Source of the DNA: Oscillospiraceae bacterium
GTDB taxonomy: Bacteria > Bacillota > Clostridia > Oscillospirales > Ruminococcaceae
Direction of reading: 5' to 3'
Length of the DNA: 64,000 nucleotides
NCBI GenBank assembly: GCA_017828975.1
Contig: JAGAJN010000034.1
Span: 1 to 64,000, forward strand
Shown here: positions 1 through 64,000 of the stretch, piece by piece
Layout: the number at the start of each line of letters is the position of its first letter
Position numbering within the stretch: position 1 is the stretch's first letter
Translations under genes and position numbers: made by a program
Notes under the pieces: model-generated
Databases searched by the model: none
What the model saw: only the letters and a program-made list of their open reading frames with translations
What the model was told of the DNA's origin: nothing

Positions 1-7
1 GCCTGAC

Positions 8-73
8 CGGGCGACGCCCGAAATGGAACAAATATCCATTTCGCTACGCTCCATGGATATTTGTTCCATTTCG
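8..73. repeat. Long perfect hairpin at the left edge
   Basis: Positions 19-39 and 53-73 are perfect reverse complements (21 bp) around a 13-nt loop. A second 5-bp hairpin (8-12 with 16-20) abuts it. The left arm also holds a shorter alternative inverted repeat (19-26 with 36-43), so more than one fold is possible. There is no T-run as in a terminator, and the truncated reductase begins right after it. It could be a repeat family member, a recombination site or a mobile-element end; no second copy was noticed here. Confidence 0.8.
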
Positions 74-82
74 GAGAGCTGA

Positions 83-547
83 TTCCAAAGCAATTTTGGA
101 TTTTGGGTAGAAAATGTGTCAAGGGATATTGACAATATCAGTATTCGTGACGATATTGTAAATCAGACAGCTGAAAAGATAATTGAAGCGGACGGCATGA
201 TAATTGGTTCTCCTGTTTATTTTTCTTCGCCAAATGCAACACTTATTGCATATCTTGACAGACTGTATGCCGCATACGGCGATAAGCTGCGGTTCAAACC
301 CTGCGGCTGTATTGTTTCCGCCAGAAGAGCAGGGACAACCTCCGCATTGGAAGTGCTGAACAAATATCCGTTGGTATGCGAGCAGCCTTTGGTTTCGTCT
401 TCCTATTGGTGTATGGTTTTCGGCAATACTCCCGATGAGGTGAAAAAAGACACGGAGGGTATGGAGATCGCTTATAATCTGGGGCGAAATATGGCTTGGA
501 TGATCAAAGCAGTAAACGGAGCGGTGCCTCCCATTGACGAAAAATAA
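83..547 (+). pseudogene. 5'-truncated flavodoxin-type NAD(P)H/FMN reductase
   Basis: The frame reads the C-terminal two thirds of an iron-sulfur-flavoprotein-type FMN reductase. ADGMIIGSPVYFSSPNA is the second flavin-binding strand and loop, followed by LDRLYAAYG and the typical C-terminal helix. The first strand with its phosphate-binding loop and the usual Cys cluster, about 60 residues, is missing: the frame runs back only to a TGA at 80-82, beside the hairpin. A GTG at 116 could be read as a start, but the product would lack half of the FMN site. I infer a gene cut by a rearrangement with the breakpoint near 80-115. Members of the family move electrons from NAD(P)H to flavin in the cytoplasm. 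Confidence 0.75.
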
Positions 548-582
548 CCAAATAAGCAATATATCTTAGAGTGAAAAGTATT

Positions 583-1089
583 ATGAAAAAACACATTGCA
601 AACATAGTTACAAGCAGTCGAATTATATTCAGCATATTGATGCTGTTATTTCCGGCGTTTTCGCCTTGGTTTTATGTAATGTATCTTCTTTGCGGAGTTA
701 CCGATATGGTTGACGGAACTATCGCAAGAAAAACAAACTCCGTCAGCACATTCGGGTCAAGGCTTGACACTATTGCGGATTTTATATTTGTGTCGGCAGC
801 CTTAGTCAAGCTGTTGCCTGTGATGAATATTCCAAGGTGGCTTTGGATATGGATCGTGATGATAGCATCAATAAAAATCACAAATATCATATCGGGTTTT
901 GTCTGCAAAAAAAGGTTCATCGCAGAACACACTGTTATGAATAAAATCACAGGCCTGCTGATGTTTCTGCTGCCCTTTGCATTGCCTGTTATTGAACTGA
1001 AATACAGTGCTGCCGCAGTTTGTATAATAGCAACATTTTCCGCTGTTCAGGAAGGACATTATATCAGAACGGGACGGGAGATCAAATAG
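583..1089 (+). CDS. CDP-alcohol phosphatidyltransferase family protein
   Basis: A 168-residue integral membrane protein. It has the complete family signature DxxDGxxARx8GxxxDxxxD, beginning at DMVDGTIAR, which binds the CDP-linked substrate and metal. Hydrophobic helices surround this site. Enzymes of the family transfer a phosphatidyl group from CDP-diacylglycerol to an alcohol such as glycerol phosphate, inositol or serine. The acceptor cannot be told from sequence; the short length fits a PgsA- or cardiolipin-synthase-like member. I prefer the ATG at 583 over the GTG at 571 because the GTG has no ribosome binding site. It follows the truncated reductase by 35 bp and may once have shared its transcript. 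Confidence 0.85.
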   Translation: MKKHIANIVTSSRIIFSILMLLFPAFSPWFYVMYLLCGVTDMVDGTIARKTNSVSTFGSRLDTIADFIFVSAALVKLLPVMNIPRWLWIWIVMIASIKITNIISGFVCKKRFIAEHTVMNKITGLLMFLLPFALPVIELKYSAAAVCIIATFSAVQEGHYIRTGREIK

Positions 1090-1112
1090 GCTGACAGATG
1101 ATTGTAAAAAAG

Positions 1113-1138
1113 TTTTCAATGATAAAATATATTGAAAA
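1113..1138. repeat. 8-bp inverted repeat before the methyltransferase remnant
   Basis: TTTTCAAT (1113-1120) and ATTGAAAA (1131-1138) are perfect inverted repeats with a 10-bp AT-rich centre. They lie just upstream of the remnant at 1163 and may be an old operator. There is no T-run terminator signature. Confidence 0.4.
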
Positions 1139-1162
1139 ATTGAAAATAGTAGGTGAATATAA

Positions 1163-1231
1163 TTGAATAATCCTTGGAAATCAATCAAGCTTTCTGATTA
1201 TGAAAATCATATGAGATTAGATACAGTATAA
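1163..1231 (+). pseudogene. N-terminal fragment of a class I SAM methyltransferase
   Basis: A TTG start behind an AGGTGAA ribosome binding site opens 22 codons. They begin MNNPWKSIKLSDYENHM, which I recognise as the N-terminus of a common clostridial SAM-dependent methyltransferase family. The frame ends at TAA (1229-1231), exactly where similarity to a different protein begins. About 90% of the gene is therefore missing. The recognition is by eye and needs a database search. Confidence 0.5.
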
Positions 1232-1325
1232 GGTTTCGGGGCATATGTTCAATATCTATCATGTAGGTCCTGCACAGACGAATAATCCCAACGAGTATGT
1301 TACGGAGGTTTGTTTCCCCATCTAA
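1232..1325 (+). pseudogene. C-terminal fragment of a GyrI-like domain protein
   Basis: The frame ending at TAA 1323-1325 reads MFNIYHVGPAQTNNPNEY followed by VTEVCFPI. This is the typical last strand and tail of GyrI-like effector domains found behind AraC-type HTH domains. The rest of the gene is absent, and the fragment is joined directly to the methyltransferase remnant. An intact GyrI-like gene starts 29 bp later but is not a continuation of this fragment. Confidence 0.55.
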
Positions 1326-1354
1326 TAATAATTCAACTTAACGGAGGAATTGAT

Positions 1355-1987
1355 ATGGCTTTTGATTTTAAGAAAGAGTACAAAGAGTATTATATGCCAA
1401 AGAACATCCCTGAAATTGTAACTGTGCCAAAGGCAAATTACATCGCTGTCAGAGGGAAAGGCAACCCCAACGAAGAAGGCGAAGCATATCAGCAAGCAGT
1501 CGGCGTTTTGTATGCAGTAGCTTATACCCTGAAAATGAGTTATAAGACAGACCACAAAATCGAGGGGTTCTTCGAGTACGTTGTACCGCCGCTTGAGGGA
1601 TTCTGGTGGCAGGATAATGTTGATGGAGTGGATTACAGCGATAAATCCACTTTTAACTGGATCTCTGTCATTCGTTTGCCCGATTTCGTTTCCAAAGAAG
1701 ATTTTGAATGGGTAGTAGAAACAGCTTCCAAAAAGAAAAAAATTGACTGTTCATCAGCGGAATTTCTGACCGTTGATGAAGGCTTGTGCGTTCAGATCAT
1801 GCACCACGGACCCTTTGACGATGAACCTGCAACAGTTGCTTTAATGGACGAATATTTAAAAGCAAATGGATATGTAAATGATATTACCGACAAACGATTA
1901 CACCACGAAATATATATGTCCGATGCAAGAAAGGTTGCTCCCGAAAAATGGAAAACAGTCATTAGGCACCCTATTAGAAAATTGTAA
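1355..1987 (+). CDS. GyrI-like small-molecule-binding domain protein
   Basis: This 210-residue stand-alone protein matches the GyrI-like (SOUL/AraC-effector-related) domain family. It starts with FKKEYKEYYMPK and VTVPKANYIAVRGKGNPNEE, and has LCVQIMHHGPFDDEPATVAL near the C-terminus. The family binds hydrophobic ligands, and some members hydrolyse cyclopropanoid cytotoxins; the function here is not known. The ATG at 1355 is chosen because a strong GGAGG lies at 1343-1347; an upstream in-frame start would overlap the remnant. An AraC regulator carrying a related domain lies on the opposite strand 257 bp away, so the two may respond to similar ligands. Confidence 0.8.
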   Translation: MAFDFKKEYKEYYMPKNIPEIVTVPKANYIAVRGKGNPNEEGEAYQQAVGVLYAVAYTLKMSYKTDHKIEGFFEYVVPPLEGFWWQDNVDGVDYSDKSTFNWISVIRLPDFVSKEDFEWVVETASKKKKIDCSSAEFLTVDEGLCVQIMHHGPFDDEPATVALMDEYLKANGYVNDITDKRLHHEIYMSDARKVAPEKWKTVIRHPIRKL

Positions 1988-2123
1988 AATTTAGATTCGG
2001 ATTTGCGTGCCGAGGTAGTATTCTTCCATTTTATCACAAAGAGGAAAAAACATGACTGAATTATTGAACATATTTCCCGAAAGCTGCAAACAACGCAGGA
2101 GGATCCGGTAAAGCTGCATAACA

Positions 2124-2153
2124 AAAGCGACCAAAATCACTTTCGGTCGCTTT
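2124..2153. terminator. Bidirectional terminator-like hairpin
   Basis: A 9-bp perfect stem, AAAGCGACC (2124-2132) with GGTCGCTTT (2145-2153), has a 12-nt loop. It lies between the convergent GyrI-like gene and the AraC regulator. Short T-runs follow on both strands. Confidence 0.65.
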
Positions 2154-2244
2154 GTATAATTATTCCTTAAAATTTGTCTAACTTTTGGGGTCAGTGTAAA
2201 AACCAAGATTTGCGTGTTTTTGCGGTAAAGAATATTCTGTTATG

Positions 2245-3075
2245 TCAAATTTTTTCAACGGGTATCCATATCTCGCAGTAACTATCCTCGGGGTTTTCGC
2301 AAGGCGGAGTGTACATTTCCACATCGTAATTGCCCGAAAGCTTGTATTCCTTGCAGTTCGGGAGCCATTCGCTCCAGATCTTTGTGTTCACGTCCTGCAA
2401 GGTCTTGATTTTGCACGGGAACACCGCCCATGTTCCTGCGGGGATAAACCTTGTAACAAGCCCCTCTGGCACTTCATGGCAAGGGTCATAGTTATCCGCT
2501 ATCAGATACTCGAAATTCTTTCCTTCGCCGTTAAGACATACGCCGTACAGACCGCATACTTTCCTGCTTTCGCCCTCCCGAAGGTGGTCCTCCCAAAACT
2601 TCGGTATCTCGGCATAGCAAGTATCCGCATTAAACATTCTAGATTTGCCCATTACCGTAAATGCAGCTTTTTCAACAATTTTGTACTCCATCATAGTACC
2701 GCCCTCCAATGTAAGCTTTATTCTAACAGGCGCAAAGGATCTCAGATTTGCGCCCTTTTCTTTTGCAGCCGAGGGAGAGATCCCGTGAAATTTTGTGAAC
2801 GCCCGTGCAAAGCTGTCGGGTGAATCGTAGCCGTATTTTACCGCAACGTCAATTACCTTTGCATTGTCCGCAGAAAGCTCCTGTGCGGCAAGAGTCAGCC
2901 TGCGGTTGCGGATATATTCGCCCACGGTAAACCCGCAAAGTGCACTGAATATCCTCTGAAAGTGGAAGGAAGAAACATACGCCTTTGCGGCAATATCCTC
3001 TATCGTCAGCTCCTCTGTAAGATTATTTTCGATGTACTGCAGCGCACTTTGAATTCCTTCTGCCCAGCCGTTCAT
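2245..3075 (-). CDS. AraC family transcriptional regulator with GyrI-like effector domain
   Basis: Residues 1-105 form the two helix-turn-helix motifs of the AraC/XylS family, starting IQSALQYIENNLTEELTIED and ending near KYGYDSPDSFARAFTKFHGI. Residues 120-276 form a GyrI-like ligand-binding domain ending in EIWIPVEKI. This is the Rob/MarA-plus-effector layout used by multidrug-sensing activators such as Rob- and BltR-like proteins. The likely role is to activate a transporter or detoxification gene when a lipophilic compound binds; the target is not obvious here. The ATG at 3075 directly begins the HTH domain. The GyrI-like protein at 1355-1987 is convergent with it. Confidence 0.88.
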   Translation of the reverse strand: MNGWAEGIQSALQYIENNLTEELTIEDIAAKAYVSSFHFQRIFSALCGFTVGEYIRNRRLTLAAQELSADNAKVIDVAVKYGYDSPDSFARAFTKFHGISPSAAKEKGANLRSFAPVRIKLTLEGGTMMEYKIVEKAAFTVMGKSRMFNADTCYAEIPKFWEDHLREGESRKVCGLYGVCLNGEGKNFEYLIADNYDPCHEVPEGLVTRFIPAGTWAVFPCKIKTLQDVNTKIWSEWLPNCKEYKLSGNYDVEMYTPPCENPEDSYCEIWIPVEKI

Positions 3076-3106
3076 TCAGTCACGTCCTTTCCTCTCTGCT
3101 GTATTC

Positions 3107-3115
3107 ATTATATCA
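3107..3115 (-). promoter_or_regulatory. Extended -10 promoter candidate for the AraC gene
   Basis: Read on the minus strand, TGATATAAT lies 32 bp before the AraC start, a TGn-extended -10 element. No convincing -35 box is present. Confidence 0.3.
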
Positions 3116-3210
3116 GCTTTATTGAAGTGCTTCCCGACATTTTGTGCTTTTAGTTGTCAAATGCGTTCATATTCAAAGCTAGGTACTTAATTCTTTTATA
3201 GTGAACATAA

Positions 3211-3243
3211 AGCTTCGGGCGTTTTTGGAAAATGTCCGAAGCT
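3211..3243. terminator. Terminator-like hairpin after the antiporter gene
   Basis: AGCTTCGG (3211-3218) pairs with CCGAAGCT (3236-3243) across a 17-nt loop. It is 193 bp beyond the antiporter stop and 33 bp beyond the small frame at 3276. The T-run is weak on both strands. Confidence 0.4.
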
Positions 3244-3275
3244 ATTATATTTGTTATCAGAGTCCAAATGCGATT

Positions 3276-3488
3276 TTATGAGGAAATTTCTGTTTGCTTT
3301 GCTTTCAACCGCTTAGCCGGATCCTGCAAATCCTGACAAGCATCAAAGCACATCTGATTGTAACGGTCAATATCTTTATTGCTGCTGCCTGCGGTAAGAC
3401 CACTCTTGAAAGCCCGAATTTTCTCACGCTGTTCATCAAACGCCTTGCTGCATCTCTCCTGCAAGCTCAAAGCCTTTTTTCGCTGCAA
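3276..3488 (-). CDS. Possible small protein or remnant overlapping the antiporter 3' end
   Basis: A 70-codon frame rich in charged residues (RCSKAFDEQREKIRAF, then DPAKRLKAK). Its first 53 bp overlap the last codons of the antiporter in another frame. I do not recognise a family. It has no clear ribosome binding site, so it may be the tail of a decayed gene that became joined to the antiporter. The DACQDLQDPAKRLKAK stretch looks like real helical protein rather than random translation, but this is weak evidence. Confidence 0.25.
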   Translation of the reverse strand: MQRKKALSLQERCSKAFDEQREKIRAFKSGLTAGSSNKDIDRYNQMCFDACQDLQDPAKRLKAKQTEISS

Positions 3489-4653
3489 TTACTGCGATTA
3501 TCTCGTTAATAACTGCGGCAGCTGCAATTGTGCCTGTTACGACAGCGGCAAGTTCAGGCTCCGATGCTGCCAGCACGGTACTGATAATTCCGGTGAAAAC
3601 TAACGAAACACCGGAATGCGGAAGCAAGGTAAGACCAAGATATTTCTGTACCGTGACAGGCATTTTTGTAAGCTTTGCACCTGTTCTTGCACCAACGTAT
3701 TTACCGATAATGCGTGATACAATGTAAATAAGTGTATACAGACCCGCTCCGAGGATAAGGTGATAATCCAGCGGTGCACCAAGGTCAACAATTGCAGCTA
3801 ACAGGCTGACCGCAAGCACAGGGCGGAACACCTTAACCAATTCATTCAGCCTGTCCTCCGTGACCATATTAGAGAATACTGCAGAAAATGCAACGCCCAT
3901 AAGCATATAATTCAGAGCAATATTTGTGAATACTGTTTTGTTAAGGATAAGTCCGATGGCTGATGTCAAGGTAATGCCGCCTAAAAGCACTGCCATAGTG
4001 CCGACCTTGTTCAAATTGCCTTGCAGCAGTTTTCCCGCAAAAAATCCCACAACAGCACCGATTATAACGGGTAAGAATATCATCACGGGTATCATATAAA
4101 GCGCAACAGTACCGCCTGATACATGGCGTGCTATAAATGAGTTTACGGTGAAAAATACGGCTATACCTACAATATCATCCAATACCGCCATAGGTATAAG
4201 AGTGTCCGTAACCGGTCCCGAGGTATGAAACTCCTGTACAATAGATAAAGCAGGAGCGGGAGCTGTTGCAAGTGCGATACCGCCAAACGCAAACGCAAGG
4301 TAAACGGGAACTTCCGTAAAATAAAATACAATGCCAAAAACCAGCGATACAAACAAAAATGTACCTAAAGACTGCGCCAAGGTCGTTGCTATCAATGCTT
4401 TGCCATAGTTTTTTATCTTTTTCCATATGAGTTCTGTGCCGAGCATCAATCCAAAAGCACACTGCATCCATGTAATAATAAGCTTATACCATTGTGAATC
4501 CATGGCTTGCTGGGGCATAAGTCCTGCAGCATGCGGTCCGAGTATCATACCGGTTATCAGCCATCCGAGAATGGACGGCATTTTCAGCTTTGCTATCAGC
4601 TTGCCCGCAATAAATGCCACCGCCATTACACATAGCCATCTCAAAAATAACAT
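3436..4653 (-). CDS. Cation:proton antiporter, CPA2 family
   Basis: A 405-residue polytopic membrane protein with about 11-12 hydrophobic segments. The paired acidic residues in MAVLDDIVGIAVFF match the ion-binding Asp-Asp site of CPA2 exchangers. GYTLIYIVSR-type helices and the tail KKGFELAGEMQQ are typical of clostridial members. The protein would exchange Na+ or K+ for H+ across the cytoplasmic membrane. No C-terminal TrkA-N domain is fused, so it is the short form. The gene starts at ATG 4653 behind an AGGAG. Its upstream region abuts the broken end of the GH28 gene, so its promoter may be a new junction. Ion specificity cannot be read from sequence. Confidence 0.88.
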   Translation of the reverse strand: MLFLRWLCVMAVAFIAGKLIAKLKMPSILGWLITGMILGPHAAGLMPQQAMDSQWYKLIITWMQCAFGLMLGTELIWKKIKNYGKALIATTLAQSLGTFLFVSLVFGIVFYFTEVPVYLAFAFGGIALATAPAPALSIVQEFHTSGPVTDTLIPMAVLDDIVGIAVFFTVNSFIARHVSGGTVALYMIPVMIFLPVIIGAVVGFFAGKLLQGNLNKVGTMAVLLGGITLTSAIGLILNKTVFTNIALNYMLMGVAFSAVFSNMVTEDRLNELVKVFRPVLAVSLLAAIVDLGAPLDYHLILGAGLYTLIYIVSRIIGKYVGARTGAKLTKMPVTVQKYLGLTLLPHSGVSLVFTGIISTVLAASEPELAAVVTGTIAAAAVINEIIAVIAAKKGFELAGEMQQGV

Positions 4654-4712
4654 CTTTACAGCTCCTTTTAATTATATCTTGTATGAAGTCGGGCTTTTTA
4701 TCTGTCCGGTCA

Positions 4713-5566
4713 ATGCCATTATACTCCAAATGGACTGTCCACCCGTACTGCACGGAGGACCTTACCCTTTGCTGCCTTAACATCAGTAACCCCCATAATT
4801 CCCCGAACACCGACGGCATAGATATAGAATTCTGCAAAAACGCAGAGATCATCGGCATAGATTTCTCACTGGGAGATGACTGCATTGCCGTTAAATCGGG
4901 AAAGATATATATGGGCAGAAAGCTCAGAACGCCCACGGAAAATGTCCTTATCAGAAACTGCCGTATGCAGAACGGACACGGCGCTGTAACTCTGGAAAGC
5001 GAAATATCTGCGGGAGTGCGTGAGCTTACGGTGGAAAACTGCCTTTCAAAAACACAGACCGAGGTCTTAGGATAAAGACAAGGCGGGGCAGAGGTGAACT
5101 GTCCGTTGTGGATAACGTTATCTTCCGCAACATAAAAATGGAAAATGTTAAAACGCCTTTTGTTGCAAACAGCTTCTATTTCTGTGACCCCGACGGGAGG
5201 ACGGAATATGTTCAGAACCGCAGTCCTCTTCCCGTCGACGAGAGGATACCCTATATAAACAGGCTTGTTTTTGAAAATGTGGATTGCACCGACTGTCATG
5301 CGGCTGCTGCATTTTTCATTGGGCTTCCCGAAAGAAAAATAAACGAGATAGTTATGAGAAATGTTTCGGTTTCATTTGCAAAGGAGCCTGTCCCGTTTGT
5401 TCCCGCAATGCTCTGCGGAGTTGATGAAATGGCGGGGAAGGGGATCCTTGCCGAAAATGTTCATACGCCGGTGCTTGATAACGTCAGCCTGTCGGGACAA
5501 AGCGGTCAGCCCTGCGAGCTTTACAATGTTGACTGCGTAAAAGGAGATGTAACGGTATGCAGATAG
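4713..5566 (+). pseudogene. Truncated and frameshifted GH28 polygalacturonase-like gene
   Basis: The first frame reads a GH28 right-handed beta-helix from WTVHPYCTEDLTL through SPNTDGIDIE, FSLGDDCIAVKSGK and GHGAVTLESE. These carry the catalytic Asp set (NTDG, GDDC) and the GHG motif. Near 5050 the frame ends wrongly, but the +1 frame continues perfectly with KNTDRGLRIKTRRGRGE and FRNIKMENV to FYFCDPDGRTEY and stop 5566. Restoring one T in the CTTTC at about 5049 would rejoin them. The N-terminal third of the enzyme is absent, the frame starting beside the antiporter promoter. Two independent lesions make this a pseudogene rather than just a sequencing error. The intact family hydrolyses pectin or rhamnogalacturonan oligomers. 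Confidence 0.85.
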
Positions 5567-6393
5567 GAATAAGGCTTCATGACGGTGAAAAGCTGCCCCT
5601 AGAGGAGCTTCTGCCTATACTCAGAAAAAGAGGATTTAAGTGCGGACATCTGGCGCTGTTAAAATCATTGTCACCCGACTATATGCGTCCCACAGCAATG
5701 ACTCCCGGCTTTGCCATGTATCTCAGGCGGCTGTTTGACAAAAATGAAATGGACGCTGCCGTGCTGGGCTGTTACCTGAACTTAGCCGAGCCAGACGAAG
5801 CAAGGCTTGCGGCAAATATAGAAAAATACATGGCGCATATCCGTTTTGCGTCGCTTATGGGCTGCGGCGTTGTGGGAACGGAAACGGGTGCTCCCAATTC
5901 GCAGTACAAATACGAGCCTGCCTGCCACTCGGAGGAAGCGCTGGAGCTGTTTATAAATAATCTCCGTCCCGTAGTGGAATATGCCGAAAAAATGGGCGTT
6001 ATCATTGCCATAGAGCCTGTTTGGAAGCATATCGTCTGCGACCCTAAGCGTGCAAGGTATGTTCTTGACAAAATATCGTCGCCCAATCTGCAAATAATAT
6101 TCGACCCCGTAAATCTCCTCTGTATAGACAACTGCAATGACCGTGAACGCATCTTTTCGGAAGCAATTGAGCTTCTGGGCAAGGACATTGCCGTGGTGCA
6201 TATAAAGGATTTTGCGGTGCGTGACGGTGAGCTTGTTTCAATTGCTGCGGGCACGGGAGAAATGGATTATACCGAGATAATGAGGTTTATCAAAAAGGAC
6301 AAGCCTTATATCCATGTTTCTCTGGAAAACACAACTCCCGAAAATGCCGAGGCTTCCCGCAAGTTTATAGAGTCCGTATGGGAGGGCGTCTGA
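5557..6393 (+). CDS. Sugar phosphate isomerase/epimerase family TIM-barrel protein
   Basis: A 278-residue xylose-isomerase-like TIM barrel (AP endonuclease 2 superfamily). Expected metal ligands fall at the ends of strands: E in GVVGTETGAP, E in VIIAIEPVWKH, D in QIIFDPVNLL, H in VVHIKDF and E in IHVSLENT. These proteins isomerise or epimerise sugars or cyclitols; the substrate is not identifiable. The ATG at 5557 overlaps the end of the GH28 frame by 10 bp, and its ribosome binding site (AAAGGAG) lies inside that frame, so it was translationally coupled to the pectinase. The next gene overlaps its stop. A role with galacturonate- or rhamnose-containing oligomers is inferred from context only. 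Confidence 0.8.
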   Translation: MQIGIRLHDGEKLPLEELLPILRKRGFKCGHLALLKSLSPDYMRPTAMTPGFAMYLRRLFDKNEMDAAVLGCYLNLAEPDEARLAANIEKYMAHIRFASLMGCGVVGTETGAPNSQYKYEPACHSEEALELFINNLRPVVEYAEKMGVIIAIEPVWKHIVCDPKRARYVLDKISSPNLQIIFDPVNLLCIDNCNDRERIFSEAIELLGKDIAVVHIKDFAVRDGELVSIAAGTGEMDYTEIMRFIKKDKPYIHVSLENTTPENAEASRKFIESVWEGV

Positions 6394-7118
6394 TGAGATT
6401 TTTTCAAACGGATAACCCCGTATTCAGCTTCATATCCCGTATCGGAGATATTATGCTGCTTTCTTTTCTCTGGCTTACAACAAGCATTCCGATAATTACT
6501 ATCGGTGCCTCGACAACTGCTTTGTTTGACTGCTGTATAAGAATAATCCGTTCACGTGATTCATCGATAATAAAGGATTATTTCAAGGCATTCAAAAGTA
6601 ATTTCAAGCAGTCAACTATTATTTTTCTTATAATGGCAGCTGTCGGAGGAGTTATCCTTGCCGATATGTATTTCTGGGCACATTCCGAGCTTGAGTTTGC
6701 CATGTTTATGAATGCGGTGAGCATTGGTATCGCAGTGCTTTTCTGTGCAACGCTGCTTTTTGTATTTACCGTTCAGGCGGTTTTTGAGAATACTGTAAAG
6801 GCGACTATCAGAACGGCTTTTCTGATGCTTCTGAAGCACTGGCCAACAACGATTGCCCTGCTTGCGGGAGCGGGAGCCATAGGTTATCTTTGCTATATGG
6901 TGCCTGCTGTTGCGTATATTTTCCTGATTTTCGGAACAGGTGCATTCGGAATGATATATTCACTTCAATTTGTTAATATTTTTAAGCAGCATAATGAGGT
7001 GATCGCCGAGGATATGCGCAATAAGCAATGGGATAAAAAAACAAAGGAAGAACAGGAAGCCGAGAATGCCCTTCCGAGCAAATCAAAGTACAAGCATAAG
7101 GGCAAGGTCATTAGATAA
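6393..7118 (+). CDS. YesL-like DUF624 membrane protein
   Basis: A 241-residue protein with about five membrane helices, starting MRFFQTDNPVFSFISRIGD, the usual opening of the YesL/DUF624 family. It ends in a charged Lys-rich tail. In Bacillus, yesL sits in the rhamnogalacturonan utilisation region, and relatives accompany ABC sugar-transport and pectin genes; the biochemical role is unknown. I choose the ATG at 6393, which overlaps the previous stop as TGATG and has GGGAGG at a good distance; the upstream ATG at 6378 has none. With the GH28 remnant and the isomerase it forms a three-gene pectin-type operon whose first gene is dead. Confidence 0.8.
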   Translation: MRFFQTDNPVFSFISRIGDIMLLSFLWLTTSIPIITIGASTTALFDCCIRIIRSRDSSIIKDYFKAFKSNFKQSTIIFLIMAAVGGVILADMYFWAHSELEFAMFMNAVSIGIAVLFCATLLFVFTVQAVFENTVKATIRTAFLMLLKHWPTTIALLAGAGAIGYLCYMVPAVAYIFLIFGTGAFGMIYSLQFVNIFKQHNEVIAEDMRNKQWDKKTKEEQEAENALPSKSKYKHKGKVIR

Positions 7119-7165
7119 AACATTCGGGGGCGGGATTGACAATATCATATTTTATTTGAGGTGTG

Positions 7166-7218
7166 GAGATAAGCTTCCTTGCCGTTTTTACGTGCAGATC
7201 AGGTATGGAAGCTATCTC
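7166..7218. repeat. 12-bp inverted repeat between convergent genes
   Basis: Positions 7166-7178 and 7207-7218 can pair over 12 bp with one bulged A, leaving a 28-nt loop. It lies between the YesL-like gene and the end of trkH. There is no T-run, so it may be a weak terminator or an mRNA 3' stabiliser. Confidence 0.35.
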
Positions 7219-7228
7219 CCTTGTTATA

Positions 7229-8665
7229 TCATTTTTTCCATGTTACGGGTGAAAACAGCAGGAGCATCGGGAAAAGCTCCAGCCTTCCCGCAAGCATATC
7301 GAATATCAGGACCAGCTTGGAAAAGGGTGAGAAGAATGCGAAGTTTGAGGTGGGACCCACAAGTTCAAGCCCCGGACCTATGTTGTTTATGGTCGTTGCA
7401 ACGGCTGTGAAATTCGTTATCATATCGTAGTCCTCAAAGGAAATGCACAGCAGCGAGATCACGAAAACAAGGATAAAGCATACCATAAAAACATTGACCG
7501 AGCGAATTATCTCATGCTCTATCTCATGGGAATCTATGCGTATCTTTTTCACCTGCTTGGGGTGGATAAGAGTTTGCAGCTCCTTGCCCATACTTTTGAA
7601 CAGGATAACTATACGATAAACCTTGATACCGCCGCCCGTACTGCCTGCGCAGGCACCGATGAACATCAGCAGGACAAGTATCGTTCGGGATATTTCGGGC
7701 CAGAGGTTGAAATCCACAGCCGTAAATCCCGTTGATGAGATGATGGAGGAAACGGTGAAAATAGTATTTGCAAATGCGTCCTTGACCGACGGGAACATTC
7801 CCTTAATATTGACGGTAATAAAACCCGTGGCAGCTGCGATTATAGCAAGGTAATACCATATCTCGGACACTCTGAATGCGTCCTTGAACTTCTTGCTGAA
7901 AATCAGAAAGTAGACGTTGAAATTCAGGCTGAACAGTATCATAAATACCGTCACAATGGCACGAAGCGTTTCGGAATATCCCGCAAGTCCGTTATTTTTT
8001 ACGGCAAATCCGCCTGTTCCTGCGGTTGCAAAGGAAATGTTAAGCGCATCAAAAACGCTCATTCCGCCGAAAAGCAGAAGGATAAATTCAATAGCCGTCA
8101 GAACAAAATAAATCGCATAAAGCAGCAGGGCAGTGGTTTTTATTCTCGGGACAAGCTTGCTGACCGACGGACCGGGGCTTTCCGCTTTCATAATGTGCAT
8201 ATTCTGTCCGCCCGAAAGGGGCAGGAACGCCATAATGAATACCAGCACGCCCATTCCGCCTATCCAGTGCGTGAAGCTTCGCCATATCAGCAGCGACTTG
8301 GAGACGGCTTCAACGTCCGACAGGATAGATGCACCTGTTGTCGTAAAGCCCGAAACGGTTTCAAAAAGTGCATCAATGTAATTCGGGATTGCACCCGAAA
8401 ATACAAAGGGCAGCGCACCGAATGCACTGAGGATTATCCAGCTTAGTGACACGATGACATATCCGTCACGGGAATGGAGTGAGCTTTCCTTCGGCTTTTT
8501 TCCGGTTATGGGCAAGCCTATTGCGGCGCAGATTCCCATTGTCAGCAGAATGGACAGTATGGTGTTATCCCCGAAAATAATTGCCGCAGTCAGCGGGATT
8601 ATCAGGAAAAGTGCTTCAAAATTCAATATCCAGCCGAGGATATATACTATCATAGAATAATTCAT
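7229..8665 (-). CDS. trkH: TrkH/KtrB family potassium uptake channel subunit
   Basis: A 478-residue integral membrane protein of the Trk/Ktr superfamily, which repeats a membrane-pore-membrane unit four times. The pore loops are visible as SGFTTTGAS, FATAGTGGFA, SSTGFTAVDF and NNIGPG, and GSTGGGIKVYR is the conserved intramembrane segment. The glycine in each filter loop sets K+ selectivity. The protein sits in the cytoplasmic membrane and needs a cytoplasmic RCK-domain partner, which is encoded immediately upstream (trkA, 13 bp away). The two genes form a leftward operon behind the promoter at 10080-10108. Confidence 0.95.
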   Translation of the reverse strand: MNYSMIVYILGWILNFEALFLIIPLTAAIIFGDNTILSILLTMGICAAIGLPITGKKPKESSLHSRDGYVIVSLSWIILSAFGALPFVFSGAIPNYIDALFETVSGFTTTGASILSDVEAVSKSLLIWRSFTHWIGGMGVLVFIMAFLPLSGGQNMHIMKAESPGPSVSKLVPRIKTTALLLYAIYFVLTAIEFILLLFGGMSVFDALNISFATAGTGGFAVKNNGLAGYSETLRAIVTVFMILFSLNFNVYFLIFSKKFKDAFRVSEIWYYLAIIAAATGFITVNIKGMFPSVKDAFANTIFTVSSIISSTGFTAVDFNLWPEISRTILVLLMFIGACAGSTGGGIKVYRIVILFKSMGKELQTLIHPKQVKKIRIDSHEIEHEIIRSVNVFMVCFILVFVISLLCISFEDYDMITNFTAVATTINNIGPGLELVGPTSNFAFFSPFSKLVLIFDMLAGRLELFPMLLLFSPVTWKK

Positions 8666-8678
8666 GCTGTATACCTCG

Positions 8679-10031
8679 TCATTCGAGAATGTCGGAAATA
8701 TCGTGCGGACGGATATCCGAAACGACTATGACCGAATCGTTCTTCTCGATAACATCGCTTCCTCGGGGGATAATGACCTTGTTTCCTCTGAGGATAACGG
8801 CAATAAGGACATTCGGCTTGAACCGCAGCTCCATCAGAGGTTTCCCGAGGACGGGCGATCTATCTCTTATGAGAAATTCTGCTGCTTCCGCCTTGCCCTT
8901 TATGATGCTGTAAACCGTCTGGACATTGCTTCCGATGGTGTTTTTCATCGCACGGACGTGGCTTACAATAAGCTCCGAGGTGATGTTTTTGGGGTAGATT
9001 ATGGAATCGAGGTCAAGCTGCTTTATAACATCGAAAAAGTCGATACGGTTTATCTTTGTAATCAGCTTTTTGCAGCCCTTTGTCTTTGCGAAAAGGGAAA
9101 GCATTACATTTTCTTCATCGAAATTGGTCAGGGCGGCAAAGGCGTTTGCGTTTACAAGTCCTTCTTCAAGCAGCGTCTGCTGGTCGGCGGCATCTCCGCA
9201 GATAACGGTGACATCGGGAAGGGCGGTGCAAAGCTCTTCGCAGCGTTTCGGGTCCTTTTCGATAAGCTTCAGGGAGATACCCGTTTTCTTGAGAATTTTG
9301 CAGAGATAATAAGCTATCTCTCCGCCGCCTACGATAATGCAGTCCTTGACCTGATTTGTTTTGTAGTTTATCTTCCTGAAAAAATCGTTAGCGTTTGCGG
9401 GCGATGCGATCAATGAGATTATATCCTTTTCCTCAAACACAAAATCACCGTTGGGAATGTACGCATTATCTCCTCTTTCAACGGTGCATACGAGTATATT
9501 GCATTTAAGCTTCAGCATTATCTCCTTGACGGAACAGCCCGTAAGCACACATTTTTCGGGCAGACGGAATTTCATAAGGTCGATCTTGCCCTTTGCAAAT
9601 GTGTCTATCTTTATTGCAGACGGGAATCTGAGCACACGGGCAATCTCCGCAGCTGCCGCAAATTCGGGATTTATGACCATTGCAAGACCAAGCTCTTCCT
9701 TGAGATACGGTGCCTCCGTGCTGTACTGAGGATCTCTTACACGGGCGATTGTCTGGCAGTTACCTTCCTTTTTGGCAATAAGGCAGCAGAGCAGATTAAG
9801 TTCATCGGAGCCTGTAACGGCGATAAGAAGGTCGGCGTTTCTGATGCCCGCTTCCTGCTGAACAAGATGCGTTGCGCCGTTTCCCGTAACGCCGAGAACA
9901 TCGAGTCTTGCTGTTAAATTATTCACCTTTGCGGCGTCAATGTCAATGACGGTAATGTTGTCACCTTCATCGTTAAGATGTTCTGCGATCTCACCGCCGA
10001 CTTTTCCGCAGCCTACTATAATTATATTCAA
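8679..10031 (-). CDS. trkA: Trk system potassium uptake regulatory protein TrkA
   Basis: A cytoplasmic gating protein of 450 residues made of two RCK units. Each has a Rossmann NAD(H)-binding domain (IIVGCGKVGGEI at the N-terminus and IIVGGGEIAYYL near residue 230) followed by a TrkA-C domain. It assembles under TrkH and opens the channel in response to nucleotides. I favour the TTG at 10031, which begins at the first beta-strand and has AGGGGTG nine bases upstream; the GTG at 10043 has no ribosome binding site. The double-length form pairs with TrkH rather than the single-domain KtrA type. Confidence 0.93.
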   Translation of the reverse strand: MNIIIVGCGKVGGEIAEHLNDEGDNITVIDIDAAKVNNLTARLDVLGVTGNGATHLVQQEAGIRNADLLIAVTGSDELNLLCCLIAKKEGNCQTIARVRDPQYSTEAPYLKEELGLAMVINPEFAAAAEIARVLRFPSAIKIDTFAKGKIDLMKFRLPEKCVLTGCSVKEIMLKLKCNILVCTVERGDNAYIPNGDFVFEEKDIISLIASPANANDFFRKINYKTNQVKDCIIVGGGEIAYYLCKILKKTGISLKLIEKDPKRCEELCTALPDVTVICGDAADQQTLLEEGLVNANAFAALTNFDEENVMLSLFAKTKGCKKLITKINRIDFFDVIKQLDLDSIIYPKNITSELIVSHVRAMKNTIGSNVQTVYSIIKGKAEAAEFLIRDRSPVLGKPLMELRFKPNVLIAVILRGNKVIIPRGSDVIEKNDSVIVVSDIRPHDISDILE

Positions 10032-10079
10032 AACCGAACACACCCCTGAAAGGTCAATTTTACGTTACACATACTACAA

Positions 10080-10108
10080 AGTATAGCACTTTTCACAGAT
10101 TATGTCAA
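10080..10108 (-). promoter_or_regulatory. Sigma-A promoter of the trkA-trkH operon
   Basis: On the minus strand, TTGACA (10103-10108) and TATACT (10080-10085) are separated by exactly 17 bp, about 50 bp before the trkA start. An inverted repeat (GCACTT/AAGTGC) spans the spacer and flanks. Confidence 0.8.
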
Positions 10109-10121
10109 GTGCGCACATCGC

Positions 10122-10850
10122 TTAAAAGAATCCCACAGGCAGATATGCCGCCAGCACCGCAAACAGAACTGCGGGCAGCATATTTGCCACCCGTAATTTC
10201 TTTCCCCACACAAGATTTATCCCCACGCAGAAAATAAGTATCGACCCGATAAGCGAAAGATACGCTATGGCAAGCTCAGTCATTATGGGTGAAATAAGCC
10301 GTGCAAGCAGGGTAATACTGCCCTCAAAAACAAACACGGGTATCGCTGAGAAAACACAGCCTTTTCCCATTGAAGATGTCATAACGGCAATGATTATGAA
10401 GTCCAGCACGGACTTTACCGCAAGTGTCGTACAGTCCCTGAGAATGCCGTCCTGTATCGCTCCCACAATAGCCATTGCCCCGATACAGACGGTCAGAGAA
10501 GCTGACACGAAGGCATTAACAAATCCCGCATCACCGCTGTTTCCCGTTTTCCTTTTCAGCCATTCACCGAAACGTTCAAAGCCCTTTTCTATGCCGATAA
10601 GCTCACCGATTATTGTTCCCAGTGCCAGGCATAATACCACAAGCATGGATTTTCCGCCTGTTATCGAACCATTTTCAATTTTTAACATTCCCTGCATTGC
10701 TCCCGATATTGCAATGAACAGAACACTTATGCCGCATGCTTTGTTTAGCGAGTCCTGCTGCTCCTCTTTGAACAGCTTTCCCGTGAAATGTCCCACAAGA
10801 CCGCCCGCTATTATGGCGGCGCTGTTGATTATGGTTCCAAGACCTATCAT
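10122..10850 (-). CDS. DUF554 family membrane protein
   Basis: A 242-residue protein with about six or seven membrane helices, matching the DUF554/YdfK family. It has the N-terminal GLGTIINSAAIIAGGLVG and the central LTVCIGAMAIVGAIQDG segment typical of the family. The biochemical role is unknown; it is probably a transporter or channel-like protein. It is the last gene of a leftward operon with the Nudix hydrolase (7 bp upstream), and the trkA promoter follows it directly. No specific ligand-binding residues can be assigned. Confidence 0.85.
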   Translation of the reverse strand: MIGLGTIINSAAIIAGGLVGHFTGKLFKEEQQDSLNKACGISVLFIAISGAMQGMLKIENGSITGGKSMLVVLCLALGTIIGELIGIEKGFERFGEWLKRKTGNSGDAGFVNAFVSASLTVCIGAMAIVGAIQDGILRDCTTLAVKSVLDFIIIAVMTSSMGKGCVFSAIPVFVFEGSITLLARLISPIMTELAIAYLSLIGSILIFCVGINLVWGKKLRVANMLPAVLFAVLAAYLPVGFF

Positions 10851-10857
10851 ATTTTAA

Positions 10858-11340
10858 TCAGACCCTTTCGTCGGTGATTATATGCTCGATTCCCGAGTGT
10901 TCCGTACTGAGATATTCCTTCATGAAAGAGGGGAAAGCTTTGTATCTGTCCAGCTCTTCTATGGGTATCCAGTGCATTTCTTCCCTTGCGCCATGAGTAT
11001 AGCTGCAGCTGTTAAGCTCCATTGTTCCTCTAGGCTTCATCAGGAAATACAGGCTTATCTCGTGGCAGTTAAGCCCTTTGAGCGTTCCCGAATTTTCATT
11101 GAAAAAGTTTTCGTGGATAACTGCAAGACGGTCGATCTCATATCGGACACCCGTTTCCTCAAACACTTCCCGAACTGCCGCTTCTTCGGCGGTTTCTCCC
11201 ATATGCACTCCTCCGCCTATGGAATACAGATAATCCTCATTGCCGTTTCCCGCAAACAGAACACAGCCGTTCTCTATGATTATCGCCCCCGCTCTGTATC
11301 TGAACCATTTATTTTCCTTTGTAAATCCGCAGTCGAACAT
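10858..11340 (-). CDS. Nudix hydrolase
   Basis: A 160-residue cytoplasmic protein with a full Nudix box, Gx5Ex7REUxEExGU, read from GGGVHMGETAEEAAVREVFE. The Glu residues of REVFEETG bind the catalytic metal. Nudix enzymes cleave nucleoside diphosphates linked to another moiety. The specificity here is not determinable, although the WFRYRAGAIIIENG opening resembles a clostridial group of small MutT-like enzymes. The ATG at 11340 is 12 bp downstream of the U32-like gene, in the cyclase-to-DUF554 leftward operon. Confidence 0.9.
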   Translation of the reverse strand: MFDCGFTKENKWFRYRAGAIIIENGCVLFAGNGNEDYLYSIGGGVHMGETAEEAAVREVFEETGVRYEIDRLAVIHENFFNENSGTLKGLNCHEISLYFLMKPRGTMELNSCSYTHGAREEMHWIPIEELDRYKAFPSFMKEYLSTEHSGIEHIITDERV

Positions 11341-11352
11341 ATTGATTGCTCC

Positions 11353-12252
11353 TCAAAAAATATCCAGCATACTGTCAAGATATATTTCTTCTCTTACCTG
11401 CAATTGATACTCGGGCTTGGTCATGTAATAGAGAAGAAATTCCAATATCAATGCGCTTCCAAGCCCCCGCCCTTCTATCTTGAAATTAGAAAATCCCATC
11501 GGCAGATAGATGTTTATGATGTCGTTAATGCCGATAAATGCGGGATTTTTCATTGCTTTTGAAAAACGGTAGCCGCTGCTTGCATCGGGGGCTGTGCAGC
11601 GGTGGTCGGGACATATTTCTCCGAGATTTTTTCGGCTGACATTTTCGTAACAGCGTTTTCTGTTTTTACAGCCGAAATCGCAGCATTCGTTGCAGAGAAA
11701 TTCGGTTTTTTCCTTTTGTACTTCGGACAATTTTTCCAGCTTGTCAAAGGCTTTATTCAGCCGAAAATCGGGGACAACATAACGGAAATCATCACGTTCA
11801 GTTTCGCTTAAAAACTGCCTGAAATCCGTCAGAACTTTGGTGGTCGATGAAACAAAATAAAGCTCGGGATAATTTGCTTTCAGATAGTCCAAAAGCAGCT
11901 CCGAACAGATAATGACGCCGTTTCTGACACCATTGTTTTCACTGAACATTTTGCAGAGAGCATTGCATTTTCTGTCCGAAAGATGCTCCTCTCCGAGCAG
12001 CGAGTTGCTGAATGTCAGACGGGCGGAGATGTTGTATTCCCGCATAAGGTCAAGGACATCATTGGGGTCGCGGTCACCGAATCCCACACGTCCGCCGCCC
12101 CAGATACAATCGGACGGTGCGCCGTAAACCGAACCTATGTCACACCACTCGTAAAAGTACTCTCGGTGTTCACGGAAAAGCGGCAGAAAGACCTTGTACA
12201 GCTCATAAAACTCAAACAGCCCCGGAAGGTGATAATATGCCGTGTTTTTCAT
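11353..12252 (-). CDS. Cys-rich U32-like protein of unknown function
   Basis: A 299-residue soluble protein I cannot assign firmly. It has a TIM-barrel-like alternation, and FLCNECCDFGCKNRKRCYEN then ICPDHRC form a cluster of seven cysteines that could hold an iron-sulfur centre. The layout resembles distant peptidase-U32-like proteins (the UbiU/YegQ group), which also use C-terminal cysteines. Other traits are WGGGRVGFGDRDPNDVLDL and a C-terminal INIYLPMGFSNFKIEGRG, the last like the FKIEGR motif of U32 proteins. The ATG at 12252 is used because the upstream extension overlaps the cyclase gene and reads as its shadow. Only 5 bp separate it from that gene. Confidence 0.55.
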   Translation of the reverse strand: MKNTAYYHLPGLFEFYELYKVFLPLFREHREYFYEWCDIGSVYGAPSDCIWGGGRVGFGDRDPNDVLDLMREYNISARLTFSNSLLGEEHLSDRKCNALCKMFSENNGVRNGVIICSELLLDYLKANYPELYFVSSTTKVLTDFRQFLSETERDDFRYVVPDFRLNKAFDKLEKLSEVQKEKTEFLCNECCDFGCKNRKRCYENVSRKNLGEICPDHRCTAPDASSGYRFSKAMKNPAFIGINDIINIYLPMGFSNFKIEGRGLGSALILEFLLYYMTKPEYQLQVREEIYLDSMLDIF

Positions 12253-12257
12253 GATCG

Positions 12258-12851
12258 TTATTCCTTGATAAGTATCGCTCTGCATGGAGCACCGTCCGAA
12301 CCGCCGAGATTGATAGGAGCGGAATTCAGCAGATATACGCCCTCCTCTACACCCCATAGTCGGATACCTTCAAGGAGGACTACCTCTGCTCCCAGCAGCT
12401 CATAATGTACCTGAGCGGGTGCGTTCAGCGGTCCGACGGTCTGCGACTCATTTCCCAAAAGGACAATGTTTTCTTTTGTGAATACCTTTGCTGCCTCAAT
12501 TGTAACAAAAGCGTCGCCGCCGATAAGAATACGCTTTGCAGCTTCTTTATCCATGCTTCTTGCTTTGTCAATGACAGACTGCGCTGTTTCAGCCGTAACA
12601 GCACCCTCGGCAAATGTAACATAGCATTTCCCGATTAGCTTTTCAAGGTCTATCATATCGACTGTCCTTCCGTCCTTATAGAAGTGATAGGGTGCGTCAA
12701 TATGTGTTCCGTTGTGTGCGCACATGGAAAGGGCGGTGAGATTATAAATGCTTCCGTTTTCTATATTTTCCCGCACATATCTTACGGGCGGTTCGTCACC
12801 GGGAAATACCTCACAGCCGAATACTTCCTGTGAGATGTCATATATTTTCAT
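12258..12851 (-). CDS. Cyclase family protein (kynurenine formamidase-like)
   Basis: A 197-residue metal-dependent hydrolase of the cyclase family. HNGTHIDAPYHF is the HxGTHxDxPxH metal-binding signature, and LLEGIRLWG plus PINLGGSDGAPCRAILI fit the C-terminal family motifs. Family members open or close amide or lactone rings; kynurenine formamidase is the best-known activity, but no tryptophan genes are near. The start is placed at ATG 12851, where the typical MKIYDISQEVFGCEVFPGD opening begins and AAAGGA lies upstream. It is the first gene of the leftward operon with the U32-like, Nudix and DUF554 genes. Confidence 0.87.
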   Translation of the reverse strand: MKIYDISQEVFGCEVFPGDEPPVRYVRENIENGSIYNLTALSMCAHNGTHIDAPYHFYKDGRTVDMIDLEKLIGKCYVTFAEGAVTAETAQSVIDKARSMDKEAAKRILIGGDAFVTIEAAKVFTKENIVLLGNESQTVGPLNAPAQVHYELLGAEVVLLEGIRLWGVEEGVYLLNSAPINLGGSDGAPCRAILIKE

Positions 12852-12967
12852 ATTATCTGTTTCATTCCTTTCAGTCAGGCTTTTCACCTGATACATTATA
12901 GCACATTTCATATGAGAAATCAACCAATACGGCAAAATACGACATTTTCATAATATTCACGTAAGCG

Positions 12968-12998
12968 TTGTTCTTTTTCAACAAATATGTGATATAAT
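12968..12998 (+). promoter_or_regulatory. Weak promoter candidate for the OPT gene
   Basis: TTGTTC (12968-12973) and TATAAT (12993-12998) lie 19 bp apart, about 100 bp before the transporter start. The spacing is longer than ideal. The -10 is perfect. Confidence 0.4.
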
Positions 12999-13098
12999 TG
13001 TTTATAACTTTTATGTGTATTTTTGATTGTGTAAAAATTTTTCACGGTCGGACACATTTCAGGGAAATCAAAAATAACAGAAAGGAATGGTCATAAAA

Positions 13099-14988
13099 AT
13101 GAACCAAAAAGAATTCAAGCCGTACATACCGGCTGAAAAGATCACTCCCGAGATAACCGTTACATCGATCATCACAGGTGTGATTCTTGCTATCGTATTC
13201 GGTGCGGCAAACGCATATCTGGGGCTTCGTGTAGGTATGACAGTATCCGCTTCCATACCCGCTGCGGTCATCTCCATGTCGGTACTGAGAGTTATCATGA
13301 AAAAGAACTCCATACTGGAAAGCAACATGGTGCAGACCATCGGTTCTGCGGGTGAATCGGTTGCTGCGGGTGCGATCTTCACTCTTCCCGCACTTTTCCT
13401 CTGGGCAAAGGACGGCGTAACAGACGCTCCCAGCATGGTGGCGATCACACTTATCTCCGTTTGCGGAGGACTTCTGGGTGTTCTGTTCATGATACCTCTG
13501 AGAAATGCCCTTATCGTCAAGGAACACGGCGTGCTGCCTTATCCCGAGGGTACTGCCTGCGCAGAGGTGCTTCTTGCGGGAGAAAACGGCGGCGAATCCG
13601 CTAAGAGCGTGTTCGTCGGAATGGGCGTTTCCGCTGTTGTCAAGTTCATTATCGACGGACTGAAAGCAGCTGCGGGCGTTATCACTATCCCGTTCAAGGC
13701 ACTGAAGACAGAATTTTCTGCCGAATCCTATCCCGCACTTCTCGGTGTCGGATATATCTGCGGACCTAAGATCTCATCGTATATGTTCGCAGGCGGACTT
13801 CTCGGCTGGTTTGTGCTTATCCCCGCTATCGTTATCTTCGGTGCGGATACTATTCTTTACCCCGGAAAAACAACTATCGCCGAGATATATGCACAGAGCG
13901 GCGCTTCCGCAATATGGAGCAGCTACATTCGATATATCGGTGCAGGCGCAGTTGCTGCGGGCGGTATCATGAGTCTTATCAAGCTCATTCCTCTTATCGG
14001 TTCGACATTCAGGGATTCTGTTAAGAGTCTGAGATCAGGTACTGTTAAGTCCGATGTCAGAACAGAGCAGGATCTGAATTTCAAGTTTACACTCATTGCC
14101 ATCGTTGTGCTGACACTTGTGCTCTGGCTTATTCCGCAGGTGCCTGTTTCGCTTCTCGGCGCAATTATGATAGTGATCTTCGGCTTCTTTTTTGCGACCG
14201 TTTCTTCAAGAATGGTCGGACTTGTAGGAAGCAGCAACAACCCCGTTTCGGGCATGGCTATCGCAACTCTGCTTATACTCACACTTGTTCTCAAAGCAAC
14301 GGGAACAACAGGTGCTGAAGGTATGGTAAGTGCAATTTCTATCTGCTCCGTTATCTGCATAATCGCAGCGATTGCGGGCGATACCTCACAGGACCTTAAA
14401 ACTGGCTTTATCCTCGGCGCAACGCCCAAGAAGCAGCAGATAGGCGAGCTTATCGGTGCAGGTGTTTCCGCTCTGACAATAGGCGGCGTGTTCATTCTTC
14501 TGGATTCTGCTTGGGGATTTGGTACTACCGAGCTTTCCGCACCTCAGGCAACGCTTATGAAGATGATAACCGAGGGCGTTATGGACGGCAATCTTCCTTG
14601 GGGACTTGTGGGCATCGGTGTCTGCATTGCGCTGATATTTGAAGTGCTTCACATTCCCGTTCTTCCTGTTGCTATCGGTCTTTATCTTCCTTTGGAGCTT
14701 TCCTCCACAATTATGCTGGGCGGCGTTATCCGTCACTTTGCAGACAAGGGCAAATCTGAGGCTGAGAAGAATAACGAAACGAACTCGGGTATCCTTTTCT
14801 CCTCCGGTATGATAGCGGGCGAAGGCCTTGTGGGAATACTGCTGGCTGTGTTTGCCGTAACTGGTGTTGATAAGGTCATCGACATCTCTGGCTTTGTAAA
14901 TACAGGCGTTATCGGTGCAGCTGTACTGCTTGTTGTACTCTGTGCAGTGCTTATAAAGTTTGCAGGCGGAAAGAAGAAAAATGGCTAA
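13099..14988 (+). CDS. OPT family oligopeptide transporter
   Basis: A 629-residue polytopic membrane protein with about 15 hydrophobic segments. It opens with KPYIPAEKITPEITVTSII and FGAANAYLGLRVGMTVSASI, the hallmark of prokaryotic OPT transporters. NMVQTIGSAGESVAAGAIFT and YPEGTACAEVL are further family signatures. The family imports peptides or metal-ligand complexes with proton coupling; the substrate is not known. The ATG at 13099 is preferred over 13087 because AAAGGA is correctly spaced for it. The stop overlaps the start of the PqqD-like gene in ATGGCTAA, so the two are translationally coupled. Confidence 0.93.
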   Translation: MNQKEFKPYIPAEKITPEITVTSIITGVILAIVFGAANAYLGLRVGMTVSASIPAAVISMSVLRVIMKKNSILESNMVQTIGSAGESVAAGAIFTLPALFLWAKDGVTDAPSMVAITLISVCGGLLGVLFMIPLRNALIVKEHGVLPYPEGTACAEVLLAGENGGESAKSVFVGMGVSAVVKFIIDGLKAAAGVITIPFKALKTEFSAESYPALLGVGYICGPKISSYMFAGGLLGWFVLIPAIVIFGADTILYPGKTTIAEIYAQSGASAIWSSYIRYIGAGAVAAGGIMSLIKLIPLIGSTFRDSVKSLRSGTVKSDVRTEQDLNFKFTLIAIVVLTLVLWLIPQVPVSLLGAIMIVIFGFFFATVSSRMVGLVGSSNNPVSGMAIATLLILTLVLKATGTTGAEGMVSAISICSVICIIAAIAGDTSQDLKTGFILGATPKKQQIGELIGAGVSALTIGGVFILLDSAWGFGTTELSAPQATLMKMITEGVMDGNLPWGLVGIGVCIALIFEVLHIPVLPVAIGLYLPLELSSTIMLGGVIRHFADKGKSEAEKNNETNSGILFSSGMIAGEGLVGILLAVFAVTGVDKVIDISGFVNTGVIGAAVLLVVLCAVLIKFAGGKKKNG

Positions 14989-15328
14989 GAAGGACGAGAA
15001 GAACTATCTTGACCTGATACCCGTCCACAGCGACAAGATAACCTTTGAAACGGACGAAAACGGTCAGGTCACCATACTGGTTGAAAACAAGGGAATCATC
15101 AACAGGATAATGCAAAAGCTTGCCAAAAAGCCAAAGATAACCCAAATAGACCTTCAAGGGCAGGGCAATTTTGTATGGCTTTGCATTGACGGCAAAAAGA
15201 CGGTTTTTGATATTGCCGCAGAGGTAAAGGCGGAGTTTGGGGAAGAAGCCGAACCGCTGTACGACCGCCTTGTGACATATATGCACACGCTTGAAAGTTG
15301 CGGCTTTGTGGTGATGAAAAAGAATTAA
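14981..15328 (+). CDS. PqqD-like small protein coupled to the OPT transporter
   Basis: A 115-residue soluble protein matching the PqqD fold: a small N-terminal strand pair, VWLCIDGKKTVFDIAAEVKA (the winged-helix-like core with the conserved W and DG..TV..I pattern), and a C-terminal two-helix segment. PqqD proteins bind peptide substrates for radical SAM enzymes in peptide natural-product pathways. No radical SAM gene or precursor peptide is seen here. The strict overlap with the transporter suggests it may instead bind the imported peptide or regulate the transporter; this is inference. A strong terminator follows immediately. Confidence 0.75.
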   Translation: MAKKDEKNYLDLIPVHSDKITFETDENGQVTILVENKGIINRIMQKLAKKPKITQIDLQGQGNFVWLCIDGKKTVFDIAAEVKAEFGEEAEPLYDRLVTYMHTLESCGFVVMKKN

Positions 15329-15331
15329 ATG

Positions 15332-15376
15332 ATCAGTCCCGGGACCATTGAAAATATGGTTCGGGACTGATTTTTT
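15332..15376 (+). terminator. Rho-independent terminator of the OPT-PqqD operon
   Basis: ATCAGTCCC (15332-15340) pairs with GGGACTGAT across an interrupted stem containing ACCAT/ATGGT, and is followed by a run of six T. It starts four bases after the PqqD-like stop. Confidence 0.92.
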
Positions 15377-15451
15377 ATCTGTATTCAACGCTGTCACGAT
15401 TACCGGAGGGAAGTATGAGAGCATTGTTTTTATACACAAGAAATATGAAAA

Positions 15452-15480
15452 GCGTTACCTTCAATAATGAGAGGCAACGC
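15452..15480 (-). terminator. Rho-independent terminator of the chemotaxis operon
   Basis: On the minus strand GCGTTGCCT pairs with AGGTAACGC (nine pairs, one G-U) around an 11-nt loop and is followed by TTTTC. It lies 36 bp beyond the cheW stop. Confidence 0.8.
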
Positions 15481-15515
15481 ATTTCCATTAAAATATCGAG
15501 GTGATGTTTACCGAG

Positions 15516-16013
15516 TCAGCAAGCAGAAGCCATAGACTCAATATCTTCTTCGTTGAGCATCTTGTTTGCGTCAAGGAGCATTACTATCTTGCCGTTTACC
15601 TTGCCGACGCCTGTGATATACTTAGAGCTCTTGTCGGACTTGATAGCGGGCGGGGGAGCAATGTTTTCGTTCTCAATGTCGATGACCTCATCAACGGTGT
15701 CAACAACAAATCCGATAAGCAGCTCGCCGATAGTTACGACAACTATGCAGGTGCGCTCGGTGTACTCCGCTTCGGGCATTTTGAATCTGAGTCTGACATC
15801 AACTATGGGGATAATTGCACCTCTCAGGTTGATGATACCCTTGCAGTAGGAGGGGACTTCGGGAACGGCAGTTATGTCCTGAACCTCAATGATCTCCTTT
15901 ACTGCTGCGATGGGGAACGCATAATACTTATTCTGGATAAGGAAGGTGAGGTATTTTGCCTGCTGAAAATCGTCCTCCTCTTCGTCCGAGAATCCCAAAG
16001 GCATATTGCTCAT
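15516..16013 (-). CDS. cheW: Chemotaxis coupling protein CheW
   Basis: A 165-residue CheW-domain protein that bridges chemoreceptors and the CheA kinase. The characteristic segment PSYCKGIINLRGAIIPIVDV is intact, preceded by AVKEIIEVQDITAVP. The short acidic N-terminal extension (residues 5-15, FSDEEEDD) is unusual for CheW and may be a disordered tail. It is the last gene of the leftward operon and one of two cheW copies in it. The other copy (18011-18463) is only moderately similar, so they are probably old paralogues serving different receptors or array positions. Confidence 0.95.
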   Translation of the reverse strand: MSNMPLGFSDEEEDDFQQAKYLTFLIQNKYYAFPIAAVKEIIEVQDITAVPEVPSYCKGIINLRGAIIPIVDVRLRFKMPEAEYTERTCIVVVTIGELLIGFVVDTVDEVIDIENENIAPPPAIKSDKSSKYITGVGKVNGKIVMLLDANKMLNEEDIESMASAC

Positions 16014-16047
16014 TATATATCAGTCCTTTCGATGTTATTGCGAGGGT

Positions 16048-17127
16048 TTATTTGTCTGCTATCTTGCGGCAGATAATGTCCGCAACCTTTGACAGGGGGG
16101 CTTGCTCGGTAACTGCTCCGATGTTGAATGCCACCATAGGCATACCGTAAACAACGCAGGTTTCCTTGTTCTGACCGATGGTATAGCCGCCTGCATTTTT
16201 TATTTTCAGCAGACCGTTTGCACCGTCGGCACCCATTCCGGTAAGCAGGGCAGCGACCGTGTTTTTGCCTGCGACCTCCGCGACGCTGTCGAACATAACG
16301 TCAACGGAAGGGCAGTGTCCCGAAACCTTTTCCTGACCGGAGGTGCTGGTGATGTAATAGCCGTTTGCGTCCTTTTTCAGACGGAGATGATGCTCTCCTG
16401 CGGCGATTATGCAAAGTCCGCGCCTGAGCCTGTCGCCGTCCTCCGCTTCCTTGACCTCCACCTTGCAGTTTTTGTTGAGCCTTTCGGCGTACATTTTGGT
16501 GAACACGGGGGGCATATGCTGGACCACAACTATGGGCGGGGAGTTCTCGGGAAGTCCCTGAATTACCACCTGAAGGGCTTCCGTGCCGCCTGTTGATGCG
16601 CCCAGCGCAATTATTGCGTCCTTGCTTCCGAAATGAGTTCCCTTATTTTCCGCCGCCGAGATGTACGATGCAATGGGACGGTAATCGTTACCGCCGTTAG
16701 CAGCGGGCTTTCTGGGCTTTTTCCTCATAATTCGGGCGGATTTAGCTGTGATGATCTTTTCGGTAAGCTCGTCGGCAAAATTTTGCAGATCCTCGGGGGA
16801 TTTTATCTGCGGCTTTCTGACGTAATCCACAGCGCCTGCGTCCACAGCGTCAAATGCGCTGAGCGGTGCCGCAGACACGACCACACAGGGGATAGGGTAC
16901 TGCGGTATCAGTCGGCGGAGAAACTCAATGCCGTTCATTTTGGGCATTTCCACGTCCAGCGTCATAACGTCGGGGCGAAGCTCCAGAATTTTGTCACGGG
17001 CTTCATAAGCATCTCCCGCACAGCCGACAATTTGTATATTTTCATTCTGGGAAATAACTCTTTGAAGTGATGTACGGAAGAAAACCGAATCATCAACGAT
17101 AAGGACCTTAACAGGTTGATTTGCCAT
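16048..17127 (-). CDS. cheB: Chemotaxis response regulator protein-glutamate methylesterase CheB
   Basis: A 359-residue two-domain enzyme that removes methyl groups from, and deamidates, chemoreceptor glutamates. The receiver domain (1-120) has the acidic pair in VLIVDDS and the phosphoacceptor Asp58 in LDVEMPKMNG. The methylesterase domain (about 165-355) has the catalytic Ser in GASTGGTEAL, His in VVVQHMPP and Asp in TGMGADGANGL. A basic Arg/Lys linker connects them. The start is set at ATG 17127 (MANQPVKVLIVDD). CheA in the same operon should phosphorylate it, and CheR is encoded just upstream. Confidence 0.96.
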   Translation of the reverse strand: MANQPVKVLIVDDSVFFRTSLQRVISQNENIQIVGCAGDAYEARDKILELRPDVMTLDVEMPKMNGIEFLRRLIPQYPIPCVVVSAAPLSAFDAVDAGAVDYVRKPQIKSPEDLQNFADELTEKIITAKSARIMRKKPRKPAANGGNDYRPIASYISAAENKGTHFGSKDAIIALGASTGGTEALQVVIQGLPENSPPIVVVQHMPPVFTKMYAERLNKNCKVEVKEAEDGDRLRRGLCIIAAGEHHLRLKKDANGYYITSTSGQEKVSGHCPSVDVMFDSVAEVAGKNTVAALLTGMGADGANGLLKIKNAGGYTIGQNKETCVVYGMPMVAFNIGAVTEQAPLSKVADIICRKIADK

Positions 17128-17183
17128 AATTATCACCGTCCTGACGGTTTTTTGTGCGATACCGATGTTGCCTGAGATCGGTA

Positions 17184-17993
17184 TTATTCCATTTTACGGT
17201 AAATAGCAGGCTTAATATGCTTGTACCGTGATGTCTTTGAAACGCTTTCTGCGTGGCCTATAAACAGATAGCCGCCGTTTTTGGTGCAGTCGTAGAAGCG
17301 TTCGATAAGTGCGTCCTTAGTCTGCTGGTCGAAATATATCATAACATTTCGGCAGCTGATAAGGTCGTATGGCTTTTTGTAGGTAATATCGTTCATCAGG
17401 TTGAACTGCTTGTAGATGACCTGACTGCGTATGCTTTCGCATATCTGATAGCGGGTGTTGTCGATGCGGCGGAAGTATTTCCGTATCCATTCATCGGGGA
17501 CATCGCTCAGCTGTTCGGAGCTGTAAATGCCCGCCTTTGCCGTCCTCAGCACGTCTGTGTCCAGGTCGGTGGCGAGAATGCGGCAGTCCCACATAGCCTT
17601 TCGAGAGCCGAAATATTCGTCGATGGTCATAGCGAGAGTATAAGGCTCCTGACCCGTAGAGGACGCAGCGCACCATATTCGCAAATCTCTGTCCTTGACC
17701 GTGCTTTCCAGATAGGGGAGAACGGTTTCCTTCAAGAAATCGAAATGGGCAGGCTCTCTCAGGAAGAAGGTATGGTTTGTAGTCAGCTTGTTAACAAGCT
17801 TGATGGTTTCTGCGCCTGTCCTGTCGTTCAAAGCAAAATCAATATAGCTTTTGAAATCGGAATAGCCCATTTCAGCGACCATATTAGACAGCCGTCCCTC
17901 AATAAGCACACGCTTTTTGGAGAGATTTATGCCGTAATTCTGCTTCATATAGGTTACAAGACGGAGGAAATCATCATCTGTGAGCTTCATCAA
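17184..17993 (-). CDS. cheR: Chemotaxis protein methyltransferase CheR
   Basis: A 269-residue SAM-dependent methyltransferase that methylates glutamates of chemoreceptors. The N-terminal helical domain ends near TTNHTFFLREPAHF. The SAM-binding core follows, with RIWCAASSTGQEPYTLAM and the late motif LISCRNVMIYFD. It ends in GGYLFIGHAESVS, as is usual for CheR. It lies between cheW and cheB on the minus strand. No tetratricopeptide tail is present, so it is the plain form. Confidence 0.96.
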   Translation of the reverse strand: MMKLTDDDFLRLVTYMKQNYGINLSKKRVLIEGRLSNMVAEMGYSDFKSYIDFALNDRTGAETIKLVNKLTTNHTFFLREPAHFDFLKETVLPYLESTVKDRDLRIWCAASSTGQEPYTLAMTIDEYFGSRKAMWDCRILATDLDTDVLRTAKAGIYSSEQLSDVPDEWIRKYFRRIDNTRYQICESIRSQVIYKQFNLMNDITYKKPYDLISCRNVMIYFDQQTKDALIERFYDCTKNGGYLFIGHAESVSKTSRYKHIKPAIYRKME

Positions 17994-18010
17994 ATCAACG
18001 CACCGCCTGT

Positions 18011-18463
18011 TCAGCTTTCAATAATTCTCTGGCAGTCCAGCAGCAGACGTATCTCGTCGCCGCTTTCGATAACGCTTTTGATATATTTGTTTGAGTTTAC
18101 ATTCTTGAAATTGGGAGTTTCGCTTATCTGGTCAGGGGTAACGCTTACGACCTCACGCACACGGTCAACGATAAGTCCCACGGACGTTCCCTGCCATTCG
18201 ATAACGATAATGCAGGTGCGGGCATCGTAAGGTATCTCCTCCTTGTCGAAACGTCTGCGGACGCTCATAATGGGAACGACCTTGCCTCTGAGGTTGATAA
18301 CGCCCTTGATATAATCGGGGACCTTGGGGATAACGGTTATCTGCTCGATCTCGATAATTTCGGTGATATACTGTATTTCGATCCCATAGGTGCAGTTGTC
18401 GATGAGAAACAGCAGCAGCTCGCCGCCCGTAACGGAAAAATCTGTATTCTGAACTTCACTCAT
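18011..18463 (-). CDS. cheW: Chemotaxis coupling protein CheW (second copy)
   Basis: A 150-residue single CheW domain with VPDYIKGVINLRGKVVPIMS, the receptor/CheA interface strand, and a preceding IQYITEIIEIEQITVIP. It sits 36 bp downstream of cheA and 17 bp upstream of cheR in the leftward operon, so it is probably the main CheA partner. It is closer to the minimal CheW length than the copy at 15516-16013. Confidence 0.95.
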   Translation of the reverse strand: MSEVQNTDFSVTGGELLLFLIDNCTYGIEIQYITEIIEIEQITVIPKVPDYIKGVINLRGKVVPIMSVRRRFDKEEIPYDARTCIIVIEWQGTSVGLIVDRVREVVSVTPDQISETPNFKNVNSNKYIKSVIESGDEIRLLLDCQRIIES

Positions 18464-18499
18464 TGTAAAAACCTCGTTTCTATTATTGATAGACTGCGA

Positions 18500-20953
18500 T
18501 CAGAAGTCGGAGATGATATTTCCGATGTCCAGAATGATGGTGATAGAGCCGTCGCCCAGGATAGAGCAGCCTGCCATACCGTTCTGCTTAACGTTGAAGT
18601 TGTTGAGCATAGGCGAGAAGGGCTTTACAACTACCTGCTGTTCGCCGATAAGCTCGTCAGCCATCAGGCAGGCGCTTCTGCCCTCGTTCTCAACGAGAAT
18701 GATGATACCCTCGTAAATATCGGTGACCTTGGTTTCCAGCTCATACAGCTCGTAAAGTCTGATAAGGGGATAGCACTGACCTCTTATCATTATCATTTCC
18801 TTGCCGCTTGTATCCTTGATAAGCTGATTTTCCTTCAGCTTGAAGCTTTCCTTGATGGAGCTGATGGGAATTGTGAAGATAGATTCGCCGACGGAAACCT
18901 CCATGCCGTCCACAATAGCCAGCGAAAGGGGAATTTTGATGATAAAGCTTGTTCCGAAGCCTTCCTTGGAATCAACGGAAACGGTACCGCCGATCTTCTC
19001 GATGCCCTTCTTAACAACGTCCATACCAACGCCTCTGCCGCTGTACTCGGTGACCTGTTCGTTGGTGGAGAAGCCGGGGAGCATTATCATATTGAAGATC
19101 TCTTTCTTGGAGTATTCCTCATCGGGCTTGGTGAGAAGGCCGTTCTTTCTTGCCTTTGCCAGAACCTTTTCGGCGTTGATGCCGTAGCCGTCGTCGGAAA
19201 CGGTGATAACGACTTCACCCGAAGAGCTGTAAGCTGCCAGAGTGATCTTGCCCTTGGGGTCCTTGCCTGCGTCGATACGCTCCTGAGCGGTTTCCTCAAT
19301 GCCGTGGTCCATGGAGTTTCTTACCATGTGCATAAGGGGATCGTTCAGGCTGTCGATGATAGACTTGTCAACCTCGGTGTCTTCACCCTCAAAGATAAGG
19401 TCAACGTCCTTGTTAAGCTTTATTTTCATATCCCTTACGATACGGGTCATCTTATTGAATGCGCCAGACAGGGGTATCATACGGATAGACATTACAATGT
19501 CCTGAAGCTCGTCGGTGAGCTTTCTGAGCTGTCTTGCAGCCTTCTGGAAATTATCCAGCTGGAGTCCCTTGAGATCGGGATTGGAGGTTACCATTGCTTC
19601 TGTGATAACGATCTCGCCGACCATATCCAGAAGCTGGTCCAGCTTGTTCAGATTTACGCTGATAAGGCTCTGCTTGCCCTTGGAGCCTGTCCCCGATGCT
19701 GCGGGAGATTTCTGTGCAGCGGGAGCGGCAGGGGCAGCGGGCTTGGGAGCTTCCGCCTTCTTTGCGGGAGCTGTAGCGGACTGAGCGGGTGCCGGGGCAG
19801 GTGCAGGTGCTGCGGGAGCGGGTGCAGCGGCGGGAGCAGGTACGGGTGCGGGAGCGGCAGCAGGTGCGCCCTCCTTCACCAGTGTACACATGTCAACGCT
19901 GGGGCTTTCGGTGATCTTCGCCATGATCTCCTCGGTGGAATGGGAAGATTTGAAATGTATGATAAATCCGTTGTTTACGATAATATCGGCAGTTGCGGAA
20001 TTTTCCTCGATGTCCGAAGGCTCATATGCAAGAAGCTCGCACATATCCCTGATATTGTTTACGACCATCAGCGCACGGAGATTTTCCATCTTGCACTCTG
20101 CCTCAAAAGTTACCTTAACGGTAGTCAGCTCGGCAGAGGGAACGTCAACGCCGTCGTCGGAGCCGTATTCCAGCACCTCGTAGGACTTAACGTTCAGTGA
20201 TTCCTCAATAAGCTTCAGGATATTATCATCGGTAGTAGCAGACTTGAAGTGAATGATAAATCCGTTTTCGATAATAGTCTTTGCGGTATCGGAATTTGTT
20301 TCGATGTCTGCGGGCTCATATCTGAGAGTCAGACACTCTTCCTTAAGCTTATTTACGATAATGAGCGCACGGAGATTCTCCATACGGCAGTCGTCGTCGA
20401 ACATTACCTTTACTGTGGTAAGTGAAGCGACCTTCTGCATTTCCACCGGAACTTCCGCTGCTGGTACAGGCTCGGCTGCGGGAGCGGCGGGTTCGGGAGC
20501 TGCCGTCTGAGCAGGTGCAGCTGCGGGAACAGCGGCGCTTCCGTCTTTAAGTGAAGCGGCGTAGCCCCTGATGGTTTCCATAAGGGCGGTAAAATCGGTA
20601 GGCTCGTACTCGTCCTCCTGGATAAGGTCTATCTCAGCCTTCAACAGGTCGGATGCCTTGAAAACAAGGTCGTAAAGGGATTCGATCTGCGCAATTACGG
20701 GATGCTCCTCTCTGATGATGAAGAACATATCCTCCACAGCATGAGCCAGCTTGGACATATTGTCCAGACCCATCATAGCGGAAGAACCCTTGATAGTGTG
20801 CATGATACGGAAGATCTCGTTGATGTCTTCCTCTCCGAAGCTGCTGTTGCTTTCTGTCGCCATAAGAATCTGGTCAAGGCGTTCAAGCAGTGATGTGGCT
20901 TCAAAGATATATGCGTCGATCATGCCTTCCATTCCCGGTTCAAACTTACCCAT
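18500..20953 (-). CDS. cheA: Chemotaxis histidine kinase CheA with a duplicated P2-like domain
   Basis: An 817-residue kinase. P1 (1-105) carries the phosphoaccepting His52 in MHTIKGSSAMMG. Two tandem domains of about 90 residues follow (around 178-265 and 275-362), each with LTTVKV, MENLRAL, YEP.DIE.NS and NGFIIHFKS; they agree at about half of positions and sit where P2 normally binds CheY or CheB. An Ala/Pro-rich linker leads to the P3 dimerisation helices, the P4 ATPase (N box MVRNSMDHGIE, G boxes VSDDGYGIN and YSGRGVGMDVVKKG) and the P5 CheW-like domain. ATG 20953 follows AAAGGAATGG. Chemoreceptors, CheY, CheC and CheD are not in this window. Confidence 0.96.
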   Translation of the reverse strand: MGKFEPGMEGMIDAYIFEATSLLERLDQILMATESNSSFGEEDINEIFRIMHTIKGSSAMMGLDNMSKLAHAVEDMFFIIREEHPVIAQIESLYDLVFKASDLLKAEIDLIQEDEYEPTDFTALMETIRGYAASLKDGSAAVPAAAPAQTAAPEPAAPAAEPVPAAEVPVEMQKVASLTTVKVMFDDDCRMENLRALIIVNKLKEECLTLRYEPADIETNSDTAKTIIENGFIIHFKSATTDDNILKLIEESLNVKSYEVLEYGSDDGVDVPSAELTTVKVTFEAECKMENLRALMVVNNIRDMCELLAYEPSDIEENSATADIIVNNGFIIHFKSSHSTEEIMAKITESPSVDMCTLVKEGAPAAAPAPVPAPAAAPAPAAPAPAPAPAQSATAPAKKAEAPKPAAPAAPAAQKSPAASGTGSKGKQSLISVNLNKLDQLLDMVGEIVITEAMVTSNPDLKGLQLDNFQKAARQLRKLTDELQDIVMSIRMIPLSGAFNKMTRIVRDMKIKLNKDVDLIFEGEDTEVDKSIIDSLNDPLMHMVRNSMDHGIEETAQERIDAGKDPKGKITLAAYSSSGEVVITVSDDGYGINAEKVLAKARKNGLLTKPDEEYSKKEIFNMIMLPGFSTNEQVTEYSGRGVGMDVVKKGIEKIGGTVSVDSKEGFGTSFIIKIPLSLAIVDGMEVSVGESIFTIPISSIKESFKLKENQLIKDTSGKEMIMIRGQCYPLIRLYELYELETKVTDIYEGIIILVENEGRSACLMADELIGEQQVVVKPFSPMLNNFNVKQNGMAGCSILGDGSITIILDIGNIISDF

Positions 20954-21035
20954 AATTATGTACCATTCCTTTCGTTTCCGGCGCTTTTGTGAAAATATGC
21001 TGCGCCGCAGGAGTTTTTGTTAATACGGTATTGCA

Positions 21036-21062
21036 AAATCGGCTGTAATACTATATAATATA
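21036..21062 (-). promoter_or_regulatory. Sigma-28-like promoter candidate upstream of cheA
   Basis: On the minus strand, TATA (21059-21062), 15 bp, then GCCGATTT (21036-21043) resembles the flagellar sigma-28 (SigD/FliA) consensus TAAA-N15-GCCGATAA with three mismatches. It lies about 85 bp before cheA. Confidence 0.35.
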
Positions 21063-21168
21063 AGTAGGCGAGTGCAGAAGCCGTCCGCTCTGCATATATA
21101 TAACCGAAATTTATGCTTAGTGCATAATACCGACCGCCCATATTTTCTGCGGTGGTCCATATATTTAT

Positions 21169-21197
21169 ATTATACAATAAAATTCGGATAACTACAA
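21169..21197 (-). promoter_or_regulatory. Sigma-A promoter candidate for the che operon
   Basis: On the minus strand TTGTAG (21192-21197), a 17-bp spacer and a perfect TATAAT (21169-21174). It implies a leader of about 210 nt before cheA. Confidence 0.55.
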
Positions 21198-21221
21198 GCC
21201 CAAAATGTTATATTAAACAAA

Positions 21222-21249
21222 TAAACATTAAAAATTTACAAGCCGAAAT
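21222..21249 (+). promoter_or_regulatory. Sigma-28-like promoter candidate for the FliK-like operon
   Basis: TAAA (21222-21225), 16 bp, then GCCGAAAT (21242-21249), close to the flagellar sigma-28 consensus, 110 bp before the FliK-like gene. The 405-bp divergent region 20954-21358 is otherwise AT-rich, and I see nothing else in it. Confidence 0.45.
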
Positions 21250-21358
21250 TTGGTTATTTTGACAAATTTTATTTATAATAGCGGCGCAATTGCCAATTGA
21301 TGGGTTTGTGGACAACAAAAATTAAAACAAAATTTACATTTAGGAACGAGATGATGAT

Positions 21359-23239
21359 ATGGCAGACCTGATACAGCTGACTACCCCGATAGTTCCGAAA
21401 AACTATACTCACGCAGTCAAGCAGCCGCCTGTACAGAATGACGTGGTGTTTGAGCTTGCGGATATGAACAAGATAATCAAGACCAACGACCGTTCTGAGC
21501 AGTACAAGCAGGAAAACTCCGATTTTTCCGAAAATTCCAATCTGCTGAACATTGCCAAGGAGCTGACCAACAATCCCAAGGCGGCGGTGGAAACGCTGAA
21601 ATCCCTGCTCAGCTCGGAAACGGTTTCCATGATAAAGGGCGAGGGAAACGAGGAACTGCTCAACAAGGTAACGGAATTTGCCTCGGAGATAATGCAGACC
21701 CCCGAATCTGCGGCGGACGACCTTATCAGCCAGCAGAAGAACGTCACCTTGTTTCAGGGGAAAATGTGGGACGCCGTGCGGAATATGATAAAGGCAAACC
21801 CCGATTCTGCGGAGCTTAAATCGGCGGTTTTCAGCCTGCTGAAAAACTCGTCGGCGGCTTGCTCGCAGCGGGAGGTGCTTAATTCTCTGGCGGCGAATAT
21901 GAAGTTTATGGCGGAGGAGCTGGCACCTAACAAGCAGCTTTCGGCGCAGTTTATGAACATTGCCGCTGACCTGTCCTCGGCGGACGCTCCGAAGAACTTT
22001 TCCGAGATAAAGCAGGCAGTCCTGTCCTCGCTGGAAAATGCGTCGCAAAGCCTGCTTCTCAGCGATAAAATGCGGGACATTATCCCCATCGTCAAGCATA
22101 ATCTTTCGAGATTTACATCGGGTGCGGAACCGCTTCGGGACGCTTTTGTAAATCTCCGTGATATGATAGCGGGGGAGGAGGGCAAGGCGGCGTTCACAAG
22201 GCTGTTTGCGGATTTTGTCGGGAAGAGTCCCATGCCTGCGGATATGAAGGCGGCACTGCTTTCGTCGGACGTTTTCAGTCAGGACAAGCAGGCAGCTGCG
22301 TCTGCGGAAGATCTTACGGCAACGGTTGGAAACACGGTCTCCGAAAATCCCTCCGCAAAGGTTTCCATGGAAACGGTAATGGCGATGGTCACCGCAAGGC
22401 TGTCAAAAAATGCCGCTATACATACCTCCGATATGAATCCCGAAACGGTCAGGGCATTTCTCTCGGGCGTGAATGTGGACGCCGCAAAGCCCGAAGAAGC
22501 GCTGAAGGCTGTACTTTCACAGCTGCTGCCCTCGTCGGACGGTGCGGCGGCAGAAAAGCTCATTGAGGGATTTTCTCAAAGCGGCGACCTTAATGCGCTG
22601 GCGGACAGGCTGGGCACTATCCTTAACAGCATTGAAAATGAGGAGATAAAAATGTCCGCTGCGCACAAGCTGAATGAGGCACTGGAGGCGTTGTCGGTGA
22701 AGGACGGTACGGTCTACAAGCCGCCGTCGTCTATGGAAACATTTACGGATTTTATCTCGAAAAATATCGACGACCCTATACTCAAGGCGCTTTCGGGTAT
22801 GAACAAGGCAGCACTTGCGGAAAATATGCTTACGACTCCCGGTGCGGAAACGCCGCTGCTGCATATGCTAATGCCCATGGAGGCAAAGGGTGTCCGTGCT
22901 TACGGCGAGCTGTGGGCGGACAACGGTGCAGCGGGGACTGTCACCGACAGGGACGGGGGAACGGGCAGCCACATCTTCCTCAGCTTTGATGTGGAAAATG
23001 TGGGCGCATTTGAGATGGAGATATACGCAAAGAACGAATATCTCGATGTTATGCTCCTTTGCCCGTCGGGAACGGAAAACGTATTTGCCCCGATGAAAAC
23101 GGCTATCCCGAAAATAGCGGCGTCCTGCGGCTATCAGGTCAAGAAAACCAACGTATCAACGCTTAGGGAAAGAAGAAGTCTTGAACAGGTATTTCCGTCC
23201 ATAAAGGAAAAAAGGAGTGGTCTGAATGTCAAGGTCTGA
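21359..23239 (+). CDS. FliK-like (YlqG-type) protein
   Basis: A 626-residue, mostly helical, Ala/Ser-rich protein without membrane segments. Most of its length is low-conservation helix. The last 130 residues form a compact domain (around GSHIFLSFDVENVGAFEMEI and CGYQVKKTNVSTLRERRSLE) that resembles the C-terminal domain of hook-length control proteins. In Bacillus subtilis ylqG has the same place before ylqH, as this gene has before an FlhB-like gene. I infer a flagellar or export-related role; similarity to FliK proper is weak. The gene overlaps its downstream neighbour by 14 bp and starts at ATG 21359 behind AGGAACGAG. Confidence 0.6.
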   Translation: MADLIQLTTPIVPKNYTHAVKQPPVQNDVVFELADMNKIIKTNDRSEQYKQENSDFSENSNLLNIAKELTNNPKAAVETLKSLLSSETVSMIKGEGNEELLNKVTEFASEIMQTPESAADDLISQQKNVTLFQGKMWDAVRNMIKANPDSAELKSAVFSLLKNSSAACSQREVLNSLAANMKFMAEELAPNKQLSAQFMNIAADLSSADAPKNFSEIKQAVLSSLENASQSLLLSDKMRDIIPIVKHNLSRFTSGAEPLRDAFVNLRDMIAGEEGKAAFTRLFADFVGKSPMPADMKAALLSSDVFSQDKQAAASAEDLTATVGNTVSENPSAKVSMETVMAMVTARLSKNAAIHTSDMNPETVRAFLSGVNVDAAKPEEALKAVLSQLLPSSDGAAAEKLIEGFSQSGDLNALADRLGTILNSIENEEIKMSAAHKLNEALEALSVKDGTVYKPPSSMETFTDFISKNIDDPILKALSGMNKAALAENMLTTPGAETPLLHMLMPMEAKGVRAYGELWADNGAAGTVTDRDGGTGSHIFLSFDVENVGAFEMEIYAKNEYLDVMLLCPSGTENVFAPMKTAIPKIAASCGYQVKKTNVSTLRERRSLEQVFPSIKEKRSGLNVKV

Positions 23240-23546
23240 AAAAAGGCGGCGCAGCGGTGCGGAAAGCTCCGCGGTCGCCCTGAAATACAGTCCCGAAAAG
23301 GACACGGCTCCCGTTGTCGTTGCTTCGGGACACGGCAAGGTCGCCGAGAGGATAATCGAGATAGCCGACGAAAGCGGAGTTCCCGTTTACAGGGACGATT
23401 CCGCCGCCGCACTGCTTACAATGCTGAAAATAGGCGAGGGTATCCCTCCCGAACTATATCAGGCTGTGGCGGGCATCTACGCCGAAATTCTCAGGCTTGC
23501 TTCGGAAAACCGCAGCGGAAAGGAAACAAAGATCAATGCAGAATAA
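23226..23546 (+). CDS. FlhB-like export switch C-terminal domain protein (YlqH-type)
   Basis: A 106-residue protein equal to the cytoplasmic domain of FlhB/EscU/YscU export-apparatus switch proteins without the membrane part. AVALKYSPEKDTAPVVVASG matches the region after the autocleavage site, and RIIEIADESGVPVYRDDSAA matches the conserved core. The NPTH autocleavage motif is absent (KYSP occupies the strand), as in other stand-alone copies. Its role is unknown; FlhB-like fragments can partly replace the FlhB C-domain. It is read by overlap with the FliK-like gene, and its own 3' end overlaps the CPBP protease start. Confidence 0.85.
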   Translation: MSRSEKRRRSGAESSAVALKYSPEKDTAPVVVASGHGKVAERIIEIADESGVPVYRDDSAAALLTMLKIGEGIPPELYQAVAGIYAEILRLASENRSGKETKINAE

Positions 23547-24567
23547 TTACGGTTACAACAATTACAACGGCTATCAGCCCTATTACCCTCCGCAGCCGCC
23601 GGTTTCGCCCTACGAACCGACCTTGCAGGAAAAAAAGAGAATAAAGTCGTTTTACAGCAGCTGCGGCTGGCTAATGCTGGCGGCGTTCGGCATTATGATG
23701 GTGGTTGCCGTCATCTGGATGGGAATATGGGGTTCCATGGGGCTTATGTCGAATGATCCCGATTTTTACGGCTTTTATGACATCATAGTGTCCTATTTTT
23801 CACCCACTATTGCCACAATAGCTGTCATACTTATAGAACGGTTTACGGGCGGCGAGAAGCTGAAAAGCTATTTCACATTAGATGATCTGACAGGCAGCTT
23901 TATACTGCTTTCGGTGGTGATATTCCTGGGAATACAGGCAGCTGCAATAATTCTGCAAAGCATTATTCTGACGGGCTTTGATGCGCTGGGGCTGGGGTTC
24001 CCGTCACTTGAATATGAGCAGGAGGAAAGCATGCGAACGGCTGTCCTCGGCATAATCACTTCATCGGTGACAGCACCGCTTTTTGAGGAGCTGCTGTTCC
24101 GAGGCTGTCTGCTTTCGAGAATGTCAAAGGTCAGCACACGGTTTGCCGTTTTTGCATCGGCACTGTTTTTCGGTCTGTGGCATCAGAACCTTTTACAGTT
24201 TATTCTGGGATTTTTGGGCGGCTTATGGCTTGGCTATATCACCGTAAAAAGCAGGTCGCTGATACCTGCGCTTATCTGTCATTGCACCGCAAATACCATT
24301 GTTGAGTGCATAGCCATTTATGAGCAGTATGATGAAACGGCGGCAAATAACATCTTTAACATCTGGATTTTTTCCATACCCGTAATAGCCATAATTTGCG
24401 CTGTGATCTTCCTTAAATGGGAGAAGAAGTCGGGTATGGACAGACTGCCCGAGAGGACGGAATATCACCGCAGAAGGGACGTTCCTATCTTCTTTTCCAG
24501 CGTTCCTGTGTGGATATTTATGGCAATTATGCTGCTTACAATAATTACGGGAATTGAACCTATATGA
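23536..24567 (+). CDS. CPBP family intramembrane glutamic endopeptidase
   Basis: A 343-residue membrane protein. It opens with a Tyr/Pro/Asn-rich cytoplasmic tail (about 30 residues), followed by about eight hydrophobic segments. The three CPBP motifs are present: EELLFRG (EExxxR), FGLWHQN (FxxxH) and the late His in CHCTAN. These residues form the active site of Rce1-type proteases. Substrates of bacterial members are mostly unknown; they include immunity proteins for peptide toxins. The ATG at 23536 lies inside the FlhB-like gene after GGAAAGGAAAC. The Tyr-rich tail is unusual and probably disordered. Confidence 0.9.
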   Translation: MQNNYGYNNYNGYQPYYPPQPPVSPYEPTLQEKKRIKSFYSSCGWLMLAAFGIMMVVAVIWMGIWGSMGLMSNDPDFYGFYDIIVSYFSPTIATIAVILIERFTGGEKLKSYFTLDDLTGSFILLSVVIFLGIQAAAIILQSIILTGFDALGLGFPSLEYEQEESMRTAVLGIITSSVTAPLFEELLFRGCLLSRMSKVSTRFAVFASALFFGLWHQNLLQFILGFLGGLWLGYITVKSRSLIPALICHCTANTIVECIAIYEQYDETAANNIFNIWIFSIPVIAIICAVIFLKWEKKSGMDRLPERTEYHRRRDVPIFFSSVPVWIFMAIMLLTIITGIEPI

Positions 24568-24584
24568 ATCGGGAGGAAATAAAA

Positions 24585-25394
24585 ATGTCAGTATACGTAC
24601 AAATAAAAAAAGGCGACCTTTCAAATCTCGGAAAGGTATTCAACATTACCATTGACAGACCTGCGGGGACTGTCCACCCAAAGCATGAGGATATTGTCTA
24701 TCCCATAAATTACGGCTATGTGGAAGGGCTTGTGGCTGGTGACGGAGAGTGTCAGGACGTGTATATGCTTGGCTGCAATGCGCCCGCAGAACACTGTCGG
24801 GGCGTTATTGTCGGGGTGCTTCTCAGGAGCGATGACAACGAGGACAAATGGTGTGCAGTCCCCGAGGAATATCTGGAAGGCGATACCATGGAAAAGCCTC
24901 TTTTGTACGAGCCTTATATGCTCAGGGAAACTCATTTTCAGGAGCAGTTCTATCACACGAAGGCTGTCTGCCTTTACGAAAAGACCTGCGGAACGGTCTG
25001 CTTCACCGAGGAAAACGGCGAGGTGAAATTCCTGCTTGTTCAGAATTCGGACAGCGGACATATCGGTTTCCCGAAAGGACATATCGAGCTGAATGAAACC
25101 GAGCGGGAAACTGCCATTCGTGAGGTTCTGGAGGAAACAGGGCTGAATGTTGAACCGTGGGAGGGCTTCCGCTTTGCCTACTCGTTTACGCTTCCAAACG
25201 GTATTCGAAAAAACTGCGTTTATTTCGTGGGACAGTACGGGGGAGATTTTCTGAAGATACAGGAGGAAGAGCTGGGCGCACACTGGATACTGAATTACGA
25301 GGACGCCATGAACAAGCTTAATTACCCCCAGGACAAGGCGGTCTTAGAGGCTGCCAACAACGAAATTCTGAAACGGAGGAAGGGCAATGACTAA
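24585..25394 (+). CDS. Inorganic-pyrophosphatase-like/Nudix fusion protein
   Basis: A 269-residue two-domain protein. Residues 1-115 resemble a short family I pyrophosphatase-like module (DRPAGTVHPKHEDIVYPINY, then GDGECQDVYMLG). The usual DxDxxD metal site reads D-x-E-x-x-D here, as in small clostridial relatives, so activity is uncertain. Residues 130-265 are a Nudix domain with the box GHIELNETERETAIREVLEE, of the Ap4A-hydrolase type (GHIGFPKGH precedes it). Together it may clean up dinucleoside polyphosphates or another phosphorylated metabolite; this is inference. ATG 24585 has GGGAGG nearby. It overlaps nth by 8 bp. Confidence 0.8.
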   Translation: MSVYVQIKKGDLSNLGKVFNITIDRPAGTVHPKHEDIVYPINYGYVEGLVAGDGECQDVYMLGCNAPAEHCRGVIVGVLLRSDDNEDKWCAVPEEYLEGDTMEKPLLYEPYMLRETHFQEQFYHTKAVCLYEKTCGTVCFTEENGEVKFLLVQNSDSGHIGFPKGHIELNETERETAIREVLEETGLNVEPWEGFRFAYSFTLPNGIRKNCVYFVGQYGGDFLKIQEEELGAHWILNYEDAMNKLNYPQDKAVLEAANNEILKRRKGND

Positions 25395-26034
25395 GAAGCA
25401 GCGTGCGCTGGCGGCTGTTTCGGGGCTGGAAAGCATCTATCCCGATGCGAAATGCTCGCTGGTTTACAGCAAGCCCTATGAGCTGATGATAGCGGGCAGA
25501 CTGTCCGCACAATGCACCGATGAGCGGGTGAACGTGGTCACAAAGGAGCTGTTTGCGAAGTACACGTCCATTGAGGCTTTTGCCAATGCAAATGTTGACG
25601 AGGTGGCGGAAATTGTCCGTCCCTGCGGGCTTTACAAGACAAAGGCGGAAAGCATTGTGGGAATGATGAAGGCACTTTCCGAGCGGTACGGCGGGGAAAT
25701 TCCCAAAACTATCGAGGAGCTTACCACACTTCCGGGCATCGGACGAAAGACTGCAAACCTTATTATGGGGGACGTTCATCACCTCCCCGCCATTGTTACA
25801 GATACGCATTTTATACGTATCTGCGGACGGCTTCGGCTGACCGACAAGACCGAACCGCCCAAGGTTGAGGAGGAGCTTCGCAAGCTTATCCCGCCCGAAA
25901 AGTCCTCCGATTTCTGCCATAGGATCGTTATTTTCGGACGTGACTATTGCCGTGCAAGAAACCCGAAATGCGACGAATGTCCGCTGAAAAAGTACCTTTC
26001 CGAAGAAAATAAGGAGTTTGCCTGCCGTTTATGA
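25387..26034 (+). CDS. nth: Endonuclease III (DNA glycosylase/AP lyase) lacking one cluster cysteine
   Basis: A 215-residue base-excision repair enzyme. LPGIGRKTANLIMG is the helix-hairpin-helix with the catalytic Lys121; Asp139 in VTDTHFIR is the second active-site residue. The [4Fe-4S] loop is normally C-x6-C-x2-C-x5-C. Here Cys188, 195 and 198 are present, but position 204 is Leu. A Cys at 213, three residues from the end, might substitute. It removes oxidised pyrimidines and nicks the strand. It lies in the 21359-32094 operon, overlapping both neighbours by a few bases. Confidence 0.93.
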   Translation: MTKKQRALAAVSGLESIYPDAKCSLVYSKPYELMIAGRLSAQCTDERVNVVTKELFAKYTSIEAFANANVDEVAEIVRPCGLYKTKAESIVGMMKALSERYGGEIPKTIEELTTLPGIGRKTANLIMGDVHHLPAIVTDTHFIRICGRLRLTDKTEPPKVEEELRKLIPPEKSSDFCHRIVIFGRDYCRARNPKCDECPLKKYLSEENKEFACRL

Positions 26035-27173
26035 GAGTTCTCTACCTGATACTACTGCTGGGCTGCTGGCTGTTTTACGTTCTCTATCAGGATACGCTGT
26101 CGCTGCTGACCCTTGTTGCGGTGATGATTTTTCCGCTTATTTCGCTGATAATGCTCCTGATAACGGCGTTTTCGGCAAAGCCCGGGGCAGTCTGCGAAAA
26201 CCGTTCGGGGGTCTGCGAAAAGGGCAGTATTATCCGTTTTCGGGTGTGGGTGAAAAATCCATCGTTTCTGCCTGCGCAGTCGGTCACGCTGAATTTTTCC
26301 GTGAAAAACAGCTTCGGCGGCGGTGAAAAGCGTCTGTCGGCTGTTATTGCGCTGCCTGCCTTCGGTTCGGGCGGTGCGTCGGCGGCGGTCAGATCGGCGC
26401 ATTGCGGGAACATTATTTTTACCCCCGAATATGCGGTTTTTCACGATTTGTTCAGACTTTTCAAGATAAAAAGACGGTTGGGAAAATCCGTCAGCATATG
26501 CGTTCTGCCGAAGCTTTCTCCCGCTAATGAATTTTTGGAAAATCAGGCGGAATGTCTTTCGGACAGCGCAGAGCTTTCCGTTTCCGTCAGCGGGGACGAT
26601 CCCTCGGAAATCTTCGATATTCGGGAATACCGTGACGGCGACCCGCAGAACCGAATTCTTCACAGGCTAAGCGCACGTTACGAAAACCTCCTTGTCCGTG
26701 AGCTTTCTCAGCCTGTGGACAAGCGTGTGTCCGTCTGTGCGGACTGCTTTTTTTCGGGAAATACGGACGAGCAGCTTGCCGAATGTGACCGTATGCTATG
26801 CGCACTTTGTTCGGCTTCGGCGGCATTTCTGGAGGACGGAACAAGCTTTGCGCTGCATTTTTCGGAGGGGAACAGCTGTCTTGTCACCGATGAGGATAGC
26901 TGGTTTTCCGCACTTTCCGAGCTTTATTCGGAGATAGGAAAGCCCCGTGCCGACAGCTTTGCCGAGCTTCTTTCGGAAATCCCCGCAGACTGTCCCCTGT
27001 GCGCTGTGACCGCTTCGGAGGACGGGGAACGCATCTCCCGTACAGCTGCCGCCCTCGGTGACAGGACTGGGGGCTGTTTCCTGATACTTGCCTCTCAGTC
27101 GGCGGCGGAGAGTGTTGAAATTCCCGAAAATACGGAGATCATTGTCATTTCGGAGGAAGTCCATGAAAAATAA
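26031..27173 (+). CDS. DUF58 domain protein
   Basis: A 380-residue protein with two N-terminal membrane helices (residues 1-45), a beta-sandwich-like middle part, and a DUF58 core at about 195-260, recognised by DIREYRDGDPQNRILHRLSA and RELSQP. DUF58 proteins belong to MoxR-type operons and have a von Willebrand A-like fold; they are thought to act with MoxR ATPases as chaperone-like assemblers. The gene overlaps nth (ATGA) and the transglutaminase. The matching MoxR gene of this genome could be the one at 40336-41280, 13 kb away. Confidence 0.85.
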   Translation: MRVLYLILLLGCWLFYVLYQDTLSLLTLVAVMIFPLISLIMLLITAFSAKPGAVCENRSGVCEKGSIIRFRVWVKNPSFLPAQSVTLNFSVKNSFGGGEKRLSAVIALPAFGSGGASAAVRSAHCGNIIFTPEYAVFHDLFRLFKIKRRLGKSVSICVLPKLSPANEFLENQAECLSDSAELSVSVSGDDPSEIFDIREYRDGDPQNRILHRLSARYENLLVRELSQPVDKRVSVCADCFFSGNTDEQLAECDRMLCALCSASAAFLEDGTSFALHFSEGNSCLVTDEDSWFSALSELYSEIGKPRADSFAELLSEIPADCPLCAVTASEDGERISRTAAALGDRTGGCFLILASQSAAESVEIPENTEIIVISEEVHEK

Positions 27174-29709
27174 ATTCAGGCGAGCGTCCGCAGCCTGCGG
27201 GATAACCGTTGAAACGGGGACGGAAATTTCATCGCCCCGAACCTCGGACAGGATTTTTCAGTCGACAATTCGGCTGCTGCCGGCATTTGCGGGGACGGTC
27301 GCTTCTATTGGCTGCTTTCTGACCGCTGTCGGTCTGAACAGGCTGTTTGGCACGGCTGCTCTGACTGCTGCTATGGTCTGCGGACTGTTCCTTGCCGTAT
27401 CTCTTGTAAAGGGGAAAGCGGGGCTGTTTGCGGGCTTGGGGGCTGCTGCGGCGACCATCATTTTCGGCGGATATTTCTGCATCGAGCGGTTTGATAAGCT
27501 GATTTACGGGTATATGTCGGCGGCAAACAGATATGTTTCCGTCGTCAATTACGATTATGCGAACAGGGCGTTTTACGAGATACCCGAAAATATCCCGCTA
27601 AAGGGCTGCGAGGAACTGTTTGTCGGTTTTTGCACGGCGATAATTGCCGCTGTTGTCTGCGCTTCGATGATACCGTCACCGAACCTGATACTGCTGTTTT
27701 TTGCCACCTTTGCCCCTGCGGAAATGGTGCTTTATTTCGGGCTGGTGCCGAATCGGCTTTGCTTTATACTGCTTATTTCCGTGTGGGCAGGTGCGGCGGC
27801 ATCCGAGCTGCCGGGATTTTCCTTCAGGCGGAAGTCGGAGGACGTTAAGGTGCGCAAGGCTTTACTTCAATGCACCTGTGCGGGCTGTTTCGCCATGCTT
27901 CTCAGCTTTTCGGCGGCAAGGCTTTGGCTGGATATGTCGGGATTTCAGCGTTCCGAAAAGACCGATGATTTGCGCACAAAATTTGCCGATTATGTCAATA
28001 ACACTACTCCCGAAATGTTTTTCGAGGACATTTCCGAGGCTCTGGGTCTGAAAAGCTCAAAGATAGGCGGAATCAACGAGGGAAAGCTGGGACGCTTTGA
28101 CACGGTGGAATACGCACATATCCCCGTGCTGGAGGTTTCCCTTGTAAAGCAGAAGGACACGGTTTATCTCAAAGGCTTCACGGGTACAAATTACACGGGA
28201 AACAGCTGGGAGCCATTTGACGCCGAACAGACGGAGAAATATAACAGCCTTTCTGCAGGCTTTTCCGAGGGCTATTTCCCTCAGATAACGGAAAATGCTT
28301 TCTATTCAACAATGATAAGCGACGGTATTTACGATTACACCGTGAAAAATCTCGGGGCAATGAAAAAGTACGCCTATCTGCCATACTCAAATCTCAAGCG
28401 GGACGCAAATGTTACGCCTATTCTGGACGGCTCCTATTCCTCGGGCGGAAAGCGGGAGTACAGCGGCTCGGCGGTGAATTCGGTTTATAGGAAAGCGCAT
28501 TTTCTATCGAAATTTTCCGGATATTTGCCCTGGGAGGGTGTTGTGGAATATCCGAAATTTATCTATACGGAAAGTGACGGCTCCCTTGTTTCCGTGAAAA
28601 ATCCGTGGTATGAGTACGAGCTTGCCTACCGTGAGTTTGTTCACGACACCTATCTTGACCTGCCCGATGATTTTAAGGCGGGGGAGATCGTTTTCGGGGA
28701 CACTTATGCAAATATGGAATTTTCTCCCGATAATATTTATTACAGACATATGGTGATAAACTATATTATCGGCTATCTGAACGATAATACCGAATACAGC
28801 CTGTCTGCGGGAAAAACGCCCGAGGGAGAGGATTTCGCTGAATATTTCCTGCTGACAAACAAAAAGGGCAGCTGCACCCACTATGCAACCGCCGCCGTAC
28901 TGCTTGCAAGATATAAAGGAATTCCCGCACGGTACTGCGAGGGCTTTATCATCAAGCCCGAGGACTATTCTCCCGCCGCAAGACTGGGCAGCCGTGACAG
29001 CGTTACCGTCCTTGACGACAGGGCTCACGCCTGGGCGGAGATATATGTGGACGGCTTCGGCTGGTACCCCATTGAAGCCACCAAGGGCTATAATCCGTCA
29101 TATGAGGACAGCACGGTTACGGAAACAACTCAGCCGCAGACGGAAACCACATCTGTACAAACGGAAACAGCAGTCACCAAGCCTGTTCAGCCCACCGTGA
29201 CCGAAAAGCCCAAGACTGAAACTTCACCCGCCGAGCCGCGTCCCATTATCGGCACGGAAAACGGAAGCGGCGGAAAGGCGCTTATCCCGCTGAAAACGCT
29301 GCTTTCGATTATTGGAATAGTTCTTGCCGTTCCCGCCGTGTTTTTCGGGAGATATTACCTTGTGAAAATGTTAAGAAAGCGGAGATTTGCCGTTCTCAGG
29401 GACGGTAAGGGTATTCGCTCGGCGGAGAGATATTTCCGAAAGCTTCTTAACGACTTAGGTATTCGGATCTCCGAAAAGCATATTTCCGAAAAGGAGGCCA
29501 AACGCCTTGACAGGGAATATTCTCAGCTTAACGGTGCGGCGGAGATAATAACTTCCGCAGTCCTGAAAGCAGACTATTCACGGGACGGTTTGACAGATAA
29601 GGAGCTTGCTTCGGCGGTTTCTGCGGCGGAGAACGCTGCTATGAGCATTTACAAGGAAAAGTCCGGCTTCGGACGATTTGTTTACAGATTTGTGAAATGC
29701 AGAATATAA
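27163..29709 (+). CDS. Transglutaminase-domain membrane protein (TgpA-like)
   Basis: An 848-residue membrane protein. The N-terminal third has about six hydrophobic helices, followed by an extracytoplasmic region. The transglutaminase core is at about residues 535-640, with Cys in GSCTHYATAAVLLARYKG, His in DRAHAWAEIY and Glu in WYPIEATKG (third position often Asp). A Thr-rich linker (TETTQPQTETTSVQTE) leads to a last membrane helix and a cytoplasmic helical tail. Such proteins are paired with DUF58 and MoxR. They probably act as peptidases or amide-cleaving enzymes outside the membrane, but the function is not proved. The start at 27163 overlaps the DUF58 stop. Confidence 0.88.
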   Translation: MKNKFRRASAACGITVETGTEISSPRTSDRIFQSTIRLLPAFAGTVASIGCFLTAVGLNRLFGTAALTAAMVCGLFLAVSLVKGKAGLFAGLGAAAATIIFGGYFCIERFDKLIYGYMSAANRYVSVVNYDYANRAFYEIPENIPLKGCEELFVGFCTAIIAAVVCASMIPSPNLILLFFATFAPAEMVLYFGLVPNRLCFILLISVWAGAAASELPGFSFRRKSEDVKVRKALLQCTCAGCFAMLLSFSAARLWLDMSGFQRSEKTDDLRTKFADYVNNTTPEMFFEDISEALGLKSSKIGGINEGKLGRFDTVEYAHIPVLEVSLVKQKDTVYLKGFTGTNYTGNSWEPFDAEQTEKYNSLSAGFSEGYFPQITENAFYSTMISDGIYDYTVKNLGAMKKYAYLPYSNLKRDANVTPILDGSYSSGGKREYSGSAVNSVYRKAHFLSKFSGYLPWEGVVEYPKFIYTESDGSLVSVKNPWYEYELAYREFVHDTYLDLPDDFKAGEIVFGDTYANMEFSPDNIYYRHMVINYIIGYLNDNTEYSLSAGKTPEGEDFAEYFLLTNKKGSCTHYATAAVLLARYKGIPARYCEGFIIKPEDYSPAARLGSRDSVTVLDDRAHAWAEIYVDGFGWYPIEATKGYNPSYEDSTVTETTQPQTETTSVQTETAVTKPVQPTVTEKPKTETSPAEPRPIIGTENGSGGKALIPLKTLLSIIGIVLAVPAVFFGRYYLVKMLRKRRFAVLRDGKGIRSAERYFRKLLNDLGIRISEKHISEKEAKRLDREYSQLNGAAEIITSAVLKADYSRDGLTDKELASAVSAAENAAMSIYKEKSGFGRFVYRFVKCRI

Positions 29710-29727
29710 ATGCTATGGGGGAGAAAT

Positions 29728-32094
29728 ATGGAAGAAAATCAAAAGCTTGCCGCCCTGAAAAGCTATTTCGGATATGACAGCTTCCGTGAGGGTCAGGAGC
29801 AGATAATCGACGCTATCCTGACAGGGCGGGACGTTATGGCGGTAATGCCCACGGGTGCGGGAAAATCCATCTGCTATCAGCTGCCTGCGCTTATGTCGGA
29901 GGGCGTTTCCATTGTTATCTCGCCGCTTATTTCCCTGATGAAGGACCAGGTCACGGCGCTTGTTCAGTCGGGGATAAGGGCGGCGTATCTCAACAGCTCC
30001 CTGACATTTGCGCAGATGAACAAGGCAGAGGGAAATATGCGGCAGGGTATGTACAAAATTATCTATGTTGCCCCCGAGCGTCTGGAAATGTCAAGCTTTT
30101 TGGAGGCTTGCTCGCATCTGAATATTACCCTTGTTACGGTGGACGAGGCGCACTGCGTTTCTCAGTGGGGACAGGATTTCCGTCCCGGCTATCTGAAAAT
30201 TGCGGATTTTATAGAAAGACTTCCGAAACGTCCCACAGTGGCGGCTTTTACGGCTACGGCTACGGATATTGTCAAGTGGGACGTTATCTCGGCGCTCAGG
30301 CTGAATGGACCGTTCTGCCTGACCACGGGCTTTGACAGGGAAAATCTCCGCTTTGAGGTACGTCATGCAGGACCGTCGAAGAAATATGACGAGCTTCGGG
30401 AGATAATTTCCCGTTATCCCGACAGCTGCGGAATTGTCTATTGCAGTTCCCGAAAAAATGTTGAAGAGGTCTGCGAGCGGCTGCAAAGGGACGGTTATTC
30501 TGCGGCACGGTATCATGCAGGTCTGACCGATTCGGAGCGAAGGCAGTCCCAGGAGGATTTTATTTACGACAGGATAAGGATAATCGTTGCCACAAATGCC
30601 TTCGGAATGGGAATTGACAAGCCCGATGTTTCCTACGTCGTCCATTACAATATGCCGAAGGACATAGAAAGCTATTATCAGGAAGCTGGACGTGCGGGTC
30701 GTGACGGCTCGCCTGCCGAATGTGTCATGCTTTTCACGGCGCAGGACATTATAACGGCGAAATATCTTATCGAAAATTCAAGGGACAGCAATCCCGAGCT
30801 TACCCCCGAGGAAGCGCAGACGGTTTACGAACGTGCCCTGAATCGGCTTAATGTAATGGCGGATTATGCAAGCACTTCTAAGTGTCTGCGGCGGTACATA
30901 CTGAACTATTTCGGTGAAACAGCCCCCGATAACTGCGGAAACTGCTCCAATTGTTCGGGAGATATGGAGATGACCGACCTGACAATTCCCGCACAGATGG
31001 TACTTTCCTGTATCTGCCGAACGGGACAGCGTTTCGGTGCGGCTGTGAACAAGGACGTGCTGAGAGGTTCTCGTTCCCAGAGGGTGACACAAAGGGAGTT
31101 TGACAAGCTTTCGGTTTTCGGGCTGATGAAAAATGTTCCCCGAGATACCGTAAACTATTACTTCTCCCTGCTGGAGGACAGCGGATTTATCTCCGTTTCG
31201 CCCGACGAGTACAAGATACTTTCGGTGACGCCAAAGGGCATGAGTTTTCTGAAAAATCGGGAAAAATTTGAGGTAATGATACCGAAGGACAAAATATCGG
31301 CGGGGAAAGAACACACAAGCACGCCCGCTGTTACGGCTCAGGAGTTTGCTGTGGACGAAAAGCTTATGCGGCTTCTGAAAGCCGAGCGGACGGAGATAGC
31401 AAGGGAGCTTCGTGTACCGCCCTATGTGGTTTTCTCCAATGCAACGCTTATCGGCATCTGCAAAATTCAGCCGAAAACCCTTGGTGAGATGCTGAGCGTT
31501 CCCGGCATTGGCGAGAAAAAGCTGGAGCAGTTCGGAAAACGGTTTTTGCAGGTTATAACCGACTACCTGAATGGAGCGTCAGAGCCGACCGAAAAGGTCA
31601 ATGTTATGTCGGACGGTGAAAAGCGTCAGCTTCTCAGAAAGCTTGAAAAGGCTGTCGGAGCGGAGAACGGTGCTGCGGACTGGGTCTGTTCAAAGGGGCT
31701 TAGTGAGCGTAGCCTGAGTACCGTCAAGGAGCTTCAATATGAGTTTGCAAAGCTGTTTTTTGCGAAAGAGAAGCTTTCCGTTTATGATGAAAAGCTGAGC
31801 ATATCCGAGTTTATTCTGCGTATTTCCGATGAATGTGATTCGGAGATCTCCATTACAAAGGCGGCTTCGGCGGTGTATGGGCTGTTTATCGGTCTTGGTA
31901 TTGTCAGACGGGAAAAGAACGAGGAAAACAAAACTGTGTATCTCCCCACCGATATTTCCGAGCAGAACGGAATAATCTTTGAGGAGGTCATATCTCAGAA
32001 CGGAACTCCGTACATCAGTCTGAGAATAAACAAAACCGCTCAGCAGCTTATCCTTTCAAATCTCGGAGATCTGGCAATTGACCCCGTAAAATGA
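29728..32094 (+). CDS. recQ: ATP-dependent DNA helicase RecQ
   Basis: A 788-residue superfamily 2 helicase. Visible are Walker A (MPTGAGKSICYQLPAL), the DEAH box with RecQ-specific motif 0 context (VDEAHCVSQWGQDFRP), motif VI (YYQEAGRAGRDG), a four-Cys zinc-binding segment (DNCGNCSNCSG), the winged-helix RQC domain, and a C-terminal HRDC domain (LREL-type, KTLGEMLSVPGIGEKKLEQF). A further C-terminal extension of about 190 residues follows, longer than in Escherichia coli RecQ. It unwinds forked DNA during repair. It closes the operon; the ATG at 29728 has GGGGGAG and is preferred over the ATG at 29710. Confidence 0.95.
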   Translation: MEENQKLAALKSYFGYDSFREGQEQIIDAILTGRDVMAVMPTGAGKSICYQLPALMSEGVSIVISPLISLMKDQVTALVQSGIRAAYLNSSLTFAQMNKAEGNMRQGMYKIIYVAPERLEMSSFLEACSHLNITLVTVDEAHCVSQWGQDFRPGYLKIADFIERLPKRPTVAAFTATATDIVKWDVISALRLNGPFCLTTGFDRENLRFEVRHAGPSKKYDELREIISRYPDSCGIVYCSSRKNVEEVCERLQRDGYSAARYHAGLTDSERRQSQEDFIYDRIRIIVATNAFGMGIDKPDVSYVVHYNMPKDIESYYQEAGRAGRDGSPAECVMLFTAQDIITAKYLIENSRDSNPELTPEEAQTVYERALNRLNVMADYASTSKCLRRYILNYFGETAPDNCGNCSNCSGDMEMTDLTIPAQMVLSCICRTGQRFGAAVNKDVLRGSRSQRVTQREFDKLSVFGLMKNVPRDTVNYYFSLLEDSGFISVSPDEYKILSVTPKGMSFLKNREKFEVMIPKDKISAGKEHTSTPAVTAQEFAVDEKLMRLLKAERTEIARELRVPPYVVFSNATLIGICKIQPKTLGEMLSVPGIGEKKLEQFGKRFLQVITDYLNGASEPTEKVNVMSDGEKRQLLRKLEKAVGAENGAADWVCSKGLSERSLSTVKELQYEFAKLFFAKEKLSVYDEKLSISEFILRISDECDSEISITKAASAVYGLFIGLGIVRREKNEENKTVYLPTDISEQNGIIFEEVISQNGTPYISLRINKTAQQLILSNLGDLAIDPVK

Positions 32095-32099
32095 AAAAT

Positions 32100-32130
32100 C
32101 CCCGTGCTTCGTAAAAATCGAAACACGGGG
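32100..32130. terminator. Terminator between convergent recQ and rex
   Basis: CCCCGTG pairs with CACGGGG, extended by TTCG/CGAA after one mismatch. T-rich sequence follows on the plus strand and an A-run precedes it, so it serves both genes. Confidence 0.85.
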
Positions 32131-32137
32131 TTAACTT

Positions 32138-32779
32138 TTATTTATCGGTCATACCCGAAACGCCGTAGGTAAGCGTCAGCAGACTGTCACCGAGATGGAC
32201 ATTTTCCACTACTATATTGCTGTAATCAAGCTTTAAGTCGTAGTGGCTGAAATTCCAGAAGCCCTTTATACCGAGGTTCACCAGCCTGTCCGCCAGTTCC
32301 TGCGCTGCGGATTTCGGTATGCAGAGAACGGCGATAGCGGGCTTTATCTCCGAGCAAAGCTCTTCCAGCTTATCCATGGGATTTACGGAAAGCCCCGAGA
32401 TTATCTCGCCCGATTTTTCGGGGTCGCTGTCGAAGATAGCCGCAAGATGGCAGCCTTTTTTCTCGAAATTCATATGCTGGGCAATGGCTTTTCCGAGATT
32501 TCCCGCACCGATAAGGACTGTTTCAAACCGCCTGTCAACGCCGAGAATTTTGCCGATCTCGCTGTGCAGCTCCGTAAGATTGTAGCCGTAGCCCTGCTGA
32601 CCGAAGCCGCCGAAGCAGTTTAAATCCTGCCGTATCTGTGATGCCGTCAGGGACATTTTCTCGGACAATTCCTGAGAGGAAATTCGTGTATACCCTTGCT
32701 TTATAAGCTCATCGGTAAAGCGGTAGTATCTCGGCAGCCGCTTTATTACCGATGATGAGATCTCACTTTTCTTGGACAT
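32138..32779 (-). CDS. rex: Redox-sensing transcriptional repressor Rex
   Basis: A 213-residue repressor. The N-terminal winged helix (residues 1-80) has VIKRLPRYYRF and SLTASQIRQDLNCFGGFGQQ, the DNA-recognition region typical of Rex. A Rossmann domain (VLIGAGNLGKAIAQHM) binds NADH, which releases DNA when the NADH/NAD+ ratio rises. The C-terminal helix is complete. It is 5 bp downstream of icd in a leftward operon with aconitase and isocitrate dehydrogenase. A Rex-like operator overlaps that operon's promoter, so Rex probably regulates itself. Confidence 0.95.
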   Translation of the reverse strand: MSKKSEISSSVIKRLPRYYRFTDELIKQGYTRISSQELSEKMSLTASQIRQDLNCFGGFGQQGYGYNLTELHSEIGKILGVDRRFETVLIGAGNLGKAIAQHMNFEKKGCHLAAIFDSDPEKSGEIISGLSVNPMDKLEELCSEIKPAIAVLCIPKSAAQELADRLVNLGIKGFWNFSHYDLKLDYSNIVVENVHLGDSLLTLTYGVSGMTDK

Positions 32780-32784
32780 TGCTT

Positions 32785-33999
32785 TTACATCATTGCGGCA
32801 AGACGCTTGTTGATCTCCAGCAGGAAGTCCTCGGTGTTGACCTTTTTCTTGTCCTCAAGGTGAGAAAGCACATAAAGGTCACCCGTCATAACGCCTTCCT
32901 CGATGGTCTGAACGGTAGCCTTTTCCAGCTTCTCTGCGAAGTCTGAGAGAGCCTTGTTTCCGTCCAGCTCGCCTCTCTTCTTAAGAGCGCCTGTCCATGC
33001 AAAGATGGTAGCAACGGAGTTTGTGGAGGTTTCCTCGCCCTTGAGGTGCTTGTAGTAGTGGCGGGTAACGGTGCCGTGAGCAGCCTCGTACTCGTAAACA
33101 CCGTCGGGAGATACCAGAACGGAGGTCATCATGCCAAGGCTTCCGAAAGCAGTCGCAACCATATCGGACATAACGTCGCCGTCGTAGTTCTTGCAAGCCC
33201 AGATGTAGCCGCCGTTAGAACGTACAACTCTTGCAACAGCGTCGTCGATAAGGGTGTAGAAATATTCAATGCCTGCCGCTTCAAACTTAGCCTTGTACTC
33301 GTTCTCGTATATCTCGGCAAAAATATCCTTGAAACGGTGGTCGTACTTTTTGGAAATGGTGTCCTTTGTAGCAAACCACAGGTCCTGCTTAGTGTCCAGA
33401 GCGAAGTTGAAGCATGCCTTTGCAAAGCTTGCGATGGACTTGTCAATGTTGTGCAGACCCTGAATGATACCGTCCGAGCCCTTGAAGGTGTGGATAAGCT
33501 CTCTTGTTTCGTTGCCGTCCTTGTCGGTGACAACAAGCTCAGCCTTTGCTCCGTCGGGAACTCTCATTTCGGTGTTCTTGTAAACATCTCCGTAAGCGTG
33601 ACGGGCAATGGTGATAGGCTTTGTCCAGGTGGGAAGCAGGGGAGTGATTCCCTTAACGATGATAGGTGCTCTGAAAACAGTACCGTCAAGGATAGCTCTG
33701 ATAGTGCCATTGGGGGACTTCCACATTTCCTTCAGGTCGTACTCGGTCATTCTCTGAGCGTTGGGGGTGATAGTTGCGCACTTAACAGCAACGCCGTACT
33801 TCTTGGTAGCTTCTGCGGAATCGATAGTTACCTGATCGTTGGTTTCGTTTCTGTGAACAAGACCCAGGTCGTAATACTCGCTGTTCAGGTCAACATAAGG
33901 ACAGATAAGTATATCCTTTATCATCTTCCAGATGATTCGTGTCATTTCATCTCCGTCCATTTCAACAAGGGGTGTGGACATTTTAATTTTCTCGGACAT
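32785..33999 (-). CDS. icd: NADP-dependent isocitrate dehydrogenase (type II)
   Basis: A 404-residue homodimeric enzyme similar to eukaryotic and some clostridial NADP-type IDHs. It has [17 protein letters not shown] at the N-terminus, [20 protein letters not shown], and [20 protein letters not shown] in the NADP-binding site. It oxidises isocitrate to 2-oxoglutarate with NADPH in the cytoplasm and supplies carbon for glutamate synthesis. GGAGGT precedes ATG 33999. Its linkage to aconitase and Rex indicates a redox-controlled oxidative TCA half-pathway. Citrate synthase is not in this window. Confidence 0.96.
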
Positions 34000-34086
34000 T
34001 TTTATATACCTCCAAAAATTATATTGCTGAGTTCAGTTATGTGTTCAGCTCACAGTATTATCATACATATAAGTGTTGCTTACAGG

Positions 34087-34395
34087 CTATATTCGGAAAA
34101 TCATCATTACGGCAAACACAGCCAATACAAGAGCAAACTCCGACATTTCCGCTATTCTTTCTCCGTTTTTGAAACGCTTTTCGCAGAAACCTTTTATGAT
34201 TTTCCACAGCTTATTTCCGCATAATACCCCTGCGGTCACGGCAATGAGAAGTGTTACCGCAAGCAGTATGAGAGATGCTTTGGACATTTCCAAATTCCTT
34301 GGGAAAACCTCCGTGACGGCTCTTACTGCAAGAAATGCCATTATCACACAGCAGCCTGTGCCGGGAGAGATCCTTCCGTAGCCTTTCAGCTTCAT
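34087..34395 (-). CDS. Small two- or three-helix membrane protein
   Basis: A 102-residue protein with hydrophobic segments around 14-32, 38-60 and 80-100, and a basic loop (KIIKGFCEKRFKNGER) between the last two. I do not recognise a family. It overlaps the preceding 77-residue membrane gene by four bases and lies between acn and icd in the same operon, so it is expressed with TCA enzymes. Its function cannot be inferred beyond membrane location. Confidence 0.6.
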   Translation of the reverse strand: MKLKGYGRISPGTGCCVIMAFLAVRAVTEVFPRNLEMSKASLILLAVTLLIAVTAGVLCGNKLWKIIKGFCEKRFKNGERIAEMSEFALVLAVFAVMMIFRI

Positions 34396-34625
34396 TCGGA
34401 ACCGCCAGCGTTTATAAGGAGAAAACTCAGCAGAAGAACTATGACGGCTATGGCAACAGCGAGGGTATTTTTTAGCTTAGGGTCCATATCGGGTGCATAT
34501 TTTTTAACCAAATAGTCGAAAAGTACTATTGCACCCATGACAAGAAACAGCGGAATACCATATCTTGGGTCGCCGTGGGAATTTCTGTGATGTCTTCTTC
34601 TCAAAAGCATTTCCAACCAGCTCAT
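34392..34625 (-). CDS. Small membrane protein
   Basis: A 77-residue protein with a His/Arg-rich head (MLLRRRHHRNSHGDPRYG) and two hydrophobic helices (about 24-40 and 53-72). No family is recognised. It lies 22 bp downstream of the aconitase stop and overlaps the next gene. The His-rich head could bind a metal, but this is speculative. Confidence 0.6.
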   Translation of the reverse strand: MSWLEMLLRRRHHRNSHGDPRYGIPLFLVMGAIVLFDYLVKKYAPDMDPKLKNTLAVAIAVIVLLLSFLLINAGGSE

Positions 34626-34647
34626 AATGCCCTCCTATATGTCAGAA

Positions 34648-36585
34648 TTATTTCAGAGATTCTCTTGTATAGTCAAGCAGACCGCCTGCAAGCATAATAT
34701 CCTTGGTACGTCCCGAAAGCTCGCAGAGAACGGGGATCTCCTTTCCGCTGGTCTTGTTGACAACGGTAAGCTCGCTCTTGCCCTCGGAAACAGCCTTTCT
34801 AACGTCATTCAGAACGAGAACGTCGCCCTGTGCGATAGAGTCGTAATCGGACTCGTTTACGAATGTGAGAGGAAGAATACCCGCATTAATAAGGTTAGCA
34901 CGGTGAATTCTCGCAAAGGACTTAACCAGAACAGCCTTAACGCCCAGATAGAGAGGAGCAAGGGCAGCGTGTTCACGGGATGAACCCTGACCGTAGTTGG
35001 AGCCGCCGACGATGATGGACTTGCCCATTTCCTTTGCTCTTGCAGGGAACTTTTCATCGCATACAGCAAAGCAGTGCTGGGAAATTGCGGGGATATTTGA
35101 ACGCAGAGGCAGTATCTTTGCGCCTGCGGGCATGATGTGGTCTGTGGTGATATTGTCGCCGACCTTTAGGGAAACGCCTGCTTCGATAGTTTCCATAAGA
35201 GGAGCAGTTTCGGGGAAGGGCTTGATGTTGGGACCTCTCAGTATCTCAACCTTATCCATCTCCTCAACGGGAGCGGGAGGAACTATCATATTATCGTTGA
35301 TGGAGAATACCTCGGGAAGCTTGAATTCGGGCATATCGCCTAGAGTTCTCGGGTCGGTGAGAACGCCTGTGATAGCGGAAGCGGCAGCCATTTCGGGAGA
35401 TACGAGATATATCTGACCGTCCTTAGTGCCTGAGCGTCCCTCGAAGTTTCTGTTGAAGGTTCTCAGGGAGATACCCTTAGAGTTGGGGGACTGTCCCATA
35501 CCGATGCAGGGACCGCAAGCGGATTCGAGAATTCTTGCGCCCGCTTCAATGAGGATAGACAGTGCGCCGTTCTGAGCCAGCATATTCAGCACCTGCTTGG
35601 AGCCGGGTGCGATTGACAGGGAAACATCGGGGTGAACAGTCTTGCCCTTTAAGATGTGAGCGACCTTCAGCATATCCATCAGAGATGAGTTTGTGCAGGA
35701 GCCTATGCAGACCTGATCGATTTTCAGATTGCCTATCTCCTCAACCGACTTTACATTATCGGGAGAATGAGGACAAGCAGCCAGAGGAACAAGCTCGGAA
35801 AGGTTTATCTCAACGACCTCATCATAAACAGCATCGGGATCGGCGGACAGCTCCGTCCAGACCTCCTCACGCTGCTGAGCCTTAAGGAACTGCTTTGTTA
35901 TCTCGTCTGAGGGGAAGATAGAAGTAGTCGCACCAAGCTCTGCGCCCATGTTGGTGATAGTAGCTCTTTCGGGAACGGAAAGTGTCTTTACGCCCTCGCC
36001 GCAGTATTCGATGACCTTGCCCACGCCGCCCTTAACGGACAGTCTTTTGAGGACTTCAAGGATAACGTCCTTAGCAGCTACCCAGGGACGAAGCTTGCCT
36101 GTAAGATTTACCTTAACGATCTTGGGATATGTGATATAGTATGCACCGCCGCCCATAGCAACAGCAACGTCCAGACCGCCTGCGCCGATAGCTATCATAC
36201 CGATACCGCCGCCTGTGGGAGTATGGCTGTCGGAACCGATAAGTGTCTTTCCGGGAACGCCGAATCTTTCCAGATGTACCTGATGGCAGATACCGTTTCC
36301 GGGACGGGAGAAGTAAATTCCGTGCTTCTTTGCAACGCTGCCGATAAAGCGGTGGTCGTCAGCATTTTCAAAGCCCGACTGGAGAGTGTTGTGGTCGATA
36401 TATGCAACCGAACGCTCGGTTTTTACTCTGGGAACTCCCATAGCCTCGTATTCAAGATATGCCATTGTGCCTGTTGCGTCCTGTGTAAGAGTCTGGTCGA
36501 TGCGGATACCGATCTCCTGTCCTTTTACAAATTCACCGTCAACAAGGTGATTTTTCAAGATTTTTTCTGTGAGAGTCAAACCCAT
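34648..36585 (-). CDS. acnA: Aconitate hydratase
   Basis: A 645-residue aconitase of the shorter, mitochondrial-like type found in anaerobes. The three cluster cysteines lie in IGSCTNSS and ACGPCIGMG. SDSHTPTGGGIGMIAIGAGG and GGSNYGQGSSREHAALAPLY are active-site loops, and the swivel domain closes the C-terminus. It interconverts citrate and isocitrate with a [4Fe-4S] cluster. ATG 36585 has AAAGGAT nine bases before it; the upstream in-frame extension is not conserved. It heads the operon acn, two small membrane genes, icd and rex. Confidence 0.96.
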   Translation of the reverse strand: MGLTLTEKILKNHLVDGEFVKGQEIGIRIDQTLTQDATGTMAYLEYEAMGVPRVKTERSVAYIDHNTLQSGFENADDHRFIGSVAKKHGIYFSRPGNGICHQVHLERFGVPGKTLIGSDSHTPTGGGIGMIAIGAGGLDVAVAMGGGAYYITYPKIVKVNLTGKLRPWVAAKDVILEVLKRLSVKGGVGKVIEYCGEGVKTLSVPERATITNMGAELGATTSIFPSDEITKQFLKAQQREEVWTELSADPDAVYDEVVEINLSELVPLAACPHSPDNVKSVEEIGNLKIDQVCIGSCTNSSLMDMLKVAHILKGKTVHPDVSLSIAPGSKQVLNMLAQNGALSILIEAGARILESACGPCIGMGQSPNSKGISLRTFNRNFEGRSGTKDGQIYLVSPEMAAASAITGVLTDPRTLGDMPEFKLPEVFSINDNMIVPPAPVEEMDKVEILRGPNIKPFPETAPLMETIEAGVSLKVGDNITTDHIMPAGAKILPLRSNIPAISQHCFAVCDEKFPARAKEMGKSIIVGGSNYGQGSSREHAALAPLYLGVKAVLVKSFARIHRANLINAGILPLTFVNESDYDSIAQGDVLVLNDVRKAVSEGKSELTVVNKTSGKEIPVLCELSGRTKDIMLAGGLLDYTRESLK

Positions 36586-36691
36586 TTCAAACAATCCTTT
36601 CATAATAAATTGACGCATCTTCAAGGAATTCTTCGGAACAGCTTCATTGCTGTTCGACATATTACCTTAGAAAACACGTCCTCTACTTTAT

Positions 36692-36720
36692 ATTTTACAT
36701 TGTTACGGGCAGTTTGTCAA
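36692..36720 (-). promoter_or_regulatory. Sigma-A promoter of the acn-icd-rex operon
   Basis: On the minus strand TTGACA (36715-36720), 17 bp, then TAAAAT (36692-36697), about 105 bp upstream of acn. A Rex-like operator covers its -35 box. Confidence 0.8.
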
Positions 36721-36731
36721 GAATTTATCAA
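36714..36731 (-). promoter_or_regulatory. Rex-like operator at the aconitase promoter
   Basis: Read on the minus strand, TTGATAAATTCTTGACAA is 18 bp with half-sites TTGATAA and TTGACAA around a 4-bp centre. It differs by two bases from the clostridial Rex consensus TTGTTAA-N4-TTAACAA. It overlaps the -35 box, so bound Rex would block transcription. Confidence 0.6.
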
Positions 36732-36791
36732 ACTTTTTTAGGAAGATACACTAAATGTTTAGATTTATTACGCTATTGTGGGAAAATTTTA

Positions 36792-36800
36792 TGCTATAAT
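36792..36800 (+). promoter_or_regulatory. Extended -10 promoter candidate for the rlmA-like gene
   Basis: TGCTATAAT, a TGn-extended -10 element, 34 bp before the start at 36834. There is no good -35 box. Confidence 0.5.
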
Positions 36801-36833
36801 AACCTAAAGCACTAAACAAAAGGATTGATGGAA

Positions 36834-37664
36834 ATGTCAAACGGCTTTATATGCCCGAAATGCGGGGAAATTTTAGCGAAAAACGGAAGCTCTCTGAAAT
36901 GCCCCAAAAACCACTGCTACGACCTTGCCGCTTCGGGATATGTAAATCTTCTCCTGTCCGATATGATGAACTCCAAGCTGCCGGGAGATAACAAGCTTAT
37001 GGTAAACGCCCGCCGCAGCTTTCTTTCCAAGGGATATTACAAACCTCTTGCCGACACATTTGCGAAAACCGTCTGCAAATACGCAGAAAACGGCTGCACA
37101 ATTATTGATGCGGGCTGCGGAGAGGGCTATTATACGGGAATTATTGCCGAACGTCTTGCATCGGACGGAAAATCGGGGAACATTTTCGGCATAGACATAT
37201 CAAAAAATGCCGTAAACGCCGCTGCCAAGCGATATAAAAATATTTCCTTTGCCGCCGCAAGCATTTTTCATATGCCCTTCGGGGACGGTTCCTGCGACAT
37301 TCTGGCAACGCTGTTTGCGCCCTATTGCGGAGATGAATTCCTGCGTGTTCTGAAAAAAGGCGGCATAATGGTAATGGCTATCCCCGGGGAACGCCATCTC
37401 TGGGGGCTGAAAAAAGCCGTCTACGACAAGCCCTACCTGAACGAGGTAAAGGACTACGCCCTTGACGGCTTTGAGTTCATTGGCACGGAGAAGCTGTCCT
37501 ACACTATCTCCCTTGACAATGGCGAGGATATTCGCTCGCTGTTTTCCATGACGCCCTACTATTACAAAACCTCCGAGGAGGGTCACAGGCGGCTGGAAGC
37601 ACTTGTATCCCTCGACACGGAGGTATCCTTTGAAATATTGACTTACAGGAAAATTGACGATTAA
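36834..37664 (+). CDS. RlmA-type 23S rRNA guanine-N1 methyltransferase
   Basis: A 276-residue SAM-dependent methyltransferase. The N-terminal zinc ribbon (CPKCGE, then C-P-K-N-H-C) and DLAASGYVNLL are typical of the RlmA/TlrB family, as is GDNKLMVNARRSFLSKGYY. The SAM loop is IIDAGCGEGYYTG, and FAPYCGDEFLRVLKKGG follows. Family members methylate a guanine in hairpin 35 of 23S rRNA (G745 or G748), the latter giving macrolide resistance in producers. Which base is used here is unknown. The stop overlaps the stop of maf on the other strand (shared TTAA). Confidence 0.85.
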   Translation: MSNGFICPKCGEILAKNGSSLKCPKNHCYDLAASGYVNLLLSDMMNSKLPGDNKLMVNARRSFLSKGYYKPLADTFAKTVCKYAENGCTIIDAGCGEGYYTGIIAERLASDGKSGNIFGIDISKNAVNAAAKRYKNISFAAASIFHMPFGDGSCDILATLFAPYCGDEFLRVLKKGGIMVMAIPGERHLWGLKKAVYDKPYLNEVKDYALDGFEFIGTEKLSYTISLDNGEDIRSLFSMTPYYYKTSEEGHRRLEALVSLDTEVSFEILTYRKIDD

Positions 37665-38248
37665 TCCTCGGGATTTTCCTCTATCCGCTTGATAAAGTCC
37701 GCAAGTTCACGTTTCAGGCGTGCGGCGGGAAGTCCCACGATGTTGAAGAAATCGCCGCTTATGCCCTTGACAAGCAGGCTGCCTTCGCCCTGTATGCCGT
37801 ATGCGCCCGCCTTGTCCTTTGGCTCGCCAGTTTCCACATATTCGATGATCTCCTCGTCGGTGAGGGGATAAAATTCCACCTCGGAAACCGCCGAGAAGCT
37901 TTCCTCCAGCTCGCCGTATTTCAGGCAGACACCCGTTACGACCTTGTGCTTTCTGCCCGACAGGAGAGAGAGCATCTTGTAAGCGTCGCTGTCATCAAGG
38001 GGCTTGCCCAGCATAATATCATCAACAATGACCGCCGTATCGCAGCCGATAACGACGGAATTTTTGTGGTCCTCGGAAACCTTCTCCGCCTTCTTTCTTG
38101 CAAGAAGCTCCGCAGCGTCCATAGGCAGAACGCCGTCGCCGATAGATTCGTCAATATCTGCGGGGACCGTTTTAAACGAGCCGCAGACAAGCTTCATAAG
38201 CTCCTGCCGTCTGGGGGACGCCGAAGCAAGTATAATTTTCATTTTCAT
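37661..38248 (-). CDS. maf: Maf/Ham1-like nucleotide pyrophosphatase
   Basis: A 195-residue house-cleaning enzyme with the Maf signature IILASASPRRQELMKL, the VIGCDTAVIVDD metal site, LSGRKHKVVTGVCL and KAGAYGIQGEGSLLV. It hydrolyses non-canonical or excess nucleoside triphosphates such as dTTP/UTP to monophosphates in the cytoplasm. The promoter at 38277-38305 serves it. Its last bases overlap the convergent rlmA-like gene. Confidence 0.94.
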   Translation of the reverse strand: MKMKIILASASPRRQELMKLVCGSFKTVPADIDESIGDGVLPMDAAELLARKKAEKVSEDHKNSVVIGCDTAVIVDDIMLGKPLDDSDAYKMLSLLSGRKHKVVTGVCLKYGELEESFSAVSEVEFYPLTDEEIIEYVETGEPKDKAGAYGIQGEGSLLVKGISGDFFNIVGLPAARLKRELADFIKRIEENPED

Positions 38249-38276
38249 ATCTCCGTTCTTTTTCTGTTATGGGACT

Positions 38277-38305
38277 ATTATACCACATTATTTCCGATAC
38301 TGCAA
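38277..38305 (-). promoter_or_regulatory. Sigma-A promoter of maf
   Basis: On the minus strand TTGCAG (38300-38305), 17 bp, then TATAAT (38277-38282) preceded by TGG. It lies 29 bp before the start. Confidence 0.8.
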
Positions 38306-38388
38306 CTATGATTTTTGCGGATTTTTTTGTCGAATGATGTCGAATTATAACTTTTTTGCCGAATATCGCCACATTTTGTCATATTTAT

Positions 38389-38417
38389 TTGACAATTAAC
38401 GGAACCTGTGGTATTCT
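38389..38417 (+). promoter_or_regulatory. Sigma-A promoter pointing into the XRE gene antisense strand
   Basis: TTGACA (38389-38394), 17 bp, TATTCT (38412-38417) with a TGG extended element. Transcription would start near 38424 and run antisense through the XRE gene. There is no plausible plus-strand protein gene downstream. Confidence 0.65.
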
Positions 38418-38451
38418 TTATATTGTCGGGAATTTCCCGTCACCAAAAAAT

Positions 38452-38508
38452 CCCCCGCCATGGGCGGGGGTGAGAGGTCTGGTCCTGCAAATGTGGGTTT
38501 GCAGGATC
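38452..38508 (-). terminator. Tandem hairpins ending the XRE transcript
   Basis: CCCCCGCC (38452-38459) pairs with GGCGGGGG (38463-38470); on the minus strand it is followed by a run of six T. A second 9-bp stem (38483-38491 with 38498-38506) precedes it and reaches the XRE stop. Confidence 0.85.
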
Positions 38509-38851
38509 AGTCAAGATTAAGGACGTGTCTTACAACGAACTTGTTGTCGGAAGTAGCCTTCATGTAGGCATTTGCAACCTTGATAGTTTCCTTGTCATAC
38601 TTGCGGTCCTCGGGATTATCGGGAGAAGCCTCCACCAGTTCTCCTTTAGTGAGCATATGTATATCAAGGTTGAGTGCATTGCAGATCTTGATAACATTGC
38701 TGACAGTGGAGTTGAGGATCCCTCTGTTGAGGATAGTCGCAACAGTTGTGTAGGGGATCTCTGCCTTTGCGGCGAATTCCCTCACGCTTCTGTATTTTGA
38801 CTTAATGAGCGCCCTGAGATTTCTTTCCATTTCGTTTGGAAGTTCTTTCAT
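38507..38851 (-). CDS. XRE family helix-turn-helix regulator
   Basis: A 114-residue cytoplasmic regulator. Residues 10-65 form a Cro/C1-type helix-turn-helix (SVREFAAKAEIPYTTVATIL, then NVIKICNALNLDIHML). The rest is a short acidic, helical tail with no toxin or peptidase fusion. Targets are unknown; it may respond to the transcript running antisense to it (promoter at 38389). It starts at ATG 38851 behind AAAGGATCG and could be cotranscribed with the upstream D,D-carboxypeptidase, since no minus-strand terminator is seen between them. Confidence 0.88.
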   Translation of the reverse strand: MKELPNEMERNLRALIKSKYRSVREFAAKAEIPYTTVATILNRGILNSTVSNVIKICNALNLDIHMLTKGELVEASPDNPEDRKYDKETIKVANAYMKATSDNKFVVRHVLNLD

Positions 38852-38905
38852 TTTTATCGATCCTTTCTTTTCCGTCCTTTAAGACGGTAAAATATTTACT
38901 TTATT

Positions 38906-38937
38906 AGCCCGATGATGTCAGATCAGCGGGCTTTTTC
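38906..38937 (+). terminator. Plus-strand terminator downstream of the XRE antisense region
   Basis: AGCCCG (38906-38911) pairs with CGGGCT (38927-38932) and is followed by TTTTTCC on the plus strand. On the minus strand it lacks a T-run. No plus-strand gene ends here, so it fits the antisense transcript starting near 38424. Confidence 0.5.
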
Positions 38938-38941
38938 CTTT

Positions 38942-40294
38942 TTAAAAGCGCCTGCTTTTGTTTACACGCTTGATGCGGCGTTTCTTTTTACGCCCCGTTG
39001 AAATGTATATGATGATGTAAAGCATGACCAGAACGACAGCGGCGGCGATAGCTATTTTGAACATGGAGGATTTTGTGAACTTCTTTGCCAGATCAATATT
39101 GTAATCCAGCATGGAGATCTCCACGTCGTCCATAGCGACAAGGTCGGTGGTAAACAGCGTCTGTCCCGACAGCTGCAGCTCGATGGTACCCAGCTTATCG
39201 CCCTTGCGGACAGGTGCCTGAACTATTTCTTCCTTGGTTATTTTTCTGTAAATGTTGGCTGTGTCATAGGTATTGGGCCAGAGGGTGGAATAGGGGTCCT
39301 TGGGGCATACGCTCACATAGTCCTTGTCCTGACCGAATCTGACGGAAACCTCGGAAACTGCTTCATCTGTCCTCATTATGTTCATATACTCAAAGGTATT
39401 GAACGCCCACTCATAGATGTTTCTGTGGTCGGTATACTGGAAATTTGCCTTGGTACCGTCCTCCAGAGTCATGGGTGCGCCCATAGTTACCAACAAGTAG
39501 TTGTTTCCGTCACAGCTTGCCATGGTAACGAGATTTCGTCCCGATTCATCGAGAGTACCCGTTTTTATACCCTTTGCATAGGGATAATAGAAGTCGCTGG
39601 AGGATTTCAGCATGCTGTTGGTGTGATACACGGTCGCCCCGTCGGGACGCTTGTTGGTAGGGGACAGCTGATATTCAACGGTAGATGCTATCTCCATAAA
39701 CTTGGGGTAATTTTCGATCGCATACTGAGTGATGACTGCCATATCTCTTGCTGTGGTGTATTGTTCTTCGTCGAATAGACCGTGGGGATTTGCAAAATGT
39801 GTCCCCGTGCAGCCCAGCTCCTGAGCCTTGGTGTTCATCATGTCTATGAAGTTGGGAATGCTTTCTCCGCCGACGTGATATGCAAGCGTTCCCGCCGCTT
39901 CACAGGCAGATGCCATCAGCATAGCGTGCATCAGGTCGTTTACGGAAGCTATTTCGCCTCTGGAATAATCCGCCGTGGACGCACCTGTCATATAAAGCTC
40001 ATCAAACACCACCAGCGGGGCTTCGACGTAGGTATTGTCCAGATCGGGAACATTTTCCAGCACGATGATAGCTGTCATTATCTTGGTAAGCGATGCGGGA
40101 TAGCACCGCTTGTCTGCATTTTTTTCGTAAAGCGTCAGATCCTTGTCCAGATTGACAAGGTATGCCGCATCGCTTTCAACGGTAAAATTTGGGGTAAATG
40201 TCACGGCGTCCGTCCGTAAACAGAGCAGCATTGAAAACATCAGCACCAGAGCCGTAACGACAGCGGTTTTTCCGCCGCAAAATATCTTCTGCAT
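38942..40294 (-). CDS. D-alanyl-D-alanine carboxypeptidase (low-molecular-weight PBP)
   Basis: A 450-residue secreted peptidase of the S11 family that trims the pentapeptide of peptidoglycan. A signal peptide lies at residues 1-29 (KTAVVTALVLMFSMLLCLRT). The active site has SLTK (SxxK), SAC in the SxN position, and KTG in GIKTGTLDESG. A C-terminal beta-domain and a membrane anchor (ASTMF-type helix) with a strongly basic tail (RKKKRRIKRVNKSRR) follow. ATG 40294 is chosen for the signal peptide; the longer reading extends into the MoxR gene. It follows MoxR in the secA polycistron. The SxN Asn is Cys, which is unusual. Confidence 0.93.
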   Translation of the reverse strand: MQKIFCGGKTAVVTALVLMFSMLLCLRTDAVTFTPNFTVESDAAYLVNLDKDLTLYEKNADKRCYPASLTKIMTAIIVLENVPDLDNTYVEAPLVVFDELYMTGASTADYSRGEIASVNDLMHAMLMASACEAAGTLAYHVGGESIPNFIDMMNTKAQELGCTGTHFANPHGLFDEEQYTTARDMAVITQYAIENYPKFMEIASTVEYQLSPTNKRPDGATVYHTNSMLKSSSDFYYPYAKGIKTGTLDESGRNLVTMASCDGNNYLLVTMGAPMTLEDGTKANFQYTDHRNIYEWAFNTFEYMNIMRTDEAVSEVSVRFGQDKDYVSVCPKDPYSTLWPNTYDTANIYRKITKEEIVQAPVRKGDKLGTIELQLSGQTLFTTDLVAMDDVEISMLDYNIDLAKKFTKSSMFKIAIAAAVVLVMLYIIIYISTGRKKKRRIKRVNKSRRF

Positions 40295-40335
40295 TTGTAT
40301 TATACACTCTCCTGATAACGGTGCACATTTTTTTA

Positions 40336-41280
40336 TCATTCGGCGGGAACCGTTTCGGCAACAGACTTTATGACCGAAGCCGCAGTTTCGCCGCTGAGCC
40401 TTGCCTTTGGGGACATAACAAGACGGTGGCAGCAAACATCCGCAAAGATGTATCTGACATCATCGGGAACAGCGAAATCTCTGCCCCTTAAAAGTGCGAC
40501 AGCCCTTGTCATTGCCGCCAGCGCAACAGTACCTCTGGGACTTATTCCCAGACGGATAAGCGGGTGTTCCCTTGTTGCCGACACAAGCCTTACCATATAA
40601 TCGTAGACCTTGTCGTCAACGTAAATATTCTTAGCCGCCTCCTGCATACGAAGAATATCCTCCGAGGAAACTATCCTGCGCACACTTGCGGCAGACTCGC
40701 TTTCCGACCGTGCCTTGAGTATGCTTATCTCGCTGCTTTTGTCGGGATAGCCCATGGAAAGGCGCACAATAAATCTGTCCAGCTGGGATTCGGGAAGCTG
40801 CTGCGTTCCCACCGAGCCGATGGGATTTTCCGTGGCGATGACGATATAAGGCTTGGGGAGCGGCCTTGTAACGCTGTCCACCGTGACGCTGCCTTCCTCC
40901 ATCAGCTCCAGCAGAGCCGACTGCGTTTTGCTGGAGGTACGGTTTATCTCGTCAGCAAGGAACAGGCTGCATACAGCTGCGCCCTCCTTGTACTCAAATC
41001 GTCCTGTCTGCTTGTTGAAAATGTTAAAGCCTGTAACGTCCGAGGGAAGCACATCGGGGGTGAACTGCATACGCTTGTAGTCCAGCGAGAGTGCCTTGGA
41101 AAATGCCAGTGCCATGGTGGTCTTGCCCACGCCGGGAATGTCCTCCAGCAGTATATGACCGCCTGAGATGATCGCCAGCAGCACTTTAATTATCACATCG
41201 TCCTTGCCGATAACGGCTTTTCTGACCTCGGAAATTATGTCGGAAGCCTGAGAGAGAATAATATTCTGTTCCTTATCCAA
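40336..41280 (-). CDS. MoxR-type AAA+ ATPase
   Basis: A 314-residue AAA+ protein with Walker A GVGKTTM in LLEDIPGVGKTTMALAFSKA, Walker B FLADEINRTSSKTQSALLEL, sensor 1 ATENP, and a C-terminal lid with SPRGTVALAAMTRAVAL. MoxR ATPases work with DUF58 and vWA or transglutaminase proteins as chaperone-like complexes for membrane or extracytoplasmic enzymes. Here the usual partners are not adjacent but at 26031-29709. Neighbours are ComFB and the D,D-carboxypeptidase. ATG 41280. Confidence 0.94.
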   Translation of the reverse strand: MDKEQNIILSQASDIISEVRKAVIGKDDVIIKVLLAIISGGHILLEDIPGVGKTTMALAFSKALSLDYKRMQFTPDVLPSDVTGFNIFNKQTGRFEYKEGAAVCSLFLADEINRTSSKTQSALLELMEEGSVTVDSVTRPLPKPYIVIATENPIGSVGTQQLPESQLDRFIVRLSMGYPDKSSEISILKARSESESAASVRRIVSSEDILRMQEAAKNIYVDDKVYDYMVRLVSATREHPLIRLGISPRGTVALAAMTRAVALLRGRDFAVPDDVRYIFADVCCHRLVMSPKARLSGETAASVIKSVAETVPAE

Positions 41281-41301
41281 AATTCAGCCTCCCGGTTTTT
41301 A

Positions 41302-41562
41302 TCAGTGCTGCGGAGAACGGCTGACAATGTCTATCGCCTTGACACAGGCAATGTCAATGTCAACGGTCTTCTGTATTGACGTATTTTCTGCAAGCTTGAT
41401 AAGCTGACCCTTTTCCGTGTTGACATACTGCGGCTTTAAGTAATTCAGCGCAATTGCCATCATATCAAGGTAGCATTTTTCGCATTTGCAGCAGTCGATA
41501 GTCGGAAGTATCTCCTGCATTCTCTTTTCAACGATCTGCTCTGTTACGTTAATAAGTGCCAT
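41302..41562 (-). CDS. ComFB family protein
   Basis: An 86-residue protein of the late competence ComFB family. It has the typical NVTEQIVEKRMQEIL start, the Cys pair-type CCKCEKCYLDMMAIALNYL (zinc-like C-x-C-x2-C), and LKPQYVNTEKGQL. The biochemical role is unknown in Bacillus, where it is encoded between comFA and comFC. Recent work on cyanobacteria relates ComFB proteins to cyclic-di-nucleotide signalling. ATG 41562 is used; the longer reading overlaps the epimerase gene. Neither comFA nor comFC is here. Confidence 0.85.
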   Translation of the reverse strand: MALINVTEQIVEKRMQEILPTIDCCKCEKCYLDMMAIALNYLKPQYVNTEKGQLIKLAENTSIQKTVDIDIACVKAIDIVSRSPQH

Positions 41563-41576
41563 AAATTGGCTCCCCC

Positions 41577-42749
41577 TCAGAATTCTGTTATACTTCTTGT
41601 GATAACTTCCATGCACATTCTGCCGTTGTGATACGGGCACTTCCAGGGATTTACCATATCAACGGTCTGCATAGGTGTGCCGTCCTCTGCGACTTCACCC
41701 CACCATTCGCCGCAGCGTGTGTCGATCTGCTTGTTCTTTACCCAGGTCCAGATAGTCTTTGCGGAATCGAGGAATTCCTTTCTTCCGCCGCTGTTTTTGT
41801 AGGCGTTAAGGAATCCTACAATGCCCTCAGCCTGTACCCACCAGACACGCTTTGTGTCGATCTTTTCGTTCTCCCGCTCGTTGTTGAGAGCGCCGTTTTT
41901 CAGTGCAAGACTGCGGATATTTTCGGAAATTTTCAGGTTTATCTCTTTCCATTCCGCCGCCAGCTCGGAATCTCCCAGAACTTCGCAGGCACGGTCGATA
42001 AGCCATGTAGCTTCAATGTCGTGACCGTAGGAATGAATATCTCCGATGACCTTAAGATTCACATCAAAGAACACCTTAAGGCAGTTGTTCTCGCTGTCGA
42101 ATATCTTATCCTTTGCAAGTCTGAGAAGGAAATCCAGCCTGTCCGCAACACGGGTATCGCCGCTTGCTTTAAGGAGAACTGTATAGCCCTCGATGAGGTG
42201 GAGAACGGTGTTCATGGTCTTGTCAGCCATCAGACCGTTTTCGGAGAGAGCGTCGTTTTCGATAAGCTGCCAGTTTCTGTCAAATGCTTCCATATAGGCA
42301 ATATCGTCGGTGCATTTGCTTTCGACTGTGTCAAACAGCTCAAAAGCCAGCTTTAAAGCGTCCTTGTCCTTTGAAGCAAGATAATATTCGGAGAGCGCAT
42401 AGATAGCAAACGCCTGATTATATGTGTGCTTCATTGAGTCGGAAACCTCGCCGTTGTACTTCATCATCCAGTAAACGCCGCCGTTTTCACGGTCAACGCA
42501 GTAGCTTTTCAGAAATTCGTAAGCGTGTTTGGCGTTGTCAAGATTATCCTCGCCGCCGACGGTCAGATATGCGCTTGAATAAAACCAAAGTATTCTTGAA
42601 TTAAGGATAACGCCCTTGTCAGCCTTTTTGTCAACTTCAAGGTCATTGTTCATAAATCCATAAAATCCGCCGAATTCATCGTCCCTGAGCTTGTTCCAGA
42701 AGGGGATAATGTGTTCGGTAAGCTCATTTTTACATTCCTCGGTAAACAT
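41577..42749 (-). CDS. Cellobiose 2-epimerase
   Basis: A 390-residue (alpha/alpha)6-barrel enzyme that I recognise as close to the characterised Ruminococcus albus cellobiose 2-epimerase. Shared stretches include HIIPFWNKLRDDEFGGFYG, KHTYNQAFAIYALS, GDIHSYGHDIEATWL and WKCPYHNGRMCMEVITR. The catalytic His in HSYGHDIEATW and a second conserved His in CPYHNGRM are present. It converts cellobiose to glucosyl-mannose, feeding mannosylglucose phosphorolysis. AGAGGTG lies six bases before ATG 42749. It sits within the secA operon, which is odd for a sugar gene; no phosphorylase is near. Confidence 0.92.
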   Translation of the reverse strand: MFTEECKNELTEHIIPFWNKLRDDEFGGFYGFMNNDLEVDKKADKGVILNSRILWFYSSAYLTVGGEDNLDNAKHAYEFLKSYCVDRENGGVYWMMKYNGEVSDSMKHTYNQAFAIYALSEYYLASKDKDALKLAFELFDTVESKCTDDIAYMEAFDRNWQLIENDALSENGLMADKTMNTVLHLIEGYTVLLKASGDTRVADRLDFLLRLAKDKIFDSENNCLKVFFDVNLKVIGDIHSYGHDIEATWLIDRACEVLGDSELAAEWKEINLKISENIRSLALKNGALNNERENEKIDTKRVWWVQAEGIVGFLNAYKNSGGRKEFLDSAKTIWTWVKNKQIDTRCGEWWGEVAEDGTPMQTVDMVNPWKCPYHNGRMCMEVITRSITEF

Positions 42750-42771
42750 ATAAAACACCTCTGACAGATAG

Positions 42772-44055
42772 TTATCTCTTGAATTTGTTCATAACAAGTC
42801 CCGTAATAAGCTTGGGATAGAAATATGTGGACTTCTGAGGCATCTTTTCGGAAGCAGCAGCCACGTCCCTTATCTCCCTTACCTTTGTGGGATTAAGAAT
42901 AAATGCGCAGTTTGCCTTGCCGTCATCGACAGCTTCCAGAGCCTCCGCAAAGCTTCTTGTATATGTAAGGTTCTTCTGATTTGCCATATTTTCCTTGTCG
43001 ATACCCATAATTCTTTCAAGGATAAGGGTGTGCAGCACGGAAACGTCCAGACCGCAGTAAGCATCGGACATTTCGGGCATAAGCTCCTTTACAGCCTTCT
43101 CGTCACGCAGCTTCATTACGGTGAAATTGCCCGATTTTGTGTACATAGCAAACGCCTTGCTGCCCTCGTCATAGTAGGCTGCAAGCATACCCTGCATTTC
43201 GGAGGAGGATTTTACTACCTTGATATCGAAATAATCGCTTGCGCCGCAGGAAACCTTCTGCTCGTCAAATTCGGGCATATCACGCACGATACGGTGAGTG
43301 GGGAATACCACAAGACCGTCATTCTCCATATTTACAAGCATACAGGGGATAAATGCGCTGAGGTCGCCGGGGACTGCATCGCCGTTTGCGCAAAGATGTC
43401 TGTGATAATTCAGAGCGGTTTCGTAACGGTGGTGACCGTCTGCGATATACAGCTTTTTATCTGCAAATTTCGCTGTGATTTCGGAAAGGATCTTCTCGTC
43501 GGACACGCACCACATTTTGTGAACGGTGCCGTCATTGTCCGTAACCTCCATATCGGGCTTGCCCTGTGAACAGCTGTCGATAAGGCTGTAAACGGAACCG
43601 TCCTCGTCCATGTAGAGGGAGTATATCTGGCTGAAATTAGCGTTGGTTTCGCTCATCAGGTTAAATCTGTCAGCCTTTGCCTTGGAGAGAGTTTCCTCGT
43701 GGGGGAGAACGACTCCGTCGGCAAAATCACGCAGCTCTATGAGGGAAACAAAACCCTTTACGGACTTTACCTTGCCCGAAGCGGTAAACACCATTTCGTA
43801 AACGTAGATGCTGTCCTTCTCGTCATAGGTGAGAATTCCTTCGTTCAGCCATTTTTCAAGGGTAACGCCTGCTTCTCTGTACTTATTTTCGCCGGAAGGA
43901 AGCTCCAGTCTGATGATATTATGCTCATTGCTTTCGATAAATTTTTCACGCTGTTCCTCGGAAATAATGTCGTAGGGGGGGCAGACCAGAGTGTTCAGGT
44001 CGCCGCCCTTTTCGGTGTTGTATCTTAAGCCCTTAAAGCCCTTAACGATTGCCAT
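42772..44055 (-). CDS. DUF1015 family protein
   Basis: A 427-residue cytoplasmic protein of the DUF1015 family. It has LVCPPYDIISEEQREKF near the N-terminus, a central LYIADGHHRYETALNY, and a C-terminal KNLTYTRSFAEALEAVDDGK. The family is related to ParB/Srx-fold proteins such as archaeal serine kinase SerK; whether this one is a kinase is unproved. It lies 16 bp downstream of secA and 22 bp upstream of the epimerase. The conserved DGHHR is the likely catalytic or nucleotide site by analogy. Confidence 0.85.
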   Translation of the reverse strand: MAIVKGFKGLRYNTEKGGDLNTLVCPPYDIISEEQREKFIESNEHNIIRLELPSGENKYREAGVTLEKWLNEGILTYDEKDSIYVYEMVFTASGKVKSVKGFVSLIELRDFADGVVLPHEETLSKAKADRFNLMSETNANFSQIYSLYMDEDGSVYSLIDSCSQGKPDMEVTDNDGTVHKMWCVSDEKILSEITAKFADKKLYIADGHHRYETALNYHRHLCANGDAVPGDLSAFIPCMLVNMENDGLVVFPTHRIVRDMPEFDEQKVSCGASDYFDIKVVKSSSEMQGMLAAYYDEGSKAFAMYTKSGNFTVMKLRDEKAVKELMPEMSDAYCGLDVSVLHTLILERIMGIDKENMANQKNLTYTRSFAEALEAVDDGKANCAFILNPTKVREIRDVAAASEKMPQKSTYFYPKLITGLVMNKFKR

Positions 44056-44071
44056 AAAAATTATCCTTTCA

Positions 44072-46810
44072 TTATTTCAGTCCGCTTCCGCAGCAGTTCT
44101 TGTACTTCTTTCCGCTTCCGCAGGGACAGGGATCGTTTCTGCCGACCTTCTTGACACGTCTTTCATTGGAGAAGCTTCCGTCGGAGGCTGTTTCCTGAGG
44201 CTTAGCCACCTGCTCTCTCTTGGGAGCCTCGTCCTTCTTTACCTGGATTGTAAAGAGCATTCTTACGGTGTCCTCTCTGATAGCGTCGATCATAGCGTCG
44301 AACATCTCAAAGCCCTCGTAACGGTACTCGACAACAGGGTTCTTCTGACCGTAGGCTCTCAGACCGATACCGCGCTTCAGCTCCTCCATATCGTCGATGT
44401 GGTTCATCCACTTGGTATCAACTATCTTCAGCAGAACGACTCTTTCAAGCTCTCTGAGGACTTCGCTGCCGATAGACTGCTCCTTCTTCTCGTAGAAATC
44501 CAGGGCTCTGTCTGTCAGCATATTGATAATATCCTGCTTTTTCAGCTCGCTCAGCTCTGCGGTGGTGTACTGGAAATCGTTGGGCATGGTGAACAGTCCC
44601 ATAAAATGGTCACGCAGACCTGCCAGATTCCAGTCGTCCTGAACGCTGTCGTCAAGAATATAAGCGTTGACATTCTCGATAATAAGGTCCTTTATCATCT
44701 TCACGATGTACTCGTGGATATCCTCGCCGTCAAGCACCTTGGCTCTCTGACCGTAGATGATCTCACGCTGCTTGGACATAACATCGTCGTAGTTGAGGAC
44801 GTTCTTTCTGATGCTGAAGTTTCTGCCCTCGACCTTTTTCTGTGAGGACTCGATGACCTTGGTAAGCATTTTGCTTTCGATGGGCATATTCTCGTCAACG
44901 TTGAGAGTGTCCATCATAGTGGTGATCCTGTCGCCGCCGAAAAGACGCATCAGGTCGTCCTCAAGGGAGAGGAAGAAGCGGCTTTCGCCCTCGTCGCCCT
45001 GACGTCCCGCACGGCCTCGCAGCTGATTGTCGATACGTCTGGACTCGTGTCTTTCCGTGCCAAGGATAAACAGACCGCCTGCTGCTCTTACCTCGTCAGC
45101 CTTTTCCTTTATTTCCTCGCTGTGCTTCTTGTACAGCTCTCTGTAATGCTCTCTTGCGGCGATGATCTGCGGGTCTTCGGTTTCGGCATAGCTTATTGCC
45201 TCGTTGATGAGGTCCTCGTCCATGCCCTCCTTTCGCATATCCGCCTTTGCCATAAACTCAGCGTTACCGCCCAGAAGAATGTCGGTACCGCGTCCTGCCA
45301 TGTTGGTAGCAATGGTAACAGCGCCGAACTTACCTGCCTGAGCAACTATCTCAGCTTCCTTTGCATGCTGCTTAGCGTTCAGTACCTCGTGCTTGATGCC
45401 CCTCTTTTTCAGCATAGAGGACAGCAGCTCGGATTTTTCGATGGAGATAGTACCTACCAGCACGGGCTGACCCTTTTCGTGACATTCGATAATCTGCTCG
45501 ATAGCGGCGTTGAACTTGCCCTTTTCGGTCTTGTAAACAACGTCGGGGTGGTCAATTCTCTGAACGGGACGGTTTGTGGGTACCTCCACAACGTCCAGCT
45601 TGTAAATCTCTCTGAACTCGTCCTCCTCGGTCATAGCGGTACCTGTCATACCGGAAAGCTTTGTGTAAAGACGGAAGAAGTTCTGGAATGTTACGGTAGC
45701 CAGCGTCTTGGACTCGTTTGCTATCTTAACGCCTTCCTTTGCTTCGATAGCCTGATGCAGACCGTCATTGAAGCGTCGTCCTATCATAAGACGTCCCGTA
45801 AACTCGTCAACGATAATAACTTCGCCCTCGTCGTTAACAACGTAGTCGATGTCTGCCTTCATAACGCCGTTTGCTTTCAGCGCCTGATTTATGTGGTGGA
45901 GCAGGGTCATATTTTCTGCGTCCATCAGGTTGATGACGTTAAAGTGCTTTTCAGCCTTTCTTACGCCGTTTCGTGTGATGGTAGCGGTCTTTGCCTTTTC
46001 GTCAACGATGTAGTCGCAGTCCTCGGCAAGCTCCTCCTGATCCTCCTTGTCGTCCATTTCGACAACATAGTGGGGCTTCAGGGTCTTAACGAATTTGTCA
46101 ACGGTAGTGTAAAGCTCGGTGGACTTATCGCCCTGACCGGAAATGATAAGGGGAGTTCTTGCTTCATCTATGAGGATAGAGTCCACCTCGTCCACGATAG
46201 CAAAGTTATGTCCTCTCTGGACCATATCCTTCTTATAGATGACCATGTTATCACGGAGATAGTCAAAGCCGAACTCGTTGTTTGTACCATAGGTAATGTC
46301 CGCAGCATAAGCGGCACGTCTTTCGTCGTTGGTCAGACCGTGGAGGATACAGCCGATGCTCTGTCCCAGATAGCGGAAAACCTTGCCCATTTCCTCCGAC
46401 TGAGATTTAGCAAGATAGTCATTTACGGTAACAACGTGAACGCCCTTGCCGTCCAGCGAATTAAGGTAAGCGGCACAGCAGGCAACGAGAGTTTTACCTT
46501 CACCTGTTCTCATTTCGGCGATACGTCCCTGATGAAGAACGATAGCACCGATTATCTGAACGGGGAAGGGCTTCTTTCCGAGAACTCTCCATGCAGCCTC
46601 TCTTACCGTAGCAAGAGCTTCGGGGAGAATGTCGTCAAGAGTTTCGCCGTTTGCAAGTCTTTCCTTCAGCACCTTTGTCTGTCCCTTAAGAGTTTCCTCA
46701 GACATTGCCTGATATTCCTCGTCAAGGGCAAGAACCTTGTTTTTTATAGGCTCTATCTTTGCGAGTTCTCTTTTGCTGTAAGAACCGAACAATCCATCAA
46801 AAAGTCCCAT
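44072..46810 (-). CDS. secA: Preprotein translocase ATPase SecA
   Basis: A 912-residue motor that drives protein export through SecYEG. Visible are Walker [10 protein letters not shown], the DEAD-like motif [16 protein letters not shown], the preprotein-binding insertion, [18 protein letters not shown], and the C-terminal zinc motif [15 protein letters not shown] that contacts SecB or ribosomes. The length is normal. It is the first gene of a leftward operon with DUF1015, cellobiose 2-epimerase, ComFB, MoxR, the D,D-carboxypeptidase and probably XRE. The promoter at 46875-46903 serves it. Confidence 0.98.
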
Positions 46811-46874
46811 TTATCAAATCCACCTTTATTAGTTTTAAGCCGATAGTTCGGCTGTAATGTCTACATACTATCTT

Positions 46875-46903
46875 ATTATAACTCTTTTTCATTCAATTGT
46901 CAA
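46875..46903 (-). promoter_or_regulatory. Sigma-A promoter of the secA operon
   Basis: On the minus strand TTGACA (46898-46903), 17 bp, TATAAT (46875-46880): a perfect consensus pair, 65 bp before secA. Confidence 0.92.
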
Positions 46904-46996
46904 ATATTTTTTTCAAATAAAATCGCAATTTTGGGCATAAAATTCGTCAAAACGAAAGATAATAATACAAATCATTCAAAAAGGAGAATGCTTTAA

Positions 46997-47617
46997 ATGG
47001 AATTTTCATCAAGTATCACAAAGGAAAATCTTATGCGGGCGTTTGCGGGAGAAAGTCAGGCTAGAAACCGCTACACCTTTGCGGCAGATGCGGCCAAGCG
47101 TCAGAATTACGAGTTTCTCAGCCGTGTATTCAAGCTGACCGCCGACCAGGAGAAGGCTCACGCCGAAATATTCTATAATTTTCTCAGACAGTCAAACGGC
47201 GAAAATATTGCCATAGAGGGAGCGTATCCCGTGGACAATTACGACGATATTGTGAAGCTTCTCACCTCTGCCCGCCATAACGAGTATGAGGAGTTTGAAA
47301 CGGTCTATCCCGCATTTGCGAAGACCGCCAAGGACGAGGGCTTTTTGCAGATAGCGGCGGCATTTGAGAATATCGCCGCCATTGAAAAGGTCCACGGCGA
47401 CCGCTTCGGCACATTTGCTTCCCTTATCGAACGGGGACTGTTGTTCAAGGCGGAAAACACAAGCGAACAGACCGAGTGGATATGCCTGAACTGCGGTCAT
47501 ATCCACAAAGGTCCCATGGCACCTCAGAATTGCCCCGTCTGTCATTCCGACAAGGGATTTTTTGTGCCGTTCAAGTATTACGACTTCAAGGAAAACGGCT
47601 ATGCTTCAATAGGATAA
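46997..47617 (+). CDS. rbr: Rubrerythrin
   Basis: A 206-residue non-haem iron peroxidase. The four-helix bundle (1-160) carries the diiron ligands in ESQARNRY, EKAHAEIF and ENIAAIEKVHGDRF. The C-terminal rubredoxin-like domain has CLNCGHIHKG and CPVCHSDKGFF, a one-iron Cys4 site. It reduces hydrogen peroxide in anaerobes using NADH through a rubredoxin. The order (diiron then rubredoxin) is the classic type. AAGGAG precedes ATG 46997, and a terminator follows. It is divergent from secA and monocistronic. Confidence 0.96.
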   Translation: MEFSSSITKENLMRAFAGESQARNRYTFAADAAKRQNYEFLSRVFKLTADQEKAHAEIFYNFLRQSNGENIAIEGAYPVDNYDDIVKLLTSARHNEYEEFETVYPAFAKTAKDEGFLQIAAAFENIAAIEKVHGDRFGTFASLIERGLLFKAENTSEQTEWICLNCGHIHKGPMAPQNCPVCHSDKGFFVPFKYYDFKENGYASIG

Positions 47618-47622
47618 AAAAA

Positions 47623-47661
47623 GGGTATGCTGCACTAAGCTGTGTGGCATACCCGTATTTT
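47623..47661 (+). terminator. Terminator of rubrerythrin
   Basis: GGGTATGC (47623-47630) pairs with GCATACCC (47647-47654) with an inner GCAC/GTGT extension, followed by a T-rich tract. Confidence 0.9.
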
Positions 47662-47770
47662 TAGGAAATTTAGGAAAATTTTCTTAGCGAAAAAGAATTG
47701 TTCCATTTTGCTGTATCAGAAATGCCTAATTTGTACAATCTGACGAAAAATATTTATTTGCGAAAAATGC

Positions 47771-47799
47771 TTGACAAAAAATTATCCGTATGGTAAAAT
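47771..47799 (+). promoter_or_regulatory. Sigma-A promoter of the tRNA-Ser pair
   Basis: TTGACA (47771-47776), 17 bp, TAAAAT (47794-47799), about 60 bp before the first tRNA. Confidence 0.85.
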
Positions 47800-47859
47800 A
47801 AATAAGTCGTTAAAGCGTTGTGCAGGTAGTATAACCGCATTTTCCGTTAAACGAAATAC

Positions 47860-47947
47860 GGAGAGGTATCGAAGCGGTCATAACGAGGCGGTCTTGAAAA
47901 CCGTTTGCCCACAAGGCACAAGGGTTCGAATCCCTTCCTCTCCGCCA
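47860..47947 (+). tRNA. tRNA-Ser(UGA)
   Basis: A class II tRNA. The acceptor arms GGAGAGG (47860-47866) and CCTCTCC (47937-47943) pair perfectly. The anticodon loop CTTGAAA places TGA at 47895-47897. It has a long variable arm (GCCCACAAGGC) and a T arm with GGTTCGAATCCC, and CCA is encoded at 47945-47947. Confidence 0.97.
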
Positions 47948-47982
47948 ACTTTTCCTTAATATGTGTTTTGAGTTCACCATTC

Positions 47983-48072
47983 GCAGAAATACCCAAGTGG
48001 TGAAGGGGCTCCCCTGCTAAGGGAGTAGGTCGGGAAACCGGCGCGAGGGTTCAAATCCCTCTTTCTGCGCCA
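47983..48072 (+). tRNA. tRNA-Ser(GCU)
   Basis: The acceptor arms GCAGAAA (47983-47989) and TTTCTGC (48062-48068) pair. The anticodon loop CTGCTAA gives GCT at 48016-48018. It has a long variable arm, a T arm with GGTTCAAATCC, and encoded CCA at 48070-48072. It reads AGC/AGU and follows the first tRNA by 35 bp in one transcript. Confidence 0.97.
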
Positions 48073-48077
48073 AATCA

Positions 48078-48109
48078 AGCCGCTTCTTTACGGAGCGGCT
48101 TTTTCTTTT
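48078..48109 (+). terminator. Terminator after the tRNA-Ser pair
   Basis: AGCCGCT (48078-48084) pairs with AGCGGCT (48094-48100), followed by TTTTTCTTTT. Confidence 0.92.
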
Positions 48110-48197
48110 ACGATATGTTAGGACGGCTATATCCCCACATTTCGGGAGAGAAGCAGAAAATATTTTGCAGATACGGTTTTGAAAAGAGGTCTTTAAC

Positions 48198-48611
48198 GTG
48201 TGGCTGTTATATGCAGCATTGTCCGCATTATTTGCGGCGCTTACCACAATATTTGCAAAGTTAGGCGTTGACAAGGTGGATTCCACACTTGCCACCGCCA
48301 TACGAACTGTTGTCGTTCTTGCGGCGGCATGGGGAATGGTCTTTATAGCCGGAAAACAGCGGGGAATTGTCGACATTGACCGAAAAAGCTGGATATTCCT
48401 CGTTCTTTCTGGACTTGCCACGGGAATTTCTTGGCTCTGCTACTACAAAGCACTGCAAAACGCTCCCGCTTCAAAGGTCGCTCCCGTGGACAAATTCAGC
48501 CTTGTAATCACCATGATACTGTCCTTTATCGTGCTGAAGGAGCAGCTTTCCGCCAAGGACATAATAGGTGCTTTGCTGATAACTGCGGGCACTCTGGTCA
48601 TCATACTGTAA
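48198..48611 (+). CDS. Single-EamA-domain small transporter-like protein
   Basis: A 137-residue membrane protein with four or five helices equal to one EamA repeat of the drug/metabolite transporter superfamily. It has TTIFAKLGVDKVDSTLATAI, SWLCYYKALQNAPASKVAPV and a last helix ending ITAGTLVIIL. Full EamA proteins have two repeats; this half-size form would need to dimerise, as SMR proteins do. The substrate is unknown. It starts at GTG 48198 with AAAGAGGT upstream; no ATG is near. It stands alone between the tRNA terminator and the promoter at 48662. Confidence 0.88.
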   Translation: MWLLYAALSALFAALTTIFAKLGVDKVDSTLATAIRTVVVLAAAWGMVFIAGKQRGIVDIDRKSWIFLVLSGLATGISWLCYYKALQNAPASKVAPVDKFSLVITMILSFIVLKEQLSAKDIIGALLITAGTLVIIL

Positions 48612-48661
48612 GTCAAATTATAAGCAATTTCCGAAGATAACAAAAAAAATTGAAAAATGTG

Positions 48662-48690
48662 TTGCTTTTCTTCAATTTATATGGTATAAT
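48662..48690 (+). promoter_or_regulatory. Sigma-A promoter of the 329-aa unknown gene
   Basis: TTGCTT (48662-48667), 17 bp, TATAAT (48685-48690) with a TGG extended element, 86 bp before ATG 48776. Confidence 0.85.
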
Positions 48691-48775
48691 AATATTGTTT
48701 ATAGGTTTCTGCGGACGATTATGCGTTTTTTCGCAGTTAACCATATTTAATATGAAATTTTCTGGAGGAATTTAA

Positions 48776-49765
48776 ATGTCATATCCACTGATAGCACCCG
48801 ATTTCTATAAAGAATATACCGAAAGCTGGGACAGGGAAAAGAACGGCGATATTCCCTGCGAGATAATCTTCACCCCCGCAGCAGCCGAGTATGTTTTCAC
48901 CCTCAATAACGTTGATACCGTTATGAGATTGATGGCTCATAAGGAAAAGCTTAATTTCCAGATGTACAACCTTAAGCCCGACGCAGAGCGTGATGCCGCT
49001 TACGAAAAGCAGAACAAGGAAAAGCTTGCGCTGTTCCCGCTTCTCCAGTATTACTGGCCCCTCAAGACGCTGATGATGAACATTCTCCAGCGCCGTGAAG
49101 CTAACTTTGAAAAGAGAATGTTGGTGCTCAACTACGCTATCAAGGCAGTTCAGGAGATAATCGACAGAAATCAGGCTGAGGCTATCCCTGCGTTCGTTTC
49201 TCAGTTTATCGCAAGAGAGGATTACAGCGATGTTCTGGCATATTTTGCCGAGCTTCGTCCCGCACTTGATTACAGCATGAACGACGGTCTGTCCCTGCTG
49301 GATATTTTCAACACCAATCCTCAGTTCGGCGAGATAATGAACACCATCTACGGTAACCTCGGCATTGACAGGTCCAAGGAGGCCACCAAGGAGGATATTG
49401 AAAGACACGTCAAGAACTATTTCGAGCTGAAAAAGTCCTTCTATACGGGCTTCTTGAAGGGCAGAGAGCATTATATCGAGAATATTATGGTCAACTACCT
49501 CTGGGCGCTGTCCATGCCCTTTGCGGATCCTTCCATCTCCGTATGGGACAACTATGTGTTCTTCTGTGCGCTTTACAATGCGATCAAGGTAATGCTGACC
49601 TGCTATATGAAGGACAAGGACGATTCCGACTTTGCTTATGCAGTTGCTATGTTCTCCTATCAGTTCCACAATACTCCCAGAGATATTGTCAGGGAAGTTG
49701 TTAAGGTCATCAAAGATGCGGGCGAGGGCAACAACGGCGATATGGCTATGCTGGTTCTCGGCTGA
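48776..49765 (+). CDS. Protein of unknown function (329 aa)
   Basis: I do not recognise this family. It is a soluble, largely helical 329-residue protein without a signal peptide or membrane helix, rich in aromatic and acidic residues. Conserved-looking stretches are FTPAAAEYVFTLNNVDTVMR, LFPLLQYYWPLKTLMMNIL and NYLWALSMPFADPSISVWDN. It has a strong extended promoter, an excellent TGGAGG ribosome binding site seven bases before ATG, and its own terminator, so it is monocistronic and probably abundant. Codon use looks like that of its housekeeping neighbours. Confidence 0.85.
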   Translation: MSYPLIAPDFYKEYTESWDREKNGDIPCEIIFTPAAAEYVFTLNNVDTVMRLMAHKEKLNFQMYNLKPDAERDAAYEKQNKEKLALFPLLQYYWPLKTLMMNILQRREANFEKRMLVLNYAIKAVQEIIDRNQAEAIPAFVSQFIAREDYSDVLAYFAELRPALDYSMNDGLSLLDIFNTNPQFGEIMNTIYGNLGIDRSKEATKEDIERHVKNYFELKKSFYTGFLKGREHYIENIMVNYLWALSMPFADPSISVWDNYVFFCALYNAIKVMLTCYMKDKDDSDFAYAVAMFSYQFHNTPRDIVREVVKVIKDAGEGNNGDMAMLVLG

Positions 49766-49788
49766 TCTCCGCATTTCGTAAATAACAC

Positions 49789-49824
49789 AAAGTGCCGTTC
49801 CTGATGGGGGACGGCACTTTTTTA
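49789..49824. terminator. Bidirectional terminator
   Basis: AAGTGCCGT (49790-49798) pairs with ACGGCACTT (49811-49819), followed by TTTTTT on the plus strand and preceded by A residues. It serves the unknown gene and the convergent malic enzyme. Confidence 0.92.
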
Positions 49825-49825
49825 T

Positions 49826-50980
49826 TTATCGCTTGTATGCTTCTGTAACCGCTTTTGCGACTGCCTTTGCAACGCCTTTGTCAAGGGGATCGGGGATAAT
49901 TCGGTCGGGGGACAACTCCTTTTCGGGGATATACGACGCAATTGCATAGGCAGCGGCGGACTTCATCTGCTCGGTGATCTCCTTCGCACGGACGTCCAGC
50001 GCACCTCGGAATATTCCCGGAAAGGCTAAGAGATTGTTTATCTGATTGGGACAATCGCTCCGTCCGGTGCCCACAATTGCAGCACCCGCAGCCTTGGCAG
50101 CATCGGGCATTATCTCGGGACGGGGATTTGCCAGCGCAAAAATTATGGGCTTTTCCGCCATGGAACGCACCATTTCTTCGGTAACGCAGTCGGGGGAGGA
50201 AACGCCGATAAACAGGTCGGCACCCGTCAGAACGTCCTCCAATGTTCCGCTTTTTCTGTGAAGATTTGTCACCTCGGCGATGTCGGCTTTTTGGCTGTTC
50301 AGACCGTTTCTGCCCTTGTAGATCGCACCTGTTCGGTCGCAGATGATAATATCCTTCAGTCCCGCAGACATCAGCAGACGGGCTATGGCAAGTCCCGCAG
50401 CACCTGCGCCGTTGATGACAGCCTTTGTTTCGCCTATGGTTCGATTCGTCAGCTTTAACGCATTTATCAGGGCGGCAAGAACGACTATTGCCGTGCCGTG
50501 CTGGTCGTCGTGGAAAACGGGAATATCGCAGCATTCCTTTAGCTTTTCCTCAATTTCAAAGCAGCGGGGAGCGGAAATGTCCTCCAGATTTATGCCGCCG
50601 AAGCTGCCTGAAATAAGCCTTACTGTGTTCACTATCTCGTTCACGTTCTGCGATTTAATGCAGATAGGGAAAGCGTCCACATCGGCAAAATGCTTGAACA
50701 GGGCGCATTTTCCCTCCATTACGGGCATGGCGGCTTCCGCACCGATGTCACCCAGACCGAGGACAGCAGTCCCGTCGGTGACAACGGCAACAAGGTTGGA
50801 ACGGGCGGTCAGCTCAAAGCTTTTCTCGGGATTTCTGTTTATTTCAAGGCATGGCTCGGCAACTCCGGGAGTGTAGGCAAGAGCGAGGTCGTCACGGGTT
50901 TCAAGGGGAATTTTGCATTCTATCCCGATTTTGCCCCGCCAATCATGGTGCTTTTTCAGAGATTCTTCGGAATAATTCAT
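49826..50980 (-). CDS. NAD(P)-dependent malic enzyme
   Basis: A 384-residue short-form malic enzyme. ALAYTPGVAEPC, TDGTAVLGLGDIG and FHDDQHGTAIVVLAALINAL form the malate and metal sites, and VINGAGAAGLAIARLL is the dinucleotide loop. IFALANPRPEIMPD closes the active site. It decarboxylates malate to pyruvate, giving NAD(P)H, in the cytoplasm. It lacks the phosphotransacetylase domain of the long form. It lies downstream of metY but behind a terminator, so it probably has its own promoter, which I could not place. Confidence 0.95.
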   Translation of the reverse strand: MNYSEESLKKHHDWRGKIGIECKIPLETRDDLALAYTPGVAEPCLEINRNPEKSFELTARSNLVAVVTDGTAVLGLGDIGAEAAMPVMEGKCALFKHFADVDAFPICIKSQNVNEIVNTVRLISGSFGGINLEDISAPRCFEIEEKLKECCDIPVFHDDQHGTAIVVLAALINALKLTNRTIGETKAVINGAGAAGLAIARLLMSAGLKDIIICDRTGAIYKGRNGLNSQKADIAEVTNLHRKSGTLEDVLTGADLFIGVSSPDCVTEEMVRSMAEKPIIFALANPRPEIMPDAAKAAGAAIVGTGRSDCPNQINNLLAFPGIFRGALDVRAKEITEQMKSAAAYAIASYIPEKELSPDRIIPDPLDKGVAKAVAKAVTEAYKR

Positions 50981-51043
50981 AGACGGTTTCCTTTCGTTTT
51001 TTCTTATTTTGTTCCGAAAACTCTGTAATATTCCGCAAAAAAT

Positions 51044-51075
51044 CCTCAGACAATTTTACGAAAAACTGTCTGAGG
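51044..51075 (-). terminator. Terminator of metY
   Basis: On the minus strand a 9-bp stem, CCTCAGACA with TGTCTGAGG, is followed by ATTTTTTG. It ends the metY transcript 20 bp after the stop. Confidence 0.92.
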
Positions 51076-51094
51076 ACAAATATTTTATAGTTTA

Positions 51095-52390
51095 TCAGAT
51101 AGCCTTAAAAGCTTCCTCCAGATCGAAGATAATATCGTCGATATGCTCCGTACCGATGGAAAGTCTGATGGTGTTTGGCTTGATTCCCTGTTCCTCCAGC
51201 TCTGCGCCGTTCAACTGAGAATGTGTTGTGGAAGCGGGGTGGATAGCCAGAGATTTAACGTCGGCAACATTAGCCAGCAGAGAGAAAATTTGCAGGTTGT
51301 CGATGAACTTCTTTGCTTCTTCCTCACCGCCCTTTATCTCAAAGGTGAAGATGGAACCGCCGCCGTTCGGGAAATACTTGTCGTAAAGCTCCTTCTGTCT
51401 GCCGGTTGCAAGAGAGGGGTGATTTACCTTTTCTACCTTGGGGTGATTATTCAGGAAATTAACCACCTTGATTGCATTTTCAACGTGTCTTTCCACTCTC
51501 AAGGACAGAGTTTCCAGACCCTGCAGGAAGATGAATGCGTGGAAGGGGGACAGTGTTGCGCCCGTATCTCTCAGCAGGATAGCCCTTATTTTTGTAACAA
51601 ATGCTGCGGGACCGACTGCCTTTGTGAAGCTTACGCCGTGATAGCTGGGGTTGGGTTCGGTGAGAGCGGGGAACTTTCCGCTTGCCTCCCAGTCAAACTT
51701 GCCGCTGTCCACGATAACGCCGCCGATAGCTGTGCCGTGTCCGCCGATAAACTTGGTTGCGGAATGAACAACGATGTCTGCGCCGTACTCGATAGGTCTG
51801 ATAAGGTAGGGTGTGCCGAAGGTGTTGTCAACTACAAGAGGTATCTTGTGCTTGTGGGCAATATTTGCAAGCTTCTCAATGTCGATAACGTTGGAGTTGG
51901 GATTGCCCAGAGTTTCGATGTAAAGAGCCTTTGTGTTCTCCTGAATGGCATTCTCATAAGCGGCTTCATCGTCAGGTTCAACGAAGGTGGTGGTGATGCC
52001 GTAATCGGGAAGGGTGTGTTCCAGAAGATTGTATGTACCGCCGTAAATGGTCTTTGCGGCAACGATATGCTCGCCTGCCTTTGCCAGATTCTGGATAGTA
52101 TAGGCAATAGCCGCAGCGCCCGAAGCAGTCGCCAGAGCAGCAACGCCGCCCTCCAGAGCAGCAATTCTCTGTTCAAATATGTCCTGTGTGGGGTTTGTAA
52201 GTCTGCCGTAGATGTTTCCTGCGTCCTTCAGAGCAAATCTGTCAGCTGCGTGCTGAGAGTTGTGGAAAACAAATGAAGTGCTGGCGTAGATGGGGACAGC
52301 CCTTGCATCGGTAACGGGGTCTGCGGTTTCCTGTCCTATGTGAAGCTGCTTGGTTTCAAATTTAAGGTTTCTTCCTGTAAAATCGCTCAT
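51095..52390 (-). CDS. metY: O-acetylhomoserine aminocarboxypropyltransferase/sulfhydrylase
   Basis: A 431-residue PLP enzyme of the Cys/Met metabolism family. The PLP Lys is in VVHSATKFIGGHGTAIGG; YGRLTNPTQDIFEQRIAALE and HPASTTHSQLN are typical of MetY. It makes homocysteine directly from O-acetylhomoserine and sulfide. ATG 52390 has GGGAGT upstream; the longer reading has no such site. A sigma-A promoter and inverted repeats lie upstream, but no S-box riboswitch. The gene is monocistronic. Confidence 0.95.
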   Translation of the reverse strand: MSDFTGRNLKFETKQLHIGQETADPVTDARAVPIYASTSFVFHNSQHAADRFALKDAGNIYGRLTNPTQDIFEQRIAALEGGVAALATASGAAAIAYTIQNLAKAGEHIVAAKTIYGGTYNLLEHTLPDYGITTTFVEPDDEAAYENAIQENTKALYIETLGNPNSNVIDIEKLANIAHKHKIPLVVDNTFGTPYLIRPIEYGADIVVHSATKFIGGHGTAIGGVIVDSGKFDWEASGKFPALTEPNPSYHGVSFTKAVGPAAFVTKIRAILLRDTGATLSPFHAFIFLQGLETLSLRVERHVENAIKVVNFLNNHPKVEKVNHPSLATGRQKELYDKYFPNGGGSIFTFEIKGGEEEAKKFIDNLQIFSLLANVADVKSLAIHPASTTHSQLNGAELEEQGIKPNTIRLSIGTEHIDDIIFDLEEAFKAI

Positions 52391-52420
52391 ATTATTACTC
52401 CCTTTCGGTATTAGTATAAT

Positions 52421-52435
52421 CAACCTATTTGGTTG
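52421..52435. promoter_or_regulatory. Palindrome between the metY promoter and gene
   Basis: CAACC (52421-52425), five bases, GGTTG (52431-52435), just downstream of the metY transcription start. A further inverted pair, AACCTAT (52461-52467) and ATAGGTT (52484-52490), spans the promoter. Together they suggest a repressor binding region. Confidence 0.5.
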
Positions 52436-52455
52436 GTAGGAATTAGCTTGTTATT

Positions 52456-52484
52456 ATAATAACCTATAAATACTAGTTTGTCAA
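52456..52484 (-). promoter_or_regulatory. Sigma-A promoter of metY
   Basis: On the minus strand TTGACA (52479-52484), 17 bp, TATTAT (52456-52461). Confidence 0.75.
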
Positions 52485-52490
52485 TAGGTT

Positions 52491-52736
52491 TTATCTGGTT
52501 TTGGATATTTTTCTAAATAATACTTGGAAACTAAACCGATATTGAGCGATATAAACAAAAATCCGCAGAATAATCTGCGGATTTGACTATTATTTAGTTT
52601 GGTGATATAATGTTTTTATGAGATTTACTTTTGTTTGGTATGATAAAAAGCGGGTCATTGTCCCATTTGCATAAAACGAAAATTTCAGTCGCCGCTAAAC
52701 ACTTTATTGAGTTTCAGGTTCTTTTGCCGTCGCCTG
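52491..52736. other. Non-coding gap between metY and the ABC permease
   Basis: An AT-rich stretch holding the terminator at 52558-52584 and an 18-codon open frame at about 52619-52675 without a convincing ribosome binding site. I see no gene or recognised RNA. Confidence 0.6.
52558..52584 (-). terminator. Terminator downstream of the ABC permease
   Basis: AAATCCGCAG and CTGCGGATTT form a 10-bp perfect stem with a 6-nt loop; on the minus strand TTTTTGTTT follows. It is 153 bp past the permease stop. Confidence 0.85.
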
Positions 52737-53462
52737 TCAGCGATTGACATCATTTGCGCAAAAGGCAAAGCTTCTCTTTCGATGTGCAATAAATCCCACA
52801 AACGCCAGAAGCAGCCACGTCACCAGCGAAACTGCCGAGGACGAGAAAACAGTCCTGTGAATGGGGATAAGTATGTCGGAGGCGGTGTTTATCAAACCGT
52901 TTGCGGCGTTCACAAATGGCGTGATACCAAGAAGCATTCCGCCGAAAATAATTGCCGCAAGTCCCGCAGCTATGTACACGACGGACACGTTTTTCATTCT
53001 TGATGAAGCTGCGCCGTCGGCATATCCGAACATATATACAGCCGCTGTAAGCGTTCCCGACCACAATATATTGATAAGTATCAGTATGGGCAGAGCGGGC
53101 GGCTTTATCTGGTAATATCCCGAAATGATAAGCAGGGCAGGGGGCTTTTTCATTGCCGCAGACAGAACGCCGTACAAAACGCCGTTTACCGCCGCCATGG
53201 AAAAAGCTGTCACTATGGAGTGGAGCGCAAACGCCTTTATTTGTAACATTCGCTGACAGGACGCCGCAGCCGAAAGCCGTGTGTGGAGCGGGTAAACTAT
53301 CCGCCCGATGACGTAAGCACCTGCGACAGCGGCAGCGTCAAAGCCCACAGGTACGAGCTTCCCAAGGAAGATAAGCAGTATCTCCACGGCGAGGACTATC
53401 CCCCAAAGCGGAAGTGCAAGCTGTGTGCAGACCGCTGCCGAGCCTTTCAGACGTGTATCCAT
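52737..53462 (-). CDS. ABC transporter permease-like membrane protein
   Basis: A 241-residue protein with about six hydrophobic helices, no recognised family signature, and charged residues in the loops. Its start codon overlaps the stop of an ABC ATPase, so it is most likely that protein's membrane partner. The pattern resembles the permeases of small YtrB/ABC-2-type exporters. It ends in a basic tail (HRKRSFAFCANDVNR). The substrate is unknown. Confidence 0.65.
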   Translation of the reverse strand: MDTRLKGSAAVCTQLALPLWGIVLAVEILLIFLGKLVPVGFDAAAVAGAYVIGRIVYPLHTRLSAAASCQRMLQIKAFALHSIVTAFSMAAVNGVLYGVLSAAMKKPPALLIISGYYQIKPPALPILILINILWSGTLTAAVYMFGYADGAASSRMKNVSVVYIAAGLAAIIFGGMLLGITPFVNAANGLINTASDILIPIHRTVFSSSAVSLVTWLLLAFVGFIAHRKRSFAFCANDVNR

Positions 53463-54331
53463 CAGTTCTCCTCCTCGCTTTCGGCAGTGCCCGTCATTTC
53501 GGCGAAGACTACTTCAAGATTCAGCTTTGAAAAGCTGAGATGATTATCGGAGCTTATGGGACGGACACCCAGCACAAAGGCTGTTTTTGTATCTCCGTTC
53601 ATCACCGAGCCGAACACCTTTTTGCCGATGGTGTAGTCGTCCACAATGCCCCGCTTGCCTTTGACGGAGTAGCCGTTTTTGGTGAAAAACTCCACGGGAC
53701 AGCAGCATATGAGCCGTCCGTCGTTTATCATGGCAACATGGGTGATGAAGCCCGCTGTTTCCGCAACAAGATGTGTCGCAAGGCAGACAGTCTTTCCGTC
53801 CGACTCAAACTTTTTTGCGGCGGCGGCGTAAAACTTGCGGCGTGTCAGGTCGTCAAGCTGCTTTACGGGTTCGTCCAAAAAGGTAAATTCCGCTCCCGAG
53901 GACAGCGCAAGTATGGCGTTAAGCAGCGGCTGTTGCTTGTCGGAAATCGATTTTATGCGGTCGTCGGGGGATATTTTGAAATCCGCCAGCAGCTGATAGG
54001 CGTATTTTTCCGAGAAATTCGGGTAAAGCCGCTTCATTGCCTTGACCGCCGAGGACACCTTTAAAAGCTTCGGGTACATTCTTGCTTCTGCGGAGCAGCA
54101 TATCTGCGACATAAGCGAATCGTCTGTAAGGATAGACTGACCGTCTGCCAGAACTGTCCCGCTGTCGGGCATTATCCGTCCGCCCGCAAGGGACACTAAG
54201 GTGGTCTTGCCCGAATTTTCTCTGCCGTATATGCCGTAAAAGCAGCCTTGGTCAAACTGAGCTGTCAGTCCCGAAAGGGCGGTGTATTCCTTGAAATCCT
54301 TTTTAACGTTCATAAAATTTATGGCTTTCAT
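53462..54331 (-). CDS. ABC transporter ATP-binding protein
   Basis: A 289-residue ATPase of the YtrB-like group. Walker A reads YGRENSGKTTLV, Walker B TFLDEPVKQLDDL, and the switch His is in VCLATHLV. The signature, normally LSGGQ, reads ISDKQQ and is degenerate. A C-terminal extension of about 75 residues follows the core, as in YtrB-type proteins. The gene is transcribed leftward, coupled to the permease. Its upstream region faces the lipoprotein gene on the other strand; 43 bp separate the two starts. Confidence 0.9.
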   Translation of the reverse strand: MKAINFMNVKKDFKEYTALSGLTAQFDQGCFYGIYGRENSGKTTLVSLAGGRIMPDSGTVLADGQSILTDDSLMSQICCSAEARMYPKLLKVSSAVKAMKRLYPNFSEKYAYQLLADFKISPDDRIKSISDKQQPLLNAILALSSGAEFTFLDEPVKQLDDLTRRKFYAAAAKKFESDGKTVCLATHLVAETAGFITHVAMINDGRLICCCPVEFFTKNGYSVKGKRGIVDDYTIGKKVFGSVMNGDTKTAFVLGVRPISSDNHLSFSKLNLEVVFAEMTGTAESEEEN

Positions 54332-54374
54332 GTCGGGACCTCCATTCTTAAATTATTCGATAGAAAGGGCATTT

Positions 54375-55259
54375 ATGAAGAAAATAATAGTATTGATACT
54401 GTCAGCGGCTCTCCTTTGCTCTTGTTGGAATGAAAAGTGTCAGCCGGAATCCCCCGCAGAAACTTTAGTATCTACGGAAGCCGCCGTAAGCGAACAAACT
54501 AACCTATCCGACGAAAGTAAAATCTCCCAAAAAGAGGAATTTACATACCCGCCTGTGGAATACACTTTGGAAGATCAGACGGTATTTTACGGCACATTCC
54601 CACCCATCAAGAAAATTTTCGAGAATAACGCCGAAAAGCTTGCAGACGTTCCTCTTTGCGGACAAGCCGTGCTGGACGAGTACATTTCCCCCCGCTCCTA
54701 TGCTGCCGACCGTGCCGAAGTTCTCCAACAGGTAAAGGAGCTGTCCGACGAGATATGTGCGGGCTGCGAAACCGATGCAGAGCGTCTTTACGCCATCTGC
54801 GACTGGGTCAGCAGGAATATTTACTATGATTTTGATGCCCGAAACAGCGAGGTCACTGCCGAGGTGATCTGCCTGAAAAATGTTCTGGAAACCAAACGTA
54901 CCACCTGTGCGGGCTATTCCACCTTTACGGCGGCTTTGTGCGGTGCGCAGGGGATTGTCTGCGTCGATCTTCGGGGCGGCAGCTCGTCGGAGGGCTGGAA
55001 GCGTTCCGAGCTGCCTGACGCACCTATGAACCACGAATGGAACGGTGCGGTCATTGACGGGAAATGGGTTTTCTGCGACACCACCTGGGCTTCGCAGAAC
55101 ACTTACGAGAACGGTGCATTTTTCCAAAACGAACCGCTGACGCCCTTTTATTACAGTGCGGATTTCGGTCAAATGAGCATCGAGCATCGCATCGACATTG
55201 CGGAGTTCAGGGATTTTTACGGTATTTTTGAAAATAATTCTCCGCAAAATCAAGGATAA
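54375..55259 (+). CDS. Lipoprotein with a transglutaminase-like domain
   Basis: A 294-residue secreted protein. The lipobox LLCSC follows a short signal peptide (KKIIVLILSAAL), so the mature protein would be lipid-anchored through Cys17. A transglutaminase-like cysteine peptidase fold occupies residues 115-280, with Cys in TTCAGYSTFTAALCG, His in MNHEWNGAVIDGKW and Asp in VFCDTTWAS. Such proteins may cut or crosslink cell-wall-linked peptides; the substrate is unknown. ATG 54375 has AAAGGG nearby. Its last 53 bp overlap the convergent HAD gene. Confidence 0.88.
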   Translation: MKKIIVLILSAALLCSCWNEKCQPESPAETLVSTEAAVSEQTNLSDESKISQKEEFTYPPVEYTLEDQTVFYGTFPPIKKIFENNAEKLADVPLCGQAVLDEYISPRSYAADRAEVLQQVKELSDEICAGCETDAERLYAICDWVSRNIYYDFDARNSEVTAEVICLKNVLETKRTTCAGYSTFTAALCGAQGIVCVDLRGGSSSEGWKRSELPDAPMNHEWNGAVIDGKWVFCDTTWASQNTYENGAFFQNEPLTPFYYSADFGQMSIEHRIDIAEFRDFYGIFENNSPQNQG

Positions 55260-55995
55260 ATTCCGCAAATTTTCCCGTTTCGGCATTTTCACAGACCATT
55301 GCGGGAATGTCACTGAGGGCGGCGTTCAGTCCGTTGTCGGGGACAAGTGCAATGTCCGCCGAAAGGAGCATTGGAATATCAAACTCGCTGTCCCCTGCGG
55401 CTATGGTCGTTTCGGGGGACAGCCTTTTTTTCAGCCGTTCAAGGGCATTTCCCTTGTTAAGTCCCTTTGGAAGAATGTAGACCTTTGAACCGTTTGTCAG
55501 TATGTCAACGGTTTGTGCGTCAAGCTGTGAACCGAGCAGAGAAACGGTTTCATCGGGCTTATCGGACTTTGTAAAGATAAAGGAATCGTCCACAAATCTG
55601 ACCTCAAAGGAGCGGTTTTTGTCCGTTTCAAGGAGATTTTTACCCCGTTCAAGCTCACTTATGGCGGTGTTTATCAGCTGTTCCGATTCCGCTCGCCAAG
55701 CCTTGTCGGGGACGCCGTTTATCAGCAGCGTTCCGCCGTTTGAGGTGACAGCCATGGGCGGTTCATCTCCGAATATGGATATGCGCCGAAACTGCTCCAC
55801 CGAGCGGGTGGTTATGGGTATGGGAAGTATCCCCGAGGACAGTCCATTCAGCTTTTCGACCGCTTCGGGTGTCATATAGGACAGTTTTTTCCAAATGCCG
55901 TGTATGTTTCCCTCTTCCACGCAGATATGGGAGCCTTCGGCTTTTTTGTAGCTGTGTATAAGCGTGTTGTCAAGGTCGAGAGCCAGAAGTATCAT
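55207..55995 (-). CDS. HAD family phosphatase of the Ter cluster
   Basis: A 262-residue HAD phosphatase with a C2-type cap. Motif I LALDLDNTLI provides the nucleophile Asp and acid-base Asp, motif II is TTRS, and motif IV is AAGDSEFDIPML. It is the last gene of the leftward Ter operon. In Ter clusters a HAD enzyme is predicted to dephosphorylate a PRPP-derived intermediate; this is established only as a comparative-genomics prediction. ATG 55995 has AGGAG. Its 3' end overlaps the lipoprotein gene on the other strand. Confidence 0.88.
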   Translation of the reverse strand: MILLALDLDNTLIHSYKKAEGSHICVEEGNIHGIWKKLSYMTPEAVEKLNGLSSGILPIPITTRSVEQFRRISIFGDEPPMAVTSNGGTLLINGVPDKAWRAESEQLINTAISELERGKNLLETDKNRSFEVRFVDDSFIFTKSDKPDETVSLLGSQLDAQTVDILTNGSKVYILPKGLNKGNALERLKKRLSPETTIAAGDSEFDIPMLLSADIALVPDNGLNAALSDIPAMVCENAETGKFAEFILDFAENYFQKYRKNP

Positions 55996-56008
55996 GGTTA
56001 AACTCCTT

Positions 56009-56200
56009 TCATCTGAGAAAATCGGGCAGCAGGGCAATTATCATTGTCAGCGATATGACAAATATCATCAGAAAAGCATTTGCGGCATATTTGTAACGCT
56101 CCTTGCCGCTCTTATTATATGTCCTCCGCAGACGGACAGACAGTATCAGGGAAATAAAGCATACGGGTGCGGCGATGATGAAAAACATTCCGTCCTTCAT
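56009..56200 (-). CDS. Small two-helix membrane protein of the Ter cluster
   Basis: A 63-residue protein with two hydrophobic helices (4-22 and 42-60) separated by a basic loop (RLRRTYNKSGKERYKYA). It overlaps the PRTase fusion stop as TAATG and precedes the HAD gene by 13 bp. I do not recognise a family. It could anchor the biosynthetic enzymes to the membrane; this is inference. Confidence 0.65.
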   Translation of the reverse strand: MKDGMFFIIAAPVCFISLILSVRLRRTYNKSGKERYKYAANAFLMIFVISLTMIIALLPDFLR

Positions 56201-58410
56201 TACACATCACCGTGGCTTTTTTTACCCAATGTTCGGATAATTCCGCATGCCTTGTATCGGGTGAGAGGATAGCGCTTTACGGGGACGTTCTTTTCCTCCG
56301 CCAGCCTCAGCAGATGGCTGACACAGCTTTCGTCCTCCAAATTGTCCGCAATGAGCAGACAGTAGGGGACACGCCGCAGCAGAACTCGTGTGGCTTCCCC
56401 AAGCCCCGGCTTAACAAGATTGATGTCGTCAATGCCAAAGTCGGCGGCGATACGCTTTACCTCGTCAATGCCCGTTGTGTCGGGACGTGCTTCAAGGGGC
56501 AGATCGGCGGGAGCAAGCCGCATAGCTGTTTCTATCTTACTGATATATTCACCGGACAAATCTTCATCTTCCAAATCGGAATGGTAAGCCGCACCGTGGA
56601 AGTCCTCATCGCCGATAATGTCGCTGCGGAGAAATGTTCTGCTCATCAGCCCCGAAACGGTGGAATTCAGAATGGAGCTGGGGATAAGAATGTCCTTGTA
56701 GGTGCCGCAAAGCTCCGTGATATTTGCGGGGTCGGCAAGCACGGCAAGGCTGCATGACACGCCCTTATAATCGGCAAGGGCTTCGGTGAGAGTGCCGAGA
56801 ATAGCGCCCTTTCCCGTCCAGCCGTCCACGAAGCATATCTCCTCGGGGCGGTGCTGCGACAGAATGTAGGACATAGCGTTTTTGTCAATGCCAATTCCCC
56901 TGATTATGGAAATGGTGTAATGCGCCGCATTCACGCCAAAACGGGCTTTCAGGCAGCGTTTCATCAAAATTCCCACAGGTGTTCCCGCACGGGCAAGGGA
57001 CACAAGGGCGATCTTTCCGTCCGGGTGCGTCTTACAGAGCCTGTTGCAGACGGAAACTACCGCTTGGGCGGTTTCAAAAGCGCACCGCTCCAGAGCGTCC
57101 TTGTATTCCTTCAGATATTTCTCCGAGGGACGGTATTCCAGCGGGAGCATCTCCGAATAGTGTGCGCCCTGTTCGATACGCCGCTGACGTTCCTCGGCGG
57201 GCAGCGGTTCAATAAGTCCCGTTATGTCCTTCAAAAGAACGGTAACGTCCGACGGGGAATAGGAGCAGGGCATTGCCGCTTTCCAGCTGACGAAAAAGAA
57301 GCTGTCCGTTTCGGGAAAAGCGTGAGTCAGCTGCGCAAAGCCGTCCCTTTTCGGGCTGTCGGTCACGGCGATAACAAGGTCGTATCTATCGGTATTATAA
57401 AGGTAGGTAGTTCGGTCTTTATCGTAAAAGCTTTCAAGGGTCATTCTTGAAAACAGGGGGTAATTCTCTTTGAAATGGGGTTCGATGGGGCTTCTGGTGG
57501 TGGAATGGGTGTACACCTCCGCACCATGTTCACGCAGCTTATCGGCGGCGTTTATGGCGGGGTACATACATTCCTCCGTGCCTATAACGGCAATCTTTTT
57601 CCCCGAAAGCTGAATGTTCTTGCGGCTGATTATCCTCAGAAGCTGTTCGGCAAGGCTGTCGCAGGCTTCCGAATATTCGTCCGAAGAAACGCCGCTTCTA
57701 GGGTCAAGCATGCCCTTTATTCGGAGATATTCGCAGTTCGGAGAGGTTTTCCGCTTCGGTATTTCCTTTGGCGGTTCGGGTATCAAACTGTCCCTATGAT
57801 CGGACATATCTATTTTCATAAGCCAATAGAAATCATATCCCGGCTCGGCAAGCTCATTCGTCCGCTCCTCGGACATTCCGTTTAGAATCGAGCAGGCGGA
57901 ATATGTTATCCTGTTCGGTATCTTCGGGTTGGCTTTCAGGGCATTTATGAAATTTACAATAGTTTTGCCGGTGGTTATTTCGTCCTCAACGAAGATAACT
58001 CTTGTTACGCCGTCAAACAGCCTTGCGGTGCTTTTGCATTGCAGAGTCTGCTCGGTGGCATGGGAATGTTCCTCGGAAAATTCGGCGGCGTATTCGCAGT
58101 TTGTGAGCTGCTCTCTTGTGGTGTGGATATAGCGTGAGCCGTGAAACGCCCTTGCAACGGCAGCACCCACAGCGGTCGCCGTTTCCGCAAATCCGATAAA
58201 GAGGATATTTTCCGCTGCTTCACGGACATTTTTCCTCACCTCGTCCGCCAGCTCGGAAAACAGCCGCAGGGGAACATCGGGGGAGATGGGAAAATGCTTT
58301 CCCTGACACTTATCCACAAGGATAAAGCTCCTTTTGGCGTTGTTTTCCCGACGTGAAACGCAGGCAAGCTGTTCGGCGGGGAAGGTCGATTTGTTACAGA
58401 GAAGCTTCAA
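56200..58410 (-). CDS. PRTase/TRSP/StiP/PELOTA-like fusion enzyme of the Ter cluster
   Basis: A 736-residue protein joining four units seen in Ter clusters. Residues 15-205 are a phosphoribosyltransferase with ILFIGFAETATAVGAAVARA, IHTTRE and the PRPP loop VEDEITTGKT. Residues 265-400 are the TRSP domain with STTRSPI at 303-309. Residues 418-620 are a StiP-type PRTase with HYSEMLPLE, LVSLARAGTPVG, TISIIRG and FVDGWTGKGAI. Residues 650-730 resemble the PELOTA-type RNA-binding module (LVKPGLGEATRVLLRRVPYC). These are usually two genes. It is predicted to build a ribosyl-linked metabolite. The gene overlaps the ATP-grasp gene by 17 bp. Confidence 0.88.
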   Translation of the reverse strand: MKLLCNKSTFPAEQLACVSRRENNAKRSFILVDKCQGKHFPISPDVPLRLFSELADEVRKNVREAAENILFIGFAETATAVGAAVARAFHGSRYIHTTREQLTNCEYAAEFSEEHSHATEQTLQCKSTARLFDGVTRVIFVEDEITTGKTIVNFINALKANPKIPNRITYSACSILNGMSEERTNELAEPGYDFYWLMKIDMSDHRDSLIPEPPKEIPKRKTSPNCEYLRIKGMLDPRSGVSSDEYSEACDSLAEQLLRIISRKNIQLSGKKIAVIGTEECMYPAINAADKLREHGAEVYTHSTTRSPIEPHFKENYPLFSRMTLESFYDKDRTTYLYNTDRYDLVIAVTDSPKRDGFAQLTHAFPETDSFFFVSWKAAMPCSYSPSDVTVLLKDITGLIEPLPAEERQRRIEQGAHYSEMLPLEYRPSEKYLKEYKDALERCAFETAQAVVSVCNRLCKTHPDGKIALVSLARAGTPVGILMKRCLKARFGVNAAHYTISIIRGIGIDKNAMSYILSQHRPEEICFVDGWTGKGAILGTLTEALADYKGVSCSLAVLADPANITELCGTYKDILIPSSILNSTVSGLMSRTFLRSDIIGDEDFHGAAYHSDLEDEDLSGEYISKIETAMRLAPADLPLEARPDTTGIDEVKRIAADFGIDDINLVKPGLGEATRVLLRRVPYCLLIADNLEDESCVSHLLRLAEEKNVPVKRYPLTRYKACGIIRTLGKKSHGDV

Positions 58411-59446
58411 AGCTTGTCACCTCGCTGTCCTCAGGAAGCTCCAACGGTGTTTCCACATAAGTGACCCTTGACGGAACACGTTTGAGCATCCACTTTTTAT
58501 CAATGCCAAGCAGCTGATTTACCGCAAGATTTGGGATATTCACCCCCGCGCCCGTGCAGGAAAGCTGTATTCCACCCGACATTCTGGTGTTCACCTCCAG
58601 AAGATAGGGGCTGCCGTTGTGATATTTAAACTGAATATTGCAGGGAGTTTTCAGTCCCGTATATTCAAAAAATCGTTCGCAAAGGGAGATAATTGAGTGG
58701 TCATAGCGAATTTCGGCAATTCGTGAACCCGTCTTAAACCTCGGAATGATAATGTTTCCGTCGGCGGTCATCAGACAGTCAACACTGACCTCACAGCCGT
58801 CCAGATAGGGCATTACGATGAAATTCGGCAGACTTTCCCGCTCGGAAAGGGCTTCAACAGCCTGTTTATAGGAAATTTTCATTCCCGGCTGGACAAAAAG
58901 CCCGTTGTAACCCGCCATTCTGTCGTCAATAACACGAAAGCTGACAGCACCCTCATCGTGGGCAAGCTTTATGCAGGCACGGCAATTGTTGGCGGTTATC
59001 TTTTCGTAAGAGTCCTTGAATTCGGCAACATTTCGGATAACGTATCTTTCGGGAATGACCTCGGGGGCAAACTCGTTGAAAAGTCGGTATGTACAGTCCT
59101 TGTCGGACAGATTCATCAGCTTGTTGTAATCATAATCCGCCAGCACGGAAACGCCTATCTCCTCAAATTCCGTCACACGTCTGATAATTGCGGTCATTTT
59201 TCTTCGGGGGATAAACAGCCTTATTTTATGCTCCTTGCAGAAGCTCAGGCAGTAGTTTACATATTCGTCGTCATCGGGAATGGACGGTTCCTTGTACCAT
59301 TCGTCACATGCCAGCTTGATAACGGAATCAACATTCTCGTTGCTGCCAATGACGTAAAAATCTATGGTCGTGTCCAGCTTTATAAGATTGATGATGTGGT
59401 ATGCGGTGGAGAACCAGTGGTTGAGCCAGATCCTTACAGTTTTCAT
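58394..59446 (-). CDS. ATP-grasp enzyme of the Ter cluster
   Basis: A 350-residue ATP-grasp ligase of the Ter-associated type. The Lys of ACIKLAHDEGAVSFRV, the acidic residues of YLDGCEVSVDCLM and LLEVNTRMSGGIQL form the nucleotide and metal site. The N-terminal domain begins RIWLNHWFSTAYHIINLIK. It would join a carboxylate to an amine or other nucleophile using ATP. It overlaps the PRTase fusion and follows the C-C lyase by 36 bp. The substrate is unknown. Confidence 0.9.
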   Translation of the reverse strand: MKTVRIWLNHWFSTAYHIINLIKLDTTIDFYVIGSNENVDSVIKLACDEWYKEPSIPDDDEYVNYCLSFCKEHKIRLFIPRRKMTAIIRRVTEFEEIGVSVLADYDYNKLMNLSDKDCTYRLFNEFAPEVIPERYVIRNVAEFKDSYEKITANNCRACIKLAHDEGAVSFRVIDDRMAGYNGLFVQPGMKISYKQAVEALSERESLPNFIVMPYLDGCEVSVDCLMTADGNIIIPRFKTGSRIAEIRYDHSIISLCERFFEYTGLKTPCNIQFKYHNGSPYLLEVNTRMSGGIQLSCTGAGVNIPNLAVNQLLGIDKKWMLKRVPSRVTYVETPLELPEDSEVTSFEASL

Positions 59447-59482
59447 TTTGTACCTCTTTATATAAATCTTGCGGGAATTTTC

Positions 59483-60523
59483 TTATTTTACGCCGTAAAT
59501 CGATGCCAGAGTAACGGTCTTTCTCGCCCAATTTTCGTGGACCTTGACCTCGTTCATACGTCCTCCCGACGGGCTTTTTGCTACTGCAAAGCCTTCGCCG
59601 TCGTTCCAGTTGAGTATGCTGAGGGCGTCCTTGTAATCCTCCTCGGAAACGGTGAGGGATTCGTTGATAACGGGCAGCTGTGTCGGGTGGATAGCGGTTT
59701 TTCCGATGAAGCCGTTTAATCTGTCAAGCTCCAGCTCGGCACGAAGTCCCTTTGCCCACTGTCCGTCGGGGTCGTTTCCGAAATATTCCCAGACAGGCGC
59801 AGATACCACATAATCCCGCCCAAAAACATTGAAAATATCCGCAAGTGTATTTCTCACAACGGTAATATCGTAAATGGTGCGGTCGGCAGGTCTGCGGAAA
59901 CCGAAGCGGCTGCAAAAATCATTTCCGCCCACACGGATATTCAGCACCAGCTTGGAGATGGTGTCCACGGCGGATTTTATTTCGGTAATTGCCTGCAAAC
60001 GGCTTTTCAGGTCGATGACCTCGGTGGATTCGAGGATAGGCATACAGTAAATATTCTGCTTGCCGCTGTTTATCTCCGTCATTACTTCAATGTAAGAAGC
60101 GGCGTTGCGGCGGTCGAATTTTGGCAGGATAAAGCCTGTGAGCAGCTCGTAATCGCATATTTTTTCGTAGATACGCAGCAGTTGTTCGGCGGAACGCACC
60201 CTTACAAACATCAGCGGCAGTTCGCTTTTGCGGATATTTTCGAGGATAAGCTCCCGATAGATGCTTTCAAAGGTGTTATAAAGGCAGTTTTCCGCTTCCT
60301 CCACGAAATTGTCCCCGACGCTGTCCTCTAAACAGAGGGACACGGAGCGCAGTCCCGCATACTTTTTCGATGTGATAAAGCCCGCAGCCTTGGGGTTCAG
60401 GGCAGGGCAGTAGAGCAGTCCGCCGAGGGCATATTGGAGAACGAATTTATCGTTATGCGCCTTGTCGGAACGCTTGGTAAAGCTTGATGATGAGGATATT
60501 CTTGCTGTATTTACAGAGTCCAT
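59483..60523 (-). CDS. C-C bond lyase (HpcH/HpaI/citrate lyase-like) of the Ter cluster
   Basis: A 346-residue TIM-barrel enzyme of the citrate-lyase beta/HpaI group, in the Ter-associated C-C lyase branch. ALYCPALNPKAA-type N-terminus, SVSLCLEDSVGDN and the metal acidic pair, RVRSAEQLL, and KTAIHPTQLPVINESL are family marks. It would make or break a C-C bond of a 2-keto acid or acyl substrate. It starts at ATG 60523 with AAAGGA and lies 17 bp downstream of the TerD fusion gene. Confidence 0.9.
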   Translation of the reverse strand: MDSVNTARISSSSSFTKRSDKAHNDKFVLQYALGGLLYCPALNPKAAGFITSKKYAGLRSVSLCLEDSVGDNFVEEAENCLYNTFESIYRELILENIRKSELPLMFVRVRSAEQLLRIYEKICDYELLTGFILPKFDRRNAASYIEVMTEINSGKQNIYCMPILESTEVIDLKSRLQAITEIKSAVDTISKLVLNIRVGGNDFCSRFGFRRPADRTIYDITVVRNTLADIFNVFGRDYVVSAPVWEYFGNDPDGQWAKGLRAELELDRLNGFIGKTAIHPTQLPVINESLTVSEEDYKDALSILNWNDGEGFAVAKSPSGGRMNEVKVHENWARKTVTLASIYGVK

Positions 60524-60540
60524 TATTTTGTCCTTTCAAA

Positions 60541-61803
60541 TCACACAATTTGCAAGCCTGTGCTTTCGCAGAGCCTTTTCAGACCGTCACGGTAGCCTGC
60601 GCCGACGCAGCAGAGCTTCCAGCTGTTCTTGTATCGGTAGAATTCCACGGCAACTATGGTCGTTTCCATCAGCAGATTATCGGGGGAGAAAACAAGCGTA
60701 TTCTTGCCCTTTAGGGTGAATGTCAGCCCCTTGACCTTTGAGAAATTCCGTCGGGGGTCGTCCCCGTAAACCGAATAGGCAAGGGAGATCCTTTCGATAT
60801 GCTCGGGAATTTTCGTGAGATCGACGGTGACCGTTCTGTACGGGCTTTTGTCGTCATAGCTGACACTTCCGCACTTTGAGCGGGTGTTTCCGAAGAACAC
60901 AAGGCAGTCGTCCTCGGTGGCTTTTGCGTTTTTGTCAAGCATAAAGGTGTAGGCATCTATTTCCATATCCGAGGGGAAATTTGCCGAAAAGCTTATCTCG
61001 ACCTTGTTTCCCAGATAATCCTCCGCAGAGATGCGCTGACCTCTTGTGAGGGGGACGGTCGCACCCGTAGGTGCAGTCCTTTCCGACGGACGGGACACCT
61101 TGTTGTAGCCGGAAAGCTGATCTCTCGTCAGCACAACGGAGCGTCCCTCGCTTGGTATCGGTGTCATATTGGGTGCAGCCTTGAATACGGCAGCTCCGTC
61201 TGTGAAGGAGCTTGCATCGCCGTCAGCCGTTCCGAAAATATACGCACGCCTGTTCAGCTCCGATTTGAAGATAACATCGCCGTAAAGATATGTACCCCGC
61301 CGCAGCGGCTCGGAGGTTATGGTGACCGTTGAAGCGCCTGCGGGTATCCTTGCGGGGGAGAAGCTGACGTCCTTGGCGGTGGAGATTATCTCCGTTTCCG
61401 ACGGGACGCAAAGCTCCATTTTGAAGGTGTTTTTCTGTCCGTCGGGGAATTTTCCCAGCTTGATGTTTACGGGAACGCCCCAATAGCCGTCCTCGCTGCC
61501 CATTCCTCGGACAGCGCCGATTATCTCCACATTTTCCGCAGTAACTCCGGGTGCGGTACAGACGATAGCGAAGGAGGCATTGTCACGGGGCAGCCCCGTC
61601 AGCTCAATGCGCAGATTTTTCAGGCGGACATTTGGTGCGGAAACTGTCAGCACTGTGCCGCTTTTCACCCAGAGAGTGGTATTGTTTCCCATGACCGTGC
61701 ATTGCTTTGTGATGACAAAGGGTCCTTCAAATTCGCCGCAGGGAAGTGAAGCCGTGCCGCCTGTGGTGACGTTATTCAATATCTCGCTGACCGTATCTGC
61801 CAT
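60541..61803 (-). CDS. Beta-helix-like/TerD fusion protein
   Basis: A 420-residue protein. Residues 15-110 read as a right-handed beta-helix (GNNTTLWVKSGTVLTVSAPN, then VRLKNLRIELTG), like pectate-lyase repeats. A middle part (145-230) is beta-rich. Residues 275-415 form a TerD-like domain ending in CCVGAGYRDGLKRLCESTG. The TerD calcium motif GDDE is not conserved here, unlike in the two neighbours. It may bind a partner or surface rather than calcium. ATG 61803 has GGGGGAG; the longer reading has none. It heads the biosynthetic operon behind the promoter at 61863-61891. Confidence 0.82.
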   Translation of the reverse strand: MADTVSEILNNVTTGGTASLPCGEFEGPFVITKQCTVMGNNTTLWVKSGTVLTVSAPNVRLKNLRIELTGLPRDNASFAIVCTAPGVTAENVEIIGAVRGMGSEDGYWGVPVNIKLGKFPDGQKNTFKMELCVPSETEIISTAKDVSFSPARIPAGASTVTITSEPLRRGTYLYGDVIFKSELNRRAYIFGTADGDASSFTDGAAVFKAAPNMTPIPSEGRSVVLTRDQLSGYNKVSRPSERTAPTGATVPLTRGQRISAEDYLGNKVEISFSANFPSDMEIDAYTFMLDKNAKATEDDCLVFFGNTRSKCGSVSYDDKSPYRTVTVDLTKIPEHIERISLAYSVYGDDPRRNFSKVKGLTFTLKGKNTLVFSPDNLLMETTIVAVEFYRYKNSWKLCCVGAGYRDGLKRLCESTGLQIV

Positions 61804-61862
61804 ATTATCTCCCCCTTTCCCGCTATTTTTGATACTTTTCACTCGGTATCGCATACATTAAC

Positions 61863-61891
61863 ATTATACCATTTTGTAAAATGAAAATCAA
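61863..61891 (-). promoter_or_regulatory. Sigma-A promoter of the Ter biosynthetic operon
   Basis: On the minus strand TTGATT (61886-61891), 17 bp, TATAAT (61863-61868) with TGG before it, 60 bp before ATG 61803. Confidence 0.85.
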
Positions 61892-61914
61892 GGGCATTTT
61901 TGGAAATTCTCACA

Positions 61915-61948
61915 AAAAAGCTCCCCCGATTCAAAGAAACGGGAGAGC
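61915..61948 (-). terminator. Terminator between the TerD genes and the biosynthetic operon
   Basis: On the minus strand CTCTCCCG pairs with CGGGGGAG (one G-U) and is followed by CTTTTTTG. It lies 16 bp after the TerD stop at 61964. Confidence 0.88.
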
Positions 61949-61963
61949 CGAAAAAAACACGTA

Positions 61964-62548
61964 TTAAACGTTTACGCCGTAAGCCCTGCAAAGAGCCTCC
62001 AGACCGCCGCTGTAACCTGCGCCCACGGCGTTGAACTTCCACTCGCCGTTGTAGCGGTAAAGCTCGCAGACAACCAGAGCGGTTTCAATGGAGAATTCTT
62101 CCATAAGGTCATATCTGAGCATTTCCTCGCCGCTCATATCGTCATCGCTGTTACGCTTGCAGACTCTTACGAAAGCGTTGGAAACCTGTCCGAAATTCTG
62201 ATGACGTGCAGCTGCTTCGTGGATAGTTACGGTAATAGCTATCTTTGCGATGTTCTGAGGAAGCTTGTTGAAGTCAATAAGGATAACCTCGTCATCGCCT
62301 TCGCCCTCGCCCGTGAGATTATCGCCCGTGTGAACGACTGCTCCGTCATATCCCGAAAGATTGTTGTAGAAGATGAAGTCCTCGTCCTTTAACACCTTGC
62401 CGTTTTCGCCCAGCAGGAATGCACAGGCGTCCAGGTCGAAATCGTAGCCGCCGTCATAGCTGTTTGTATCCCAGCCAAGACCGATAAGAGCTTTTGTCAT
62501 TGATTTGTCAAGACTTACTCTCTGTCCCTTTGAAAGATTTACACCCAT
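61964..62548 (-). CDS. TerD family protein
   Basis: A 194-residue TerD-domain protein. It opens with [14 protein letters not shown] and [24 protein letters not shown] and the calcium-binding segment [16 protein letters not shown] are intact, as is the C-terminal [16 protein letters not shown]. TerD proteins bind calcium, act in the cytoplasm near TerC-like membrane proteins, and confer resistance to tellurite, some phages and other stresses. It is 18 bp downstream of a second TerD gene and followed by a terminator. Confidence 0.96.
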
Positions 62549-62566
62549 TTTAATTCCACCCCTTCA

Positions 62567-63157
62567 TTACATATAGCGCTTAGCAACATCTGAGATGCCG
62601 TTGGCGTCGATGCCTTCGCCTACTGCGCTGAACTTCCATTCGCCGTTGTATCTGTAAACCTCGCCGAATATCATGGCGGTTTTTCCGCTGTAATTGTCGG
62701 TGAGATTGTACTTGCAAAGCTCCTTGTTGGTATCTGCGTCAACAATTCTGATAAATGCGTTCTGTATCATTCCGAAATGCTGTGCTCTTTCTCTTGCCTG
62801 ATAGATCGTTACCGCAACAACGATCTTTTCGCAGTACTGAGGAACGTCACGCAGATCTATCATGATCTGCTCATCATCGCCGTCGCCTGCGCCTGTCAGG
62901 TTGTCGCCCATATGCTGTACGGAACCGCTCTTGTGCTTCAAATTGTTGTAGAAAACATAGTCGTCCTTGTTTGCAAGCTTGCCGCCTGCGGAAAGGAGAA
63001 GTGCGGAAGCGTCACAGTCAATATCCTGGGGCTTGGGTGCGAAAAGCCCTCTCTTCTGAGCGACTTCGTCCCAGCCAAGACCTACTATAACTCTTTTCAG
63101 AGATGAATTTCCTTTTGTAAGGTCAACCTTCTGACCTTTTTGAAGATTAACAGACAT
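62567..63157 (-). CDS. TerD family protein
   Basis: A 196-residue TerD protein, paralogue of the next gene. It has VNLQKGQKVDLTKGN, DIDCDASALLLSAGGKL, the calcium segment LTGAGDGDDEQIMIDL and FSAVGEGIDANGISDVAKR. The extra loop GWDEVAQKRGLFAPKPQDID, missing in the other copy, marks it as the TerD-E-like variant. It lies 30 bp downstream of the AIM24-like gene. With its neighbour it could form hetero-oligomers; this is inference. Confidence 0.96.
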   Translation of the reverse strand: MSVNLQKGQKVDLTKGNSSLKRVIVGLGWDEVAQKRGLFAPKPQDIDCDASALLLSAGGKLANKDDYVFYNNLKHKSGSVQHMGDNLTGAGDGDDEQIMIDLRDVPQYCEKIVVAVTIYQARERAQHFGMIQNAFIRIVDADTNKELCKYNLTDNYSGKTAMIFGEVYRYNGEWKFSAVGEGIDANGISDVAKRYM

Positions 63158-63187
63158 ATTTTACAGTCCTTTCTTTATGGTTATGTA

Positions 63188-64000
63188 TTATGAAACGGTG
63201 GAAGTTACGCTGACCGAGCTGATCATGGAATTATACACCTTGATGGTGGGAGCAAGCCAGACCTGTCCCGTTCCTCGGTAAACATTCACAAGTCCCTCGC
63301 CGCTGGCAGCAGAGCCGATAAGCGTCTTTGCGGAACGTTCAACGGAGAAGTCAATGCCGCCTGTTCGCAAAACGGCAAAGTTTCCGTCCACCTTTAGCAC
63401 ATCATTGTTCAGCTCGATTATGTCAATTTCCGACATGGGAACGGCACATTCGAGAACGGCAAGTCCGGGACCTCTCAGGGAAGTCTGGAAGATACCCTCG
63501 CCGCCCAACGCCGCCGAGGAAAGATTTTTCTGCATAAAGGCACTGACATTTACGCTGCCCTGCGCCGCAAAAAACATTCCCTTGTCAACGATTATCTCTT
63601 CTCCCGCCTGAAGCTCAAGGGTGAGAAGGTGCTTGAAGGTGGGTTCGAGAACGACCATTCCCGTGCCTCTGTATTCGGGCTGTGCAGCAGCTTCGCCCGT
63701 TACTGCGCCTGTGAACATTCTGCCGAGGAGATTTCCCGGAGTAACGCCCGAAACCATTTCAAGATTTCCTTGGAAATAGCTCATAGCGCCCGGTTCTACC
63801 TTAACAGCATCGTTTTCGAGATATATTGCCGCCTGACGCACACGCATATTCTGCTTTTCCATAAAGTACATTCTCTCCGCAGAATAGGGGTCAATGCCGC
63901 CTAACAGCTTCTGATATTCGAGAATGTCAATTTTCATATTCTTATTGGAGCTGGTGTCTATTATCTTGATATTTTCACGGGTACCCACTGCGTTGTAATT
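63188..64000 (-). CDS. AIM24/TIGR00266 family protein, 5' end beyond the window
   Basis: A beta-rich protein of the AIM24 (TIGR00266) family with triplicated Gly-rich blocks such as VEPGAMSYFQGNLEMVSG, GTGMVVLEPTFKHLLTLEL and VYRGTGQVWLAPTIKVYN. The reading frame is open through the window edge, and no ribosome binding site precedes the GTG at 63988 or the ATG at 63937, so the true start probably lies outside. These proteins often accompany TerD genes; a role in membrane or array organisation is only conjecture. It is upstream of the two TerD genes on one transcript. Confidence 0.85.
   Translation of the reverse strand, partial: NYNAVGTRENIKIIDTSSNKNMKIDILEYQKLLGGIDPYSAERMYFMEKQNMRVRQAAIYLENDAVKVEPGAMSYFQGNLEMVSGVTPGNLLGRMFTGAVTGEAAAQPEYRGTGMVVLEPTFKHLLTLELQAGEEIIVDKGMFFAAQGSVNVSAFMQKNLSSAALGGEGIFQTSLRGPGLAVLECAVPMSEIDIIELNNDVLKVDGNFAVLRTGGIDFSVERSAKTLIGSAASGEGLVNVYRGTGQVWLAPTIKVYNSMISSVSVTSTVS

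Follow-up and report, generated by a model that had tools for sequence, protein, structure and literature searches.

The minus-strand array at 55207-64000 of the window (the whole 64,000-nucleotide stretch analysed) is a real and intact gene cluster. We consider it probably part of a Ter-type stress-response operon of a gut bacterium, in which a membrane and phosphorylation half is joined to a biosynthetic half that would make a small ribosylated compound. The enzyme genes form a compact five-gene unit with a fused member and with the motifs that were sought, a handy object for heterologous expression and metabolite discovery.

Gene content of the array

The original prediction placed TerD proteins, an AIM24-like protein, a C-C lyase, an ATP-grasp enzyme, phosphoribosyltransferase (PRTase) units, a HAD phosphatase and a small membrane protein in one leftward array. 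All lie on the minus strand and the array has Pfam support: C-C lyase, ATP-grasp, PRTase_2/TRSP/StiP/PELOTA, HAD phosphatase, TerD and AIM24 matches all score over curated cut-offs. Judged from these scores, chance origin of the family matches is excluded. The C-C lyase, ATP-grasp and PRTase_2/TRSP/StiP/PELOTA families are connected with Ter in Pfam. The features are as follows.

55207..55995, minus strand: HAD-IIB phosphatase, 262 aa, final gene of the row (Pfam Hydrolase_3, 1.4e-10)
56009..56200, minus strand: small membrane protein, 63 aa, two hydrophobic segments by hydropathy, kept in the congener
56200..58410, minus strand: fused two-PRTase protein, 736 aa, four Pfam domains
58394..59446, minus strand: Ter-type ATP-grasp protein (PF15632, ATPgrasp_Ter, 1.4e-35) with the ExNxRMSG motif
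59483..60523, minus strand: C-C bond lyase, CitE/HpcH-like TIM barrel (PF15617, 5.5e-102)
60541..61803, minus strand: TerD-fusion gene (PF02342, 2e-27)
61863..61940, minus strand: stem with a T tail resembling a terminator at 61940-61920, followed by a promoter-like site at 61891-61863 (10/12); consensus matches only (L005 6941-6864)
61964..62548, minus strand: TerD protein (PF02342, 4.2e-77) with motifs that we take to mark a calcium site
62567..63157, minus strand: TerD protein (PF02342, 5.3e-78) with the GDNLTG motif
63188..64000, minus strand: AIM24 family protein, 296 aa (PF01987), its start past the window edge at contig position 64078

From AIM24 (6.5e-41 in the array scan, 8.1e-41 for the whole protein) to HAD, successive genes overlap or are separated by 13-36 bases, except for 160 bases ahead of the TerD-fusion gene. 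The HAD protein carries DLDNT, K and GDSEFD motifs, and its NCBIfam matches (SPP/HAD-IIB) are every one below cut-off. Its start is probably the ATG; since the congener's HAD protein has 262 aa, the listed TTG start at 56037 appears too early. The C-C lyase is RipC-like but scores far below the RipC cut-off, and by sequence it weakly resembles malyl-CoA/citrate lyases of the PDB (best E 0.013). The 63-aa protein matched no family in the Pfam scan.

The TerD-fusion protein has an N-terminal NosD/beta-helix-like region (NosD match 2.7e-7, far below its cut-off) and a divergent C-terminal TerD domain with no GDNxTG motif. Its start at 61803 was picked by comparison with the congener; in a longer frame beginning at 61854 the TerD match covers residues 267-430. 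When beta-helix-TerD was compared with StiP presence by a Fisher test, p was 0.005; this figure ignores kinship and comes from a table of 37 genomes that may not all have been covered by both searches, and it was set aside as evidence.

Eight genes compared with the congener are under purifying selection, with dN/dS of 0.007-0.152, the highest value being that of the 63-aa protein. Constraint on the fused protein, HAD, ATP-grasp, the TerD-fusion and the small protein is no stronger than on the two neighbouring genes that served for comparison.

The fused PRTase protein

The 736-aa protein comprises PRTase_2 (residues 23-187, 3.2e-45), TRSP (251-355), StiP (383-626, 1.2e-93) and PELOTA_1 (647-726, 6.2e-28). 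Two PRPP-loop-like motifs, EDEITTGKT and DGWTGKG, were found, and the DGW.GKG columns of the second are invariant, x aside, across 17 aligned StiP rows. For the StiP part, a sequence search of the PDB gave no PRTase match.

A sequencing artefact was considered and rejected as the source of the fusion: an equally long frame (736 aa), 91% identical, exists in the congener (G001), and fused frames with all four domains also occur in G1027 and G267. The family matches bear out the proposal that Ter genes are combined here with predicted nucleoside-type biosynthesis in compact, fused form. That the fused form is a trait of this organism alone does not hold, because the congener has it too and it also occurs in two other genera; it was found in 4 of 44 StiP-positive genomes. 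For the phylogeny StiP was aligned alone; an alignment of the whole proteins, fused as well as unfused, had been dropped after the unfused TRSP part fell against StiP. A single origin of the fusion was considered but not adopted. A first tree of 17 rows has two changes of the fused label and the tree of 25 rows has three, of which the well-supported branches require only two; on these trees, the fused form may still go back to one gain plus losses.

The operon beyond the window and the classical ter genes

The array belongs to a 14-gene same-strand row, of which it makes up the second part; the row extends past 64000 with another TerD gene, an intact calcium-type P-type ATPase, a kinase, a PP2C phosphatase and a vWA protein. 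The vWA, kinase and PP2C genes, which we take to be the TerY-P triad, contain the DxSGSM, HxDLxxNN and SDGA sites. All four TerD matches of the genome fall within this operon. A full-consensus promoter-like site lies upstream of the vWA gene. A second transcription unit may start near 61863..61940, judged from consensus matches of a kind whose terminator-like members are no commoner in real than in shuffled sequence.

It had been suggested that TerC, TerZ or a Ter-linked vWA gene be sought beyond 64000. The vWA gene is there, together with the further TerD, kinase and PP2C genes. TerC (PF03741; controls positive 9/14) and TerB (PF05099; controls positive 4/14) are without match in this 94.67% complete draft genome, so the search for TerC came back empty, and a calcium-pump-like gene stands where the TerC gene would be expected. 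TelA and YceG are adjacent to each other on contig C29, outside this operon, and a second TelA is on contig C39. The cluster is thus complete in its enzyme set but not as a classical ter operon.

According to papers citing Anantharaman et al. 2012, Ter-system features are TerD-domain proteins, vWA/kinase/PP2C proteins, and biosynthetic PRTases with HAD. All of these are present here, with C-C lyase and ATP-grasp in addition. The TerC and TerB features of classical terZABCDEF are both missing from the matches in this genome, and the YceG/TelA-linked Ter operon type is not the one seen, both genes being on another contig.

Distribution in relatives

PRTase_2 was found in 32/32 StiP genomes, a strong C-C lyase match (>300 bits) in 30 and a Ter-type ATP-grasp match (>119 bits) in only nine. 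The enzyme module recurs next to TerD genes in other genera. Because 10 of 12 further StiP loci in this bacterial family have no Ter gene in the stretch examined, the module may have a role outside Ter. After the free-standing module in one scanned case (L095) comes a uridine-kinase-family gene, and three further loci from the same genus (L097, L098, L100) have N-termini resembling that of this gene. G007 has pump, TerD, PRTase and HAD genes with no strong C-C lyase match and no Ter-type ATP-grasp match, which suggests that these two steps are dispensable or replaced.

Relatives retain an operon of vWA, PP2C, kinase, pump and beta-helix-TerD, and in seven loci the pump homologue lacks catalytic motifs. 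These pseudo-pump relatives suggest that in this branch the pump can have a role in sensing, not transport. As a tentative reading, which we think less likely than not, Ter may be split in this bacterial family into two independent units, both joined here. One would serve in sensing and lack TerC (vWA, PP2C, kinase, P-type pump, beta-helix-TerD); in it the pump of two genera would be a catalytically dead, still selected pseudo-pump, that is, a membrane sensor. The other would be a free-standing biosynthetic unit, its PRTases at times fused, making a ribosylated signal. Here the beta-helix-TerD gene heads the enzyme unit as a candidate product receptor; with that unit apart from Ter genes in relatives, binding of the product by TerD is directly testable.

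Proposed function and alternatives

In the Ter-type operon that we favour, one half would consist of the vWA, PP2C, kinase, calcium-type P-type ATPase, TerD and AIM24 proteins, and a stress would change the state of a phosphorylation switch and the calcium at the membrane. The other half would comprise the C-C lyase, the ATP-grasp enzyme, two PRTases in one chain and the HAD phosphatase. The lyase would shape a small acid and the ATP-grasp enzyme would couple this with an amine or acid; the PRTases would then attach ribose-5-phosphate from PRPP, and HAD would remove phosphate. The fusion would couple both PRTase steps and fix their ratio, and TerD-type domains would sense the product or carry calcium. 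A prediction of what the Ter enzymes make dates from 2012 (Anantharaman et al. 2012, through citing papers); no identified compound was found in the literature searched, which took in few subscription papers. PMC13109261 contains the names ATPgrasp_Ter, PRTase_2, TRSP and PELOTA.

The enzymes could instead modify RNA: the L7Ae-like PELOTA domain would hold the RNA, and the PRTase parts would put in or swap a base. The PELOTA_1 match, the weak sequence similarity of residues 661-727 to PDB entries for the RNA-binding proteins L7Ae/Snu13 (best E 0.002) and the retention of PELOTA in all three fused proteins scanned agree with this; HAD phosphatase and ATP-grasp suit small-molecule chemistry, and we think RNA an unlikely substrate. 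We rate as very improbable that StiP is a cysteine protease and the fused protein a PRTase joined to it. That idea draws on the family name used by Pfam and NCBI, on one histidine invariant in 17/17 rows and on two cysteine columns reaching 14/17. The name is not supported by the alignment, because no cysteine is invariant in the 17 StiP proteins, and the D-G-W-x-G-K-G loop stands against it.

A plain tellurite or metal resistance locus, with the enzymes as incidental neighbours, would account for the TerD family, the calcium-type pump and AIM24, and in Klebsiella an effect of terC is described for Te(IV), Zn(II), Mn(II) and phage (PMC12054061). The unmatched TerC and TerB, the overlapping or abutting and conserved enzyme genes, and the recurrence of the module near TerD genes in other genera make this reading quite unlikely.

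Comparison with known systems

PADLOC returned only weak kinase and PRTase matches. A phage origin of the fused form was rejected: the sole long match in the phage collection, MT836648.1, is an 'UNVERIFIED', unannotated record whose frames look bacterial by eye and in which PRTase and StiP are separate. In the jumbo phage vB_AbaM_ME3, PRTases, HAD and TerD, all shared with our cluster, are proposed as one signal-making and sensing system in PMC7824862. What sets our operon apart from the system given there is its calcium-type pump and the lack of a TerC match, and no phage genes caught the eye around it. One place in the phage matches the StiP part at 30%.

Bacillus subtilis, with its yce operon that is presumably a Ter operon, shares the TerD and TelA families in control searches; it differs in that TerC was matched there and StiP was not. 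G267 (L034), of the same class as our organism, has TerD, AIM24, calcium-type pump, C-C lyase and HAD in one array with a fused PRTase_2-TRSP-StiP-PELOTA protein, there 826 aa. Unlike our operon it has TelA and YceG inside the array, a separate StiP lineage and no Ter-type ATP-grasp match >119 bits.

The ter region of an IncHI2 plasmid (Escherichia coli NZ_CP021209.1, L058) differs in having TerC and TerB, another gene order, no calcium-type pump or AIM24 in its 20.9 kb annotation, and PRTase and StiP as separate genes, 32% identical to our protein. It shares ATP-grasp, PRTase, StiP, an HpcH/HpaI lyase, several TerD, vWA, PP2C and a kinase-family gene, and has a further CDS, annotated hypothetical, at the HAD position. 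Since this similar, unfused enzyme set adjoins ter genes, we count the cluster in the window among the variants of the established Ter system.

Gene content and extent of the operon

The array of Ter and biosynthetic genes named in the original prediction is real, and its named parts other than the small membrane protein were confirmed by Pfam on the minus strand from 55207.

Features of the cluster within the window (Pfam matches are above the curated cut-offs)
From 55207, minus: HAD phosphatase
Next to the HAD gene, minus: small protein of 63 aa with two hydrophobic segments, no Pfam family
56200..58410, minus: 736-aa fused protein with PRTase_2, TRSP, StiP and PELOTA_1 domains
Minus: ATPgrasp_Ter protein
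Minus: C-C_Bond_Lyase protein
Minus: 437-aa frame with TerD confined to its C-terminal part
Minus: two full TerD proteins
Minus, start beyond 64000: AIM24 protein

The enzyme motifs that were sought are present in the HAD phosphatase (DLDNT, GDSEFD), the fused protein (EDEITTGKT, DGWTGKG), the ATP-grasp protein (ExNxRMSG) and the lyase (EDS, GGxDF, HPxQ). Among 14 control genomes, StiP and PRTase_2 each exceeded the cut-off in one and TerD in two; C-C_Bond_Lyase (four) and ATPgrasp_Ter (12) were less specific, and were therefore counted only above 300 and 119 bits, respectively.

The operon is cut by the window edge (the contig has 109,032 bases). Past 64000 this strand carries the AIM24 start, another TerD gene, a 903-aa calcium-type P-type ATPase with the DKTGT, TGD, GDGVND and PEGLP motifs all present, and kinase, PP2C and vWA genes, giving 14 genes in one direction. 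Neighbouring genes in this row are separated by at most 53 bases, with two exceptions: 206 bases precede the pump gene and 160 precede the TerD-fusion gene (60541..61803). A full TTGACA-17-TATAAT match lies upstream of vWA, an 11/12 promoter-like match upstream of the pump, and a terminator-like stem with a 10/12 promoter-like site upstream of the TerD-fusion gene. These sites are hints only, since the region has 24 promoter-like sites versus 17.8 +/- 4.5 in shuffles, and 23 terminator-like sites versus 22.2 +/- 5.5, which is no excess. Divergent from the operon, upstream, are a DUF815 AAA ATPase gene and a RelA/SpoT-domain gene (16303-18329 of the operon locus, 71302-73328 of contig C24), with a YchF gene beyond them. 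Elsewhere in the window, two adjacent tRNA-Ser genes (47860-48072) have anticodons tga and gct.

Of the Ter genes proposed to be sought beyond 64000, vWA was found, with the further TerD gene, and TerC was not: neither TerC (PF03741) nor TerB (PF05099) has a match in the source genome, a 39-contig draft that is 94.67% complete. TelA occurs in two copies elsewhere in that genome, one adjoining a YceG gene on contig C29. The operon is therefore not a classical terZABCDEF, and the description 'complete-looking' holds for the biosynthetic enzymes alone.

Eight cluster genes compared with the congener gave dN/dS of 0.007-0.152, and two neighbours outside the cluster gave 0.058 and 0.170. Of the eight, three (the C-C lyase and both plain TerD genes) fall below both neighbours and five lie between them; the cluster is maintained, at a constraint that is not unusual.

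Distribution of the StiP module

StiP (PF11202) has a patchy distribution, exceeding the cut-off in 5 of 61 relatives, in 11 of the 391 class-sample genomes and in 21 of the 398 phylum-sample genomes; one more relative and two more class genomes fell below the cut-off and were left uncounted. The three samples supplied 32 distinct StiP genomes, and 12 further ones, from a set of 30 chosen for the beta-helix-TerD gene (15 positive), brought the total to 44.

PRTase_2 was found in all 32, and a strong C-C lyase (>300 bits) in 30, G007 having weak matches only and G630 none. The lyase does not always adjoin StiP: G761 has it on a different contig, and G739 has it together with PRTase_2 about 1 megabase from StiP. 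Ter-type ATP-grasp (>119 bits) was found in nine of the 32 (in G029 on a different contig from StiP); the other 23 have weaker matches only, mostly in frames of carbamoyl-phosphate synthase size, which is how we read them. The fused protein has matches in 2567 plasmid records, and 13 of the 15 matches listed cover separate StiP and PRTase genes. MT836648.1 (L059), filed as Bacteriophage sp., resembles by eye a contig of bacterial origin that carries a Ter locus.

Ten of the 12 additional StiP loci, which were picked via beta-helix-TerD genomes and so are not a random sample, had no TerD, calcium-type pump or triad (vWA, PP2C and kinase) gene in the 11-20 kb examined, contig ends limiting the view; the other two (L093, L096) have TerD genes. 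In the family's remaining StiP genomes (the source genome, its congener, G007 and G029) Ter genes adjoin the module. To judge by these relatives, the two halves of the operon are separable. Three of the ten loci lacking those Ter genes (L095, L097, L100) carry a heavy-metal-type pump-like gene, the L095 copy having been scanned. Right after the module, L095 has a uridine kinase/phosphoribulokinase family gene (11344-12261, 5.8e-22), with look-alike N-termini in the same genus at L097 2823-3740, L098 7292-8215 and L100 1978-2922; this gene would weakly favour a nucleoside-type product.

PRTase fusion and the StiP loop

The original prediction had this organism keeping the pathway in a compact, fused form. 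The fusion stands and is not peculiar to it, as 4 of the 44 StiP genomes have open frames longer than 700 aa: the source genome, its congener (G001), another genus of the family (G1027) and another family (G267). Their domain content was taken from Pfam, or from phmmer for the congener. The StiP tree requires three changes of fused state, two of them forced by its starred branches, so fusion recurs. Stop loss would be an easy route, since PRTase and StiP genes lie 1-4 bases apart in three unfused relatives (L007, L027, L059).

The name 'cysteine protease' for StiP is not supported: in 17 aligned proteins the best cysteine columns reach only 14, while the DGW.GKG loop (D159, G160, W161, G163, K164, G165) is invariant in all 17. 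A PRPP-binding loop would fit better than a protease. A PDB sequence search with the fused protein matched the PELOTA part only.

The beta-helix-TerD protein and its partners

The first 266 residues of the longer TerD-fusion frame had no Pfam match (threshold 10). The protein matches NosD weakly (2.7e-7, 29.5 bits versus a cut-off of 300), a hint of a beta-helix. The GDNxTG motif that the other three TerD proteins have is missing from its TerD part. The N-terminal region occurs in 30 of 297 family genomes and 12 of 126 genera. In the 18 loci inspected from these 30 genomes, beta-helix-TerD adjoins or shares an array with a P-type ATPase or homologue in 10 and has the triad in eight; seven (L063, L064, L065, L066, L071, L074, L075) have neither, contig ends limiting the view in some. 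It is thus a frequent, not a constant, partner of pump and triad. L068, a partial contig, has it with other TerD-type genes. By eye, the adjoining gene at L063, L064 and L066 looks like a helix-turn-helix regulator; at L071, L074 and L075 a lone beta-helix-TerD ends a conserved string of non-Ter genes. At L027 (7070-8305), a locus within the family, TerD is fused to a different N-terminal part with, by eye, a P-loop-like GEPGTGRT.

Seven of these loci, from genera g3 and g585, have a short pump homologue (676-683 aa in the copies not cut by a contig end).

Short pump homologues
L061 7496-9544
L062 10062-12098
L070 7644-9680
L072 10231-12261
L073 7693-9744
L076 7796-9835
L077 10239-11768 (cut by contig)

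All seven lack TGD, GDGxND, PEGLP and a full DKTG[TS] motif, all of which the operon's own pump keeps; L077 retains DKTGM and some others the aspartate of that site. The two scanned (L061, L062) fall below the E1-E2_ATPase cut-off. The frames are open and conserved, the triad is in view at six of the seven loci, and three close pairs (L061/L062, L072/L076, L070/L073) gave dN/dS of about 0.18-0.25, a rough value as dS exceeds 1. Judging from the motifs, activity has probably been lost, and the conserved homologues might act as pseudo-pump sensors.

Relationship to known Ter systems

Passages in the literature describe Ter as signal-making PRTases plus HAD, with TerB/TerD as possible sensors (PMC7824862), include TerD among possible nucleotide-derivative-binding domains (PMC7159879), place AIM24 in group I ter loci (PMC5822837), report effects of terC on Te, Zn, Mn and some of eight phages (PMC12054061), and state that the molecular mechanisms of Ter remain unknown (PMC9933665).

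The cluster is a genuine Ter operon with a predicted biosynthetic unit, a variant of a known system whose points of interest are the fused PRTases, the calcium-type pump in a genome with no TerC match, and the beta-helix-TerD protein. Its closest named relative among those inspected is the IncHI2 region of E. coli, where a like enzyme set adjoins ter genes together with vWA, PP2C and kinase-family genes.
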